A DNA stretch of 64,000 bases from Bacteroidota bacterium. Its GTDB lineage: Bacteria; Bacteroidota; Ignavibacteria; UBA10030. A model generated the notes under the pieces. The model did no database searches. It was not told where the DNA came from and saw only the letters and a program-made list of their open reading frames with translations. Below are positions 1 to 64,000 of this stretch, one piece after another (the first letter of the stretch is position 1; each line of letters begins with the position of its first letter). The stretch is taken from NCBI GenBank assembly GCA_026416125.1, contig JAOAFT010000002.1, positions 1-64,000 of the forward strand. The letters are read 5' to 3'. The translations under genes and the position numbers were made by a program.

Positions 1-392
1 CGCACGTCCTCCCAAACATCTGTGGGCTAGCCTCCCCCACAGATCAAGAAGAGCCCAGATGGTGGCTGGGCTCTTCAAATCTGTAATTGCAAAAATAACA
101 AATAGAAGAAATGTGATCCTCAAACGTTTAAAAAAAATTAAGTCGCTGGGCGAGGGGAGGCTTTTTTAAAACCCAGCGACTTTTTAATAGCGTACGGCGT
201 GGGGTACCGAACGCTAATGTATTATAACAATCATTAAAAAAAAATGCAAATACTTTTTTCTCTAAAAATAAATTTTCACTTTCTAGCTTAAGCACTACAA
301 TCAGCTGTTCAACTCATAAGCATCTAAGCATCCTTATCACATGTTGATATTTGTTAAGCAATACTTCTTTCATTGCACATTAATGATTGGCA
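1..392. other. Gene-free region with four consecutive hairpins
   Basis: No convincing coding frame is present. Four inverted repeats follow one another: 19-26/36-43 (8 bp), 48-58/66-76 (11 bp, 7-nt loop), 141-150/172-181 (10 bp) and 188-197/207-216 (10 bp with one mismatch). The loop side of the first (29-37) is an exact 9-nt complement of the loop of the third (154-162), so a loop-loop interaction is possible in a plus-strand transcript. The third hairpin also looks like a bidirectional terminator. The rest (217-392) is AT-rich and featureless. This could be the 3' end of a structured RNA or a run of terminators behind a gene left of the window. I matched it to no known RNA family. Confidence 0.5.
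129..185. terminator. Bidirectional intrinsic terminator
   Basis: A perfect 10-bp stem (141-150 with 172-181) is followed by a T run at 181-185 on the plus strand. On the minus strand it is followed by a T run, seen as the A tract at 129-138. It would end transcription of the minus-strand lipoprotein gene at 393 and any rightward transcript entering from the left edge. Confidence 0.65.
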
Positions 393-1319
393 TTATTGAA
401 CAATAAAAGGAATCCCCCAGAGTTGAGAACTAAACGGCGTTGCATCATCATAAACTGCACTTCGTGGTATTGCTCCTACCATTACATGATGATGCCCTTG
501 CCAAGCACCTCGCCACGTGTGTTCATACACTCGGGTAAAGGTTCCGTCATTATTGCTCATTGAGCTTACTTGTTCCATAGGTGCTCGATATGACCAACTG
601 TTGTTTAGAACAACCGGCCTATGGGCAACAACCAAATCTGATGAAGGATCGTTGCTCCGAACAGTGACTTGTATTTTAAACGTTCGCGATAACGATTGAG
701 CAAATGTTCGGAGTCTGTACCTTCCACCTGTTCCTGCAACAAAGGTGTAGGAAAGAGGATCGTTTATTTCAATTGAATCACCATCAGTATAGAAAACCAC
801 TTTCAAAATTGTCACGTTTTGTGCGTTGAGAGTTCCTCCTTTCAATGCAGAAATTGAGTGGAAACGCCACCGATTCTTCCTAACACGAGCAGTGTCATTT
901 TTCACAAACCATACTTTGCGTTGAATTTCTTCAACAAAAGGCTTGGTAATAATAGTATCAGGCTTATTTTCTCTCATGATGTGAATCCATATTTTCCCAC
1001 TCCATTTTGTTCGAACTATAACTTCAACTGTAGTGTCATTTAACATTTCATATTCTTTTGTTCTCTGTACTGAATCGATTTTGCGTCCCCACCGTACAAC
1101 CGAAAGTAAAGCAGTATATTTACCTAACGATGGAGAACCATCATTCAGAAGAACATCATCCTTGCGAAAGAAATCATCAGAATCTATAATTTCAGCTATG
1201 ATCGACCGATCATCTTCTGAGACTCTACTCTCAGTTGGTTCTGTTGCATTCTTTGTACATGCCATAAAGAACAAAGCAACACAACATGAAATTACTATTA
1301 ATAAAGTAATATTTCTCAT
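393..1319 (-). CDS. Unrecognised secreted lipoprotein
   Basis: A 308-residue protein beginning with a lipoprotein signal: a basic MRN start, a hydrophobic stretch, and lipobox FMAC with the cysteine near residue 21. It should be lipid-anchored in the envelope. The body is rich in beta-type segments with no motif I can assign; it mixes hydrophilic and Val/Thr-rich strands, as in beta-sandwich domains. The chosen ATG at 1319 follows GAGGAGG by 8 nt; an upstream in-frame codon at 1340 lies before this ribosome binding site and is unlikely. It lies 97 nt downstream of rsmI on the same strand and ends before the terminator at 129-185. Function unknown. Confidence 0.75.
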   Translation of the reverse strand: MRNITLLIVISCCVALFFMACTKNATEPTESRVSEDDRSIIAEIIDSDDFFRKDDVLLNDGSPSLGKYTALLSVVRWGRKIDSVQRTKEYEMLNDTTVEVIVRTKWSGKIWIHIMRENKPDTIITKPFVEEIQRKVWFVKNDTARVRKNRWRFHSISALKGGTLNAQNVTILKVVFYTDGDSIEINDPLSYTFVAGTGGRYRLRTFAQSLSRTFKIQVTVRSNDPSSDLVVAHRPVVLNNSWSYRAPMEQVSSMSNNDGTFTRVYEHTWRGAWQGHHHVMVGAIPRSAVYDDATPFSSQLWGIPFIVQ

Positions 1320-1416
1320 TGGTAAATCCTCCTCTATCATAAACTGAGTTATTACTTCGCTCTAAAATGAAGTATAATGTTTCACAAATCGATATTCAGT
1401 GATGAAGTTCACACAT

Positions 1417-2100
1417 TCAACTCCCTTCGATAACGAGCACACACTCACCCCGTACCGGCTTTCGTTCTATTATACGAAGAACATCTTCAAAAGTTCCTCG
1501 AATAACTTCTTCATATTTCTTTGTTAGCTCACGTGTTAGTGCAATTTTTCTATTTCCCAACTTACGACGTAACTCTTGTAATGTCCTTACAATTCGTTTC
1601 GGTGATTCATAAAGAACGATTGTTCTTCTTTCTTCCTTTAGCATATCAATTCTCCTATTCCTACCTTTCTTCTTCGGTAAAAAGCCTTCGAATACAAACT
1701 GCTTGCATGGAATACCACTTACAATAAGTGCTGCGAGTAATGCTGAAGGCCCGGGAATTGGGATGACTGGAATACTCGCGTCTAGTGCTTCTCGAACAAA
1801 CAACATTGCTGGATCTGAAATACCAGGCGTTCCAGCATCAGAAACAAGGGCGATTGATAAGCCCCGTTGAAGGTGTTGAAGTAATTCAGGGATACGTCGT
1901 ACCTCATTGTAACTATGGTAACTAATAAGTTTTTTCTCAATTGAGTAGTGATGAAGAAGTATTTTTGTTGTTCTGGTATCTTCACAAGCAACAATGTCAA
2001 CTGTAGAAAGTACCTTCAGTGCACGAAATGAGATATCTTCTAAATTTCCAATAGGTGTAGCTACAATATACAACGTACCAGCACTTTGATTGTTTTCCAT
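1417..2100 (-). CDS. rsmI: 16S rRNA (cytidine(1402)-2'-O)-methyltransferase RsmI
   Basis: A 227-residue tetrapyrrole-methylase-fold protein. It has the family signature near the N-terminus (YIVATPIGNLEDI, then CEDTRTT), the glycine-rich segment SDAGTPGISDP around residues 88-98, and GPSALLAAL in the middle. The family uses SAM to methylate the 2'-OH of C1402 in the ribosomal decoding centre, in the cytoplasm. Length is on the short side, lacking part of the C-terminal extension of E. coli RsmI. The start has only a weak ribosome binding site. A gene-free stretch of over 850 nt separates it from the next gene upstream. Confidence 0.93.
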   Translation of the reverse strand: MENNQSAGTLYIVATPIGNLEDISFRALKVLSTVDIVACEDTRTTKILLHHYSIEKKLISYHSYNEVRRIPELLQHLQRGLSIALVSDAGTPGISDPAMLFVREALDASIPVIPIPGPSALLAALIVSGIPCKQFVFEGFLPKKKGRNRRIDMLKEERRTIVLYESPKRIVRTLQELRRKLGNRKIALTRELTKKYEEVIRGTFEDVLRIIERKPVRGECVLVIEGS

Positions 2101-2962
2101 ACTTATTTGATTATTCTCTCATATTTTACAACCTTTACTGTAAATACTCCGCATTTTTACACATTCAATGATACAAAGAAAGGTTAAGACAAACAAACTC
2201 CTTACTCATTTAGTATTAGTTTACACTTTCAACAATATTCACATTTAGATAGTATATAAACAAAACCAAGATTCTACTGGATACTTGAAAAGTGGTGTTC
2301 TCCATGTTAAGAACATTTAGAATTGAATCTGGTAAAACTCATTCTATTTCTCTTCTGATTTCACTGTGGGAAATGTAGTAGTAGCGCTATTAGAAAAATC
2401 CCTGATCGACTGAACAAAATCTTGCTCAAGGCGAAAATATTGTTGTAAGTGGCAATTATTTCTTGTTTCTTTCAACTCAACAAAAAACCAGGAAAAGAAC
2501 ACTCTTAACATTTCTGAAGTATTGGTCTGTTTTACTTTCTCATAGCTTTAATAGGAATGCCTTTAACTCAGAGATTTCCATCAGCAAAATCTTAATGAAT
2601 GAGCAACAAAATAACTGATTGGCACGGTGATATTACTACAAAAGATATCTCGAATGTACTAAAGTATTTCCTCCAAGTATCTTTACGAAATGATGCTTTT
2701 AACGCTTTTATAGTCTATATCTATTAATGGTGTAGTACGATCATCCACTTAAAAAAAGAAGAACAAACCAAAATTACTAACGTGTAGATATCAACCGTAA
2801 CTAGCCGAGTATGAGCAATCTTTGCATCGGTACACTGTATTCTTGAGAATACATGCAATTATGATTTTCTACTATTACATTACAATTTAAGTATGAACTT
2901 CATAAGCGAGAAAAATCTCCTCTCATGCCGTCCATCCAACCTGAAGCACTTTATAAAACAAT
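2101..2962. other. Long gene-free region, probably decayed sequence
   Basis: About 860 nt with stop codons in all frames and no frame longer than about 60 codons that resembles a gene. On the plus strand, 2412-2465 translates as EQNLAQGENIVVSGNYFL. This resembles the conserved C-terminal segment of CusB-type RND adaptor proteins (GL-x-GE-x-VV-x-SGNFL), so this may be a fossil of an efflux adaptor. Flanking frames are too broken to confirm it. No RNA gene is recognised. Confidence 0.35.
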
Positions 2963-2997
2963 AAAGCCCTCAATGGATTACCACCACTGAGGGCTTT
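2963..2997 (-). terminator. Intrinsic terminator after the YbgF-like gene
   Basis: Perfect 10-bp stem, 2963-2972 with 2988-2997, 15-nt loop. On the minus strand it follows the stop codon at 3024 and is followed by a T-rich stretch. Confidence 0.7.
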
Positions 2998-3023
2998 AAA
3001 TAGACAAAGCTCTCGTACTTATT

Positions 3024-3881
3024 TTACAATTGTGCCCACCGGGCTTTTGCTCGTTTCACATTTTTACTCATTGGATAATTCTTCACAACTTGCTCGTATG
3101 CTTCTTTTGCCTTCTGCTTCTGACCAAGTCTATCATAACATTGAGCAAGCATAAATTGCGCATCTGCCTTTTTCTCAGATTGACGAAATTCCAATACCTC
3201 CTTAAAATTCTCAATTGCTAATGAATATTTCCCCAAGGCGAATCGACACTCACCAATCCAATAGATGCAATTATCTCGCATGTCCTCACTTACCCCTCGT
3301 TCCAGTAATGTCTGAAATGTTCGTAGTGCTGTTTCATATTTCCGATTATTGAAAGCTTTCAATGCCTCCTCGTATGATGTAAGGACTTCAGCGGATTTTG
3401 AAGAAGGGCGAGCTGGAACATTCTCAGCTTCGGCTACACCGGCACTCGTTCTCATTTGCAGTTCAGCCCTATCCGCACGTTCTTTCTCTAAGGCCAATTT
3501 TGATTCTGTATCACTAAGTCGGAGTGTTAAATTACGATTTTCTTGTTCCACACGCATTATTTTCTGTTTTAATGCTGCATTCTCTGACTGAAGGTCTTGA
3601 AGTTGTTTCTCGTACATCGCAATACGTTCTTCGGAAACCGATTTTGCAGAGGATTGAGGTGCTGTATCGGATTCTTTAGGACCTATGAAACTGCTAAGAA
3701 ATGCATCATCCTCATTCTGAGGTTCTTCTTTCTTCTGAGAGTATGTTGTTCGTTCTTGCTGGCCTGAAGTCTCTTCTTTGAGGGTTTCTTCAATCTCACC
3801 ACAACCAACAAATACACTAAATAGTACTACTATGAACAATACACTGGTATTATGTGGGAAACAATATTTGTTGGAATTCAT
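3024..3881 (-). CDS. CpoB/YbgF-like lipoprotein with coiled coil and TPR repeats
   Basis: 285 residues. The N-terminus is a lipoprotein signal ending in FVGC (cysteine near residue 27). Next comes an acidic/Gln-rich linker, then a coiled coil (about residues 85-145) of the YbgF trimerisation type. The C-terminal 115 residues hold about three TPR units (SYEEALKAFNNRKYETAL onward, ending KNYPMSKNVKRAKARWAQL). In E. coli, CpoB works with Tol-Pal and PBP1B at the septum. Here no tolB or pal gene is adjacent, so the role is inferred from architecture only. GGAGG precedes the ATG by 5 nt. Confidence 0.78.
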   Translation of the reverse strand: MNSNKYCFPHNTSVLFIVVLFSVFVGCGEIEETLKEETSGQQERTTYSQKKEEPQNEDDAFLSSFIGPKESDTAPQSSAKSVSEERIAMYEKQLQDLQSENAALKQKIMRVEQENRNLTLRLSDTESKLALEKERADRAELQMRTSAGVAEAENVPARPSSKSAEVLTSYEEALKAFNNRKYETALRTFQTLLERGVSEDMRDNCIYWIGECRFALGKYSLAIENFKEVLEFRQSEKKADAQFMLAQCYDRLGQKQKAKEAYEQVVKNYPMSKNVKRAKARWAQL

Positions 3882-3999
3882 AGTGCCTCCAAAAATGTGG
3901 CAAAGTTATAAGTGAATTTATGATTGCTTTGGTAAATTATTAAAGCCCCTTTTCAATGTCAAGTTACGATGTACTATATATACAAAATATTTCAAAATA

Positions 4000-5481
4000 T
4001 TACAAGGAACATGGAAGTTTCACTGTGAATGTACTACCCTTCCCTTCCTGACTCTGCACTTCAATTGTACCTTTGTGAGCTTCAACAATCCATTTAGCAA
4101 TTGCTAATCCTAATCCGCTTCCTTCTGGGTCGTGACCTCGCTTCCTCGTTTTAGCTCTATAAAACCTCTCAAAAATCTTTTCTTTATCCTTTTCCGGTAT
4201 ACCAATACCATTATCTGTCACGCGGACTATTGCATACCCTTTTTCTTCATCAACGCTAACTAGTATTGTGCCACCGTTTGGTGTATATTTTATAGCATTA
4301 TCTAGGATGTTTAAAAATAATTGTTTTAACTTCGCGTTATCACCATCAACGGTAGGTTTCGATGTCACCGTGTAAAGAACTTTAATTTTTTTCGATGATG
4401 CCAATGTTTTTGCTTCTTCAACTAATTCATGAAGGAGTGACTCGATGTTAACTTTCCCGATTGAAAGTGTCAATCGCCCATTGTCTGATTTGATAAGTGT
4501 CATGAGAGATTCTACGATACCAGATAGGCGCACTACCTCGTCGTACAAGCTCTGGAGAAGTTCGCGTGTAGAAGAAGAAATCCGTTTATTTCGTAGGGCA
4601 ACCTCAATTTCTCCACGCATGATTGTTAAAGGGGTTTTTAATTCATGCGATGCATCTGCTGAAAACTGCTGTACCTGGTTGAATGACGCTTCTAAACGCT
4701 CAATCATGTCATTAAACTGCGCCGTCAAACGACCAATTTCATCGTCAACATCATAGACCGGCAATCGACGACTTAGATTTTGAGCTGTTATTTCTCGTGC
4801 AGCCTTTGTAAGTTCATCAACTGGTTTCAGTGATTTACTCGCTAAAAACCATCCTCCTATGACAGAAATTAGTAAAGCAAAAGGTGCAATCAACATTGCA
4901 TTGTAGAAGAAGTCATCAAGTACTTCATACACCGGTGTTAATGGGTAGGCAACAAAAATTTTAACATAGTCGGTTTGCATTAGTGCCATTCGTAGTGTTT
5001 CACCATTAAATCCTTCGACAGTTACAATATTAACCCATTGGTAAGGGATATCAGGATACTGTAGAGTGTTATCATGAAGATTCTGTGAACGAAACAGCAC
5101 ATCGCCATTTCGATCGAGTATTTGTATGTAGTGTCGTCGAGGACTCATGAGCGTATGTTGGTATATCTGATTCCATATTTCATCCGTTTCCACCCGTTCG
5201 CGTTCAAGCGAATCCGCTTTAGCAAGACTTTCCTTCGTTTGAGCTTTCCTCAACGCTTCGAGTTCACGAATTGCTGCTCGTTTCAATCGAATTCGTTTAG
5301 CTTTGGGTTCGATGAATTCGTTCACCCATCGTACTTCGTTCCGTAAGGAGTAGTCTAAATTTTCTAGGAGTGTTCTCCGTGTAATAAGGTACGCTGCCAC
5401 CCCATAACCACAAATTGTGATAAATAGAATCAGAACATACCACAAGGTTAATTTACTACGTATGGAGTGAAAAAACTTCAT
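4000..5481 (-). CDS. Sensor histidine kinase (HAMP-HisKA-HATPase)
   Basis: A 493-residue membrane kinase. TM1 lies at about 11-33, a periplasmic sensor region at 34-193 (about 160 residues with a charged helix), TM2 at 194-214 and HAMP at about 212-265. HisKA carries the phospho-accepting His279 in SADASHELKTPL. The ATPase domain has N-box Asn395 (NAIKYTPNGG), G1 DNGIGIP (423-429) and G2 GSGLGLA (454-460), so all catalytic motifs are present. It lies 24 nt downstream of its response regulator. The domain order resembles CusS/ArlS-type kinases, but the stimulus cannot be read from the sequence. Confidence 0.93.
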   Translation of the reverse strand: MKFFHSIRSKLTLWYVLILFITICGYGVAAYLITRRTLLENLDYSLRNEVRWVNEFIEPKAKRIRLKRAAIRELEALRKAQTKESLAKADSLERERVETDEIWNQIYQHTLMSPRRHYIQILDRNGDVLFRSQNLHDNTLQYPDIPYQWVNIVTVEGFNGETLRMALMQTDYVKIFVAYPLTPVYEVLDDFFYNAMLIAPFALLISVIGGWFLASKSLKPVDELTKAAREITAQNLSRRLPVYDVDDEIGRLTAQFNDMIERLEASFNQVQQFSADASHELKTPLTIMRGEIEVALRNKRISSSTRELLQSLYDEVVRLSGIVESLMTLIKSDNGRLTLSIGKVNIESLLHELVEEAKTLASSKKIKVLYTVTSKPTVDGDNAKLKQLFLNILDNAIKYTPNGGTILVSVDEEKGYAIVRVTDNGIGIPEKDKEKIFERFYRAKTRKRGHDPEGSGLGLAIAKWIVEAHKGTIEVQSQEGKGSTFTVKLPCSL

Positions 5482-5505
5482 AGAGGGATAATTGTAAATT
5501 CCACC

Positions 5506-6189
5506 CTATTTGAAGGAAAGTTTTTTATCAGACAAGTAATAGCCTTTCCCTCGTTCTGTTTGAAAAAGTTTTACTTTATGCTCACTATCAATTTTCTTTC
5601 GCAAATGTGTAACGTACACATCAACGACATTAGTGCCGGGATCAAAATTATACCCCCATACTTCCCTTGCAAGTTCAGATCGAGTAATGAGTTTTCCTTG
5701 ATTACGCATAAAGTACTCTAAGAGTGCATACTCACGACTTGTTAACTCAATGGTCTTCCCACCACGTTGAGCTTTGTGGGTTACTGTATCGAGCACTAAA
5801 TCTTTGTATTTTAATTTGACTTGCGATTGTGCACTCCGCCTTAACACAGATCGAATACGTGCCAGAAGAACATCGAATGAAAATGGCTTACAAAGGTAAT
5901 CATCGGCTCCTTGTTCTAATCCGCCAACGATATCTTCGGTGTCAGAACGAGCAGTAAGCATAATGATCGGTGTTTTTATTTTATCGTGTCGCAAGTCTCT
6001 TAGAATTGAAAACCCATCTTTCACAGGCAGTAAAACATCAAGGAGAATCACGTCGTACTGCTCTGTTCGTGCTGCCTTCTCACCCTTTTCACCATCCTCA
6101 GCAACGTCAACCTCAAACCCCTCGGCTTCTAATCCTTTTTTAAGGAAACGAGCAACCTTTTGCTCATCTTCAATGACAAGTACTTTCAT
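5506..6189 (-). CDS. OmpR/PhoB-family response regulator
   Basis: 227 residues. The receiver domain has phospho-acceptor Asp51 (VILLDVLLP), the Thr of MLTARSD and the Lys of LCKPFS. It is followed by a winged-helix DNA-binding domain (SREYALLEYF through TNVVDVYVTHLRKKID). It is the cognate partner of the kinase immediately downstream. An in-frame GTG at 6195 is possible, but AAAAGGT is better placed for the ATG at 6189. That ribosome binding site lies inside a small hairpin (6194-6210). Confidence 0.95.
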   Translation of the reverse strand: MKVLVIEDEQKVARFLKKGLEAEGFEVDVAEDGEKGEKAARTEQYDVILLDVLLPVKDGFSILRDLRHDKIKTPIIMLTARSDTEDIVGGLEQGADDYLCKPFSFDVLLARIRSVLRRSAQSQVKLKYKDLVLDTVTHKAQRGGKTIELTSREYALLEYFMRNQGKLITRSELAREVWGYNFDPGTNVVDVYVTHLRKKIDSEHKVKLFQTERGKGYYLSDKKLSFK

Positions 6190-6193
6190 ACGC

Positions 6194-6210
6194 ACCTTTT
6201 TTCAAAAGGT
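6194..6210 (-). promoter_or_regulatory. Hairpin sequestering the response-regulator ribosome binding site
   Basis: On the minus strand ACCTTTT pairs with AAAAGGT (7 bp, 3-nt loop), and the second arm is the Shine-Dalgarno sequence 4 nt before the ATG at 6189. The stem is weak and AU-rich, so it could open with temperature or ribosome approach. Regulatory use is inference. Confidence 0.4.
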
Positions 6211-6260
6211 AGTGCTTATTCAACAAACTTTCAATGAAGAGAGCAAGCATTCGACTCGCA

Positions 6261-6545
6261 TTACTCCTTTGGTGGTAACGGTGATGAAAGAAAAGAGGAT
6301 GGTGGATCGTTTGGATTCTCTGGCATATTCGCCTGGAGCCACCGTGAAATACGAATTTTTGAAATTGGCGGTAAGAGTGCAATTTTTGCTTGTTCGAGTG
6401 CTTTCTTAATATCTTCATGTTTGTACTGTGGGAGTTCTTCTTTCATAATTCGTTCAAGAACTTCCCAATAGTGAGGGTCTTCATGATTTAAAAACCAATT
6501 CCCATTGATTTCCATTAACTTTCGCTCAAACTCTGTCCATCCCAT
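6261..6545 (-). CDS. Small soluble protein of unknown function
   Basis: 94 residues, no signal peptide or membrane segment. It begins MGWTEFERKLMEINGNWFLN and ends in a Pro/Ser-rich tail (PSSFLSSPLPPKE). The core is predicted helical, with several Trp and acidic residues. AAGGAAGGG lies about 7 nt before the ATG. It precedes the two-component genes by about 70 nt on the same strand and may share their transcript. I do not recognise a family. Confidence 0.6.
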   Translation of the reverse strand: MGWTEFERKLMEINGNWFLNHEDPHYWEVLERIMKEELPQYKHEDIKKALEQAKIALLPPISKIRISRWLQANMPENPNDPPSSFLSSPLPPKE

Positions 6546-6667
6546 AGTGTTACCCTTCCTTGGTCAATTTTGTCCTAATTGAGAACAATTATACAATTAA
6601 TATTTAAACAATGCTATATCCTCCTAAAAAATTTTTCTTTTTGCTATTTTTAATTACCTTTTGATAA

Positions 6668-8356
6668 ATGGTTACGTATACGATACAAGAAATTTTTACT
6701 AAGAGTGTTGTTCAATATTCCAGAAAACCAGCACTTTCATTCGTTGATGACCATCCTCTTACTTATGCTGACGTCCGACGTGAAGTAGACCACCTCATCC
6801 AATTCCTTCGAACGCATGGAATAAGTCATGGCGATCGTGTTGCTATCCTCGGTGAAAATAGCCCACAGTGGTGTCTTGCTTACCTTGCAGTAACTACTTC
6901 AGGTGCTATTGCAGTTCCAATTTTAACTGAATTCCATGCCTCTGATATACATCATATTATTCGTCATTCGGAATGTAAGATTATTTTTGTCTCAGAGCGG
7001 TACTATCACAAAATTGAAGAACTTGATTTAGCTTCATTCAACGCTATTGTTCTTCTAGATACATTTAGTCTTCTCAAACCAACAACATCCAAAACAACAC
7101 TCCGTAAACTAATAATAGAAGGTGGGAAAGAACTTCAAAAAATCCGTACACTAGTCATGGAGCTTGCCGGAAAACTTCCATCTGGCGTAGGTGAAAATGA
7201 TATCGCGGCAATTATATATACTTCAGGTACCACAGGTCATACAAAAGGTGTCATGCTCACGCATAAAAATATTGTTTGGAATGCTACCCAAGCTGCTAAG
7301 TTGCCTAATATCACATCCAACGATACATTACTCTCAATCCTTCCTCTTGCTCACGTCTATGAATGCACTATAGGATTTATTGTACCGTTTATGTGTGGTG
7401 CAACCATCTACTACATAAAAAAACCTCCCACACCAACAATTCTACTTGACGCACTTACGAAAGTAAAACCTACGGCGATGCTCTCTGTTCCTCTCATTAT
7501 TGAAAAAATATACAAGACACGCATTCTTCCAGAAATAAAAAAACGCACACTCACAAAATTTTTATATCGAGTTCCAACTATTCGTAAACGAATCAACAAA
7601 ATGGCTGGTTCCAAACTCAAACAAGTATTTGGTGGACGACTTCGCTTCTTTGGTATCGGTGGTGCACCCCTTGCTCCCGACGTCGAACAATTCCTCATCG
7701 AAGCAGAATTTCCGTATGCAATTGGATATGGCTTAACTGAAACAGCACCTCTCATAGCAGGCTCAGATGCTTATAAAACAAAGTACCGCTCCACTGGACC
7801 ACTGTTACCAGAAGTAGAAGTAAGGATAGAAAACGCTGATTCTCAAACAAAAATAGGTGAAATCGTAGTACGCGGTCCAAACGTTATGAAAGGGTACTAC
7901 AAGGACCCTGAACGTACAGCTGAAGTCCTTTCTGCTGATGGATGGTTTAGGACTGGGGATTTAGGATATCTCGATGAAGACGGTTACTTGTACATTACAG
8001 GACGCTTAAAGAATATAATTCTCGGGGCAAATGGAGAAAACATCTATCCAGAAGTCATTGAATCCATTATCAATCGATCCGAATATGTGTTAGAATCTCT
8101 AGTATATGAAGAAGGTGGCCAACTTGTCGCACGTGTATATTTAGATTACGAAAAAATCGATGCTGAGTGTGCCTCTGAACAAGCCACCGAATCTCACGTG
8201 AAACAGAAAATAAAATTGATTTTAGAAACACTCCGCACAGAAGTTAATCAACAAGTTCCCTCTTTTTCACGCGTAGTTCGAATCATCGAACAACCAGAAC
8301 CTTTCGAAAAAACTCCAACACAAAAAATCAAACGACATTTATATATAACGAATTGA
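6668..8356 (+). CDS. Long-chain fatty-acid-CoA ligase (AMP-forming)
   Basis: A 562-residue ANL-superfamily enzyme that activates a fatty acid with ATP and CoA. The AMP-binding P-loop is YTSGTTGHTKG (184-194), motif A5 is YGLTETAP (354-361), and the TGDLG hinge region lies at 429-433 followed by GRLKNIILGANGENIYPE. The conserved C-terminal lysine region is EKTPTQKIKRH. It ends about 35 nt before tRNA-Pro, and no terminator is seen between. Substrate chain length cannot be judged from these motifs; the insert at 281-320 is typical of FAA1/FadD-like forms. Confidence 0.92.
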   Translation: MVTYTIQEIFTKSVVQYSRKPALSFVDDHPLTYADVRREVDHLIQFLRTHGISHGDRVAILGENSPQWCLAYLAVTTSGAIAVPILTEFHASDIHHIIRHSECKIIFVSERYYHKIEELDLASFNAIVLLDTFSLLKPTTSKTTLRKLIIEGGKELQKIRTLVMELAGKLPSGVGENDIAAIIYTSGTTGHTKGVMLTHKNIVWNATQAAKLPNITSNDTLLSILPLAHVYECTIGFIVPFMCGATIYYIKKPPTPTILLDALTKVKPTAMLSVPLIIEKIYKTRILPEIKKRTLTKFLYRVPTIRKRINKMAGSKLKQVFGGRLRFFGIGGAPLAPDVEQFLIEAEFPYAIGYGLTETAPLIAGSDAYKTKYRSTGPLLPEVEVRIENADSQTKIGEIVVRGPNVMKGYYKDPERTAEVLSADGWFRTGDLGYLDEDGYLYITGRLKNIILGANGENIYPEVIESIINRSEYVLESLVYEEGGQLVARVYLDYEKIDAECASEQATESHVKQKIKLILETLRTEVNQQVPSFSRVVRIIEQPEPFEKTPTQKIKRHLYITN

Positions 8357-8391
8357 CTAAGAGAACAAAATTTTGTACCTTATATGCTGAT

Positions 8392-8466
8392 CGGGGTGTA
8401 GCTCAGCCCGGCTAGAGCACCTGCCTTGGGCGCAGGGGGTCGGAGGTTCGAATCCTCTCACCCCGA
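8392..8466 (+). tRNA. tRNA-Pro (anticodon TGG)
   Basis: Full cloverleaf: acceptor CGGGGTG pairs with CACCCCG (discriminator A at 8466). The D arm is GCTC/GAGC, the anticodon stem CCTGC/GCAGG has loop CTTGGGC (anticodon 8427-8429), and the T arm GGAGG/CCTCT has TTCGAAT. The 3' CCA is not encoded. Confidence 0.97.
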
Positions 8467-8531
8467 CAGAACTTAGCGCAGATCAATAGAAGTTCTTTCC
8501 TAATTTTCCAACAATAACCTCAATAAACCTG

Positions 8532-8560
8532 TTGACAAATAGCAAGAAATTCTCTACAAT
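8532..8560 (+). promoter_or_regulatory. Consensus sigma-70 promoter
   Basis: TTGACA at 8532-8537 and TACAAT at 8555-8560 with exactly 17 nt between, 70 nt upstream of the TPR-repeat gene. This is a housekeeping-type promoter for 8631-12678. The ribosome binding site AAAGGAT lies about 8 nt before the ATG. Confidence 0.75.
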
Positions 8561-8630
8561 GAACTTGGCAAGGAAAGTAGAGAGGGGAGCGGTAAAAAAG
8601 TACTCGAGAGGTTAGAAAGGATAGTGATTT

Positions 8631-11324
8631 ATGGCAAAAGGGCAAGAAATTCCTCGGAGTGCCGAGCAATTAAAAGAAGTTGCAACGTACCTAAAACTTG
8701 CTGACAAGTTAGTGAGAGAAGGAAACTACGTTGCAGCGCTTGAAGAAATTAAAAAAGCACGTGCAAAAGACCCTCGAAATCTTTACGCACTCGCATACGA
8801 AGAACGAGTTCGTTCCCTTGTAACTCAGCAAAAAGCTTCAGAAGGAACCCCTCAACCTTCAGGGCCTCAACCAATTCCTGCTGCCCTCGAACACATTTCA
8901 AATCTTGCTATTGTTGAAGCACAACGTTCTGCTGCCGTTGCTGCAAAGCAAGAGCAAGAAATGCTCTTACGCAAAAAGGAAGAAGAGGAACGGCGAAAAC
9001 AAGAAGAAATGAGGAGGAAGGCCATCGAAGCAAAAATTCAGGCCTTCCTCCAACGTGCCATGGAGTACGAAGCAAAAGGTGAATACAATCGTGCTCTTGA
9101 TGAAATTACTCGCGCTTATCTCCTTGAACCTGCGAATGAGAAAATTCATGAATTAGAAAATCGAATACTTCGTGCACAAGAAGAAGCACGTGCCCGAGAG
9201 GAAGCAGAACGCCAGCGTCGCCAACAAGAAGAAGAACGACGACGTCAAGAAGCAATTAAAGCACAACTTGCTCGACTCCAACAAGAAAAGGAAGAAAAAC
9301 GACGAAAAGAAGAGGAAGCACGCAAAGCAGCTCAACAACAGAAAATTAAACAATACCTCCAGCATGCCCATGAGCTATACTCTGCAGGACACTATGACGA
9401 AGCACTGAGTGAATTGGCATTTGTTGTCGTCGTTGATCCTCTTAATGAAGAAGTCCTTGCTCTTGAACGAAAAATTCGCGAAGCACAAGAACTTGAACAA
9501 CAAAAACAACTTGAACTCTATCGAAAACGAGAAGAGGAACAGCGCAAAAAACGAGAAGCCATTCTTGCTGCAATTCAGAAACATATTGAAAATGCTGAAC
9601 GCTTAGCAGCGCAGGGAAAATTTTCAGATGCACTCCGCGTTATTACTCGAGCGTATGTTCTCGATCCTATCAACGAAGACCTTCAGAATTGTGAAAAGAA
9701 AATTCTTGCCGCACAGGAAGAAGCTGCACGGAAAGCTGAAGAACAACGTCGAATCGAAGAGGAAATGATTCGGAAGCAACAAGAGGAAGAACTCCGACGC
9801 CTAGAGCAACTCGAACGAGAACGAGCACTCCTTGGTGAGAGTGCTGAATCGGAAGCTAAACGTCGAGCTGACAAAGAGCGCATCTTCCAATACCTAACGA
9901 AAGCGAGAAAGTACCTCAACGAAGGTCGATTCGAAGATGCACTTGGCGAAGTTGCGCTCGCATTTATCATCAATCCCTTTGATGAAGATGTGAAGCACAT
10001 GGAGCAAGACATTCTCGCTGCACAAGAAAAGAAAAAAGCAGAAGAGGAAGCACTTCTTAAACAAAAAGAGGAACTCATTACTCCTATTGACAATACAGCA
10101 GAAAAAATAGCAGCACACCTCGAGGAAGCATCTCGTTTAGCTTCAGAACATGAGTACGGAAAAGCTCTCGATGAAATTGCAAAAGCGTTCCTCCTCGATC
10201 CATTAAACGAAACGATTCAAAAATTTGAAGCTCAGATACAACAAGAATTTCATGAATATCAGGAAGAACAACGTCGTAAACACGAAGAGGAACTCCGTGC
10301 AACAGCGATTCGTGGACATATCCAACGCGCAAAAGACTTCTTAGAACATGAAGCGTTCGATGAAGCACTTGCTGAAGTTGCAGGTGGGTATGCATACGAC
10401 CCAAACAACCAAGAACTCATCGAATTAGAAAAAACTATTAAGAATGCATACATCCAGTGGCAAGAACGAAAAGAACAAGAAGACCGAAAACGACAACTTG
10501 ATGAGATGATTCTTACGGCAAAGAAATACCTCGCAAAACATGAATTCGAGAATGCTCTCATGGAAGTGACAAGAGCAATGGTACTCGACCCCGAAAATGC
10601 TGAACTGAAAGCCCTCGAAGCAGAAATTGAACAAGCTCAAGAAGAAGACAGAAAACGTCAACAACAAGAAGAAAATGCAAAAGCTATAAAGAAAATAATT
10701 TTCTTGGCAAAAGAAGCTCTTATTCACCACGATTTTGATGGAGCACTGGCAGAACTTCAAAACGCACTCATTATCGATGCGACAAACGAAGAAGTGCTCT
10801 CATTAAAAAACACTATTCTTCAACAGAAAGAAGAATGGCTTAAGAAAAAAGCCATTGAAGAAAAGGAAGAAAAAGTTAAAACACACCTTCGACAAGCACG
10901 GAAACTTTTCAAAGAAAAGGTGTACGATGAAGCCCTCATCGAAATAGCTATGGGGTACGCTGTTGATCCTGAGAACGAAGAATTGAAAGCTCTCGAGGAA
11001 CAAATTATCGCTGCACAAAGCCACGAAGAACTGAAGGAAGAACAAGAAAGCTCTATTCTTGAGACACCACTTCCTGATGATGAAAAAAGTCAATTAATTT
11101 TTGTACACCTTCGTGCTGCCGAAGAATTTCAAAAGCAAAAGGAATTTGCAAAAGCACTCGATGAAATCGCTAAAGCCTACCTTATCGATCCCTTGAACAA
11201 AGAAATTAAGAAAGCAGAATCTCGCATACGCCAAAGTCAAATACGCCATGCCCAACAAACTGGACAAACACTAAAACTCATTTATCCAAATGATCAACAA
11301 GAAGCAGCGGGAGGTGGAAATTAA
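8631..11324 (+). CDS. Cytoplasmic 11-repeat TPR-like/coiled-coil protein
   Basis: 897 residues with no signal peptide or membrane segment. It contains eleven copies of a TPR-like helical hairpin. The pattern is roughly hxxAxxhhxxGxYxxALxEhxxAhxhDPxNxxhxxLExxI, with the DPxN-type turn at residues 47, 166, 269, 345, 449, 523, 590, 653, 716, 779 and 853. The N-terminal repeats are separated by long, highly charged Glu/Arg/Lys/Gln coiled-coil linkers. From residue 590 to 779 the spacing settles at exactly 63 residues. The same repeat occurs twice in the TonB protein 73 nt downstream, so the two likely bind or co-assemble. A scaffold role is inferred; no enzymatic motif is seen. Confidence 0.85.
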   Translation: MAKGQEIPRSAEQLKEVATYLKLADKLVREGNYVAALEEIKKARAKDPRNLYALAYEERVRSLVTQQKASEGTPQPSGPQPIPAALEHISNLAIVEAQRSAAVAAKQEQEMLLRKKEEEERRKQEEMRRKAIEAKIQAFLQRAMEYEAKGEYNRALDEITRAYLLEPANEKIHELENRILRAQEEARAREEAERQRRQQEEERRRQEAIKAQLARLQQEKEEKRRKEEEARKAAQQQKIKQYLQHAHELYSAGHYDEALSELAFVVVVDPLNEEVLALERKIREAQELEQQKQLELYRKREEEQRKKREAILAAIQKHIENAERLAAQGKFSDALRVITRAYVLDPINEDLQNCEKKILAAQEEAARKAEEQRRIEEEMIRKQQEEELRRLEQLERERALLGESAESEAKRRADKERIFQYLTKARKYLNEGRFEDALGEVALAFIINPFDEDVKHMEQDILAAQEKKKAEEEALLKQKEELITPIDNTAEKIAAHLEEASRLASEHEYGKALDEIAKAFLLDPLNETIQKFEAQIQQEFHEYQEEQRRKHEEELRATAIRGHIQRAKDFLEHEAFDEALAEVAGGYAYDPNNQELIELEKTIKNAYIQWQERKEQEDRKRQLDEMILTAKKYLAKHEFENALMEVTRAMVLDPENAELKALEAEIEQAQEEDRKRQQQEENAKAIKKIIFLAKEALIHHDFDGALAELQNALIIDATNEEVLSLKNTILQQKEEWLKKKAIEEKEEKVKTHLRQARKLFKEKVYDEALIEIAMGYAVDPENEELKALEEQIIAAQSHEELKEEQESSILETPLPDDEKSQLIFVHLRAAEEFQKQKEFAKALDEIAKAYLIDPLNKEIKKAESRIRQSQIRHAQQTGQTLKLIYPNDQQEAAGGGN

Positions 11325-11397
11325 TATAAGTGTTCTTTACTATTTCAAGCAGGTGAATCTACAAACATCTATATGTAACGTGAAAAAGGATTAGACG

Positions 11398-12678
11398 ATG
11401 GAGCCCCAAGAAAAATTGACAACACAGCAATTTATCATTGACCGTTTGCATGATGTTCAGAGAAAAGTTGAAAATGGTAACATTCAGGATGCTCTCGACG
11501 AACTCAAAGAAGTAAAAGCAGCAGATACAAAGAACATCTATATCATTGCACTCGAAAAACAAATCTTAAAACTGACTGATCCAAACATTACACCAGACTT
11601 CAAGCAGGAAGTTATCAAGTCACTCCCTCCAATGATCGAGCGTGCAATAAACGATTCTCAACGGCGACTTGCTGAAAAGGCACAAGAACCAAAAGACGCA
11701 AAAGAAAAAGAGGCTGCTCTTGAAAAATTGAAGAGTCAATATCTCCATCGGGCTGATGAATACGTCGAAAAAGGTGACTACGAACATGCGCTTGAAGAAA
11801 TTCGACGTATTTACATTATCGATCCAAACAATGTGGTTGCAAAAGAGTACGAACAGAAAATCGAACAACTTGCAAAACTAAAAGCAAAAGGTGAAGAAGA
11901 AAAGCTTGAATCTCAACAACCTGCTAGAGAGCTAGCACAACAGGAACCTTCTGAAGTTGAAGAGAAAAAAGGGAGCCCAAAAATTCTGGTTATTGCTGCA
12001 GCTGTCGTTGGTATCATTGCTCTCGGTGTTTGGCTCCTTACTTCAAGGTCACCACAAGAAAGTGCACCCCAACAAGAACAGCAACCAATTGCAAACGAAC
12101 AGCAAACACAAGTTCAAGCACCTATTTCAGAACAAAAAGCTCAACCTACTACAAAAGAACAGCGACAACCAGAAACAAAGCAACAACCTCAACAGCCCAG
12201 TGTAAAAACTGAGGCTAGGTCTGAACAAAAGCAACCTATAGAACAACCAAAAGTTACCACACCACAGCCACCTCAACAGCAACAGAGTACACCGCAGTTA
12301 GCAACTCAACCAGAACCCAAACCTCAGCAAACAGCTCAGGAACAAACCTCTACTCCGCCACCTGCTCCTAGTGCTGAGGAGCCACCTGCACCAAAGCCAT
12401 TTGTAGCGATTGAATCACCTCCACAAATAGTAAAGAGAGAAACACCTAAGTACCCAGAAATTGCATATCGGATGAGAATGGAGGGAAAAGTTATTGTTGA
12501 AGTTACAGTCGATCCACAAGGAAAACCTATTCAGGCAAAAATTGCCCGTAGCACAAGCGATGTATTTAACGATGCTGCGATCGAAGCAGCAATGAAATCA
12601 ACTTATAAGCCCGCGATGATGTCAACTGGTCCAGTAACTGCAAAAGTCTATGTCCCCTTTGATTTTAAGCTTCGATAA
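11398..12678 (+). CDS. TonB-family protein with cytoplasmic TPR-like repeats
   Basis: 426 residues. Residues 1-165 are cytoplasmic and hold two repeats of the type in the preceding gene (about 12-60 and 112-160). One transmembrane helix lies at about 195-215. A Gln/Pro/Glu-rich periplasmic spacer covers about 216-335. The C-terminal TonB domain (about 337-426) has ETPKYPEIAYRMRMEGKV and ends VPFDFKLR. TonB normally contacts TonB-box receptors and draws energy from ExbB/ExbD, with only a short cytoplasmic N-terminus; a repeat domain there is unusual. No exbB or exbD is in the window. Likely same operon as 8631-11324. Confidence 0.88.
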   Translation: MEPQEKLTTQQFIIDRLHDVQRKVENGNIQDALDELKEVKAADTKNIYIIALEKQILKLTDPNITPDFKQEVIKSLPPMIERAINDSQRRLAEKAQEPKDAKEKEAALEKLKSQYLHRADEYVEKGDYEHALEEIRRIYIIDPNNVVAKEYEQKIEQLAKLKAKGEEEKLESQQPARELAQQEPSEVEEKKGSPKILVIAAAVVGIIALGVWLLTSRSPQESAPQQEQQPIANEQQTQVQAPISEQKAQPTTKEQRQPETKQQPQQPSVKTEARSEQKQPIEQPKVTTPQPPQQQQSTPQLATQPEPKPQQTAQEQTSTPPPAPSAEEPPAPKPFVAIESPPQIVKRETPKYPEIAYRMRMEGKVIVEVTVDPQGKPIQAKIARSTSDVFNDAAIEAAMKSTYKPAMMSTGPVTAKVYVPFDFKLR

Positions 12679-12696
12679 TCCGCACTTCACACAACG

Positions 12697-12740
12697 AAAA
12701 AGTAAAAGCCCCGATGATAAATCGGGGCTTTTTTACTTTT
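12697..12740. terminator. Bidirectional terminator between convergent operons
   Basis: Core stem AAGCCCCGAT/ATCGGGGCTT (12706-12730, 5-nt loop) flanked by A and T tracts on either side. It ends the TPR/TonB operon on plus and the efflux operon on minus, and overlaps the stop codon of the minus gene. Confidence 0.88.
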
Positions 12741-13032
12741 ACACCATTGCCTCAATATTCCACACAAATGCATGAATCCCTTGTTCCTCAGCCTCCGCAT
12801 TAATCGCCCGGACTTTATCCAACAAAGGTTGCACGAGCTTATCATCGATAACAGTTAACACAACTGCATTGAGCCCTGGCCAGATATGTGTACCTAGATG
12901 AGGTTCACCGTTAGTACTTCCTTGACCATGGACATTGAGGAATCGAGTGTACCCACGAATTTTCAATGATTCCAATGCTTCATCTACTTCTTCAGTTATA
13001 CCATGATTATAGACAATCATTACTGCTTTCAT
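12739..13032 (-). CDS. PII-like (GlnB-fold) small protein, efflux-linked
   Basis: 97 residues with the ferredoxin-like pattern of PII-type proteins: MKAVMIVYNHGI strand, helix EEVDEALESLKI, strand GYTRFLNVHGQG, strand AVVLTVIDD and a second helix VQPLLDKVRAI. The region between strands is short and rich in Gly/His (HGQGSTNGEPHLGTH) where PII has its T-loop. It is the last gene of the TolC-adaptor-RND operon, 15 nt after the pump gene. It may sense a metal or small ligand and modulate the pump; this is inferred from fold and position only. Confidence 0.72.
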   Translation of the reverse strand: MKAVMIVYNHGITEEVDEALESLKIRGYTRFLNVHGQGSTNGEPHLGTHIWPGLNAVVLTVIDDKLVQPLLDKVRAINAEAEEQGIHAFVWNIEAMV

Positions 13033-13047
13033 AGTTTCACCCTTCGA

Positions 13048-16000
13048 TTAATCAACAACCTTCTTTGGTTTTACTCTTGTTTCGAAAATACAGTAGAGAA
13101 CTGGTACAAGTATAAGTGTGATAAGTGATGAGAAGAATAAGCCGCCAATAGTGGCAATGCCAAGAGGTCGCCATACTTCAGCACCTTCTCCTCGGCTAAG
13201 AGCAAGTGGCAATAGACCAAGCAATGTTGTGATTGTTGTCATCAATACAGGACGTAAACGATTTCGGCCGGCGTAGACAATTGCATGACGTAATTCGAAA
13301 CCACGTGCTCGTGTAATATTTGTATAATCCACAAGGACAATTGCATTCTTTGTCACGATTCCTACAAGCATAATACTTCCAAGAAATGCTACAACGCTGA
13401 ATGGTGTTCCAGTGAGAAAGAGAGCAATGAAAACACCCGTAAATGCAAACGGAACGGAGAACATCACAATGAATGGATCAATAAGGGATTCAAACTGTGA
13501 TGCCATAACCATGTACACAAGAATAATGCTCAATGCAAGGAGGAAAAATAAATCCTTGAATGTGTCGGATTGCATTTCAACCTGACCTGCATACATGATT
13601 GTTGTATTTGGTGGAAGTTCTAATGTAGAAGCATACTTTTTAATATCGGCAGCTACATCACCCAAAGCACGTCCTTTAACGTCCGAGAGTACTGCTATAA
13701 CTCGTTCCTGCTCTTTTCGTTTAACGAGCTGTGGTGCATACGCTTCGACTACCTTCCCAATATCCTTTAAACGAACAGTTGTACCCAGCATTGTTTTAAT
13801 TGGGAGATTTTCAATATCAGCAACCTTGTTTTTCATTGATGGTGGTAAACTGATGAAAATATCGTATTCTTCGCCAAGCTCACGGTACTTAGTTGGTGTA
13901 CTTCCGTAGTAATGGTTTCGGATAGTTGTTGCAACCATTGCCGTATTGAGTCCACAGAGTGCCATCTTATCGCGTTGGAGAGATATTTGAAGTTCCAAAC
14001 GTGGTTCACCTATATCAATGCGAACATCACGTGTACCTTCTAACTTTTTCATGTACTCGTAGAGTTTCGTTGCTACGATATACGATTGTTCTAAATCTGG
14101 ACCAATAATATCAACTTCGATCGGTGATCCTGTTAAAAATGAAGACATATCACCTGTATTGACAATAAGGTTTTTAACACCAGGGAATGGCTTGATTTTT
14201 TCACGTAGTGCATCTGCAATTTCAAATATGGAACGATTTCGTTCCCACACTTTTGTTGTACGCATTCTGAAAGTTGCAACATTTGACCCTTCCTTCATTC
14301 CAAAGATAATGCCAGAGAACCCTTGATCATTGACACCCGAAACGACGGAAACAAAGCGTACTTCAGGGAAATCGCGTTTGATAATGTCTTCGATTTTCTT
14401 TACGTACTCAATAGTTTCTTCAAGTCTGCGACCAGCTTCGAGTTCGAGCGTTACTGAAAATTGTGATGAATCAGAGCGAGGCATGAATTCGGTACTCGTA
14501 AACAGCAAGAGCACCACTGATAGGAGAAAGATCCCAAGTGCAATGTAAAGTACTTTTGCTCTATTGTTCAATGCCCATTCAAGAATTGATGCATACAACG
14601 CATCGAGTGATTCAAACATCGAAGCAAATCGTTGGTCAAGTTTTCTCAACGAAGGATTTTGTATTGGTTTCTCTTCTTTCCGTGACTTCAGCATTCTGGA
14701 TGCCATCATTGGTATTAAAGTGAGCGAGGCGAGTAACGACACAAGGATCATTACCGTAACAAGATACCCAAGTTGATTAAAAAGAATACCGGCAATTCCA
14801 GAAATAAACACTAGGGGGAAAAAGACTGCAACAATTGTAAGCGTTGAAGCAGTAACAGCAAGTCCTACTTCTGTAGAACCAAAGACTGCTGCTTCACGAG
14901 GACGAGCTCCTCTCTCGACATGTCGAGTTATATTTTCTAGGATTACAATAGCGTCGTCAACAACCATACCAACTGCAATAGAGAGTGCAGCAAGTGAAAT
15001 AATGTTGATTGTGTTTCCAGAGAAGTATAAGTAGATAAAGGCTCCTATGAGTGACACCGGCATAGTGACAATGATGATGAGTGTTGCACGCCACTTCCTG
15101 AGAAACACTAGTATTACAACCGTAACAAGCAGTGCACCAAGTAAAACAGCTTCTTTCAAGTTGTTGATCGATGCAATAATAAATTCCGATGAATCATAAA
15201 TGAGATCGATCTTCACATCTGGTGGAAGATTTTTCTTTAATTCCTCAATTTTCGCTTTCACACTTCTTGCAACTTCGACTGTATTTGCACCGGATTGTTT
15301 TTGCACCATTAATTGCAAACCAATACCACCATTGAGCCGAACATTAATCGTTCGATCCTTCAAACTATCTTTTACTGTTGCAACATCTTTGAGATAAACG
15401 ATTCTTCCACCCTGTGCAGTAATGACAATATCTTTAATCTCTTCTGCACTTTTAAATTCTGCAGGTACTCGAATGTTGTACTCCATATCACCCATTTTTA
15501 ATGTACCTGAGGGGATGTTGACATTCTCGGCTTGCAGAATTTGGGCTATTTGGGACACAGAAAGATTGTATGCCTCTAATCTCTTTGGATCGATATGAAT
15601 GAGGATTTGCCGTACAGGACCACCTGTCGCTTGGACTGTGCCTACACCATTAATACGTTTCAATGGATCGACTATTTCTCGTTCAATCAGTTTATTTAAT
15701 CCACTGTAACTTTCCTTCGCCTGTACTGCCCAAAACATGATAGGCATCATGTTTGTACTAAACTTGTAGATAGCTGGATTTTCTGCATCGTCCGGTAAGT
15801 AACGTTTTGTAAACTCGAGTGCAGCCCGTATGTCATTCGAAGCTTCATCCAAATTTGAGCCATACTCAAATTCGAGCACAACAACAGAAAGGTTATCCAC
15901 AGAAGTTGAGTATAATTTTTTAAGATTTGGTACAGACCCTAATCCACTCTCGATTCGTTTCGTTACATTAAGTTCAACATCCTGTGCACTTGCACCTGGA

Positions 16001-16152
16001 TACTGAGTCAAAACACTAATTATAGGAGGTTCGATTTCTGGGAATAAGTCTATTGGCAATCGATCGAATGATACATACCCAATAATGATTATCGCTAAAA
16101 AAAGCATAATCGTGGTTATTGGTCTACGTACCGATATTTCAGGTAAATTCAT
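13048..16152 (-). CDS. RND efflux pump, AcrB/MexB-like inner-membrane transporter
   Basis: A 1034-residue inner-membrane proton antiporter of the hydrophobe/amphiphile efflux type. It begins MNLPEISVRRPITTIMLFLA, with the two-fold repeated 6-TM layout and large periplasmic loops. TM4 carries the proton-relay aspartates (VGMVVDDAIVILEN). The conserved SVPFAFTGV and VGIVTKNAIVLVDY segments lie in the second half. Its adaptor is 17 nt upstream and its outer-membrane partner lies before that, so a complete tripartite pump is encoded. The Asp pair favours HAE1-type organic substrates over a CusA-type metal pump. Confidence 0.95.
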   Translation of the reverse strand: MNLPEISVRRPITTIMLFLAIIIIGYVSFDRLPIDLFPEIEPPIISVLTQYPGASAQDVELNVTKRIESGLGSVPNLKKLYSTSVDNLSVVVLEFEYGSNLDEASNDIRAALEFTKRYLPDDAENPAIYKFSTNMMPIMFWAVQAKESYSGLNKLIEREIVDPLKRINGVGTVQATGGPVRQILIHIDPKRLEAYNLSVSQIAQILQAENVNIPSGTLKMGDMEYNIRVPAEFKSAEEIKDIVITAQGGRIVYLKDVATVKDSLKDRTINVRLNGGIGLQLMVQKQSGANTVEVARSVKAKIEELKKNLPPDVKIDLIYDSSEFIIASINNLKEAVLLGALLVTVVILVFLRKWRATLIIIVTMPVSLIGAFIYLYFSGNTINIISLAALSIAVGMVVDDAIVILENITRHVERGARPREAAVFGSTEVGLAVTASTLTIVAVFFPLVFISGIAGILFNQLGYLVTVMILVSLLASLTLIPMMASRMLKSRKEEKPIQNPSLRKLDQRFASMFESLDALYASILEWALNNRAKVLYIALGIFLLSVVLLLFTSTEFMPRSDSSQFSVTLELEAGRRLEETIEYVKKIEDIIKRDFPEVRFVSVVSGVNDQGFSGIIFGMKEGSNVATFRMRTTKVWERNRSIFEIADALREKIKPFPGVKNLIVNTGDMSSFLTGSPIEVDIIGPDLEQSYIVATKLYEYMKKLEGTRDVRIDIGEPRLELQISLQRDKMALCGLNTAMVATTIRNHYYGSTPTKYRELGEEYDIFISLPPSMKNKVADIENLPIKTMLGTTVRLKDIGKVVEAYAPQLVKRKEQERVIAVLSDVKGRALGDVAADIKKYASTLELPPNTTIMYAGQVEMQSDTFKDLFFLLALSIILVYMVMASQFESLIDPFIVMFSVPFAFTGVFIALFLTGTPFSVVAFLGSIMLVGIVTKNAIVLVDYTNITRARGFELRHAIVYAGRNRLRPVLMTTITTLLGLLPLALSRGEGAEVWRPLGIATIGGLFFSSLITLILVPVLYCIFETRVKPKKVVD

Positions 16153-16169
16153 GGTTCTGCTCTCCTTCT

Positions 16170-17207
16170 TTAATCAATGACCTCTTTTACATCGATTCTT
16201 TGGCCATCTTTCAATAATGACTGACCCTTGACCACTAACGAATCACCCTGGGCGAGTCCACGTACAATTTCTACCTCTTCGTCAAATTCTCTTCCAATCT
16301 CAAAATCAATACGTTTTGCATTGTGCCCACGTACAATAAATCCATAGTAGTGGGATGTACCAACTTGGCGAACGACAGCAGATCGAGGTATTGTAATACC
16401 CCTGACTAGCCCCACATTGATACTTGCACGGACAAACATACCAGGTTTCAATCGCTCTCGAGGATTCGGTATTTTTATTTCGACTTGGAATGTTCGTGTT
16501 GAAGGATTAATTGCTGGGTTAATTTTATTGACCGTTCCCTTAAACACTTCTCCTGGAAACAAATCTGTTGTTATTGTTACTTCCTGTCCAACTTTTACAT
16601 CAACGAGATTAGATTCACTTACATTTAATACAAGTTTCAATGGATTGAGCTGCATTAGCGTTACAATACTTGGCGCCCCCATCCCTGTTGGCGAGAGTAA
16701 AAATATTTCACCTGGATTGTACCTCTTTGCTGTAATTACTCCACTAAATGGAGCACGGAATTGTGTGTTTTTTAAAAGGAGTTTATAAGTTTTTTCGGCG
16801 GTTTCATACGCAGCTTTAACTTGGTCAAATTGGGATTGAGATATAGACCCTGTTTCGTAGAGAGGCCGTAATCGTTCAAAGTTGTCCTTAGCGACCTGGT
16901 ACTGTATACGAGCTTGAGCAAGTTGAGTATCATCCATCTCAAATAATAAGTCGCCTTCATTTACTCGAGTACCTTCTTCAACATAGATATTTTCGATTCG
17001 TGCAGTTGTCTGGGCTGCAAGATTTGCTTCCCGCCATGCTGCAAGTGTACCAACAAGCTCAATATTACGTTGGATGTTCTTTAATGTCACTATTTTTACT
17101 CCAATTGGAATTACATCAGTAGTGTTTGGAGAATCAGTTTTCGAACAGCCAAGAAGTACAATTGACAGAAGCAATACTCCTATTAGTAAAACACCAGTTT
17201 TTTTCAT
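16170..17207 (-). CDS. RND efflux periplasmic adaptor (MFP) lipoprotein
   Basis: 345 residues with a lipoprotein signal ending LLGC (Cys21). The adaptor plan follows: barrel-sandwich hybrid half motif (TARIENIYVEEGTRVNEGD), alpha-helical hairpin around residues 105-140, second half-motif (RAPFSGVITAKRYNPGE), beta-barrel and membrane-proximal domain with NPRERLKPGMFVRASI. It bridges the pump and TolC in the periplasm. It lies between tolC-like and RND genes on one transcript. Confidence 0.93.
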   Translation of the reverse strand: MKKTGVLLIGVLLLSIVLLGCSKTDSPNTTDVIPIGVKIVTLKNIQRNIELVGTLAAWREANLAAQTTARIENIYVEEGTRVNEGDLLFEMDDTQLAQARIQYQVAKDNFERLRPLYETGSISQSQFDQVKAAYETAEKTYKLLLKNTQFRAPFSGVITAKRYNPGEIFLLSPTGMGAPSIVTLMQLNPLKLVLNVSESNLVDVKVGQEVTITTDLFPGEVFKGTVNKINPAINPSTRTFQVEIKIPNPRERLKPGMFVRASINVGLVRGITIPRSAVVRQVGTSHYYGFIVRGHNAKRIDFEIGREFDEEVEIVRGLAQGDSLVVKGQSLLKDGQRIDVKEVID

Positions 17208-17229
17208 ACGTTTCTCCTTCGTACACTAT

Positions 17230-18561
17230 TTATTGTTGTTTTCCTAACACAGTTTCTAATTCGGCTTCAGCAATTTTCAAATCGTAAATTGCCTGCAAAC
17301 GATTGAGTTTTGCCTGACGAAGTGCAAGTTCTGCATCATTCACTTCGAGTTGCGTTGCAAGACCGGTTTCAAAGCGCCTGCGTGCTATTTCATATCCTTG
17401 AGCAGCTTGTGCAACAGTCTTATTTTGTCCTTGCACCCGTTTTACAGCTTGTTCAATTCTATAGAGAATACTTAATGCTTGCGTCTTCAACGCCTCTGTT
17501 GCTGTTTTCCTCTGTCTCTCAGCTTGTTGTAATCCAATTTCAGCTTGACTTACACGTGCATACGTCTTAAAGCCGTTGAAGAGTGGAATCTGGACTTGCA
17601 AACCAACGAGTGTCGTCTTTACCCAATGATAATTCGAAAATTTAAAATCGTTCGACTGTGCTTGGTACTGGTAACTTCCAATTCCAACCACTGTAGGTAA
17701 ATATGATGAGCGTTCAAGAGCTATAGTTTTTGCATTGATTTTTACTTGCTGTTCCAAAATTGCTATTTGGGGATTGTTCTTAATGAGCTCATCGATTACT
17801 TGCTCTTGTGTTGGAATTGCATACGGTTCCTTGAAATCGATTTCACCTGTAATATCGATAGATTCTCTTGCATCTAATCCAATAACAACTTTCAATTGCT
17901 CCAGCGCAAGTTGGTAGTTGTTTTCCATTTGCAAAACGACGGGTTTTAAATTTTCAACTTGAACTTCTGCACGGAGTACATCGTAGTCTGAAAGTGTTCC
18001 ACCTCGCTGAAGTCGTTTGACATTCTCGAAATTATCGAGTGCATTTTTTAAACTCTGTTGCATGACATTTCGCGTTTCTCGTGTAAGGAGCGCTGTAAGA
18101 AATGCTTTTTTAACATCACTGATAACTTTACTTTTTGTGTATGTGTACGACCGTTTTGAGATATCCAATGCATTGGATGCAATACCTATACTTTGGTACA
18201 ATGCCCACGAGAAAAGAGGGACTGAAAACGAAGCAGAAGCTGCATAAGAATTCTCAGCTCCAATTTTCAATGTCGTTCCAAATGGTGATCCAGGAGGTAA
18301 AAATATTACAGGTAAGTCGATGTATCGTTGATATTGACCACTGAGGTTCACTTGGGGCAACAAACCACCGTATGCCTCAAGCAATTTTTTTTCGGATTTT
18401 TTAACCTCCATTTCTGCAACTTTCAATTCAGTATTCATTTCGAGTGCAAGATTCACAGCATGTTCGAGTGTCAATATCCGTTGCTGAGAAATGGAATCTG
18501 TTACTTGTCCGTACATGGACAATGAGAAAAAAAGTAGTACGAAAGCACTGTACTTTTTCAT
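17230..18561 (-). CDS. TolC-family outer-membrane efflux channel
   Basis: 443 residues with a cleavable signal (MKKYSAFVLLFFSLSMYGQ) and two internally repeated long coiled-coil regions typical of OEP proteins, such as QVENLKPVVLQMENNYQLAL and RRRFETGLATQLEVNDAELA. It forms the trimeric outer-membrane duct of the pump encoded downstream. An ATG 12 nt upstream is really part of the ribosome binding site (ATGAGGAGAACA), so the start at 18561 is used. First gene of the operon. Confidence 0.93.
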   Translation of the reverse strand: MKKYSAFVLLFFSLSMYGQVTDSISQQRILTLEHAVNLALEMNTELKVAEMEVKKSEKKLLEAYGGLLPQVNLSGQYQRYIDLPVIFLPPGSPFGTTLKIGAENSYAASASFSVPLFSWALYQSIGIASNALDISKRSYTYTKSKVISDVKKAFLTALLTRETRNVMQQSLKNALDNFENVKRLQRGGTLSDYDVLRAEVQVENLKPVVLQMENNYQLALEQLKVVIGLDARESIDITGEIDFKEPYAIPTQEQVIDELIKNNPQIAILEQQVKINAKTIALERSSYLPTVVGIGSYQYQAQSNDFKFSNYHWVKTTLVGLQVQIPLFNGFKTYARVSQAEIGLQQAERQRKTATEALKTQALSILYRIEQAVKRVQGQNKTVAQAAQGYEIARRRFETGLATQLEVNDAELALRQAKLNRLQAIYDLKIAEAELETVLGKQQ

Positions 18562-18657
18562 TGTTCTCCTCATATGAATGAATTGACTAAGAAAAAAGAA
18601 TACTTCTCATTCTAACACCTCTAATGTCCTGCCGTTCGATATTCAGAGATGTTTGTA

Positions 18658-18676
18658 TACAATATACTGTATTGTA
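18658..18676. promoter_or_regulatory. Candidate operator upstream of the efflux operon
   Basis: Perfect inverted repeat TACAATA-N5-TATTGTA, about 97 nt upstream of the tolC-like start. The dyad is of a size bound by dimeric repressors such as TetR or MarR types. No such regulator is encoded nearby in this window. Confidence 0.4.
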
Positions 18677-18731
18677 AGTGTTGTAGTCTCAGTGTTTCGG
18701 TAAATTCTTCCTTTTTGTCGGTAGATTTCGT

Positions 18732-18756
18732 ATAAGCGAAGCTCATGCTTCGCTTA
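18732..18756 (-). terminator. Hairpin after nfnB
   Basis: Perfect 11-bp stem (18732-18742 with 18746/7-18756, 4-nt loop) just past the nfnB stop codon. There is no good T run after it on the minus strand, so it may act in 3'-end protection or as a weak terminator. Confidence 0.45.
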
Positions 18757-18760
18757 TCAA

Positions 18761-21027
<2,267 letters not shown>

Positions 21028-21222
21028 AGAAACTACCCCTTTTATCTTCTATATATTGGATGCATTTCCTTATTCATTAGTACCATAAAATAATAATGAA
21101 TTTATCAGAATAAAAGATTACTCTAGTAAAAATCTATTTTTTCTACTTAGGTTCTGCATTTGCAATTCTTTTTGATTTCTTTAATATTTTGTAGGAACTA
21201 TAGACAGTACAGAGGTAACAGT

Positions 21223-24200
21223 ATGAATAAGCTTTTTCTCACAATAATCATTTTTATAAGTATTCTGAACAGTGTACAAGCTCAAAATTCAGTATTTGGA
21301 AAAAACAAAGTCCAATACAAAAATTTCGAGTGGGAGTATATCCAAACAGAGCACTTCGATATATACTTTTCACAGAATGGTTATGAAATTGCCCAGTTTA
21401 CAGCGATTGCTGCTGAGCGTGCATACGAGTCTATTCGACAACTTTTTAAGTACGAAATAACAAATCGTATTTCCATTATTGTATACAACTCACACAACGA
21501 ATTCCAACAAACAAATGTTGTATGGGAATATTTAGAGGAAGGTATCGGTGGCGTTACCGAACTTTTTAAGAACAGAGTAGTTGTACCCTTTGAAGGAAAC
21601 TATGCACAATTTCGCCATGTTATTCACCATGAACTAGTACATGCCGTCCTCAATGACATGTTTTACGGTGGAACTATTCAATCATTGATCTCGAGCAGCT
21701 CTGCAGTCCAATTACCTGCATGGCTCAATGAAGGAATTTGCGAGTATGCGTCTCAACAATGGGAAACGAACTCTGATATGTTTCTCCGCGATGCAACAGT
21801 CAACAACTATCTCCCCGATATTCAAAATCTCGATGGCTACTTCGCATACCGTGGTGGACAATCTGTTTGGTACTATATTGCTACAAAGTATGGTGAAGAG
21901 AAAATTGCTGAGATTTTTAGTAAGATAAAGAGTCAAAGAAACATCGATAAAGGTTTTAAAGCAGCAATCAATCTTTCTGTGAAGGAGCTTTCAGAACGTT
22001 GGAAAAAAGAACAAAAAGTATACTATTGGCCCGACATCGCAAAGCGTGAAGCGCCATCTGATTTTAGCCATAAACGGTTGACGGATCATAAGAAAGAACA
22101 AAATTTTTACAATACAAGCCCAGCAATTTCACCACAGGGGAATAAAGTAGCATTTATCTCCGATCGTGACGATTACTTCGACATCTATCTCATGTCACTC
22201 GATGATGGGAAAATACTCAAGAAACTTGTAGAAGGACAACGAACAAACAATTTTGAAGAACTCCATCTTTTGACACCTGGTCTTACCTGGTCACCAGACG
22301 GGAAATCTATTGCTGTTGCAGTGAAAGCAGGTGAACGGGATGCAATTTTTATCATTGATGTTGAAACCGGCAAAGAGAAAAAAATTACATTTGATCTGGA
22401 TGGAATATTTTCGGTGGAATGGTCCCACGATGGTCGATTCCTAACATTCGTCGGATTAAAAACACCACAATCTGATATTTATGTATATAACCTCGAGACA
22501 ATGGAGTTAAGAAATCTTACAAACGATATTTTTACAGATGAAGACCCTATCTTTTCTCCTGATGGGAAAACACTTTACTTCGTATCTGATCGAGGCATAT
22601 ACTTCTCATCGGAATCAATCCCTTCTAATTTTAAAATTGTTAACCATGATTACGGGCAACGGGATATTTACGCCATTGACCTCACAACGAATATAATTAC
22701 ACGAGTACTCGACCTCCCACGCAGTATAGAGAGTTCCCCTCGTCCATCACCCGATGGAACAAAACTACTTTTTGTCTCTGATTTAAATGGAATTACAAAC
22801 TTCTATGTCTACGATTTCCAACAACACCGATATTATCCCATTACGAATTCGCTTAGTGGTCTTTATCAACCCTCCGTCTCTTACGATGGGACAAAAATGG
22901 TTTTTGCCTCTCTTACAGAAGCTGGGTTCGATATTTTCTTACTACTTCATCCGTTTGAACGTCAACTCTCTGTTACCGAACTGGAACCAACTGAGTTCAT
23001 TAAAATGAAGTACAATCTCCCTCGCAACGAAAAACCAAAAACATTACTTCCAAAAGCAACAACATCTGATACATTACTCATACGGAATAAGGTAACAATA
23101 CTCGTGGGATCTCCCTCCGCCGATTTGACCTACTCAGAACGAGAGAAAGCAGATTACTCAAATGTTATCTTTTCACCTGATATGGTACCCCCACGAAATG
23201 ATACCTCTTCCTTGCCAACCAAAACATTATTTAGTGAAAACATCGATAGTGAAGGGAACTATATCCCCCAACGATACAAATTGAACTTTACTCCAGATTT
23301 GATCTACGGTACTGCTGGATACAGCACGATCTATGGCTTAGAAGGAAGTACAATCTTTGCCTTCAGTGATATGCTTGGCGATCATCAAATCGTTCTTGAA
23401 ATGAATTTGATGATTGACCTCAAGAATAGTGACTATGGACTCTCATACTATTTTCTCCCCTTGCGAATCGATTACGGATTCCAAGCATTCCATAGTGCAC
23501 GATTTCTCTACATCAACAACATGATATACCGATTTCGAACTTTTGGTGGTACCATCATGGCATCGTATCCCTTTACACGCTTCCAACGACTTGATCTCGG
23601 AATTAGTTGGCTTAACTTAACAAGAGAAAATCTTGACTTCCCAAATCTCAATGACCCAATATATGGAAACCAGAAGCGTATCCTCATCCTTCCTGTTATT
23701 TCATTCGTGCATGACAACAGTGTTTGGCAAGGTGCTTGGTTCGCCCCGAACAATGGGTCACGATTTAATGCAACATTTTACGGTACTCCAAAGCTCAATA
23801 AACAAGGATTGGATATAAAAACACTGACTGCAGACTACCGAACGTATGTTCCAATTGTCAAAGACCTTATTGTTGCATATCGTTTTTCTGGTGGCATGAG
23901 CGTTGGTGCAAATAGGCAACTTTTCTTCCTCGGAGGGACAGAGGGTTGGCTCAACTACCGCTTCCAGAATGATGATATACCAATTGTAAATGTCGAAGAT
24001 TTTGCATTCTTCACAACAGTGCTCCCTTTACGAGGTTACAACTACAATGCAAAAAATGGCTCTTACTTTGGAATTCTCAATATGGAATTGAGATTTCCAT
24101 TGGTAAAATACTTAATTTTTGGAGCACTCCCACTAGGTTTTTCAAATATTCTTGGTACTGCTTTTATTGATATGGGATCAGCATGGACTGACAGTGACAA

Positions 24201-24384
24201 ATGGAAAGCATTTGGAAAAGATCGAAATGGTAACACAGTAACTCAAGATCTCCTGATAAGCACAGGACTCGGTACTCGACTAGCAATTTTTGGACTACCA
24301 TTACGCATTGATGTCGCATGGCGATTCCATGCCTCGCAGTTCTCGGAACCATACTATTTGTTTTCATTAGGAGCTGATTTTTGA
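21223..24384 (+). CDS. Secreted metallopeptidase / PD40 beta-propeller / outer-membrane barrel protein
   Basis: About 1053 residues. The signal peptide is MNKLFLTIIIFISILNSVQAQ. A gluzincin-like peptidase domain has HELVH (His136, Glu137, His140) and a downstream WLNEGICEY (Glu170). A TolB-type PD40 propeller follows (repeats such as SPAISPQGNKVAFISDRDD, LTWSPDGKSIAVA and PSPDGTKLLFVSD). The C-terminal 350 residues are aromatic-rich beta strands typical of a BamA/surface-antigen barrel, ending in Phe (YLFSLGADF). It is probably an outer-membrane protein exposing or holding a peptidase. Start chosen at 21223 because AGAGGT precedes it and the signal peptide begins there. Substrate unknown. Confidence 0.85.
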   Translation: MNKLFLTIIIFISILNSVQAQNSVFGKNKVQYKNFEWEYIQTEHFDIYFSQNGYEIAQFTAIAAERAYESIRQLFKYEITNRISIIVYNSHNEFQQTNVVWEYLEEGIGGVTELFKNRVVVPFEGNYAQFRHVIHHELVHAVLNDMFYGGTIQSLISSSSAVQLPAWLNEGICEYASQQWETNSDMFLRDATVNNYLPDIQNLDGYFAYRGGQSVWYYIATKYGEEKIAEIFSKIKSQRNIDKGFKAAINLSVKELSERWKKEQKVYYWPDIAKREAPSDFSHKRLTDHKKEQNFYNTSPAISPQGNKVAFISDRDDYFDIYLMSLDDGKILKKLVEGQRTNNFEELHLLTPGLTWSPDGKSIAVAVKAGERDAIFIIDVETGKEKKITFDLDGIFSVEWSHDGRFLTFVGLKTPQSDIYVYNLETMELRNLTNDIFTDEDPIFSPDGKTLYFVSDRGIYFSSESIPSNFKIVNHDYGQRDIYAIDLTTNIITRVLDLPRSIESSPRPSPDGTKLLFVSDLNGITNFYVYDFQQHRYYPITNSLSGLYQPSVSYDGTKMVFASLTEAGFDIFLLLHPFERQLSVTELEPTEFIKMKYNLPRNEKPKTLLPKATTSDTLLIRNKVTILVGSPSADLTYSEREKADYSNVIFSPDMVPPRNDTSSLPTKTLFSENIDSEGNYIPQRYKLNFTPDLIYGTAGYSTIYGLEGSTIFAFSDMLGDHQIVLEMNLMIDLKNSDYGLSYYFLPLRIDYGFQAFHSARFLYINNMIYRFRTFGGTIMASYPFTRFQRLDLGISWLNLTRENLDFPNLNDPIYGNQKRILILPVISFVHDNSVWQGAWFAPNNGSRFNATFYGTPKLNKQGLDIKTLTADYRTYVPIVKDLIVAYRFSGGMSVGANRQLFFLGGTEGWLNYRFQNDDIPIVNVEDFAFFTTVLPLRGYNYNAKNGSYFGILNMELRFPLVKYLIFGALPLGFSNILGTAFIDMGSAWTDSDKWKAFGKDRNGNTVTQDLLISTGLGTRLAIFGLPLRIDVAWRFHASQFSEPYYLFSLGADF

Positions 24385-24429
24385 GGACTTTCATGTGGTG
24401 ACTTGTTGGTGATACTTATAACTGAAAAC

Positions 24430-25377
24430 TTACTTTAACACTATTTTTACAGTGCCTGGCAATAAACCCATTTTGCGAACTATCTGTTGTCCTTCTGAAT
24501 GTGTTACAAATGTTGTGAATCCAGCAGCAACATTACCATAGGCATACCTGCAGTATACATAGAGTGGTCGATAAAATGGGTAGTAGCGCAAGTGGATGTA
24601 TGCTAGGTGAGGTGAATAAAAATTGCCATAGCTTGATGAGTCAACTGGAAATGTTGTGCTTACATTGGAGGTACGAGCTACTTCCAAAGCTACGAGATCA
24701 GTTGGTACTTCATTCCACCACCCTAAGGGAAGAATACCTAATACAGAATCATCTCTCTTCAGTCTAGCAAATACCTCTTCATATGTTTGTACACGGATCC
24801 AAGAATTGATAGAAATTGTGTTCACTCCAAAGTATGATCGGAGATAGACTACAAGATCAGCTGAATCCTTTAACGCAACACGAAGCGTACCACGATGCTT
24901 GCTCTTTGAAAGATCTTGCCAACGTCGAATTTTCCCCCTTACAATATCTTTTACTTCCTCCGTTGTTATTTGACGTGTTCTGTTGCTTTCATTGACAACG
25001 AACACAAGTGCATCGTATGCAAACACAGTAGAATTCAGATGTGGCGATATTGACTTTGCTTCTTTGAACTGAAGGTCACTTAATGGAATAGTTGAAAAAC
25101 AAATCCGAAGTGTATCGTGGAGAAATTCGCGAAGTGCATTTTCTGATGTTGTAATCGAGTATGTAACATCAGCTCCTGATTCCTTATATAAAGAAGAAAA
25201 CGTCTGTATTTCTTCGATAAGTACTGGTGCGATTGATTCAGGTATACGAACATGTAACTTTCCTCTTGTATTCGTTTCTTCTTGCTCCTGTTTACAACTA
25301 CCCCCAAAAAGCGCCACAACAATTATTAAGTAACATAGAAGATAACGCTCCACCATATAGTCTACATTTACTTTCAT
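24430..25377 (-). CDS. PstS-like substrate-binding lipoprotein
   Basis: 315 residues. The lipoprotein signal ends GGSC (Cys28). The body follows the phosphate-binding PBP fold (PstS/PBP-like): VTYSITTSENALREFL, the RTRQITTEEVKDIVRGKIRRW segment common in PstS-like proteins, and a C-terminal FVTHSEGQQIVRKMGLLPG. No pstC, pstA or pstB gene is nearby, so it is an orphan binding protein with unknown ligand. It overlaps the MFS gene by 4 nt (ATGA) and is the last gene of the nusB operon. Confidence 0.78.
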   Translation of the reverse strand: MKVNVDYMVERYLLCYLIIVVALFGGSCKQEQEETNTRGKLHVRIPESIAPVLIEEIQTFSSLYKESGADVTYSITTSENALREFLHDTLRICFSTIPLSDLQFKEAKSISPHLNSTVFAYDALVFVVNESNRTRQITTEEVKDIVRGKIRRWQDLSKSKHRGTLRVALKDSADLVVYLRSYFGVNTISINSWIRVQTYEEVFARLKRDDSVLGILPLGWWNEVPTDLVALEVARTSNVSTTFPVDSSSYGNFYSPHLAYIHLRYYPFYRPLYVYCRYAYGNVAAGFTTFVTHSEGQQIVRKMGLLPGTVKIVLK

Positions 25378-26624
25378 TCTGTTTTAACTCGTTGTAAAAG
25401 AAGTATTCCACTAATTAGAAAAATCCCAACAGAGAGAATTCCATACCGTTGACTCATAAACGATGACACTGCACCAAAAACCAGTGGACCAAGAATTGCT
25501 GATGCTTTTCCAAAGAACGAATAGAATCCAAAGAACTCCGTTCGTTTATCTTCCGGTGTTAACTCTGACATCAAACTTCGGCTCGTTGACTGTGATGATC
25601 CAAGAGCAATTCCAGCTAGGATGCCAATACCATAGAACACAACTTTATCGATAGTAAGAAATGCCACACCAACCACAACAATCCAAAGTAAAAGCGTAAT
25701 TGTTAATGTTTTTTTTCTCCCCAAGTGATCCGCCACGATACCAAAGGTGAATGCCCCTACCATTGCTGATGTTTGAACAAGAGCAAAGAAAAGAACAATT
25801 TCCCCAATATTGAATTGAAGCGTCTCCCGCGCATAGATTGATGAAAACACAATGATTGTATTAATACCATCGATATAGAGAAAATAGGAAAGAAGAAATC
25901 GTGCAACATTTCGATAGGCAGAAAAATTTTTGAATGTAACGTTCAATCGTTCAAATCCGATTCGAATAAAATTAACTTCAAATGATCGTACTCGTTGTTT
26001 ATCGGGTACTGTAAAAAATAATGGTAGTGCAAAGAAGAGAAAGAATATTGCTGCAAGGAGAAAACTTGTTCTCACTGATTGCAAATTCGATTCGACAAAG
26101 CCATTCTTGTAGAGTGGAAATGCTAGAAGCAGCGTAACTAAGGAGCCTGCGTACCCCATTGCAAAGCCGTACCCTGAAACACGACCGTAACTCCGTTCTG
26201 ACGTGATTTCGGGAAGAAATGCATCGTAAAAAACTAGCCCTGCTTCAAATCCAATGTTTGCAAGGATAAGCAACACCATACCTACAAGTACATCATTGCT
26301 TTTAACAAAGTACAGAAGTGCAGTTGCAATAACACATTGGAGGGTGAAAAATCCTAAGAAGTACTTTTTCCCCGTCCCAAAATCAGCTATTGCACCAAGC
26401 ACAGGAGAAAGTATTGCTACACATGCCATTGAGATACTAAATGCGAGTCCCCAAAAAAAATCACCGTATCCACTAGATCCAACAACAACCTCCTTGAAAT
26501 ACAAAGGATAACCAACGGTTAAAATTATAACATAGAAGGCAGTATTGGCAAAATCAAAGAGTGTCCAGGAAAATATCTTCCTTTTCGAGCTTTCCCTACA
26601 TGTACTTTGTTCCTTGGTAATCAT
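25374..26624 (-). CDS. MFS transporter, UMF1/Atg22-like
   Basis: 416 residues with about 12 hydrophobic helices. The start SWTLFDFANTAFYVII and the GRVSGYGFAMGYAGSL segment are typical of the UMF1 (Atg22-like) branch of the major facilitator superfamily. The MFS loop motif DHLGRKKTL lies between helices 8 and 9. In eukaryotes Atg22 exports amino acids; in bacteria the substrate is unknown. It overlaps nusB upstream and the binding-protein gene downstream by 4 nt each, so the three are translationally coupled. Confidence 0.88.
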   Translation of the reverse strand: MITKEQSTCRESSKRKIFSWTLFDFANTAFYVIILTVGYPLYFKEVVVGSSGYGDFFWGLAFSISMACVAILSPVLGAIADFGTGKKYFLGFFTLQCVIATALLYFVKSNDVLVGMVLLILANIGFEAGLVFYDAFLPEITSERSYGRVSGYGFAMGYAGSLVTLLLAFPLYKNGFVESNLQSVRTSFLLAAIFFLFFALPLFFTVPDKQRVRSFEVNFIRIGFERLNVTFKNFSAYRNVARFLLSYFLYIDGINTIIVFSSIYARETLQFNIGEIVLFFALVQTSAMVGAFTFGIVADHLGRKKTLTITLLLWIVVVGVAFLTIDKVVFYGIGILAGIALGSSQSTSRSLMSELTPEDKRTEFFGFYSFFGKASAILGPLVFGAVSSFMSQRYGILSVGIFLISGILLLQRVKTE

Positions 26625-27097
26625 TCTTTCGTTTTAGTCCTGATGGAGGTATCTAACAGTCCACGTCCTGATTTTTTCAATTTCCCCTCTTTTTTCAAAT
26701 CCAAAAAAACAGAATCAAGAATTCCATTGACAAATTTATCGCTCTTTTCCGTACTGAAACGACGGGCTATTTCTATAGCTTCATTAATCGAGACTTTTGG
26801 TGGAATATCTTCAAAGTAGAGAAGCTCACAAATACCCATACGTAAAACAATACGATCGATAACTGCAATCCGATCAAACTCCCAATTTTCAACCTTTCGT
26901 TTAATAATTGCATCGAGCTCTTTTCGTTTTTCAACAACCTTACGAACAAGAGAAACAGCAAAAGTGTACTCTTCATTGTACTTCATTAAGTCATGCATTA
27001 TGTATGTAACAATAGCATCTATAGACTCTTGAGAGAGTTCGTATGCATAGAGAACTTGGAGTACACGTTCGCGTATGGCTCGACGTTTCAATGGCAT
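26621..27097 (-). CDS. nusB: Transcription antitermination factor NusB
   Basis: 158 residues, all-helical. The N-terminal RNA-binding segment RRAIRERVLQVLYAYELS and C-terminal PPKVSINEAIEIARRFSTE-type motif with FVNGILDSV are diagnostic. NusB with NusE (S10) binds boxA RNA during rRNA transcription. A basic tail (KSGRGLLDTSIRTKTKE) follows. First gene of a coupled three-gene unit. Confidence 0.95.
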   Translation of the reverse strand: MPLKRRAIRERVLQVLYAYELSQESIDAIVTYIMHDLMKYNEEYTFAVSLVRKVVEKRKELDAIIKRKVENWEFDRIAVIDRIVLRMGICELLYFEDIPPKVSINEAIEIARRFSTEKSDKFVNGILDSVFLDLKKEGKLKKSGRGLLDTSIRTKTKE

Positions 27098-27386
27098 GGT
27101 GTTTTATTGTTAATGCTATACACCCACAGCTCGTTTTTTATGCTCCAGATATGACGTATCAAACTTATTGAAAAATTACTATTGAAACAAACTATGAGTT
27201 GGATCATAATCCGATCTGACTACACGTAAACAGTGCAGAGCTGCCAATGATTAGCAAAATAAATTAATGAAATGCACGGTTAATGAAAAAGAAGGGTTGC
27301 TTTGAATGGTATTTCCGCTCTTCATCCAATGGAGATGATGTACGGATTATCCAATGAATCTATCGTAATACTGAATAATACATACT

Positions 27387-28037
27387 TCACTTCATTATAA
27401 TTTTTGTTCCTTTCCACTCGAGGATACCTTCGACTTTCAACCTCTGAAGCATTCGTGAAAAAGCCTCTGGTGTAATGCCAATGATACTTGCCATATCTTT
27501 CTTTGAAAATGAAACTCGAATTTCCGTTTTGTTGCCGTATCGTTCACGGAGAAATTCTAAAAACCGTTGCTCAGGTGTTAATGTACTAACACGGTATAAT
27601 TGTTCTGTTAAGTATCGTAACTTTTTCATAAGATGGGTAATAAAATCTTTTCGAAATTGGACATCTTCCAAAAGGCATTCAAATTGATACTTTGGGAGCA
27701 CAAATACTTCACTTGATTCTAATGCAACAGCACTTACTGGATATCGATTTGTTTCAAAGAGTACAACTTCACCAAAGAGTTCACCTGGTTTTACAACCTT
27801 TATAACAACATCTTCACCTGACGGTGAGCTTTTAAATAGTTGGACAGCTCCCCATGAACAGAGATACACCGCATAACCTTTATCTCCTTCACGAAAAAGA
27901 ATTTCTTGCTTTTTAAGCCTTTTAGGAATACAAATTGCTGCAATTCTCCTTCGATGTTCTTGCTTAAGCGAATGGAAAAGTTCCGATTGAAGCAAGACGA
28001 AATCAATGTTCATTCCCATATTCAAGAAAATACACAT
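27387..28037 (-). CDS. Crp/Fnr-family transcription regulator
   Basis: Up to 216 residues. The cyclic-nucleotide-binding-like beta barrel has ILFREGDKGYAVYLCSWGAV and GELFGEVVLFETNRYPVSAVA. A long dimer helix follows, then a helix-turn-helix (FSKKDMASIIGITPEAFSRMLQRLKVEG). The Cys cluster of FNR is absent, so it does not bind a [4Fe-4S] cluster that way. It is divergent from a two-cluster ferredoxin protein, as seen for HcpR-type regulators of nitrosative or redox stress; that assignment is inference. The start is uncertain among ATGs at 28037, 28019 and 28013. Confidence 0.87.
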   Translation of the reverse strand: MCIFLNMGMNIDFVLLQSELFHSLKQEHRRRIAAICIPKRLKKQEILFREGDKGYAVYLCSWGAVQLFKSSPSGEDVVIKVVKPGELFGEVVLFETNRYPVSAVALESSEVFVLPKYQFECLLEDVQFRKDFITHLMKKLRYLTEQLYRVSTLTPEQRFLEFLRERYGNKTEIRVSFSKKDMASIIGITPEAFSRMLQRLKVEGILEWKGTKIIMK

Positions 28038-28102
28038 TTCTTAACTTGAATCAAGGATATTGTTTTTCCAATCAGATACCTTTGACGAAGAAAGCAAGGG
28101 AG

Positions 28103-28116
28103 TGATTGCTTCATCA
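28103..28116. promoter_or_regulatory. Possible Crp/Fnr-type operator
   Basis: TGAT-N6-ATCA inverted repeat in the divergent promoter region between the regulator and the ferredoxin gene, 48 nt before the latter's start. Half-sites resemble those of the Crp/Fnr superfamily, but the spacer is not that of FNR (N4). Confidence 0.3.
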
Positions 28117-28163
28117 ATTACAACAATAAATACTAATTACATATTTCTAGAAAGGAGAATGTT

Positions 28164-29000
28164 ATGAAACGGACTATTATTCACATAGACGAGAATTTGT
28201 GCAATGGTTGTGGCCTTTGTATTCCGCATTGTCCAGAGGGTGCTATTCAACTCATCGATGGAAAGGCACGATTAGTGAACGATAGTTTCTGCGATGGACT
28301 CGGTGCATGTATTGGTTCGTGCCCTGAAGGAGCAATTACAATAGTAGAACGTGAAGCTGAACCCTATGATGAAAAAACAGCATTAGAAAACATTATTCAT
28401 AAGGGACCCGCTATTCTCCAGGCACATCTCCACCATCTCCAAAGCCATGGAAAAATGGACTACCTTCGTATTGCACTCGATGTCCTTCGGGACAAACATA
28501 TTTCTCATACACAACAACCATATCACACTTCTATCCATGCTTGTTCTGGAAGTGCTTCTCTTGCATTCAACGAACAACCAGAAAATAAACATCGATCCGA
28601 AAATTATAACCTCCCATCAGCACTTACTCATTGGCCAATACAGTTACATCTCATTTCACCGATGGCACCTTACTTTCGCAATGCTGAACTCTTACTCGTA
28701 GCGGACTGTTGTGCTTATGCTTATGGGAATTTTCATCAACGGTTTTTAAAAGGAAAAAAAATTGCAATAGCATGTCCAAAGCTAGACGAAGGTCAAGATG
28801 TATACAGAACGAAGCTTACTGCGTTAATTGATAATGCTATGGTAGTATCACTCACAGTTATTACCATGGAAGTACCTTGTTGTCAGGGACTCTTATCGTT
28901 AGCATGTTCAGTTCAAGCACAGGCACAACGGAGAGTACCTCTTATGAGTATTGTCTTGAGTAGAACAGGTGAAATACTCAATGAACACTCCTATGAATAG
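28164..29000 (+). CDS. Two-[4Fe-4S] ferredoxin-domain protein with C-terminal Cys-rich domain
   Basis: 278 residues. The N-terminal 70 residues carry two cluster motifs: CNGCGLCIPHCPEG, and CDGLGACIGSCPEG (the first Cys spacing in the second motif is wider). The C-terminal part has a second Cys-containing region (LLLVADCCAYAYGNFHQRFL, IACPKLD, MEVPCCQGL). The organisation is common in anaerobes near hybrid-cluster protein or Crp/Fnr regulators; the C-terminal domain may bind a further cluster. AAAGGAG precedes the ATG. An electron-transfer role in redox or nitrosative stress is inferred. Confidence 0.82.
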   Translation: MKRTIIHIDENLCNGCGLCIPHCPEGAIQLIDGKARLVNDSFCDGLGACIGSCPEGAITIVEREAEPYDEKTALENIIHKGPAILQAHLHHLQSHGKMDYLRIALDVLRDKHISHTQQPYHTSIHACSGSASLAFNEQPENKHRSENYNLPSALTHWPIQLHLISPMAPYFRNAELLLVADCCAYAYGNFHQRFLKGKKIAIACPKLDEGQDVYRTKLTALIDNAMVVSLTVITMEVPCCQGLLSLACSVQAQAQRRVPLMSIVLSRTGEILNEHSYE

Positions 29001-29111
29001 GAAATTACAGAATTAACCATAGTCTCACTACTCTTTTATAGTAGTGTATCACTCAAAAAACAACGTGTGATAGTGATACATCATATGAACCTACAATCGA
29101 ATTGTTTAACG

Positions 29112-30120
29112 GAAAGCTATACGATTGCGATTTTTTCAACGTAGCAAATAAACAATTTCAATTTGATATTACATACTTCCTAAATGATCCTACTTTCGAT
29201 ATAGCGATCTTTATTCATGGTTATCCAAGGTATAGTTTACACTTTTGTTAACGACATCCTCGATGCGCACGCATTGAACACTTGCTCCAGAACCAAGTAC
29301 AACTCATAGCACTTGGTTCATCAGGGTACAATAATGTCGACCTCCACACAGTATACATTATAATCCATGTCGTACGTGTATCAGAGTACTCTCCACCACG
29401 CTGTTGCTGAACTTGCTGTTGCACTTATGTTCACGTTGGACCGAAAATTCTATAAAGTATATAACCGCATACGGAATAACAACTTCTCTATACATGGCCT
29501 GATACGATCTGATATGTACAGAAAAACTACTGTAGTTATTGGAACTGGAAATATTGGTCGAACTATAATTCAGATTTTAAAAATATTTGGAATGAGAATT
29601 GTAGCATATGAACCAGTTCCGAAAGAACCATTATCAAAAGAAATGGGATTTCAGTAGTGGATCTTGACCCTCTGATAGCATTACACTCCACAACTCTTTA
29701 ACATCTCAGAATATGCCCATGATCGATCACCATTCTTTCGACAAAATGAAATCAGATGTTACGATTAATACTACCAGGCGAGAATAACTCATTAACACAA
29801 CTGACTTAATAAAGGCCATCAATAGTGGTAAAATCAGTGCTGCAGGTCTTGATAGACACGAAAGAGGAGAGGGAGGTACTTCTTTGAAGTCTTTTCACAG
29901 TCAATAATCGAGGATGACACTCTCGGAATACTTTTAACATTCCACAATGTTTTAATTACGTCACATTAAGTTTTTAGAAGTAATGATTGCTATTACCTCT
30001 ACAACTCTAGAAAATATTCGACCCTTCTTTGAAGAAGATAAACTTCCCAATGATATTTGTTACCAGGGCGGGCGATTGTGGAAGCGTTGTCCTAAAAAAT
30101 TGACGGGTAGATGTTTTAAA
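29112..30120 (+). pseudogene. ldhA: Decayed D-lactate dehydrogenase (LdhA-type 2-hydroxyacid dehydrogenase)
   Basis: Homologous fragments appear in order across shifting frames: YTIAIFST (start), VQLIALGSSGYNNVDL, HHAVAELAVALMFTLDRKFY with YNRIRNNNFS, the NAD motif VVIGTGNIGRTIIQI (intact at 29367-29657), KMKSDVTINTTRRE, LINTTDLIKAINSGKISAAG, IEDDTLGILLTFHNVLITSH (read across frames), and TTLENIRPFFEEDKLPND. The order matches D-lactate dehydrogenases of the LdhA family from end to end. Several stop codons and frameshifts make a functional enzyme impossible. It lies downstream of the ferredoxin gene on the same strand and once probably shared its control. Confidence 0.85.
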
Positions 30121-30279
30121 CTATCATCTTCAACTGTTGATATCTTGTTTATCTCTCGTCAATTACTATCATTCATAGCAGGAATACCTCACAAAACAAT
30201 TATTGAACCACCATGTTCGAGAATATTACAACAATTGATTTCATTCCTCTTTTTTTGTTAATTGTACAAATAATGGCGT

Positions 30280-30321
30280 GGGATTGTCCGACTCACTCAT
30301 ATATCAAGGGCAATCCCTTTT
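30280..30321 (+). terminator. Intrinsic terminator upstream of valS
   Basis: GGGATTGTCC (30280-30289) pairs with GGGCAATCCC (30308-30317) using one G-U pair, followed by TTTTCT. It either ends the decayed ldhA transcript or acts as a leader attenuator 25 nt before valS. Confidence 0.65.
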
Positions 30322-30345
30322 CTGTACTTATGAAGGTGATGTTCT

Positions 30346-33087
30346 ATGGAAGAACTTCCAAAAGCGTACAATCCCAAAGATGTTGAAGAAAAGTGGTACT
30401 CGTACTGGGAATCAAAGAACCTTTTTCATGCATCAGTAAATAAACAGAAAACACCCTACACTATTATCATTCCCCCGCCGAACATTACTGGCATTCTGAC
30501 GATGGGACATGTTCTTAACAACACTCTTCAAGACATTTTTATTCGATGGAAGCGAATGCAGGGGTATGAGGCATGCTGGATTCCGGGTACAGATCACGCT
30601 GGTATAGCTACACAAAACGCAGTTGAAAAAGCTATTGCGAAAGAAGGGATTACACGACATCAACTTGGACGTGAAAAATTTCTAGAGCGTGTGTGGCAGT
30701 GGAAAGAAGAGTACGGAAGTACCATTATCAAGCAACTTCGAAAGCTTGGTGTGTCATGCGATTGGCAACGAGAACGGTTCACAATGGACGAAGGATTATC
30801 GAATGCCGTCCAAGAAGTATTTATCCGACTCTTTGATAAAGGACTTATCTATCGTGGAAAGTATATTGTCAATTGGTGTCCTCATCACCAAACAGCACTA
30901 AGCGACGATGAAGTTAATCACGAAGAGATCCATGGTCATCTTTACTACATCAAGTATCCCATTGTTGGATCATCCGAATTCGCGGTCGTCGCAACTACCC
31001 GTCCTGAAACTATGCTCGGTGACACTGCACTCTGTGTTCATCCTAAAGATGAACGATATAAACACCTTATTGGGAAAGCAGCGATCTTACCTATCGTTCA
31101 ACGGAAGATTCCAATTATTGCTGATGAATATATTGATCTTAGTTTTGGTACTGGTGTTATGAAGGTTACCCCTGCACACGATCCAAACGATTTTATTCTT
31201 GGGAATCGTCATGAGCTCCCCCACATCAACGTAATGGATGAAACTGGGAAAATGAATGCAGCTGTTCCAAAGCAATACGAGGGATTGGATCGATTCGAGT
31301 GTCGAAAAAGACTTGTTGGTGACTTGGAAACTCACGGGTACCTCGTTAAAGTTGAACCTTATATCCACAATGTCGGTAAATGTTATCGGTGCAACACAAT
31401 TATAGAGCCCTGGCTATCTGATCAGTGGTTTGTAAAAATGAAACCACTAGCTACACCAGCACTCCGTGTTGTACATGAAAAGCTTATTCGTTTCCATCCA
31501 GAACGATGGGTAAAAGTGTACGAACACTGGATGACAAATCTACGCGATTGGTGTATTTCGCGGCAGATTTGGTGGGGACACCGAATTCCTGTGTACTATA
31601 CACCAGACGGATCATATACAGCAGCACGTTCGGAAGAGGAAGCTAGACAAAAGCTTGGTGTCCCTTCTACAGTACCACTCAAACAGGATGAAGATGTTCT
31701 TGACACATGGTTTTCATCGTGGCTCTGGCCATTTTCAATTTTAGGTTGGCCTGAATCCACTGAAGATCTTGCATACTTCAATCCAACAGATACATTGGTA
31801 ACAGGTCCTGATATTATATTCTTCTGGGTTGCACGGATGATCATGGCAAATATGGAGTTCATGAGAGGAATGCCTAACAGAGAAGGGAAACCCAGAAAGA
31901 AAGATGAAGACCTTATACCATTCCGTAATGTCTATTTTACTAGTATCATCCGCGATGCTCAGGGGAGGAAGATGAGCAAATCGCTTGGAAATTCTCCAGA
32001 TCCATTGGATGTTATTGAACAATACGGTGCAGATGCTCTCCGCTTTACGATCACCTACTTAGCACCTCTTGGACAAGATGTGCTCTTCTCAACAGAAAAG
32101 TGCGAATTAGGACGAAACTTTGCAAACAAAATTTGGAACGCAGGTCGGTTTCTTCTCATGAACAAGAAGGAACTTTATAGTTCAGATGAACTTTCTCTTT
32201 CTGTTCCATCCTTAATTGCTCTCGATATCGCCGATGAATGGATTCTTTCACGCCTCAACACAACAATTCAACGGTACAATGAAAGTCTCGAAGAATTTCA
32301 CGTAAACGAAGTAACAAAACTTCTCTACGACTTCATGTGGCATGATTTCTGCGATTGGTATCTTGAATTCTTAAAAACCCGGTTCTACGGCGATGAACCA
32401 CTTGATACTAAACGGGCCGTTCTCCAACGAGCCTTTTGGATTTTCGACCAAGCTTTGCGCCTTCTTCATCCATTCATGCCTTTCATCACAGAAGAACTCT
32501 GGCAACACCTTACACCACGGGAAGGTGCTTCTATCATGAAAGCACAATTTCCAACACCAAATCAATCGTACATTAACGCTACTGCTGAAGAACGTTTAGC
32601 GTATGTAATTAAAGTTGTGGAAGCAGTACGAAATATTCGGGGAGAGCTCAATATTCCACCCTCTCAACAAATTGAGGTCCATCTCTATCTCCACGGGGAT
32701 ATTGCTGAACGCCTTGAAATTCATGCCGAGTATGTCCACGGCATACTCAATTACATCGATCGTTTGTGCAAAGCCCGGACAATTCCAACATGGCCTTCTC
32801 CTTCAAAAACTTTCGAAAAACCAAAACACTCGGCTTCTGCGGTTGTCCATGGAACAGAAATCTATGTTCCCCTTGAAGGTATTATTGATTTCGATGTTGA
32901 ACGCAAACGCCTCGAAAAGGAAATACAACGGCTAGAAAATTTGCTTTCGAGTATTGAGCAAAAACTTGCAAATACTAATTTCATTCAAAAAGCCCCTGCT
33001 ACAATCGTTCAGAAAGAACGTGAGAAACAAGAAACCATACGTGTAAATCTCGAAAAGTTGAAAGCGAATTTATCATCACTTTTATAA
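30346..33087 (+). CDS. valS: Valyl-tRNA synthetase
   Basis: 913 residues, full length. The class I signature is PPPNITGILTMGH (43-55) and the catalytic loop KMSKS is at 542-546. The editing domain lies between (TTRPETMLGDTALCVHP). Anticodon-binding region and C-terminal coiled-coil arm (IDFDVERKRLEKEIQRLE to the end) are present. It attaches valine to tRNA-Val and edits threonine mischarging. The next gene follows by 31 nt. Confidence 0.97.
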   Translation: MEELPKAYNPKDVEEKWYSYWESKNLFHASVNKQKTPYTIIIPPPNITGILTMGHVLNNTLQDIFIRWKRMQGYEACWIPGTDHAGIATQNAVEKAIAKEGITRHQLGREKFLERVWQWKEEYGSTIIKQLRKLGVSCDWQRERFTMDEGLSNAVQEVFIRLFDKGLIYRGKYIVNWCPHHQTALSDDEVNHEEIHGHLYYIKYPIVGSSEFAVVATTRPETMLGDTALCVHPKDERYKHLIGKAAILPIVQRKIPIIADEYIDLSFGTGVMKVTPAHDPNDFILGNRHELPHINVMDETGKMNAAVPKQYEGLDRFECRKRLVGDLETHGYLVKVEPYIHNVGKCYRCNTIIEPWLSDQWFVKMKPLATPALRVVHEKLIRFHPERWVKVYEHWMTNLRDWCISRQIWWGHRIPVYYTPDGSYTAARSEEEARQKLGVPSTVPLKQDEDVLDTWFSSWLWPFSILGWPESTEDLAYFNPTDTLVTGPDIIFFWVARMIMANMEFMRGMPNREGKPRKKDEDLIPFRNVYFTSIIRDAQGRKMSKSLGNSPDPLDVIEQYGADALRFTITYLAPLGQDVLFSTEKCELGRNFANKIWNAGRFLLMNKKELYSSDELSLSVPSLIALDIADEWILSRLNTTIQRYNESLEEFHVNEVTKLLYDFMWHDFCDWYLEFLKTRFYGDEPLDTKRAVLQRAFWIFDQALRLLHPFMPFITEELWQHLTPREGASIMKAQFPTPNQSYINATAEERLAYVIKVVEAVRNIRGELNIPPSQQIEVHLYLHGDIAERLEIHAEYVHGILNYIDRLCKARTIPTWPSPSKTFEKPKHSASAVVHGTEIYVPLEGIIDFDVERKRLEKEIQRLENLLSSIEQKLANTNFIQKAPATIVQKEREKQETIRVNLEKLKANLSSLL

Positions 33088-33118
33088 GCAAGTTTTTTAC
33101 GATAGAGAAGGAAATGCA

Positions 33119-33838
33119 ATGCTTACAGCTGACATTATGCGTACGTTAAACAAACTGTTCCAGTTAATGTCGCGAGGATTTCGATCAAGCATTGCAGTAA
33201 ACCCCAAAGAAAAGATTGATCGAACATCAAACAATCCTCTCCCAGTACTACGACGAACAACGTGCCCTCATTGTAAGCTCGATATTCCAGAAGGTGCAAG
33301 GGTATGTCATCACTGTCATCAATTCATCAGTGTCCGATTTAATATCGCTAACGTCATTACTATTATAGCCTCAGTTGCTGCAGTATCGATGTCTGTGTAT
33401 TCTCTATACATGACTGCAACACAAGCTCAACTTGAAAAAAACATCCAAAGTCGTCGGTTTCTCATTGAGACACTCCGCAATATGCAACAAATTCAAGACG
33501 AACTCCAACAATCCCGCGAAAAAGCAAGTAGCGAAACTTTGAGTGAAAAGGAAATCCTTCTGCTCAATTATTACCAAGTTCTTTCACGGACACTTGCACA
33601 GTATATCAAGCAAGAACCGTATCTCTTTAGCCGAGCTCGCTGCACGTATGCTCCTTTTGTGCGTTTACGTCAAAGTCCCTCTACAAATTCTGCACAGCTT
33701 GGCATCGTGATGAAAGATGAAGAGGTCTTTGTCCTCGGAAAATTTTCCTATGGGAAAGGAGAAACGTGGTACTACGTTGCAAGTGCAGATCAACAGAAAA
33801 TTGGATGGATGTATAAATACATCGACTTCATCCAATAA
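33119..33838 (+). CDS. Zinc-ribbon, membrane and SH3-like domain protein
   Basis: 239 residues. A four-Cys zinc ribbon lies near the N-terminus (CPHC at 49-52, CHHC at 63-66). A transmembrane helix follows at about 78-98 (VITIIASVAAVSMSVYSLYM), then a coiled segment at about 102-155. The C-terminal bacterial SH3-like domain (about 170-239) has FVRLRQSPSTNSAQLGIV and ends GWMYKYIDFIQ. The ribbon would be cytoplasmic and the SH3 domain periplasmic if the helix is in-out. SH3b domains often bind peptidoglycan. The combination is not one I recognise as a named family. AAGGA precedes the ATG. Confidence 0.75.
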   Translation: MLTADIMRTLNKLFQLMSRGFRSSIAVNPKEKIDRTSNNPLPVLRRTTCPHCKLDIPEGARVCHHCHQFISVRFNIANVITIIASVAAVSMSVYSLYMTATQAQLEKNIQSRRFLIETLRNMQQIQDELQQSREKASSETLSEKEILLLNYYQVLSRTLAQYIKQEPYLFSRARCTYAPFVRLRQSPSTNSAQLGIVMKDEEVFVLGKFSYGKGETWYYVASADQQKIGWMYKYIDFIQ

Positions 33839-36490
33839 CTAGACACCAAACCAATAGGTTACCTTGACCATTACAATTGAATGGGGATCAGCGTTGAACA
33901 ATCGATGAAGCATAGGTTGTAGTTGCAACATACTGCTCTCATCAGCAGTGAATCGTGAATGTGTCCAAACGACGTACACTGTGGAACCTGGTCTATATTC
34001 CCATCGAAACACAGCATTACCTCGAAAAGAGACAGAACTAAAATTTGGATTAGAGAGGGAAATTCTCGGCGATGGACCACTTCCATCACTGTCTAACTCA
34101 TAGTATTCAATCCTGCCATCCAAACCACTGACAGGTTGAAAAATTGAACCGCCTTCTCCATAGATATCGAATTCGTTCGAATTTGGTCTTCGGAGAGATC
34201 GATACGAAGAATATACACCTGTAGAGAAAAAGGGTTGGAGAAACATCTGGAAACTGATAGTCGTAGTAAGTATGAAATTTACACGCACCTCAGCAGCAAC
34301 TTCCTTATAGTCCAAATCAGCAAAGAGATATCGCATTCCAAATGTTGATGTAGCCATTGCATCGCTATAGGTCAAAAGCCAGTGGGGTTTTTGTACTGAG
34401 TGTGTATAGCTCGGTCCAAGTGTGATGGTAACCCTTGTCGATGGACGAAGCGTCGTTTCTAACTCAAACGACTGCGTATGACCATTTTCACCAATATACC
34501 CATAGTATGAGCACCCTCCATAGACATCCATCCTCGAATCTGTTGTATAAGAAAATCCATATTCTTTCCCGTGTGAAAAACGTAACGGCGGCCCTCCCCG
34601 TGTTGCATAGACATCGTAAAACGGAAATCCATAATCATACAAGAGATTAAGTGAGTGATAGTTTGGAAACTGATAGTTCAATGATGCCCAAATGCCTTTC
34701 CAAAGTTGTACACCACCAAATGTCGTTGTTGAAAAGTAACAAGTAAGGAATCGCATCGATCTGTAATATTGCGTTGGATCTGACCATCGATATCCTGTAG
34801 CGATATGATAGTTGAGTATATCAGTCCTCGAAAGAAATCCCAGATCACTAGACTCAAATCCAGGAGAAATCCAACCGAACGCTGCATTTATTACCACATT
34901 TCCTTTTTGCTTATTTACAACAACACGACCCGCTGAGCCTTGTAGAGTAGTAGCAGTACTATCAACAGTTGCGTAAGGACGACCAGGCCGTTGGAAGTAG
35001 TGCGCTGAACTCTTCTGCACTGCAAGTATACGTTCTGGTGTTCCTGTAATTCGAGAGTATGCAGTCCATCCACTGATCATGTACACTTTTTCTCTATCGA
35101 GTGAGGTCCAACCATCGATACCAACAACTGCAGAACGAGTATTCACATCAAGTTGTAAAGCTGGGTCATCCAAAAAGCGATGGGCAATTGTGAGTATTGT
35201 ACCAATACCTTGGTTTCCATCGTTGAAGTCTCGTTGAAAACGTGCTATGCTGTAGAGTGCTGTCGGCTCGATCTCTTGCGTCCACTGCCTTCCATTATAA
35301 GAGAAGGAACCGTACTCACGTCGTGTGAGTGCTCCAATGATACCTATGTTCCACCTATCAAATACTTTCCCTGTAATTTTTGCTGCACCAAGAATCTTTG
35401 TTCCAGATGGAATATCACAGTAATCGTACTCAGGTATATTACGCTGTGGCGCTCGACCAATTCTTCGCGTGTAAAAAATGTTTGGCGATTGCCAATTAAA
35501 ATTCCAATAACTATTTACTCCCCCATAGCCAAAGGAAAATATACTCATTCCCTCCGTAAAAAATGGCCGTTTCTCACTATAGTATGTTTCCACATCAGAT
35601 AAATTCACAACTGCAGGATCAACTTCTACTTGCCCGAAATCTGGATTCACTGTAGCTTGAAGTGTGAGATTCGTTCCAAGACCAATTTTAACATCTACTC
35701 CAAGATCTGGACTGTACTTTGAACCATCATGGAACGGATTACGACCATCGTACCGACGATAATCAGCTTTCTCTAAAACATAAGGAAGACATTCAAAGCG
35801 AGTTGGAGGGCGAATGTTCTCGATACCAATTAAGTGTGGAAAACGTGAAACAAATCGGCTTTCATTTCGAGGTCTGTAAACTAAATATGCTTCTTCTTTC
35901 TTCCGTGCAATTTCGCGTACCGCATTTATTCCAAACGTATATACACTCTGTTCTTCAAACCGTACTTGGGAGTATGGAATACGAAACTCCACACTCCATC
36001 CATCAGGTTGAAGTTGACACGCTGATTCCCAAACCGCATCCCAACTCTCATCACTCCAATCGTCATTGTAGAGCGTACCATCTATTTGTGTTCCCGCTGC
36101 TGTCACTGCAAAAAAGTACCCTGTACGATGATCATGATAGGTATCGAGTGCTACTCCAAACATATCGTTATCATCATCGTCATCACGACGTGTTAAGCGA
36201 GCAAAAATTGAATCTGGTTGTGAATCATGAAGATATGCAGCAACATAGAGTGCTTCGTCATCGTATGCAACCCAGAGTTCAGTTAGCTCAGAACAGGGTA
36301 CACCTTGTTCCGGATTTTTTTGAAAAAACTGTGTAACAGATGGTGTTCTCCAAACGAATTCCGACAAAACACCATCAATTCTAATGGATTCATGAATACG
36401 GTTCGCCTGAAGGGTTTCGATAAATTTTGGCTCAGCTGCTCCATGAGACCCCACTAGGAATAAATAAACATAGACCAATTTTTTTTGCAT
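33839..36490 (-). CDS. DUF5916-type CBM9/outer-membrane barrel protein
   Basis: 883 residues with a signal peptide (MQKKLVYVYLFLVGSHGAAE). An N-terminal carbohydrate-binding family 9-like domain (about 27-210) contains IRIDGVLSEFVW, DDEALYVAAYLHD and GWSVEFRIPYSQVRF. A long C-terminal part has alternating aromatic/glycine strands like a large outer-membrane barrel, ending VKVTYWFGV. This layout is that of DUF5916 proteins in the FCB group; the function is not established. An unusual acidic run (DDDDDND) lies near residue 100. Its stop codon directly abuts that of the zinc-ribbon gene on the other strand. Confidence 0.85.
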   Translation of the reverse strand: MQKKLVYVYLFLVGSHGAAEPKFIETLQANRIHESIRIDGVLSEFVWRTPSVTQFFQKNPEQGVPCSELTELWVAYDDEALYVAAYLHDSQPDSIFARLTRRDDDDDNDMFGVALDTYHDHRTGYFFAVTAAGTQIDGTLYNDDWSDESWDAVWESACQLQPDGWSVEFRIPYSQVRFEEQSVYTFGINAVREIARKKEEAYLVYRPRNESRFVSRFPHLIGIENIRPPTRFECLPYVLEKADYRRYDGRNPFHDGSKYSPDLGVDVKIGLGTNLTLQATVNPDFGQVEVDPAVVNLSDVETYYSEKRPFFTEGMSIFSFGYGGVNSYWNFNWQSPNIFYTRRIGRAPQRNIPEYDYCDIPSGTKILGAAKITGKVFDRWNIGIIGALTRREYGSFSYNGRQWTQEIEPTALYSIARFQRDFNDGNQGIGTILTIAHRFLDDPALQLDVNTRSAVVGIDGWTSLDREKVYMISGWTAYSRITGTPERILAVQKSSAHYFQRPGRPYATVDSTATTLQGSAGRVVVNKQKGNVVINAAFGWISPGFESSDLGFLSRTDILNYHIATGYRWSDPTQYYRSMRFLTCYFSTTTFGGVQLWKGIWASLNYQFPNYHSLNLLYDYGFPFYDVYATRGGPPLRFSHGKEYGFSYTTDSRMDVYGGCSYYGYIGENGHTQSFELETTLRPSTRVTITLGPSYTHSVQKPHWLLTYSDAMATSTFGMRYLFADLDYKEVAAEVRVNFILTTTISFQMFLQPFFSTGVYSSYRSLRRPNSNEFDIYGEGGSIFQPVSGLDGRIEYYELDSDGSGPSPRISLSNPNFSSVSFRGNAVFRWEYRPGSTVYVVWTHSRFTADESSMLQLQPMLHRLFNADPHSIVMVKVTYWFGV

Positions 36491-36796
36491 CGTTGCTCAA
36501 CTCTTCAATGGATCGTTACACCCGTAATACTACTATTAATACGAATCAAAACAAAATATGTTTCAAGAACATACCCTATTTGATAATTGGTTTTGACTCT
36601 AATTCGGTAAATCCATATCCTGTACATCCAGCAACTGTAAATAAATTAATGAACACTTTGTACTAACCTTGTTTGAATATTTTTGTTGTAGTACATTGAA
36701 ACTAAAAGGACAATACAATCATCACATACCTATGAAACCTTTAAACAAATCTGTTAAGCTTTTCATGTAGTACTTTCAACTAGTATAGGAGGAACC
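36491..36796. other. Intergenic region between divergent genes
   Basis: 306 nt, AT-rich, between the divergent DUF5916 and M16 peptidase genes. No coding frame or stable hairpin. It must hold both promoters, but no clear -35/-10 pair stands out. AGGAGG lies just before the ATG at 36797. Confidence 0.5.
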
Positions 36797-39556
36797 ATGC
36801 GTTCAATCATATATGTACTGTCTATCAGCGGAGTTCTCCTTATTCCCCTTCTACTTTTTGCACAAAAACAGAGCATCCAAAAACATATAGCTGATATTGA
36901 TATACCGTATAAAAAATACGTTCTTGAGAATGGACTTACATTACTTGTCCATGAAGATCATAAGGCACCTATTGTTGCTGTCAATGTATGGTACCATGTT
37001 GGGTCAAAGAATGAGAAAGTTGGAAAAACTGGGTTTGCTCATCTTTTCGAGCATCTTATGTTTAATGGTAGCGAGAATTTTAATGACGATTACTTTCAAG
37101 CACTCGAACGTGTTGGTGCAACAAATCTCAATGGGACAACGAATGAAGACCGTACAAACTATTTTCAAAATGTTCCCACATCTGCTCTCGACTTAGTACT
37201 CTGGCTTGAATCAGACCGAATGGGACACTTACTAGGTGCTGTTGATCAAGCCAAACTTGATGAACAACGAGGAGTTGTAAAGAATGAAAAACGACAAGGT
37301 GATAATGAGCCATATGCTGTTGCGTGGGATCTTATTGTTAATGCTACCTGGCCTGCAAATCATCCCTACGCTCACAGAGTCATTGGTTCGATGGAAGATC
37401 TTGATGGAGCAACACTCGATGATGTTCATGAGTGGTTCAAGACGTACTACGGAGCTGCAAATGCTACTCTCGTTATTGCCGGCGATGTGAATCCTGATAC
37501 AGTTTTCGAAAAAGTAAAAAGATACTTTGGTGATATACCCTCCGGTCCACCTGTAGCACACTTTAAAACGTGGATTGCAAAACGAACCGGGGAACAACGA
37601 CAACAAGTGTACGATCGTGTACCCCAAGCCAGAATAATTAAAGTGTGGAACATTCCTCAGTGGGGCTCACACGATGGTATATTCTTAGATCTCGTCAGTG
37701 ATGTCCTCTCTTCAGGAAAAACATCACGACTCTATAAACGTCTCGTGTACGACGAACAAATTGCAACAAATGTCTCTGCATTCGTAGATTTGATGGAAAT
37801 CGCTGGTCAATTTTACATCGATGTTCTTGTGAAGCAAGGTGTCGATCCGAGTACTGTTGAACGAGCGATCAATGAAGAACTAGAAAAATTCTTGAAATCT
37901 GGACCTACAGAAAAAGAACTTCAACGGGTAAAAACTCAATACACTGCTGGACTTATTCGTGGACTTGAACGAATCGGTGGATTTGGTGGGAAAACGGACA
38001 TTCTTGCAATGAGTCAAGTGTTTGCTGGCGATCCTGACGCATGGAAAAAGCACTATCAAATTGTACTCTCAGCATCAAGGAAAGATTTACATCGCGCTGC
38101 CAACGATTGGCTCAGTGATGGTGTCTACACACTTACTATCCTCCCCTTCCCACAATTTAGTTCATCTCCTACCGACACTTTACTACGGAAAACAATGCCA
38201 GTACCAAAAGAACCACCGGAAGGAAAATTGCCAGCTCTCAAACGAGCAACACTTTCAAATGGATTAAGAATCATCCTCGCCGAACGGAAATCAATCCCTA
38301 CTATTTCTCTTACAATGCTATTCGACGCAGGATATGCTGCTGATCAATTCGGATTGCTTGGAACTGCAAATCTTGCCATGAACATGCTTGACGAGGGAAC
38401 AACATCGCGTACTGCTCTCGACATTAGCGAAGAACTTGCACAATTAGGCGCAACCCTTTCAACATCGTGTGCCCTTGACGTTTCTTCTGTATCCATGTCT
38501 GCTTTGAAGATGAACCTTGATGCTTCTCTTGCACTTTTTGCTGATGTCATTCTTCATCCATCATTTCCACAGAGTGATTTTGAGAGACTCCAAAAATTAA
38601 CACTTGCATCGATACAACGTGAAAAAGCACAACCATTCCAAATGGGGCTCCGTGTTATACCACAGTTTCTATATGGAAAGGGACATGCATACTCTGTCCC
38701 ACTTACAGGAACTGGGACCGAAGAATCGATCAACTCAATGAAACGAGAAGATATGCTCAGATTCCATCAAACATGGATACGTCCGAACAATGGAACACTT
38801 CTCGTTGTCGGTGATATAACGTTTGAAGAACTCCTACCCAAACTTGAGAAATTATTTAAGGAGTGGAAACCGGCACCGTTGCCAATAAAAAACATTAACC
38901 ACGTGAATCCACCTTCACAATCCACTGTGTACATTATGGACAAACCCGGCGCTGAACAATCGATTGTCTTCGCCGCTCAAATTGCCCCCCCGAAAAACTG
39001 GGACCATGATATAGCGCTTGATGTCCTAAATACAATACTCGGAGGAGCATTTACATCACGTATCAACATGAATATTCGTGAAGAGAAGCATTGGTCATAC
39101 GGTGCTCGTACAACGCTCCTTGGTGCTCGTGGTCAACGACCGTATATTGCTTATGCTCCAGTGCAAATCGATAAAACAAAAGAAACAATGATCGAAATCA
39201 AAAAAGAATTCGATGATATACTGTCAAAACGTCCGGTTACAAACGATGAGCTTGAAAAAGTAAAAAACAACATGATTCTCCAACTTCCTGGACGATGGGA
39301 AACAAATGACGCGATCCTCAGCTCAATCGCACATCTCGTTATCTACAACCTCCCTGATAATTTTTATGATACGTACACGTCGACTATTCGCAATTTGACA
39401 TGCGAAAAACTTACAGAGGTTGCAAAGATTGTCCTTATCCCATCATCACTTGTATGGATTGTTGTTGGAGATAGGCACAAAATTGAACCTTCAATTCGGG
39501 AGTTGAACTTTGGTGAATTGCACTTTATCGATCGAGATGGGAATATTCTCCAGTAA
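36797..39556 (+). CDS. M16 family zinc peptidase (two-domain, pitrilysin-like)
   Basis: 919 residues with a signal peptide (about 1-22). The N-terminal M16 domain has the inverted zinc motif HLFEH (82-86) in GFAHLFEHLMFNGSENF, with downstream Glu in RGVVKNEKRQGDNEPY. The C-terminal M16 half (from about 485) repeats the fold (FDAGYAADQFGLLGTANLAM) but lacks HxxEH, as in inactive partner domains. It degrades peptides in the periplasm. A terminator follows at 39588. Confidence 0.93.
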   Translation: MRSIIYVLSISGVLLIPLLLFAQKQSIQKHIADIDIPYKKYVLENGLTLLVHEDHKAPIVAVNVWYHVGSKNEKVGKTGFAHLFEHLMFNGSENFNDDYFQALERVGATNLNGTTNEDRTNYFQNVPTSALDLVLWLESDRMGHLLGAVDQAKLDEQRGVVKNEKRQGDNEPYAVAWDLIVNATWPANHPYAHRVIGSMEDLDGATLDDVHEWFKTYYGAANATLVIAGDVNPDTVFEKVKRYFGDIPSGPPVAHFKTWIAKRTGEQRQQVYDRVPQARIIKVWNIPQWGSHDGIFLDLVSDVLSSGKTSRLYKRLVYDEQIATNVSAFVDLMEIAGQFYIDVLVKQGVDPSTVERAINEELEKFLKSGPTEKELQRVKTQYTAGLIRGLERIGGFGGKTDILAMSQVFAGDPDAWKKHYQIVLSASRKDLHRAANDWLSDGVYTLTILPFPQFSSSPTDTLLRKTMPVPKEPPEGKLPALKRATLSNGLRIILAERKSIPTISLTMLFDAGYAADQFGLLGTANLAMNMLDEGTTSRTALDISEELAQLGATLSTSCALDVSSVSMSALKMNLDASLALFADVILHPSFPQSDFERLQKLTLASIQREKAQPFQMGLRVIPQFLYGKGHAYSVPLTGTGTEESINSMKREDMLRFHQTWIRPNNGTLLVVGDITFEELLPKLEKLFKEWKPAPLPIKNINHVNPPSQSTVYIMDKPGAEQSIVFAAQIAPPKNWDHDIALDVLNTILGGAFTSRINMNIREEKHWSYGARTTLLGARGQRPYIAYAPVQIDKTKETMIEIKKEFDDILSKRPVTNDELEKVKNNMILQLPGRWETNDAILSSIAHLVIYNLPDNFYDTYTSTIRNLTCEKLTEVAKIVLIPSSLVWIVVGDRHKIEPSIRELNFGELHFIDRDGNILQ

Positions 39557-39587
39557 AAAACTTAGAAAGAAAAGTGCTAGTACCTTC

Positions 39588-39614
39588 AGGGCGAGAGTTC
39601 CTCTCGCCCTTTAC
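39588..39614. terminator. Terminator between convergent genes
   Basis: AGGGCGAGAG (39588-39597) pairs with CTCTCGCCCT (39601-39610), 3-nt loop, followed by TTTAC. It ends the M16 peptidase transcript. Confidence 0.7.
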
Positions 39615-39630
39615 GTTCTCAAGCATTCAA

Positions 39631-41109
39631 TTACAATGGATACTCACTTGGGTAGTACACGTTTTTAGGATAATTAAAGTAAACTTCTTCAACTCCTAGC
39701 ATTTTGCATGCAGAGAACAGGATTTTTGCAACATTCCGAAACGCTACTGCAGTATGGTGTGGAAATCGTTTTTCGATGAGCACGTGTCGATAAAATCGCC
39801 CCATTTCTCGAACCGCAAACACTCCAATTGAACCAAATGATTTTGGTTGAATCGGTAACACTTCACCATCTGCAACGTAAGCACGAAGTTTTGCATCAGA
39901 AGTTGATTGAATTCTGAAAATTGATATGGGGCCTGGTTTTATTTGCCCTTCGAGCGTACCACGTGTAATATTTGGTTCTCGTCCGGGCTCCATCAATCGA
40001 TGCATGATGAGCTGGTACTGCAACACTGGTTGAATTATGCACTGTGCTGAAGTATTTCCACAGTGAAACCCCATCCATAGATCTGTCAATGTATAATCAC
40101 CTATAACAGATTTTGACTCTTCATACATATCTTTAGGTACTGTGTTGTTAATATCAAGAATAGCTGGTGGCATGGAAGTTGCGCACACAACCATGTACTC
40201 ACTCAATGCTCCGTATATGTCTGCTTCACATGCAACGGGTATCCCTTTCGCTGCAAGACGTGAATTAAGGTAACATGGAACATGTCCAAAGTATTTCTCA
40301 AAGGCTGGCCAACACTTGTTCGCAAAGGCAGCATAGGATTGAGCTCCAAGATTTTTCTCCATAAATTTTTCCAGTGCATACTCGTACTGAGCAAGTTTTT
40401 CAACAAGGTCAGGATACGTATTCCCTTTCCCCAACTCTTTTGTAATCTCCTCTGCCCGTTGCTTTATTTCCGGATTCTCTTTCTCAGCTTGCACAATATC
40501 GTAGAGATCGAGTTCACTATTTTCCATAATTTCGACACCAAGATCGTAGAGAGGCTGGATGGGAGCATGGCACGTTAAGAAATCAAATGGCCGCGGTCCG
40601 AATGAGAGTATCTTTAATCCTTTCACTCCAACTACAACTCTGGCGATAGGAATAAATTCTTCAATCATTTGAGCAATTTCAACTGGATCTCCTACAGGCA
40701 TTTGTGGAATATAAGGACGAATACGTCGAAGTCCACAATTGTATGAAGCACTGAGTAATCCGCAGTATGCATCACCACGCCCTTGAATGAGATCACGTTG
40801 AGATTCTTCTGCTGCTGCAACTAACATTACAGGTCCATTGAACCGCTGAGCCATCATTGTCGTTGGACCTTCTGGACCGAAGTTCCCTAAATACAACACA
40901 AGTGCAGTAATGTTTTTCGCTTTCACTTCTTCAAGTGCTTTTAATACATCCTGTTCATTTTCTATAATTGTGTCTAGTTCAACAATAGGAATTGTTCGCT
41001 TAGCACATGCTTCAACTACTTTCTGACGTCGTTTTCGTGAGAGTTCAATTGGAAAACAATCGCGGCTAACAGCAAGGAGTCCTATTTTCAACGATGGTAC
41101 ATTACGCAT
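39631..41109 (-). CDS. L-fucose/L-arabinose isomerase-family protein
   Basis: 492 residues. The C-terminal domain has the FucI-like metal site: Glu295 and Asp297 in CEADIYGA, Asp319 in ILDINN, and the histidines of FPHHTAVAF (about 450). The N-terminal half is a Rossmann-like region typical of the fold. The family converts aldoses to ketoses with Mn2+. The sugar cannot be specified, and family members exist that are not fucose-specific. It lies 68 nt after a sodium/solute symporter gene and likely shares its operon, which suggests uptake and isomerisation of one sugar. Confidence 0.85.
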   Translation of the reverse strand: MRNVPSLKIGLLAVSRDCFPIELSRKRRQKVVEACAKRTIPIVELDTIIENEQDVLKALEEVKAKNITALVLYLGNFGPEGPTTMMAQRFNGPVMLVAAAEESQRDLIQGRGDAYCGLLSASYNCGLRRIRPYIPQMPVGDPVEIAQMIEEFIPIARVVVGVKGLKILSFGPRPFDFLTCHAPIQPLYDLGVEIMENSELDLYDIVQAEKENPEIKQRAEEITKELGKGNTYPDLVEKLAQYEYALEKFMEKNLGAQSYAAFANKCWPAFEKYFGHVPCYLNSRLAAKGIPVACEADIYGALSEYMVVCATSMPPAILDINNTVPKDMYEESKSVIGDYTLTDLWMGFHCGNTSAQCIIQPVLQYQLIMHRLMEPGREPNITRGTLEGQIKPGPISIFRIQSTSDAKLRAYVADGEVLPIQPKSFGSIGVFAVREMGRFYRHVLIEKRFPHHTAVAFRNVAKILFSACKMLGVEEVYFNYPKNVYYPSEYPL

Positions 41110-41177
41110 AACTTTTTCCCTTTCCTAAATTGTATATACAAGAGTGATGAATGGTCTCACTCACCACAATCAACATG

Positions 41178-42932
41178 TTAACCAACAAAATATAAATACG
41201 CTCCGAGAATTAATAAGAGCACAATGAACGAAGCGATAACGTCCCACTTGTTCCAACTTTCACGTGTTTTCTGCTTGTGTTCTTCGGTTGTTGTTTCGAA
41301 TGTTAACCCTTCAATTTTTTTATAATCTGGTTCTTCTGTTACGTAGCTCACTATAACCATTACTGCAAGTGAAATAAGGAAAATAACTAAGCTATAATAC
41401 TGAAAGTAAATGTTATTGATAATCCAGAGTAGTGAACCTTCAGGATATGAGAATCCTTGAATCATCTTTACAGGAGTATCAATAGCCAATCTCAGTAAGC
41501 CAAGGCCAAAACCTGTGTAAAGTGCAGCTAAACATCCCTTCGCATTTAATCGTTTATGCATGACGCCAGCAAAAAATACAACAAAGATAGGAGGGGCAAG
41601 GTACGATTGTACACCTTGTAGGTAATCATATAATCCTTTTCCGCCTCGAATTACTGGGAGCCATGCTAATCCAATAAGTACCATGACCGTCGTTGCAACT
41701 CGACCAATCCACACTAAACGCTCTTCGGTCACATTCTTCTTAATACGAGAATAGAAGTCGATAGTAAAAAGTGTTGAACATGCATTGAATACACCTGCCA
41801 ATGAGCTCATGAGTGCTGCAAGTAACCCAGCAACAACAATCCCTCGTACACCAACTGGCAGCACATGGGCTACCATAAGTGGAAAAGCTTGTTGTGCTTG
41901 ATCTCGAATAATTTTTCCATCTGGACCAATGAGTTGTTGCTGGAGGACAGGAACTTTGCCACTTACTGCAAGTGCGTAACAAATAATTCCTGGAATGATG
42001 AAAATGAACACCGGCAACAATTTAAAGAACGAAGCAGCAATAGCACCACGTCGTGCTTGTGTTTCATTAGGCGCCGATAGTGCTCGCTGAACTATGTATT
42101 GATCGGTACACCAGTACCACAAGCCAATAATTGGTGCACAGAATAACATCCCAAGCCACGGGTAATTGTCATTAAAGTACCACGCTATACGACCTGTTTC
42201 TTTCACTGGTTCCCACGTACCTTCCATACCAGCCGGAACGAGTGGCTTCCAGAGATTAAACATTTCTGAACCAGCAATCGCCCGAAGCTCAGACCAACCA
42301 CCAAGGTATGACAAGCCAAAAACTGTTACCAATGCTGATCCAATGATGAGAATAATTGTTTGGAGTGCTTCGGTATAGGCAACAGCACTCATACCTCCGA
42401 GGATTGTGTAGATTCCAGTAATGACGATAACGAGAATCGAACCCACCCAAAAACTATCCATTCCCCAAAGGTTAACATCTGGTAAGAGAACTGAAAACAC
42501 TATGCCACCTGCAAAAACTCCAACTGCAATTTTCGTTAGGACATACGCAACGAGAGAAATTGCAGAAAGGACTGTACGTGCCTTGGGTGAGAATCGACGC
42601 TCTAAAAATTCTGGCATTGTGAAAACACGAGAACGCATGTAAAATGGCACCATGACCCATGCTAATACCAACAAGCACCATGCATGCAATTCATAGTGTG
42701 CCATAGCCACACCATCGGTAGCACCTGATCCTGCCAATCCAACGAGATGCTCGGAACCAATATTTGAAGCAAATATCGACGCACCAACAATAAACCATCC
42801 CAAATTACGACCAGCAAGGAAGTACCCATCGGACGTTTTCTTTTGGCGTTTTATTACCCACCACGCTAATCCTAAGATTACTGCAAAGTACCCTGCAATT
42901 ACAACCCAATCGATTGTTGTTAGCACTGACAT
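41178..42932 (-). CDS. Sodium/solute symporter, SSS (SLC5) family
   Basis: 584 residues, about 14 transmembrane helices. Family signatures include FLAGRNLGWFIVGASIFAS and GSEHLVGLAGSGA near the N-terminus, and GGMSAVAYTEALQTIILI in the middle. These resemble the sugar-transporting SGLT-like branch. The cytoplasmic C-terminal linker is followed by a last helix. GAGGAGG precedes the ATG. Upstream of the isomerase gene, so it probably imports the sugar that enzyme uses. Confidence 0.92.
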   Translation of the reverse strand: MSVLTTIDWVVIAGYFAVILGLAWWVIKRQKKTSDGYFLAGRNLGWFIVGASIFASNIGSEHLVGLAGSGATDGVAMAHYELHAWCLLVLAWVMVPFYMRSRVFTMPEFLERRFSPKARTVLSAISLVAYVLTKIAVGVFAGGIVFSVLLPDVNLWGMDSFWVGSILVIVITGIYTILGGMSAVAYTEALQTIILIIGSALVTVFGLSYLGGWSELRAIAGSEMFNLWKPLVPAGMEGTWEPVKETGRIAWYFNDNYPWLGMLFCAPIIGLWYWCTDQYIVQRALSAPNETQARRGAIAASFFKLLPVFIFIIPGIICYALAVSGKVPVLQQQLIGPDGKIIRDQAQQAFPLMVAHVLPVGVRGIVVAGLLAALMSSLAGVFNACSTLFTIDFYSRIKKNVTEERLVWIGRVATTVMVLIGLAWLPVIRGGKGLYDYLQGVQSYLAPPIFVVFFAGVMHKRLNAKGCLAALYTGFGLGLLRLAIDTPVKMIQGFSYPEGSLLWIINNIYFQYYSLVIFLISLAVMVIVSYVTEEPDYKKIEGLTFETTTEEHKQKTRESWNKWDVIASFIVLLLILGAYLYFVG

Positions 42933-43148
42933 ACAATTCCTCCTCGTAATTAGTGTGTTCCAACAATGGTATTAATATTGAACATTACCACAATTCTATA
43001 ACTACCGACGTATGAGTTAAGTGTATTTCTTACGCAATATAAAGGAAGATTTTTTTATTTACTACATTTTTTTACTCTATCTGCAGATCACTTATGCTGT
43101 ACAAGAATTATTTCTTCCTCCCATAGAGAGAGTAGCATCTCGTTACTC

Positions 43149-43511
43149 TCATGGGCTACTATACTTCGATGGACATTTTGTTAGAATATCGGTTGCCTCA
43201 AATTTACCGTGGCAGTACTTTCCCCTGACAACAATACTGGATGCATGCTCAAACATTTGTGGAAGGTCACCTTCTACCACAACTTCAGTAGTATCATGCT
43301 CGTCGTCAACCATTGAAAATACAATCATCACAGAATCTTTGCGAAGGATTCCTTTCTCACGAATCCACTTCCCTTTTACCTGTATTGCCCTTGTTGTTTT
43401 TCGTGCATCAGCAAAAGTACCATACTTAAGAGCACTCTCGAATAAATTTACTGTGGCTAAACCAATTCCAACAATAATGAGACAAACCCCAAGAACCAAC
43501 CTATATTTCAT
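43149..43511 (-). CDS. ccmE: CcmE haem chaperone, Cys-type (CxxxY)
   Basis: 120 residues. One N-terminal TM anchor (LVLGVCLIIVGIGLA) and an OB-fold haem-binding domain with VVVEGDLPQMFEHASSIVVRG. The usual haem-binding HxxxY is replaced by C113PSKY117, the Cys-type CcmE known from archaea and Desulfovibrio. It carries haem between CcmABCD and the lyase in the periplasm. Chosen start overlaps the end of ccmD by 11 nt; an in-frame codon at 43592 is not used because ccmD covers it. Confidence 0.9.
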   Translation of the reverse strand: MKYRLVLGVCLIIVGIGLATVNLFESALKYGTFADARKTTRAIQVKGKWIREKGILRKDSVMIVFSMVDDEHDTTEVVVEGDLPQMFEHASSIVVRGKYCHGKFEATDILTKCPSKYSSP

Positions 43512-43653
43512 GGTGCTTCTCTTTGAGTGACAGTTGCTGCTCAAGCTTCTCCACACGCCGTTCGAGGCGATACAAATAAAATAGAAGAGCAATCAACGGT
43601 ATAAGTGCTGTGCTAAGTGCTATGAAGTAAAACTCATGAATTTCACTTCCCAT
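43501..43653 (-). CDS. ccmD: CcmD-like small membrane protein
   Basis: 50 residues. A short N-terminus (MGSEIHEFYFIA) leads into one transmembrane helix (LSTALIPLIALLFYLYRLE). A charged amphipathic tail follows (RRVEKLEQQLSLKEK). Size, topology and location between ccmC and ccmE identify CcmD, which stabilises the CcmABC complex and helps release holo-CcmE. AAGG lies 7 nt before the ATG, 4 nt after ccmC stops. Easily missed because of its size. Confidence 0.85.
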   Translation of the reverse strand: MGSEIHEFYFIALSTALIPLIALLFYLYRLERRVEKLEQQLSLKEKHHEI

Positions 43654-43657
43654 ACAA

Positions 43658-44365
43658 CTACCTTGCTTTCTGATTAACTATTGATTCTTCAATCACTTCT
43701 ACACGAAGCTTTAATGAGAACATCCAAAAATACAATAATGTAAAACCACATAATGCAAGAATGAGCAGAATAACCATAGTAGCACTAAGTGAAAGATTCC
43801 CAAGAGGAACTACGCCAGCCTCATCACCATGCGCTCCGGGATGAAGTCCACTTGTTATACGAGGAAGTACAAATATTAAAAAAAATGCCCCTACACCAGA
43901 AAAAATACTATATGCTGATGATAAACGTGCACGTAACTCATAATCTACTATAGCTGATCGAAGCGCAAAGTAAGCACTATAAATCAATAATAGTATGAGA
44001 ATAGATGTTTCGCGTGGATCCCAATTCCAAAATGATCCCCACGTAACTTTAGCCCACATTGAGCCAGTTATTGTTGCAAGCATACAGAAGAGAAACCCGA
44101 GTTCTGCGGCAATACTTGCTCTTACATCGTAAAGCATCTTTCTTGAGGTAAGAAAACGCATTCCATAAAACAATGAAAAAACAAACGCTACCATTGACGT
44201 CCAAGCAAGAGGAACGTGAAAGAATAATATTCGTACTGTTTCTCCAAGACCAACAATGTACGGCAACGCAAAAAATAATTGCGTCGATGGTACAACTGGA
44301 AGCGAGAGAGCTAAAAGTGTACTTGTCAAAAGACATACACTAGCACACACTCGAACAATTTTCAT
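43658..44365 (-). CDS. ccmC: Haem exporter subunit CcmC
   Basis: About 235 residues, six transmembrane helices. The tryptophan-rich signature WGSFWNWDPRETSILIL is intact, with flanking histidines (VRILFFHVPLAW; GLHPGAHGDE) that contact haem. It hands haem to CcmE. Start uncertain; ATGs at 44374 and 44365 are both possible next to the ccmB stop. The ATG at 44365 leaves 1 nt after that stop. Confidence 0.93.
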   Translation of the reverse strand: MKIVRVCASVCLLTSTLLALSLPVVPSTQLFFALPYIVGLGETVRILFFHVPLAWTSMVAFVFSLFYGMRFLTSRKMLYDVRASIAAELGFLFCMLATITGSMWAKVTWGSFWNWDPRETSILILLLIYSAYFALRSAIVDYELRARLSSAYSIFSGVGAFFLIFVLPRITSGLHPGAHGDEAGVVPLGNLSLSATMVILLILALCGFTLLYFWMFSLKLRVEVIEESIVNQKAR

Positions 44366-44366
44366 C

Positions 44367-45041
44367 TTAGTCATTCCATAGTTTATCAAAAAGGAGAATA
44401 CTTACCCCACACATAGTAATAATATATCCAACAACTATCCATAGTTCATTTGCAATATTGTGTAATGATTCCCCTAGAACAAGCTTGATAGTTGCTTGAA
44501 CTACCGTGAGATAGACAGGAAGAAGTGGTGGAACAGCAAGTACTGTATAAAGTGATTCACGCGCTTCAGTTTTTGCAAGGAGCGCTGCAAGGAATGTTGT
44601 CGTTACAGCAATTCCTGCATTCCCTGTGACAAGTAGTAGTAGAACGGCGAAAAGGGATGGAAAACCAATCATAGGGAAAAACACTATATATAACAGGATG
44701 ATGAATATTGATACAACAAAGAGTAATAGCACATTAACACATAATTTTCCAATGTAAATCGAAAGAGGGTGCGCTATTAATCGAAGAGTTAAGTGTGTGC
44801 CTTTTTCAAACTCACTTACAAACGAACGTGAAAGTCCTCCCATACTGCTAAAAAATATAATGATCCAAAACAGACCAGCTAAAATTTCTTTATTAGTCGA
44901 AAATTTTCCCATAACTAGTACAGTCATTAATACTGAAACCAGTGTAAATAAGAGAAGTACATTAAAAGCATATTTTGTGCGGTACTCAGACCAAACGTCC
45001 TTAAGAACAATATATGCAATCTGTTTTATAACACCTAACAT
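44367..45041 (-). CDS. ccmB: Haem exporter permease CcmB
   Basis: About 224 residues, six hydrophobic helices. Family features include GGLSRSFVSEFEKGTHLTLR at the second loop and GNAGIAVTTTFLAALLAKT. With CcmA it forms the ABC component that frees holo-CcmE. It starts 10 nt after ccmA with no clear ribosome binding site, so translation is likely coupled. Confidence 0.9.
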   Translation of the reverse strand: MLGVIKQIAYIVLKDVWSEYRTKYAFNVLLLFTLVSVLMTVLVMGKFSTNKEILAGLFWIIIFFSSMGGLSRSFVSEFEKGTHLTLRLIAHPLSIYIGKLCVNVLLLFVVSIFIILLYIVFFPMIGFPSLFAVLLLLVTGNAGIAVTTTFLAALLAKTEARESLYTVLAVPPLLPVYLTVVQATIKLVLGESLHNIANELWIVVGYIITMCGVSILLFDKLWND

Positions 45042-45051
45042 GGAGTATAAC

Positions 45052-45681
45052 TTAACGATTCGATTTCTCCAATGATAATACATCCCTGCACCACAGGATT
45101 TCGTTTGGTACTGTTGTTGCGAGAACTACAATACCATTTTTTTGGAATTCAACAATACACTGTTGAACAATAAGAATTCCCTCCTGATCTAAATTTGCTG
45201 ATGGTTCATCGATAAGCAGAACACAAGGATGATGTAGAAGGGCAATAACAAATTTCACCCGCTGTTTCATACCAGTAGACAACGACCCAACCATCTCATT
45301 CTCACAGCCTCGGAGTCCAAAACGCTCCAATAATTCGTTCGCATACCAACGATTATAAGAACCTGTACGAATACAAGAAAGAATACGCAAATTCTCTTGA
45401 ATAGTGAATTCATTGTAGAGCTCAAGGTACGGCGCAACATATCCAACTGTACGCATGAACATTGGAATTGTTGATGGCTTACCATAGATCCAGTAACCGA
45501 TAGATCCTGATGTTGGTGAAAGAATTCCAGCTATTATTTTCAGTAGAGTTGTTTTTCCAACACCATTTCTCCCTGTGATAGCAAGAGATGTAGGGACGTG
45601 AAGCTCACATGAAATATCGTGAAATACGATCTTTCGGGAATATGTTTTCCCTACATTCTTGAGGATAATTCTAATACTCAT
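45052..45681 (-). CDS. ccmA: Haem exporter ATP-binding protein CcmA
   Basis: 209 residues. Walker A GRNGVGKTTLLK, signature LSTGMKQRVKF, Walker B VLLIDEPSANLD and the H-loop region with a Thr (TTVPNE) where His is usual. Start at 45681 overlaps the stop of the upstream secreted-peptidase gene (ATGA); no separate ribosome binding site is needed. Confidence 0.93.
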   Translation of the reverse strand: MSIRIILKNVGKTYSRKIVFHDISCELHVPTSLAITGRNGVGKTTLLKIIAGILSPTSGSIGYWIYGKPSTIPMFMRTVGYVAPYLELYNEFTIQENLRILSCIRTGSYNRWYANELLERFGLRGCENEMVGSLSTGMKQRVKFVIALLHHPCVLLIDEPSANLDQEGILIVQQCIVEFQKNGIVVLATTVPNEILWCRDVLSLEKSNR

Positions 45682-47378
45682 TGAACCACTGCCAACTTCC
45701 AATGCTGTTCAATCCCTTGAACAGTTACAATAACAATGTAAATACCAGAAGAGAGTACCTCCCGCAAATGGTAAATAGGAATAAACACATATCCTTTCCC
45801 ATAGCGAGTAATTATAGAGTACTCATTTACGTACCGGAGTAGTCCCGATACAGTGTAGAACGCAATACGAGCACTTCCACTAAAAATTGCTCCAAGAGGT
45901 ATCGAAAGCGGGTACGGTTGACTAAGAATAAGTGGTTGTGGAGCTAGGTAATCTCGCGATGGTATACTCTGTGTCGGTGTATAGGTATTATTAATAAAGA
46001 AAAAGTGATTCCAATTACGTTCATAACTCGTAGTAAAAAGTGAATAGTAAGTATTGTTAAGCTGATAACATGGTTTTGAAAAGGAGCGTTTCGAGATTTG
46101 TACTTCGAACGAGTCTAGTGTCCCTGTTCGTTGAACCGCTGAAATAATGTCGATGTTAGCAACCATCGTTATTATCGTATCACGTTCACTATAGAACCGT
46201 ACCATTGTTGTCGAAAGAGGAGAAGCTCGCAGTGTAGCTTTAGCATTTCCGTCTATCATCATTGTTGTAACCGATGGTTGGAACAAAGGGTACTCATTTC
46301 CATTTGTATAGTACCGCACTGTATCTGCCCGATGTCCAGTATAGAAATTCCAGAAAGAAAAAGTTGTAAATGCTTCCTCGAGTGAAGTACCATAGTGCTG
46401 CTGTAATACCGTGTGTGTACTTAAGAGAAACGGCGTTTGTCGCATTACAGCCCAAATTCGTGGCATAATTTCTCGACCATACAACTTTGTTAAAAACAAC
46501 GCCCACACCACACGCTCATAGCCATCGAAAGTCGTCTCATTCAGCGACCGACCTCCAAAGTTTAAAAAATACTTTGTAAGGTACTGGTAGTAATCTTTAA
46601 TTGATGGATAAACAACACTCTCCATCCAAGTTGCTGTTAACTCATATGCGTAGAGTTCATCGTCACTCCAATATCCATATGAACCAAGTTGAATTGCGTG
46701 GTGAAACTCGTGTGCTGCAGTTACTCGAAGTCCTTGCATTCCTTTTGTTCTGTACTCGCGAAAATCATTATCAACTTGAATGTATGTTTCATACCGGATC
46801 GGAGTGGAGTGCGTTAATTGATTACCAAAAAATGTCTCACCATAAATTGTTCCGTTGTACTCAACAATAAATATGTCGTACTTTTGATCCGGTTGGAGCG
46901 GAGATTCAAAGCCATACTCATCTATTTCCATACTCCATACGAAATTAAATACCGCTGCAACACTTTCAGCATACGCGTGGTATGAATTAAGAACTCTACT
47001 ATTTGTTCTATCAAGAATTGCTGGGGCATTAGTACCTACAGTATCGTAGTGTATTCTAAATTTTCCACGTTCGATGGTATACTGGAGTGTGAACGGTCGT
47101 AAGAGTGGATCAATTTGTGCTCGCTCAAGTGCACTGAGCTGTTGACTAACTTCTGCCAGTTGTGCTCGTACACGGAACCCACATTTACCATCAGACCCTA
47201 TGTACTCATAGAAAGGAACTACTGATCGCTGTTGATGGACTGTTTGAAGTACTCTAACAAGTTGTTGCCACTTGATCTCGTGAATATTTTTCACTTGTGC
47301 AACACTACAAGGTGAATACACAAGAACAACTATATAGCTAAGAAGTATGGGGGCGATATAACGAACAATGCTATGCAT
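45678..47378 (-). CDS. Secreted metalloprotease-like protein with type IX-like C-terminal sorting domain
   Basis: 566 residues from the ATG at 47378, which overlaps the stop of the upstream gene as TGATG. Signal peptide at 1-28 (ending SVAQ). Zinc motif HEFHH at 223-227 in VTAAHEFHHAIQ. A candidate third ligand lies in TATWMESVV. The last 70 residues look like a type IX secretion (Por) sorting domain: IAFYTVSGLLRYVNEY and SGIYIVIVTVQGIEQHWKL, then a short tail. It resembles MXAN_6640-like putative metalloproteases. Placement in front of ccmA is unusual. Confidence 0.82.
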   Translation of the reverse strand: MHSIVRYIAPILLSYIVVLVYSPCSVAQVKNIHEIKWQQLVRVLQTVHQQRSVVPFYEYIGSDGKCGFRVRAQLAEVSQQLSALERAQIDPLLRPFTLQYTIERGKFRIHYDTVGTNAPAILDRTNSRVLNSYHAYAESVAAVFNFVWSMEIDEYGFESPLQPDQKYDIFIVEYNGTIYGETFFGNQLTHSTPIRYETYIQVDNDFREYRTKGMQGLRVTAAHEFHHAIQLGSYGYWSDDELYAYELTATWMESVVYPSIKDYYQYLTKYFLNFGGRSLNETTFDGYERVVWALFLTKLYGREIMPRIWAVMRQTPFLLSTHTVLQQHYGTSLEEAFTTFSFWNFYTGHRADTVRYYTNGNEYPLFQPSVTTMMIDGNAKATLRASPLSTTMVRFYSERDTIITMVANIDIISAVQRTGTLDSFEVQISKRSFSKPCYQLNNTYYSLFTTSYERNWNHFFFINNTYTPTQSIPSRDYLAPQPLILSQPYPLSIPLGAIFSGSARIAFYTVSGLLRYVNEYSIITRYGKGYVFIPIYHLREVLSSGIYIVIVTVQGIEQHWKLAVVQ

Positions 47379-49576
47379 CAACGTTGTTGGAACCACGTAC
47401 TTGTACTCACTACTTTCGCATAGTGTTTCTGCGGATACACAACAACCAATTCAGGATATCCATCTCCGTCAACATCTCCTAGATCCGATTGACCAATTCC
47501 TTCATCGGTAAAAATTTTGTTTGGTACTGAATATAAAAACGGTTCATGTGCATAACAACACTGTATTGTATTCTCTCCAGGCAGTGTGAAAAGAATCCCA
47601 GGGTAAGGAGTTAGAAACGGTGGAATAATTTTAACATTTTCTCTCGATGCGAGACGAAGATTTGAAGTAATAAGTCTGGCATGAGAAAATGATCCGTCTG
47701 AATCTCCTCGTAAGCACCAAAGCTGATTCCACGGTGATCCGAGATATATGAGAAGATCGAGTGTATCATCATTATTAAGGTCTGATAACCACATGTAGTA
47801 TTTCTCTGCGAATGGCAATATATAGTCACCGAGAAGTTTTCGTTGTGAGAAGCTATAGTTGGTATCACCGAATGCTATACTAATCCACGCATCATCAGAA
47901 TTCCGATAGCGGAATAAAAATACAATATCTAAGAAACCATTATTATCAATATGTCCAATATCGGCACTCAATAACTCAGCAATGGGACCGAGGTGAAGTG
48001 TATGTTCTAGGAATGTTTCCTGACGTAGTGCTTCGTAAATACTAAGCGACCGATTATCCGTCTCTATTGAATTGAGAACAGCAATACAGGATCTATTCAC
48101 AGGAGACGTAAGAAGTGTTGGGTATCCAACTGTAGGAATAATGTTCTCTTTTACCGATCCATTAATATTCAATGATACCACTGATATTGCTCGACGAGTA
48201 TAATAGGGAACAACAACATCGTTGTGCGTTGGAACACTGGAAAACACCTTAACACTTGAGGGAACATCGTAAATACGATACCATTGATATTGAAATGGTA
48301 AAGAAAATTTAACCCCATAAAAAACAGAAATTCCTTTCCCTGCTCCATGAGCAATAATAATATCGTTTATCGAATCGTTATTACAATCGTAAATAGTTAC
48401 ATCAACAGGATTAATGTTTAATGGAAGAACTACTGTATCACCTAGAAACGTCTTATTAGCCTCGTTAGTATATAGTGTCAGTTGTCTTTGCACATCACTC
48501 CAAGCAGCCACACACCGTCGAGCTGTTTGGAATGTCCGAAGAGCAACAAACGTAGAAGGCTGGAATGGGATTCCATAATCAACACTGGGTGCAAATAACC
48601 TATTCTGTTGAAGTGTATAGACAGTAAACAATTCGTTCGAACGTATAACAATCAATTCATCGTCACCATCTCCTGTACAATCGTAAAAAAAACATTGAAG
48701 CGGAGGTGTATCGAACAACAATGTTTGTGTATGCCGTATATCTCCTAATTCATTTCCTTCCCAAATCTGAATTTCTGGAACATTTTTAAGAACGCACGCA
48801 ACTTTTATCGCTCGATACCAATACTTTTGTGATACACTCAACGATCGGACCTCACCTTGTACAGGAAACACACTTTGCTCAAGGAACTCACCACCTCCAA
48901 TACCATAGAATACATGAATTGTGCTTTGAACCCAATTATATGCTAACAAATCGAGAAAGCGATCCCTATTGAGTGCAACAGCTGCAACATTTCTTACAAA
49001 AATATCACCACGATCTATCCGTTCCTCCCTAAACGAACCATTCGGTACTGAGAACAAGCACCTGATTCCTTGTACTTGAGCATTAACAAGAACAAAATCT
49101 ACTTGCCCATCATTATTGAGATCGGCAGGAAAAACTGCATCAGCACGTAGCGACGGACGGATAACTACGGGTATATACTCACCTTGACTGTTTTTTCGAT
49201 ACAGTGCCAACGCATTTACCTTCTTGTTAACAACAAGAAAACCATTTGGTTCCCATGCCCAGTCAATGGAAATTACTGTATCTGGCGGAACAACAAATTG
49301 TATGGTATTGGTTTCAACTTTTTTTTCGCTGTGAATAAATGTAACGTACAGACCGTACAAAGATTGAGCAGAGTAAAGAATAAGTCGAACGGTGTCATGC
49401 GAAGGTGAAGAAAGGAAAGTACACTTTTCATATATACTTGGTAGAGGTATAATAGAGAGCTCATTGAACAGAACAGTTCGTGGTTGTGCCGTCGAACTCC
49501 TGAGGGTAATCCATACAAGTACCGCTGTAGTGAAAACTATTTTTGTGGAAAATCCACGTGAATACGTGTAGAACAT
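47378..49576 (-). CDS. Secreted FG-GAP/VCBS-type beta-propeller protein
   Basis: 732 residues with a signal peptide (MFYTYSRGFSTKIVFTTAVL, then VWITLRSSTAQ). Repeats with calcium-loop-like DxNxDGxxD motifs run through it: DLNNDGQVDFVLV, DCTGDGDDELIVI, DCNNDSINDIII, DLNNDDTLDLLIY and DVDGDGYPELVVV. This pattern marks integrin-alpha-like propellers. First gene of the operon with the secreted peptidase and ccmABCDE. AAGGTGCA precedes the ATG. No anchor or sorting tail is clear. Confidence 0.85.
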   Translation of the reverse strand: MFYTYSRGFSTKIVFTTAVLVWITLRSSTAQPRTVLFNELSIIPLPSIYEKCTFLSSPSHDTVRLILYSAQSLYGLYVTFIHSEKKVETNTIQFVVPPDTVISIDWAWEPNGFLVVNKKVNALALYRKNSQGEYIPVVIRPSLRADAVFPADLNNDGQVDFVLVNAQVQGIRCLFSVPNGSFREERIDRGDIFVRNVAAVALNRDRFLDLLAYNWVQSTIHVFYGIGGGEFLEQSVFPVQGEVRSLSVSQKYWYRAIKVACVLKNVPEIQIWEGNELGDIRHTQTLLFDTPPLQCFFYDCTGDGDDELIVIRSNELFTVYTLQQNRLFAPSVDYGIPFQPSTFVALRTFQTARRCVAAWSDVQRQLTLYTNEANKTFLGDTVVLPLNINPVDVTIYDCNNDSINDIIIAHGAGKGISVFYGVKFSLPFQYQWYRIYDVPSSVKVFSSVPTHNDVVVPYYTRRAISVVSLNINGSVKENIIPTVGYPTLLTSPVNRSCIAVLNSIETDNRSLSIYEALRQETFLEHTLHLGPIAELLSADIGHIDNNGFLDIVFLFRYRNSDDAWISIAFGDTNYSFSQRKLLGDYILPFAEKYYMWLSDLNNDDTLDLLIYLGSPWNQLWCLRGDSDGSFSHARLITSNLRLASRENVKIIPPFLTPYPGILFTLPGENTIQCCYAHEPFLYSVPNKIFTDEGIGQSDLGDVDGDGYPELVVVYPQKHYAKVVSTSTWFQQR

Positions 49577-49603
49577 TGCACCTTGATTTTCCCCTTTAGT
49601 GTA

Positions 49604-50086
49604 CTATTGGCGCACCTGCCGTTGTAACAAGCGTTTTTTCCGTCGATGGGCTGCTTCTCGATACCTTTTTTTTTCTTCTTTGGTAACAGGCTTTAGCCGA
49701 GGTACTGGCGTTGGGGTACCATCCTCCCCCAACGCAACAAACGTTAAGTATGCTGTATTGGTATGCGTACGTTCACCCGTTAAGAGATTTTCTTTCTCGA
49801 CTTGTACGCCAACCTCCATGGATGTACGGAACGCTCGATTGACTGTAGCACGGAGAATAACAACCTCCCCTAAATGGATTGGATGATGAAATTGTAACTC
49901 GTCAACCGATGCTGTGACACAAAGCGCTCGCGCATGGCGCATTGCAGCAATAACACCAACAATATCTATCCAGTGCATTAAACGTCCACCCAATAACGCC
50001 CCAAATCCGTTTGTATCGTTCGGTAAAACCAACTCTGTCATTTCAACAGCAGAATCTCTTGGAGTTTTAGATATCTCCCTCTTCAT
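49604..50086 (-). CDS. Acyl-CoA thioesterase (hotdog fold, YciA/BACH-like)
   Basis: 160 residues. The hotdog core has TNGFGALLGGRLMHWIDIVGVIAAMRHA with the catalytic region after the first strands, and DELQFHHPIHLGEVVILRA. It should hydrolyse acyl-CoA in the cytoplasm. A basic tail (KEEKKRYREAAHRRKKRLLQR) is typical of the group. Its ATG shares a base with the bamD stop (TAATG). Confidence 0.9.
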   Translation of the reverse strand: MKREISKTPRDSAVEMTELVLPNDTNGFGALLGGRLMHWIDIVGVIAAMRHARALCVTASVDELQFHHPIHLGEVVILRATVNRAFRTSMEVGVQVEKENLLTGERTHTNTAYLTFVALGEDGTPTPVPRLKPVTKEEKKRYREAAHRRKKRLLQRQVRQ

Positions 50087-50931
50087 TAGCTTCCTTCCTG
50101 CATTCCTTGCTCTTTTTCAATCTGTTGAATCTTTTTAGGTTTCTTTGCTTCTTCAAGGGCCGCTGCAATACCTGCCTTAATATTCTCAGCAAGTTTTCGT
50201 GCTTCCCCGATTGCGGTACTCATGGGATACCTTTCAAGAAATTTTTTCAACGCCTCTTCTGCTTCATCGTATTTCTTTCGATGGTACAGTGCTTCTGCCT
50301 TTTTCAAAAGTGCTGGTTCTGCATAGGGAGTATCGTGGTACTTATTAAGAATGATGTCAAAATAGTATGCAGCCGATCGATAATACTTCATTTTCATATA
50401 AATTATACCATTCTCATACTCTTTCTTCGCTAACTTTGTGTTTAGTTCTTTAATTCGTTCCTCTGCTATCGTCGCTAGAGAATCCGTTGGATAGTACTCT
50501 AAAAACGCTTGGTACGTATCAATAGCTTTACGTGTATACTCCTGGTCTAAGTATGATGAAGGTGAAAGTTTATAGTAACTAGTTGCCTGTTGAAACAATG
50601 CCTTCGAGCAGTATGGACTATGTGGCATGAGTTTTAAGAGTTGTTCGTATTCATACGCAGCCAACACATACTCTTCACGCATAAATCGACACTCCCCCAT
50701 ATAGAATTGTGCTGCATCAGCGTAACGTGACCCTTGAAATTGAAGTGTTACAATTTTAAAGTTATCAATTGCTTCAAGGTAATCACCTTGTTGATATTTC
50801 CGCATTCCTTCCGAGAATTCTTCTTCTACATTGTATTGTTTCAAAGCTTCATCACTACTACACCCTGAAACAATAAAAACTAGCAGTGCAGTAAAAAGGC
50901 CACATACTTGTTTAATGTAATACGACTTCAA
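50086..50931 (-). CDS. bamD: Outer-membrane assembly lipoprotein BamD
   Basis: About 281 residues, with lipobox IVSGC after a hydrophobic segment and five TPR-like repeats, for example YQQGDYLEAIDNFKIVTLQF and HRKKYDEAEEALKKFLERYP. BamD is the essential scaffold lipoprotein that works with BamA in inserting barrels. The start is chosen as TTG at 50931 because AAAGGGA lies 6 nt before it; an ATG 18 nt further upstream lacks a ribosome binding site. It overlaps the end of the CapA gene. Confidence 0.9.
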   Translation of the reverse strand: MKSYYIKQVCGLFTALLVFIVSGCSSDEALKQYNVEEEFSEGMRKYQQGDYLEAIDNFKIVTLQFQGSRYADAAQFYMGECRFMREEYVLAAYEYEQLLKLMPHSPYCSKALFQQATSYYKLSPSSYLDQEYTRKAIDTYQAFLEYYPTDSLATIAEERIKELNTKLAKKEYENGIIYMKMKYYRSAAYYFDIILNKYHDTPYAEPALLKKAEALYHRKKYDEAEEALKKFLERYPMSTAIGEARKLAENIKAGIAAALEEAKKPKKIQQIEKEQGMQEGS

Positions 50932-51931
50932 TGGAATTCCCTTTCTCATAATATTGAAATGGTACAGTTGAGAGATATTTAAGCCGTTGTACAAGAGCCT
51001 CCCGTTCGCCGACATTGAGTACGAAGTGCGGTTGGTATCCTGCACGAATTGGAATAACCTTCAACGAAGCAATACGTATCCCGCTACTTGACTTCGACAC
51101 CAAAAACTCTGCGATAAGTCCATACTTGGTCCAAGAATGTTGCGGCTGATTAAAAATACAATTCCCTAACGAGGAAAGAATGTACGTTGTCCCTACTTTA
51201 TGAATTCCAAGTGGTACATGAGGGTGATGTCCCACAACTATATTCGCTCCACTCTTTGCAATAAACTCCATGTCACCCAGCGCAGTAGTGTCCTCATCAT
51301 CACTATACTCACGTCCTCCATGATAACTTGCAACAATAAAATCAGCGTTCGACTTCAACCACTGCATATCATTCTGTATACGAACACTGTCAAAGAGTGA
51401 AACATAGTGCTTGCCCTTTTGAAAGTTTAATATTGAGGTATATGCTGCAAAACCAAAAGTAATTCCATTCTTCTCTAGAAGATACGTTGAACGCCGATTG
51501 TGTACCACCAGCCCAACCCATGCAATACGACAACTATCGAGGTAGCGAACAGCATCGTTTATTCCTTTGACTCCGTAATCAAACACATGGTTATTAGCAA
51601 GTGATACAATAGAAACATGCGCAGCTTGTAAAACATTCGCAGCAACTGGGGGAGCACAGAACACTACGTTCGAATGTGGACTTACAGTCTCACCACCCTG
51701 ATCGGAAATAACACTCTCAAGATTTGCAAAGACAATATCATTCTCACTCCAATACTGCTTGATCTTTGCAAAGGGATATCCTGTATCACCTTGAAGTAAC
51801 CGTTGTCCTAATGTTCTTCCTAAATTGATATCACCCAAGCACAGCAAGCGTACAACACTCGAATCTCCAGCTGATACAAAGAAGCTATGAGCAAAAAACA
51901 ATGCTCCAAGAAACGATATTCGTGTTGCCAT
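50912..51931 (-). CDS. CapA-family metallophosphatase-like secreted protein (1)
   Basis: 339 residues with a signal peptide (MATRISFLGALFFAHSFFVSA). The PGA_cap core has LCLGDINLGR, FANLESVISDQG, SLANNHVFDYG and VGHHPHVPLGI. This is the calcineurin-like fold linked in Bacillus to poly-gamma-glutamate anchoring or synthesis; the role in this organism is unknown. A paralogue sits at 56046-57059. It shares 1 nt with the gene upstream (TAATG). Confidence 0.88.
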   Translation of the reverse strand: MATRISFLGALFFAHSFFVSAGDSSVVRLLCLGDINLGRTLGQRLLQGDTGYPFAKIKQYWSENDIVFANLESVISDQGGETVSPHSNVVFCAPPVAANVLQAAHVSIVSLANNHVFDYGVKGINDAVRYLDSCRIAWVGLVVHNRRSTYLLEKNGITFGFAAYTSILNFQKGKHYVSLFDSVRIQNDMQWLKSNADFIVASYHGGREYSDDEDTTALGDMEFIAKSGANIVVGHHPHVPLGIHKVGTTYILSSLGNCIFNQPQHSWTKYGLIAEFLVSKSSSGIRIASLKVIPIRAGYQPHFVLNVGEREALVQRLKYLSTVPFQYYEKGNSIEVVLH

Positions 51932-52479
51932 TAACTTCGCACTGAAAAAAATAAGTACACAATAAGAACAGAACTACCAATCACAACAATTGGAACAAAG
52001 ATTCTCTCGAACCAGTTCATTCGATCGTCGTTTGCAGGATCTATCTTCCTGTAGGCTAACAAAGGACCCACAATACCAGCTTTACCGGTTTCAGAATCCC
52101 TCCATTGAATCTCTAGTTCGCATACCTGATATGAGACTGATCCCAATGTTTCAGGATGTTGTTTTCGAAGCACATTAATAATGAGCTCTGTTGTTGAATC
52201 AGGAAGTATCTGCCTCGATGAAGCCTTTACATAGGGATAAATTCCACGATGTTGCGCAGATCTTAAAAACGCATTTTCGATGGGAATTTTCTCAACTGAA
52301 TCGAGAACTGTGATTACAACCCTTCTTCCGATAATTGAGTATATTTGAGCGAAAACTTGCTCACTTACACAGTTGTAATCACAATACTGTTCAATCGTTT
52401 GAGCACCTGTGAACTGCATTCCTGCAATGAGTAGTACCCACCAGACCAGTATTATTGCAGTACGATTGCAGTTCTCCAC
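51931..52479 (-). CDS. Unrecognised envelope protein with C-terminal TM
   Basis: 182 residues. N-terminal signal (AIILVWWVLLIAGMQFTGAQ) and one C-terminal helix (FVPIVVIGSSVLIVYLFFSV), so the 110-residue middle is periplasmic and membrane-tethered. That part has CDYNC, TELIINVLRKQHPETL and YQVCELEIQWRD. It lies 9 nt after htpX and overlaps the CapA gene. No family recognised. Confidence 0.65.
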   Translation of the reverse strand: MENCNRTAIILVWWVLLIAGMQFTGAQTIEQYCDYNCVSEQVFAQIYSIIGRRVVITVLDSVEKIPIENAFLRSAQHRGIYPYVKASSRQILPDSTTELIINVLRKQHPETLGSVSYQVCELEIQWRDSETGKAGIVGPLLAYRKIDPANDDRMNWFERIFVPIVVIGSSVLIVYLFFSVRS

Positions 52480-52488
52480 AGTATTTCC

Positions 52489-53340
52489 TTATGATAAACC
52501 GCCCATCGCTAATCGCTCAAGTCGCTGGATACGTTCTTCAACGGGTGGATGCGTTGAAAAAAGTTTTATAATTCCACCACCACTCAACGGATTCACAATA
52601 AAAAGGTGAGCAGTTGAAGGACTTGCATCTTCCATCGGATTATATTCAACCCCTTTGACAAGCTTTCGCAATGCATTTGCCAAACTAAGTGGCTTTTGGC
52701 TAATGAATGCTCCACCTTCGTCAGCAGCAAACTCTCTACTCCGCGAAATAGCAAATTGAATGAGCATCGCAGCTATAGGAGCAAGAATGATGAGGGCTAG
52801 TTCAGCGAGCGGATTGGAATTTTCCCTATCTCGTCCACCAAAAAGTGCTGCATACGAAAACATTCTTGCTAACATTGTGATAGTACCAGCAAGTGTTGCA
52901 ACGATGGTACTTATTAGGATATCCCGGTTTTTAACATGGGCTAGTTCATGAGCCATAACCCCTTCAAGTTCATCATCATTTAATAAGCGCAGTATTCCCT
53001 CCGTTGCAGCAACAGCAGCATGCTGCGGATTGCGTCCTGTTGCAAAGGCATTCGGCGTATCACTTGGAATAATGTACACACGTGGCATTGGTAATTGGGC
53101 TTGTGTTGCAAGTTTTCGCACGATACCTACAAGCCTTGGCGCTTCTTGTTCTGTTACTTGGCGGGCACCATAACTGAAAAGCACAATTTTATCCGAAAAC
53201 CAATATGCTCCAATATTCATTACTAGCGAAAAAAGGAACGCAAGTACAATACCGCTTTCACCAGCGAGTAAATCGCCAATGTAAAGCAAAAGGCCAGTGA
53301 GCAACGACATTAATAAAATTGTTTTTATTGTATTCGACAT
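52489..53340 (-). CDS. htpX: Membrane zinc protease HtpX (M48)
   Basis: 283 residues. Two N-terminal TM helices, then the active site [12 protein letters not shown] (His131, Glu132, His135), and two later helices. The third ligand is in [14 protein letters not shown]. HtpX cleaves misfolded membrane proteins from the cytoplasmic side. Located near LemA and TPM-domain genes, a neighbourhood often seen for this family. Confidence 0.95.
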
Positions 53341-53520
53341 AGTTTTTTCCCTTTCACATTTACTCTATAAACAAATGTATGAAAAAATGGAAGGACATTC
53401 AAATTCATTTACTTGCTTAGACTTTACAGCGAGCTAAAAGTTTCCACTCTTTCATTCCACAATTCCAGCTTTACTAATATGATGCAGCATGCTCAAGAAA
53501 GGATTAGTAATGAAATATGT

Positions 53521-53976
53521 TTACCGAAGAACAACTTCGTTCGGTAGTTCATTAGAATCATTATACTTTTTTGGAAAGTATCGCGATAGTAATTCTCCAA
53601 CCTTGTTGATTCCATGGAGCAAACCTTCTCGATACTCATTTTTTGAAAATTGTTCTGCTACTTCGTTTGCAATAGCAGAGAGGATTGATTGATCGAGCTT
53701 TGAGTAAATACCTTCATCAGCAAAAATATAGAGCTGACGATTTCGTAACAATACCAAGAAAAGAACTCCAGTTCGATCACGTGTAGCTTGCATCCCTAAA
53801 GCAAGAAACTCTTTTCGGGCAATCGATTCCAATGACATAGAACGCTCACGCCAGAGACGTTTTTCGCGAATTACTACCCGTATTTCACCACTTGTATTTT
53901 GTTCCACGTTTTGGATCGCTTCTGCAATTGCTTGAGCATCGGAGTCGCTAAAATATTTTTTTACTATGTTTGCCAT
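53521..53976 (-). CDS. TPM-domain protein, soluble form
   Basis: 151 residues. The TPM (TLP18.3/Psb32/MOLO) domain has IAEAIQNVEQNTSGEIRVVI, DRTGVLFLVLLRNRQLYIFAD and ending LLHGINKVGELLSRYFP. No signal peptide or Gly-rich tail, unlike the paralogue at 54694. Start at the ATG GCA (53976), 6 nt after AAGGGA. Role uncertain; TPM proteins take part in membrane complex maintenance. Confidence 0.82.
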   Translation of the reverse strand: MANIVKKYFSDSDAQAIAEAIQNVEQNTSGEIRVVIREKRLWRERSMSLESIARKEFLALGMQATRDRTGVLFLVLLRNRQLYIFADEGIYSKLDQSILSAIANEVAEQFSKNEYREGLLHGINKVGELLSRYFPKKYNDSNELPNEVVLR

Positions 53977-53998
53977 TAGCATTCCCTTTTTGATTGTT

Positions 53999-54679
53999 CT
54001 ATGAAAGATCAATCATTCGTATATCTTTTATGTATTGAACCGTCTTGTCATCTTTAAGATTTTGCAACTTCTCCATTTTAACCTGCATCCGTTCAACATT
54101 CTCTTTTATGAGGGATAAATATTTTCTTACTTTTTCATCATGTGACTTCTCTAACAATTTCATAGTTATTGAATGTAAAACTTTTAACGGTTCACTGATT
54201 TCGCTAGATATTTTCACGACAACCTCTTGCATTGCCCCTAATCGGCGTTGCTTATGTTCAAGTTCCTCCATTTCTTTTCGTAACTTGTGCTTCTCCACTA
54301 TGCTTATAATAGTCTTTGTAAATAGAGTTTCTGAAACACTTTCCGTAAACAGGTAATCCTTTACACCCAATTTCATAACTTCCACAACTAGGTTCATATC
54401 TTTGTTGGATGTAAGAAAAACTATAGGTTGGTCCTCGTCGATTTCTCGAAGTACTGTACGTGCAAACTGTGCTCCGTTCATCGATGGTAAATAGTAATCA
54501 GTTACAATAATGTCGTATTTCTTCCCATCTACAAGTAATGAAAGAGCCTCTTCCGCACTTCTGACATGATGGACCGTTACAGCAGGTGATGTTTCTCCTT
54601 TAAAAGCTTCTAGAACTTGACGAACTACCTGTTCTTCGTTTTCTATAAGGAGCATCGTTATCTCTTGACTGTTTATCAT
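53999..54679 (-). CDS. Receiver-domain protein with HisKA-like domain lacking histidine
   Basis: 226 residues. The receiver domain has Asp61 (IIVTDYYLPSMNG), Thr90 (VFLTSNK) and Lys107 (GVKDYLF). A helix at 128-150 leads into a domain that resembles HisKA dimerisation helices: VKISSEISEPLKVL, then KYLSLIKENVERMQVKMEKL. In HisKA the SSE position would be HE; here Ser159 replaces the phospho-accepting His. There is no ATPase or DNA-binding domain. ATG at 54679 follows AGAGGT. An N-terminal extension rich in Trp is a shadow of the neighbouring Gly-rich gene. It sits between two TPM genes. Confidence 0.82.
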   Translation of the reverse strand: MINSQEITMLLIENEEQVVRQVLEAFKGETSPAVTVHHVRSAEEALSLLVDGKKYDIIVTDYYLPSMNGAQFARTVLREIDEDQPIVFLTSNKDMNLVVEVMKLGVKDYLFTESVSETLFTKTIISIVEKHKLRKEMEELEHKQRRLGAMQEVVVKISSEISEPLKVLHSITMKLLEKSHDEKVRKYLSLIKENVERMQVKMEKLQNLKDDKTVQYIKDIRMIDLS

Positions 54680-54693
54680 ACAGGACCTCTTTC

Positions 54694-55428
54694 TTACCAG
54701 CTGCCCGTTGCACCACCACCCCCCGAAAACCCACCACCACCACTCCACCCACTACTCCGAAAACCACCTCCGAGATATCCATGCCATCCTCCAAAACTCC
54801 ATCCAGAGTAATACACCGATTGCCCACCACCAATAATTCTCCTTCTTCTACCTGCCATTATCGGAATACCAATAACCGATAGAAGTATGAGAAAGAACAA
54901 AAAGTATGGGAAAATAGTAGTTGTACCATTTCCATTATCAGCTCGGTATTCACCAGCTGTTGCTCTCATGATTGCATCGATTCCATTCACAAGGCCAGCA
55001 AAATAATTATCTTCACGAAAGTGAGGAATTATTTCATTCCGAATAATGCGCGATGCAATAGCATCTGTTAATACCCCCTCAAGACCATACCCGACTTCAA
55101 TTTTCATCTTTCGATCATCACGTGCAATTACAAGAAGTACACCATTATTTTTTCCTGCTTGACCAATTTTATTTTCACTGAACACCTTGTATGCAAATTC
55201 TTCAATTGATTCACGTTCAAGCGAACGAATGATAAGAACCGCTATCTGTACGGAAGTAGAATCTTCAAATTCTTTTAAAATTTTCTCCAACATTTTCCAC
55301 TCTTGATACGTCAACGTATTCGTAAAATCTGTTACACGTTGATGAAGCTTTGGAATTTCTGTTGAAGCAACTAACACATTCAAAATGAGTAGAGTAAGAA
55401 TCAAGTTAAAAAGGAGGCGTACTTTCAT
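54694..55428 (-). CDS. TPM-domain protein with TM and Gly-rich tail (YgcG-like)
   Basis: 244 residues. Signal peptide (MKVRLLFNLILTLLILNVLVAS), TPM domain with KNNGVLLVIARDDRKMKIEVG and GYGLEGVLTD, a TM helix (FPYFLFFLILLSVIGIPIMA), then a cytoplasmic Gly/Ser/Trp tail ending GGGGATGSW. This is the YgcG architecture, usually beside lemA as here (10 nt gap). Function is thought to be envelope maintenance. GGGAAAAG precedes the ATG. Confidence 0.88.
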   Translation of the reverse strand: MKVRLLFNLILTLLILNVLVASTEIPKLHQRVTDFTNTLTYQEWKMLEKILKEFEDSTSVQIAVLIIRSLERESIEEFAYKVFSENKIGQAGKNNGVLLVIARDDRKMKIEVGYGLEGVLTDAIASRIIRNEIIPHFREDNYFAGLVNGIDAIMRATAGEYRADNGNGTTTIFPYFLFFLILLSVIGIPIMAGRRRRIIGGGQSVYYSGWSFGGWHGYLGGGFRSSGWSGGGGFSGGGGATGSW

Positions 55429-55438
55429 AGTCTTTTCC

Positions 55439-56044
55439 CTAAAATTGTATGCGTGGAGCTTGTTCTGAACCTTGAGCAGCTTTAAAGTATTGGACCTCAT
55501 TGAATCCTGTTATACTAGCAATGATCGAAGCTGGAAATCTACGGATTCTTGTATTATAGAGCTGTACTTTTTCATTGTATTGCATTCGCGCAACAGCAAT
55601 ACGATTTTCGGTACCCTCGAGCTGAGCTTGGAGGTCACGAAAATTCTCATTCGATTTTAACTCAGGATACTTTTCAACAATAACGAGAAGTCTCGAGAGT
55701 GCAGCACCTAATCCATCTTGGGCTTGTTGGAATTGTGCAAACGCTTTTGGATCTCGTAAAATATCTTGCGTTACTTTTAGTTGCCCAACACTTGCCCTCG
55801 CCTCGGTCACCCCAATAAGTACTTCACGTTCTTGTTTAGCATACCCTTTCACAGTTTCAACTAAATTTGGAATAAGATCGTACCGCCGTTGATACTGATT
55901 TTCTACTTGACTCCAGGCTGCTCGTACACCTTCGTCAAGCCCCACGATCTCGTTGTAAATACTTATCCCCCACACAATACTAAAGAATACAAAAATTAAC
56001 AGTAACCCACCGAGTATTAATATAAGCCTTGCTCCTGAAGCCAT
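55439..56044 (-). CDS. lemA: LemA-family protein
   Basis: 201 residues. A short N-terminal TM (LILILGGLLLIFVFFSIVWG) anchors a four-helix bundle outside the membrane: YNEIVGLDEGVRAAWSQVEN, RRYDLIPNLVETVKGYAKQE, and the C-terminal IAVARMQYNEKVQLYNTRIR motif ending FPASIIASITGF. LemA proteins occur with TPM and HtpX genes; the biochemical role is unclear. One base separates it from the upstream CapA stop. Confidence 0.95.
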   Translation of the reverse strand: MASGARLILILGGLLLIFVFFSIVWGISIYNEIVGLDEGVRAAWSQVENQYQRRYDLIPNLVETVKGYAKQEREVLIGVTEARASVGQLKVTQDILRDPKAFAQFQQAQDGLGAALSRLLVIVEKYPELKSNENFRDLQAQLEGTENRIAVARMQYNEKVQLYNTRIRRFPASIIASITGFNEVQYFKAAQGSEQAPRIQF

Positions 56045-56045
56045 A

Positions 56046-57059
56046 TTATTCTCCCTTCGAATTATTTAGGCAAAGTTCACGAAGATTCTGTGATCGCTGT
56101 GCAACAAGATTCAACGTACGCTGCGATGTGTAAAAATCTGCTGCACGAGGTTTCCATTGAGTAATTGTCACAGGTTCAAATGAGTAATCCCATGAGGCAC
56201 CGTAAATTGTTACTTTTAATACGACCGTCTCACTATTAGCACAGAATCCGTTCCCACCAAAAAGAAAGTTCCCTAATGAATAACAGATAAGGCCGTGTTT
56301 ATACTTCTCATATCCTTGCAAAACATGAGGGTGATGACCAATGATGAGATCCGCTCCAGCATCAATAATTGACCGAGCCAAATTTCGTTGATGTTCGGTT
56401 GGGTAATGCTCATTTTCATTTCCCCAGTGAAGTGAAACAACAAGAAAATCAACTCTCGGCTTTGCTCGTTTAACATCCTGCACAATCGTACTTCTCTCCA
56501 CTGGCAGTGTACCTACATTGTTCTTCGTTGCTATATGAATCCCATTACTCCCATAAGCAAGAAATCCAATCCGTTTCCCCTTTTTGAAAAGAATATATGG
56601 TTCGCGTACTTTTTCCACTGTTCCAACTCCAACGGATGCAATACCAGCGACATCAAGCCACCGCATCGTTTCTTCTATACCTCTTCGACCATAATCACCA
56701 ATATGGTTATTGGCACAACTCACTACTGATATTCGAGCTTGTTTTAATAACTGAAGATATCGAGGATGCATTTTAAATGTATACGGTTTTTCAATATTCT
56801 CGTTCGTGAGAGTTATAGGATTTTCTAAATTTACCATCATACAATCGTAAGAGCCAATGGTGTGCCAATCTGAAAATGGATATTCCAAGCGTGATCCCAC
56901 ATATTGCTCAAACCGATGAGCAAGCGTCATATCACCCCCAAATAAAATCGTCAATTCTGACGATGATTTTTGTTCTACCTTTGATACATACCTCTCATCG
57001 TAGTATGAGTCAAGCCTCGGTACAACCCACAATAAGAGAAAGTAAAACACAGATACCAT
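56046..57059 (-). CDS. CapA-family metallophosphatase-like protein (2)
   Basis: 337 residues with an N-terminal anchor (MVSVFYFLLLWVV). Core motifs are FGGDMTLAHRF, VNLENPITLTNENI, SCANNHIGDYGRRGI and IIGHHPHVLQGYEKY. It is a paralogue of 50912-51931 with a signal anchor instead of a cleavable-looking signal. Leads the LemA/TPM cluster. AAGAG precedes the ATG. Confidence 0.88.
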   Translation of the reverse strand: MVSVFYFLLLWVVPRLDSYYDERYVSKVEQKSSSELTILFGGDMTLAHRFEQYVGSRLEYPFSDWHTIGSYDCMMVNLENPITLTNENIEKPYTFKMHPRYLQLLKQARISVVSCANNHIGDYGRRGIEETMRWLDVAGIASVGVGTVEKVREPYILFKKGKRIGFLAYGSNGIHIATKNNVGTLPVERSTIVQDVKRAKPRVDFLVVSLHWGNENEHYPTEHQRNLARSIIDAGADLIIGHHPHVLQGYEKYKHGLICYSLGNFLFGGNGFCANSETVVLKVTIYGASWDYSFEPVTITQWKPRAADFYTSQRTLNLVAQRSQNLRELCLNNSKGE

Positions 57060-57195
57060 AGTGCTCTTGCCCTCTACTTGGCATTATTTTATCAAAACTT
57101 CATACTAAAAACAACATTCAATATAGGTTCATACTTCTACGACCGATTCCTTCTTTACAAAAGAATTGCTATTTTATAAAAAAAATAGGTATACA

Positions 57196-57573
57196 ATGAG
57201 AATTTATCTGCGATCAAAGATTCATAAAGCGATAGTTACAGAAGCCAACCTTCACTACGTCGGCTCAATAACTATTGATGAAGATCTTATGGAGCGAGCC
57301 GATATCGCCGAGTATGAAAAAGTACTCGTTGTCGATAACACAAATGGTAATAGACTAGAAACATACGTTATCAAAGGGAAGCGAAATTCCGGGATTATCG
57401 CCATGAATGGAGCTTCAGCGCATCTTATCCACCAAGGCGATGAAATTATCATAATGTCATTTCAAATTGCAGACAAACCGAAAAAACCTATCAATATTCT
57501 CGTTGATAAGAACAATCGATTTGTTCGCTACTTGGAAGAAGAATCAGAAATGCGTGATTGTGATGGATGCTAA
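57196..57573 (+). CDS. panD: Aspartate 1-decarboxylase PanD
   Basis: 125 residues. The self-cleavage site is Gly23-Ser24 in [13 protein letters not shown]; the serine becomes the pyruvoyl group. Conserved [25 protein letters not shown] and GDEIIIMSF follow. It makes beta-alanine for pantothenate and CoA. Start at ATG 57196, after AGGT; an upstream TTG at 57166 is not supported. A terminator follows directly. Confidence 0.95.
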
Positions 57574-57613
57574 AAGCTCTCTCTTCGCTCACCATTCAAG
57601 AGAGAGCTTTATT
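57573..57613 (+). terminator. Terminator after panD
   Basis: 13-bp perfect stem (57573-57585 with 57598-57610), 12-nt loop, then TTTATT. It overlaps the last base of the panD stop and lies before the rho stop on the other strand. Confidence 0.8.
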
Positions 57614-57639
57614 AAAAGCTTCCCTTACGATAAAGGCTC

Positions 57640-58893
57640 TTAACTGTTCATTATTTTTAGGAACTCCTTATTTGTTTTTGTCCCGCGCATCTTATCAAGG
57701 AGAAGTTCCATCGCTTCGTCGGGACTAAGGTCACTAAGGAATTTGCGTAAGATCCATACCCGGTTTAATTCATCGGGATCCATAAGCATCTCTTCTTTTC
57801 TGGTACCTGTTTTATTGATATTGATAGCAGGGAATATACGTTTATCGCTTAGAGCACGATCGAGTACAACTTCGCAATTTCCGGTACCTTTAAATTCTTC
57901 AAAGATAACTTCATCCATTCTACTTCCAGTTTCGATCAATGCTGTCGCAATTATTGTTAAACTTCCACCTTCTTCAATATTACGTGCAGCTCCAAAGAAC
58001 CGTTTCGGCCTATGAAGGGCATTTGCATCAACACCACCAGAAAGGATCTTCCCACTGTGTGGGACAACCGTATTGTGTGCACGAGCTAACCGTGTAATAC
58101 TATCGAGGAGAATCACAACATCTTTTTTCGATTCAACAAGCCGCTTAGCTTTTTCGAGTACCATATCAGCTACTTGGACGTGTCGTTCTGGTGGTTCGTC
58201 AAAGGTCGAACTAATAACCTCTGCACTTACCGATCGCTCCATGTCTGTCACTTCTTCTGGTCGTTCATCGATAAGTAAAACAATAAGCTTGACTTCAGGA
58301 TGGTTTCGACTAATACTATTTGCTATTTTCTGGAGAAGAATTGTTTTTCCAGCTTTCGGTGGTGAAACAATCATCCCACGTTGACCTTTCCCGATCGGGG
58401 CAAGAAGGTCAAGAATTCGCATTGAGTACTCTCCAGGAACTGTTTCAAGCTTCAATCGCTCTGTGGGATATGTCGGTGTTAAGTTTTCAAACAGCACTCG
58501 ATCACGAATAAGGTCTGGATGATCGTCATTCACAGCTTCTACCCGAAGAAGCGCAAAGAATCGTTCACCTTCTTTTGGAGGGCGCACTTGCCCGTTGACA
58601 GTATCACCTGTTCGTAACCCAAATTTTTTTATTTGGGATGGTGAAACATAGATGTCGTCTGGTGATGGTAGGTAATTGTAATTCGAAGAACGGAGAAACC
58701 CATAACCATCTGGTAGGACTTCAAGCACCCCCCGACTGAAACTTAACCCATCTTTTTGAGTTTGTGCTTCGAGTATTTTAAAGATCAAATCTTGCTTCCG
58801 TAAATCGCTGTACCCGGTTATGTTTAACTCTTTTGCTATTGTATAGAGTTCAGCAATTTTTTTGGATTTTAACTCGGAAATATCCATTGGCAT
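57640..58893 (-). CDS. rho: Transcription termination factor Rho
   Basis: 417 residues. N-terminal helical domain, CSD RNA-binding domain ([20 protein letters not shown]), Walker [12 protein letters not shown], Walker [14 protein letters not shown]-loop and R-loop region ([20 protein letters not shown]). Length matches short Rho proteins with no extra insertion. ATG at 58893 is preceded by GAGGT. Confidence 0.97.
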
Positions 58894-59078
58894 GGGAGAT
58901 TTACCTCATAACTTGGTGCTACAAATTGCAAAAATTTACTTTCTTCAACTTTGCAAACAACAATTTAATTTTTCTTTGAGTATGCACTGGGTTGGAACAA
59001 GTACTTTGAATAATCTTCGAAATGAAAAGGTGGTAAAACGTGATTTGATTACCAACTTGTTATGAGTATTATACTTCA

Positions 59079-60380
59079 TTATTGATTGATTGTCAAGTAT
59101 TTTTTTTTCTTATACCATGCATACACTTCTGCACATACAAAATGAGAACCTGTGACCAAAATAGGAAGAGAATCCTTACTTTCAAGAGCACTTTGAATTC
59201 CTTTTGCCACTGATGGTGCAATATGAGTAGAAACATTTTTCCGAGAAAAAATTTCTGCAATTACTGATGGTGGTGCGGCGCGGTCAGTTTTCGGAGCAAC
59301 AGCAATCACTTCTTGACAAACAGGTTGTAGCTCCTCCACCATATGTTCTATATCTTTATCTTTCATTGCACCAAATATTACTCGAAAGTTCGATAAATGA
59401 AATTTTCGTATAGATTGTACAAGAGACCTCATTGCATCTGGGTTATGTGCAACATCTACAAGGACTAATGGATTTTTCCGTAGTATCGTCAACCGACCAT
59501 AAAAATTAGTGTACTCCGTTATGTGTGACAATCCATCACGAATATGGTTTTCATGAATACCATAGTTGAATTGTTCTGCAAGCATTAAACATGCCTTGAT
59601 TGCAACTGCCGCATTGTATACTTGATACTCACCTGCTAATTCGATTGAAAGTGATTGAATAGTCCCTTTACTAGTTTTGTAGTCAATTATGGATCCTTCT
59701 AGTGAAGTCGAATTTATCACACAATGATGCCATTTAACCAAGACGAGTGGTGCTCTCTTTTCTTTTGCAACTGAAGAAAGGACCTGTAATACCTGTCGTT
59801 TTTGTTCACCAGTAATAATGGGAACATTCGGTTTAATAATTCCCGCTTTTTCGCGAGCAATTGACTCAAGTGTTGTTCCGAGAATATGTGTGTGATCGTA
59901 CCCAATTGTCGTAATTACTGAAATCAATGGTACTAGCACGTTTGTAGCATCGAGTCTACCTCCTAAGCCCGTTTCGATGATTGCAATATCAACTCTCTCA
60001 TTTGCAAAGTATAGGAATGCGATGGCAGTAACAGCCTCAAAAAATGTTACTTGATGTGCTTTTATCAGTGGACGCAACTGTGTCACATACCGTGCAACCT
60101 CTCGTGGTGGTATTGACTTACCATTAATTCGTATTCGTTCTTCGAACCTCAATATGTGAGGTGATGTATACAAGCCTGTTTTATACCCAGCAGCTGTGCA
60201 TATTGCTGCAATCATTGCTGCGGTTGAACCTTTTCCATTGGTACCAGCTATATGAATGGTTGGAATATCATTGTGAGGATTACCGAGCTCCTTAAGCAAA
60301 GTGTTGATTCCGTGAAGGCCAAACTTCATTCCATATTTCTGAAGACCGTAGAGATATTGTATTGACTCTGTGTATGTCAC
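59079..60380 (-). CDS. folC: Folylpolyglutamate/dihydrofolate synthase FolC
   Basis: 433 residues. ATP site AGTNGKGSTAAMI (45-57), then TSPHILRFEERIRING, GLGGRLDATNV and GYDHTHILGTTLESIAREKAGI. The Mur-ligase C-terminal domain has DVAHNPDAMRSLV. It adds glutamate to folates in the cytoplasm. Ten nt after pyrD, so probably the same transcript. Confidence 0.95.
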   Translation of the reverse strand: MTYTESIQYLYGLQKYGMKFGLHGINTLLKELGNPHNDIPTIHIAGTNGKGSTAAMIAAICTAAGYKTGLYTSPHILRFEERIRINGKSIPPREVARYVTQLRPLIKAHQVTFFEAVTAIAFLYFANERVDIAIIETGLGGRLDATNVLVPLISVITTIGYDHTHILGTTLESIAREKAGIIKPNVPIITGEQKRQVLQVLSSVAKEKRAPLVLVKWHHCVINSTSLEGSIIDYKTSKGTIQSLSIELAGEYQVYNAAVAIKACLMLAEQFNYGIHENHIRDGLSHITEYTNFYGRLTILRKNPLVLVDVAHNPDAMRSLVQSIRKFHLSNFRVIFGAMKDKDIEHMVEELQPVCQEVIAVAPKTDRAAPPSVIAEIFSRKNVSTHIAPSVAKGIQSALESKDSLPILVTGSHFVCAEVYAWYKKKKYLTINQ

Positions 60381-60390
60381 GGCTATGGAC

Positions 60391-61344
60391 TTACAACCAT
60401 GTTTGAAGAATTGAATTACTGAGATTCGCGTTCACACTACCAACGAGCATACCAACATCCTCAATATTATTGATTCGGCAGTATTCATCAATTCCATCGG
60501 CAATTCTAACTGCAATGAGTGGATCAACGAAATTCATTGTACCAACCTGTATCGCAGAGGCTCCTGCAAGAAGGAACTCAAGTGCATCATGTACTGTGGC
60601 AATACCACCAATACCAAAAACAGGAATCGATACAGCTTTTGATACTTCGAAGACTTTTGCTAGTGCTATTGGCTTAATTGCAGGCCCAGAAACACCTCCG
60701 GTAACTGTTGATAGTTTAGCTCGTCGTGTATGAACGTCTATTGCCATACCAATAAGTGTATTGATAAGTGATACTGCATCAGCCCCCTCATGTGCTGCAG
60801 CTCGAGCAATATCTGCAATATGCGTAACATTTGGAGTTAATTTCACAATAAGTGGTTTTTCAGTACGTCGGCGAAGTTCCTTTGTAATTGTGGCCACCAT
60901 TGTCGCACTCGTACCAAAATTCAATCCACCTTCCTTTACATTTGGACATGAAACATTTATCTCGTAAGCATGGACACCATTAACGCTTTCAAGGCGCTCA
61001 AGAACAGCACAATATTCATCCACAGAACTAGCTGCTATGTTTGTAATGATAGATGTATTGAGTGTTCGTAGCACTGGGAGTTTTGCGTGAATAAACGCTT
61101 CAACACCGATGTTCGCAAGTCCGATAGAATTGAGAACACCGGAAGATGTTTCAACAATACGCGGCGGTGGATTTCCTGCTCGTGGCTTCAACGACAACGA
61201 TTTTGTAATAATACCTCCTAATTTTTCATAGGGAAAAATATTTCGAACCTCATCACCATAACCAAAGGTACCAGAAGCTACAAAGACACGATTCCTAAAT
61301 TCAACATTTCGTAGTTTGAAGGTTGTACGAGTTGTGTTAAGCAT
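60391..61344 (-). CDS. pyrD: Dihydroorotate dehydrogenase, class 1B catalytic subunit
   Basis: 317 residues, FMN barrel. Motifs include VASGTFGYGDE, ITKSLSLKPRAGNPPPRIVE, the active-site loop EINVSCPNVKEGG with catalytic Cys, and GGIATVHDALEFLLAGASAIQVG. Paired with pyrK it oxidises dihydroorotate with NAD+ in pyrimidine synthesis. One-base overlap with pyrK (TAATG). Confidence 0.96.
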   Translation of the reverse strand: MLNTTRTTFKLRNVEFRNRVFVASGTFGYGDEVRNIFPYEKLGGIITKSLSLKPRAGNPPPRIVETSSGVLNSIGLANIGVEAFIHAKLPVLRTLNTSIITNIAASSVDEYCAVLERLESVNGVHAYEINVSCPNVKEGGLNFGTSATMVATITKELRRRTEKPLIVKLTPNVTHIADIARAAAHEGADAVSLINTLIGMAIDVHTRRAKLSTVTGGVSGPAIKPIALAKVFEVSKAVSIPVFGIGGIATVHDALEFLLAGASAIQVGTMNFVDPLIAVRIADGIDEYCRINNIEDVGMLVGSVNANLSNSILQTWL

Positions 61345-62111
61345 TAGAGTACTATCTCATCGATGAAAAAATTTGGTCCATCCTTGCAAGCTAACGCATA
61401 GCCTTTATTTGAGTCCTTTAGTTGTACAACACACCCTTGACAAATTCCAAATCCACATGCCATTTCAGTTTCCAGAGATACTTCACAATTGAGTTTTTTG
61501 TGATGGACCAAAACTCCAAGAGCTTTCAACATCGGTGTGGGACCACATGCAAAAAGTTTAAGTTTCTGCATTTCAGTGTTCTCTAGGTATGCACGTACAT
61601 TGTCTACAACTGTCCCATGAAATCCTTCCGTGCCATCATCAGTAGAAACAGAACAATTGACTAAATGTTGGGTGTATAGTTGTGACTTTGTCCGAGCCCC
61701 AATAAATGTTTGAACTTCTTTACCACGCTCACGGAGTTCCTTCGTGAGAATTGGGAAAGGCGCAACACCAACACCTCCAGCTACTAAAATCGCTGTTTCA
61801 AACGTGTTGTCGATTCGAAATGAATTTCCAAGTGGTCCAAGAACTTCAACTTCATCGCCAATATCTTTTTCACTAAGTTTCCGTGTACCTCCCCCAACAA
61901 CTTGGAGAAGTATTTCAAAGTAATCTCCATCAATCCATGAAATACTAAAGGGACGTCGTAAGAGCGGTTCTATACTGTGAGAATTAACACGGATCATAAC
62001 AAATTGACCTGCCTTTGCAGAACGTGTAATCGCTGGGCACTCAAGCATAAGAATGTATAGAGTTTCTGAAATTTTATTTTTCCCTATAATGTGTGCTGTT
62101 GTGGAGAGCAT
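61344..62111 (-). CDS. pyrK: Dihydroorotate dehydrogenase electron-transfer subunit PyrK
   Basis: 255 residues. FAD domain RRPFSISWIDGDYFEILLQV, NAD domain VAGGVGVAPFPIL, and C-terminal [2Fe-2S] Cys set CGFGICQGC...CKDGPNF. It passes electrons from PyrD to NAD+. Stop overlaps the pyrD start by one base; it begins 6 nt after the large TPR gene. Confidence 0.95.
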   Translation of the reverse strand: MLSTTAHIIGKNKISETLYILMLECPAITRSAKAGQFVMIRVNSHSIEPLLRRPFSISWIDGDYFEILLQVVGGGTRKLSEKDIGDEVEVLGPLGNSFRIDNTFETAILVAGGVGVAPFPILTKELRERGKEVQTFIGARTKSQLYTQHLVNCSVSTDDGTEGFHGTVVDNVRAYLENTEMQKLKLFACGPTPMLKALGVLVHHKKLNCEVSLETEMACGFGICQGCVVQLKDSNKGYALACKDGPNFFIDEIVL

Positions 62112-62117
62112 TAGCTA

Positions 62118-64000
62118 TTATTCTTCTTTATTCACCGTCGTATTCTCAACATCATCCTCTAATGGTGTCTGAACCGGAGTTCTATTACGGGATTCCTGTT
62201 TTTCAGGTTGTTGTGATCCCTCTATAAAATTCGTAGTTCTTTGCTTTTCTTGGTCGAGTTTCTTTTCTTCATGAGATGATGGTAATTGTGATTTTTGGTG
62301 ACGATTCAGATCACCCTGTTGTACATTAATTTCTGAGCTATCAAGCATCATCTTCTCAACATGTGCAGCATAGATTGTTGTCGGATAACGACTCCGAACA
62401 CTCCTGTAGAGGAATCTTGCACTGTCGATTTTTTGAAAAACAGTTTCATATACCCACGCTCTTGCAAAAGCACTTTTTGCTGCCAGAGGTGAGAGTGGAT
62501 ACTCTCGTTCAATTGTTGAAAATAAGTCTACTGCACGTGTGTACTCTTTAGAATCAAGAAACTTTTCAGCCTGTACGTAAAGTTCCTTTGCAGGATCATG
62601 TTCAACCATCACGTACCCGAGTTCTTTACGTGCGATCTTTGCGTATGGCGATGTAGGAAATGTTGCTGCAATATACTGGTAGTACTCCTGTGCGGTTTTT
62701 GAAGTCGTCACTACTCCTGTTTGTGCGAGCATAGCAAGCATGTAGTAAAGACGAGGTAAAAATGTACTATCACGACATTCATCTATTGCTTTCGTGTAAT
62801 ATACCACAGCAGAATCTAGTATAGTTAATTCACTACTAAACAGGTCACCAAGTTCTTGGTAAGCAACGAAGCGAAGTCTATGTAATGAATCGAGCTGCAT
62901 ACCCAGCACTGTATTATTAGACTTTGCGATTGAAAGAGCAACAGAATCGTTCATGACCGTGTCAGGTTTTGATGTGAAAAGGAAGTACAGACTGTCTGTC
63001 TTTGTGAGTTGTGTTCGAACGTCAAAGTAGCGAGCAAGCGTTTTGACTTTTTTTCGAGCACTATCAGCAACCCAAGGATCAGAACTTCTCGTTGCTTTGG
63101 TGTATGATTGCAGTGCTCCAGTGAAATCCTTACGGAGACGTTCATAAATTTTTCCTAACTCATATGCTGCCAACGGTGACCACGGTGTCGAGACATATCC
63201 TGTATCAACTAACATAAGGTCTTCAATAGCTTCAGTTGTGTCTTGGAGAGCGAGAAATGTTTTTCCTCGTTCAAGATAAAGGCCAGCTCGATAATCTTTC
63301 ATACGAAAATCTTGTAGTGCGTTGTTCACAATGGTGAGTGCCTGGTCATAGAGCGTAGCGTTACGAAGAGAACGAACTGTATTTATTCTATTTCTATACA
63401 ATAATGAAAAATCATCTTTTAGTACATCACATGCCTTTCGATACCACTGGGAAGCTAATTCATACTTCCCCTCGGTAAACGCAATATCACCTAACTTCAT
63501 GAATGCATACACAAGATCATCCCCAGTTGCACTCTCAATTACAGCACCAAAGTACTCTATAGCAGTACGAAAGTCCTTTTGGTTTTCATACAATTCCGCA
63601 AGTAACAAATTTATTTGTGAATACAATGATCGATCTTTTTTTGACTCTGGTGCACGGAGAAATACCTTTCCAACTTCAATTGCTTCTATTATTTTCCCTT
63701 GCTGTTTAAGTGATCGAGCATACCACACTTTTGTTTCGGAGAGCAATTCGCTTTCAGGGAACTGTGTTAATAATTCTTTAAACTTTCTTTCTGCACGCTC
63801 ATACTGACTTTGGTAGTAAAAGGATTTACCAATCAGCAAAAGAACATCATCAACTAATGAACTTTTTTGATGGAAAGCTAAAATGTAGGAACATTTATCA
63901 ATTACTTTCGTTAACTTTTGCGAAGCAGCTGGCGGTACTTTACTCATTGATGATTGAGTTTCTTCTTGCCCGCGTTTCCGATGTATATCGTTGAGTATTT
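62118..64000 (-). CDS. Large TPR-repeat envelope protein, 5' end outside the window
   Basis: At least 627 residues. The frame stays open through the right edge, and 17 further codons precede the first ATG in the window (63947), so the true start lies beyond 64000. Many TPR units are present, such as YYQSQYERAERKFKELLTQF, YENQKDFRTAIEYFGAVIES and KYELASQWYRKACDVLKDDF. The C-terminus is disordered and charged, ending DVENTTVNKEE. It resembles FCB-group TPR lipoproteins such as SprE/PorW and BamD-type proteins; without the N-terminus this cannot be settled. Confidence 0.8.
   Translation of the reverse strand, partial: ILNDIHRKRGQEETQSSMSKVPPAASQKLTKVIDKCSYILAFHQKSSLVDDVLLLIGKSFYYQSQYERAERKFKELLTQFPESELLSETKVWYARSLKQQGKIIEAIEVGKVFLRAPESKKDRSLYSQINLLLAELYENQKDFRTAIEYFGAVIESATGDDLVYAFMKLGDIAFTEGKYELASQWYRKACDVLKDDFSLLYRNRINTVRSLRNATLYDQALTIVNNALQDFRMKDYRAGLYLERGKTFLALQDTTEAIEDLMLVDTGYVSTPWSPLAAYELGKIYERLRKDFTGALQSYTKATRSSDPWVADSARKKVKTLARYFDVRTQLTKTDSLYFLFTSKPDTVMNDSVALSIAKSNNTVLGMQLDSLHRLRFVAYQELGDLFSSELTILDSAVVYYTKAIDECRDSTFLPRLYYMLAMLAQTGVVTTSKTAQEYYQYIAATFPTSPYAKIARKELGYVMVEHDPAKELYVQAEKFLDSKEYTRAVDLFSTIEREYPLSPLAAKSAFARAWVYETVFQKIDSARFLYRSVRSRYPTTIYAAHVEKMMLDSSEINVQQGDLNRHQKSQLPSSHEEKKLDQEKQRTTNFIEGSQQPEKQESRNRTPVQTPLEDDVENTTVNKEE

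Follow-up and report, generated by a model that had tools for sequence, protein, structure and literature searches.

We describe a pair of neighbouring genes in the class Ignavibacteria that encode a long cytoplasmic protein built of TPR-type hairpins (A) and a TonB-like membrane protein (B) carrying two copies of the same hairpin on the cytoplasmic side of its membrane helix. The reading we prefer, and to which we give an even chance of being right, is that A serves as a cytoplasmic rod or scaffold anchored by B, which would act as a passive, unpowered TonB-like tether. Among the evidence that leads us to it are the co-occurrence and adjacency of the two genes, the repeated loss of the TonB domain with A and the hairpins kept, the missing histidine in the B membrane helix, and the association of a short motif in the tail of A with B-adjacency.

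The locus and the architecture of its two proteins

The window (the whole 64,000-nucleotide stretch of DNA analysed here) belongs to a 2.4-Mb genome that is 98.65 percent complete; the named relatives of this genome are metagenome-assembled genomes of Ignavibacteriae/Bacteroidota. A and B are two long open reading frames on the forward strand between a tRNA-Pro gene and a convergent RND efflux operon (Table 1). The original prediction made them one operon by virtue of a promoter and a shared terminator. A promoter-like site and a bidirectional terminator-like stem do exist at the expected ends, and both are consensus matches; the case for co-transcription leans more on the conserved spacing of the two genes: elsewhere the gap is -3 to 39 nt in the majority of genomes, and an overlap of 1-4 nt is common.

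Table 1. Features of the A/B locus, with positions in the window
Feature	Position	Strand	Description	Basis
tRNA-Pro(TGG)	8392..8467	+	5' of gene A; upstream limit, outside the A/B system	ARAGORN
Promoter-like site	8532..8560	+	TTGACA-17-TACAAT, 5' of A	Consensus scan, 11/12 matches; consensus match
Gene A	8631..11324	+	897 aa, cytoplasmic; eleven TPR-type hairpins with long charged helices between	ORF, Pfam, repeat profile, AlphaFold
A repeats 1-2	8673..9176	+	aa 15-182, with the helix between; module recurring in B	B-module profile, per-repeat profiles
A repeats 3-11	9339..11237	+	aa 237-869	A-repeat profile
A C-terminal motif	11271..11285	+	LKLIY (aa 881-885) in a predicted disordered tail; proposed docking peptide	Motif counts, AlphaFold
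Gene B	11398..12678	+	426 aa; membrane protein of TonB-like type, hairpins in the cytoplasm	ORF, Pfam, hydropathy, AlphaFold
B two-hairpin module	11398..11892	+	Cytoplasmic (aa 1-165)	Repeat and module profiles, AlphaFold
B membrane helix	11983..12039	+	About aa 196-214; no histidine	Hydropathy, helix comparison
B periplasmic linker	12046..12417	+	Pro/Gln-rich, poorly conserved	AlphaFold model; mean identity in family 34 percent
B TonB_C domain	12445..12672	+	aa 350-425	Pfam PF03544, E 4e-20; TonB-CTD fold
Terminator-like site	12704..12732	+	12-bp stem, bidirectional, common to the convergent downstream gene	Consensus match

A profile made from the repeats of A recovers exactly 11 copies of the hairpin in that protein, at 58-72 bits each, and no stretch of A is hydrophobic enough for a membrane helix; A has neither a signal nor a membrane segment. 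This agrees well with the initial description of eleven TPR-like hairpins and no export signal. Pfam matches A with TPR_2 (31.7 bits against a cut-off of 27) and TPR_14. Together with the weaker TPR match in B and the helices of the AlphaFold models, the TPR_2 match places the hairpins, as 34-residue helix pairs with the TPR consensus, in the TPR superfamily. In the AlphaFold model of A (mean pLDDT 80.8, pTM 0.29) unbroken helices as long as 82 residues connect separate TPR units, and A is thus modelled as an elongated rod, not a superhelix. AlphaFold tends to over-predict long helices in charged sequence. A fold search with the model returned general TPR proteins alone, with very low TM-scores.

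In B the same profile finds the hairpin twice, at 18 and 51 bits, while 200 shuffles of B never exceeded 4.7 bits. Pfam identifies TonB_C at 72 bits (cut-off 24.6), with TPR matches being weak, and the order of parts is two hairpins, a membrane helix, a Pro/Gln-rich linker and the TonB_C domain. Hydropathy and charge indicate that the single helix is N-in, which places the hairpins in the cytoplasm, on the positively charged side of the helix, and confirms the proposal of a downstream TonB with two repeat copies facing the cytoplasm. In the AlphaFold model of B the N-terminal part forms two TPR units (pLDDT about 85-92), and the C-terminal part has a TonB-CTD fold, which also matches TonB CTD structures in a fold search. 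Within family f1, to which the window belongs, mean identity is 64 percent for both the hairpin module and the CTD, 40 percent for the membrane helix and 34 percent for the linker. By its architecture B would connect the cytoplasm with the outer membrane, as was first suggested.

Conservation of the pair, the shared hairpin and the tail of A

Comparison with per-repeat profiles of A clearly pairs the hairpins of the two proteins. Among 54 B proteins, the first hairpin is closest to A repeat 1 in 42 and the second to A repeat 2 in 46; a 165-residue profile of the B module, inclusive of the inter-hairpin helix, aligns to A repeats 1-2 (E 2e-17). Because the hairpins pair with repeats 1 and 2 and the module aligns as a whole, the cytoplasmic part of B is a copy of the N-terminal module of A. 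The repeat common to both proteins is accordingly a specific two-hairpin module, and the same pairing led us to reject generic TPR resemblance alone.

The hairpin also opens response regulators of this genome and its relatives (L003 and L023-L027), a finding that rejects the idea of a hairpin exclusive to the A/B pair. In L003, from this genome, the receiver domain is recognized at E 6e-24 and the hairpin scores best against A repeat 1 (44 bits, next 22). Most response-regulator hairpins are of this repeat-1 type; some hairpins outside the pair are not. A profile search had been suggested to see whether the repeat always accompanies TonB, and it does not, being present in these response regulators and in B proteins that have no TonB domain.

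We sampled 391 genomes of the class Ignavibacteria. At a threshold of E 1e-10 the B module matched in 41 genomes, three of which had A-type matches only, leaving 38 with B; the A model matched in 36. Both genes are patchy, and most genomes of the class have neither. A and B occur together in 31 genomes against 3.5 expected (Fisher 5e-34, a value that takes no account of phylogeny and overstates the significance because the genomes are related). Five genomes have A without B. B occurs without A in two cases where the contig ends and in five genomes assigned to genera g36 and g37, which have two B copies each. A lies beside B on the same strand, usually directly upstream, at 37 of the 50 B loci, and three of the remaining loci are at contig edges. 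The pair is therefore conserved as neighbours. Beyond the class we saw nothing of it: a phylum-wide sample of 395 genomes gave matches solely in the order of the window itself.

TonB-bearing B proteins with an adjacent A occur in f1, in most of f6 and in f9, a family of another order, and this distribution suggests that the TonB form is old. The hairpin-only B proteins of f5, which have neither membrane helix nor TonB domain, form one clade (support 0.99) in a B-module tree whose deep branches are poorly supported. In genus g26 and in a set of f6 paralogs the membrane helix is kept and the TonB domain is absent. The TonB form of B is thus probably old and was lost at least three times. Despite the loss of TonB, A and the hairpins are retained in f5, in g26 and beside the f6 paralogs.

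The C-terminal tail of A carries a motif, L-K-L-(I/V)-Y, that was spotted in alignments and counted afterwards by searching the last 40 residues for L[KT][LM][IV]Y. Of the 33 A proteins encoded immediately upstream of a B, 31 have it; the 12 A-type proteins placed otherwise all lack it (Fisher p 3e-9, an overstatement because these 12 stem from about four independent lineages), and other ORF tails of the same loci do not have it (0/365). The two B-adjacent exceptions are L124 and L126, and the first A copies of f5 are among the paralogs that lack the motif. Two further A proteins without the motif come from g29 genomes that lack B, and in L118, where A lies downstream of its B, the tail motif is missing and A has a membrane helix of its own near the C-terminus. 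Loss of the TonB domain or of the membrane helix from B, as in f5 and g26, has not removed the motif from A. The tail has a pLDDT of about 35 in the AlphaFold model and is predicted to lack order. Binding of short peptides in the groove is known for TPR domains, and on this precedent we propose that the hairpins of B hold A via its LKL(I/V)Y tail. From these sequence associations we infer a contact between A and B, with the tail of A as the putative docking site.

Motor contacts, gene neighbourhoods and the role of B

The gene neighbourhoods differ among families. In f1 the pair has RND efflux genes, an M23 peptidase and lipoproteins around it. The f5 loci, where B is hairpin-only, contain histidine kinases, receiver proteins and a PDZ-GAF-SpoIIE phosphatase beside A and B. 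Close to the f6 pairs are a LacI regulator, a TonB-dependent receptor, an ECF sigma/anti-sigma pair and an ABC ATPase of the MalK type. An attempt to read one function from these contexts failed; a general scaffold would fit their variety better than any single pathway.

It is conceivable, if rather unlikely, that B works in outside-in signalling, with TonB_C contacting an outer-membrane receptor whose state the membrane helix would relay to the hairpins and to A, and these in turn to two-component or phosphatase signalling. The settings in f5 and f6 are what such a role would predict, as is the presence of the same hairpin in response regulators. However, no receptors or kinases adjoin the pair in f1, the contexts as a whole do not converge, and the B proteins of f5 would be unable to sense across a membrane.

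Less probable again is that A and B are duplicated TPR proteins of unrelated purpose that lie side by side without binding one another. Proteins of the TPR type multiply easily, many of them are present in these genomes, and five genomes have B without A. Such independence is difficult to reconcile with adjacency across the class down to overlapping start and stop codons, with the persistence of A and the hairpins once TonB is gone, and with a tail motif that follows B-adjacency.

The original prediction called B a TonB energy-transfer protein. B does have the hallmarks of TonB fold and topology: a TonB_C domain, a single N-in membrane helix and a Pro-rich periplasmic linker. In E. coli TonB, Ser16 and His20 of the helix contact ExbB (PMC12215075); they belong to an SHLS motif that TonB has in common with TolA (PMC12204202). 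The helix of the window B has neither the SHLS motif, whose histidine is essential in an energised TonB, nor any histidine at all. Among 38 distinct B helices a histidine occurs in one, at its outer edge, as against 9 of 12 ordinary TonB helices from the same order. Nor are exbB or exbD found near B, the PF01618 matches of the genome being all on other contigs. Linkage of tonB to exbB/exbD is common and not obligatory. Since B has the TonB fold and topology with no histidine and no motor neighbours, it fails the test of motor contact. An energised role is thereby made less likely, and the missing histidine argues against motor coupling. The recommended search for exbB/exbD and receptors elsewhere succeeded: the other two TonB_C genes of the genome lie in exbB-exbD-exbD-tonB and tolQ-tolR-tolA-like clusters, and 17 receptor plug domains are encoded. 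A functional TonB role for B, powered by one of these ExbBD or TolQR complexes and with A regulating or positioning B, would suit the genuine TonB parts and the supply of receptors and motors, but we consider it very doubtful given the near absence of the ExbB-contacting histidine (PMC12215075), the unlinked motor genes, the poorly conserved membrane helix and the repeated loss of the TonB part.

In the tether reading that we prefer, the two-hairpin module of B arose by duplication of the N-terminal module of A, and B would be the inner-membrane anchor of the elongated A, its TPR groove probably holding the disordered LKLIY tail. The linker and TonB_C domain may reach a candidate outer-membrane or periplasmic partner, possibly among the 17 plug-domain receptors. 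The other hairpins of A would be free to gather cytoplasmic partners, possibly the hairpin-bearing response regulators. B without A in the five g36 and g37 genomes, the motif-less L124 and L126 and the low pTM of the A model weaken this reading.

We offer more tentatively the broader idea that the pair typifies a class of scaffold in part of the Ignavibacteria, in which a rod clipped by its C-terminal peptide to an unpowered TonB-like tether would gather hairpin signalling proteins and couple them to outer-membrane receptors, the rod and clip being purely cytoplasmic in some lineages. If the tether reading is right, TonB-type tips would also serve as passive fasteners, besides acting as force transducers. 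The lineages that lost TonB and kept the scaffold, hairpins and tail motif are natural controls, and a peptide of five residues makes the docking idea cheap to test.

Comparison with described envelope systems

A literature search for the pair in Ignavibacteria returned nothing relevant. It was nevertheless too strong to regard a link of this kind as not described, since the GltI/GltJ/GltG proteins of the Agl-Glt gliding machine of Myxococcus xanthus have a comparable plan and are the closest described arrangement. There, gltJ, encoding a membrane protein with a TonB-type tip, adjoins gltI, whose product is a TPR protein of 4132 aa that lacks a signal peptide; a further membrane protein, GltG, combines a TonB domain with an FHA domain on the cytoplasmic side (PMC3169522, PMC5349195). 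The A/B pair likewise sets a long TPR protein lacking a signal peptide next to a membrane protein that has one helix and a TonB-type tip, in a plan that links cytoplasm to outer membrane. Unlike GltG, B has as its cytoplasmic part the paired hairpins common to scaffold A, and the Pfam scan finds no FHA domain. Its tip is also an ordinary TonB_C, the AgmX/PglI tail NF033768 scoring 16.3 bits against a cut-off of 40. We found no AglRQS-like motor in the genome, where by context the four above-cut-off MotA/ExbB matches are Exb, Tol-like or flagellar Mot proteins. Membership of the Glt system was therefore rejected: the architecture fits, the family-specific domains and the motor do not, and no homology is shown. 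On our analysis A/B should be filed as a putative TonB-like tether somewhat like GltI/GltJ, and neither as a Glt member nor as an energised TonB. If this is correct, it would be a second design, besides the Myxococcus Glt machine, in which a large TPR scaffold of the cytoplasm is connected with the outer membrane.

Other relatives in plan are more distant. B resembles the force transducers TonB and TolA in its TonB_C fold, Pro-rich linker and one N-in membrane helix (PMC12204202, PMC12215075), and differs from them in its long cytoplasmic domain, its lack of an SHLS/His motif and its lack of linked motor genes. Anabaena SjdR also combines a TonB-like topology with a cytoplasmic domain, and its role is structural, not uptake; unlike B, it has a short cytoplasmic domain, some 65 aa long and free of TPR, and no TonB-like tip, and it has a part in the septum structure of cyanobacteria (PMC8262864). 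The hairpin response regulators of the Ignavibacteria share with A and B an N-terminal hairpin, mostly closest to A repeat 1, but carry a receiver domain and are far more widespread than either protein.

Hairpin-bearing response regulators

In the window's own genome, one response regulator (L003, G000:C5:32304-33314) carries a TPR hairpin at its N-terminus followed by a receiver domain, an order repeated in L023-L027 of related genomes. The hairpin of these proteins is usually of the type seen in the first repeat of A, the cytoplasmic eleven-hairpin protein. Such regulators are common across Ignavibacteria, including genomes that lack A or B.

Variant arrangements of A and B

In family f5, only the tandem A copy that adjoins B bears the C-terminal LKLIY tail, the proposed docking peptide. 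These genes are flanked by two-component genes and a PDZ-GAF-SpoIIE phosphatase. The A-type protein of L118 lacks the tail motif and has its own predicted membrane helix close to the C-terminus. Genomes of g36/g37 encode two TonB-bearing B paralogs apiece and no A; the locus of one copy also holds a MalK-type ATPase and a LacI regulator, joined in some genomes by a glycosidase-like gene and a TonB-dependent receptor.

Other proteins and neighbors

The third module protein of the window's genome is cytoplasmic and has no TonB part. Downstream, B and the PG0541-family gene share a bidirectional terminator-like site.

Locations of module-related loci and of the gene downstream of B
Feature	Location	Remark
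Third protein matching full two-hairpin module	G000:C16:22161-22622 (L141 6901-7728)	E 1e-12
B loci, g36/g37	L119-L122, L130, L131, L133, L135, L137, L139	
A-type protein	L118 392-2398 (G308)	downstream of B
Two tandem A-type genes and hairpin-only B, f5	L053 8390-17063; also L107/L009	
Small PG0541-family transporter-associated protein	12739-13032	adjoins RND efflux operon
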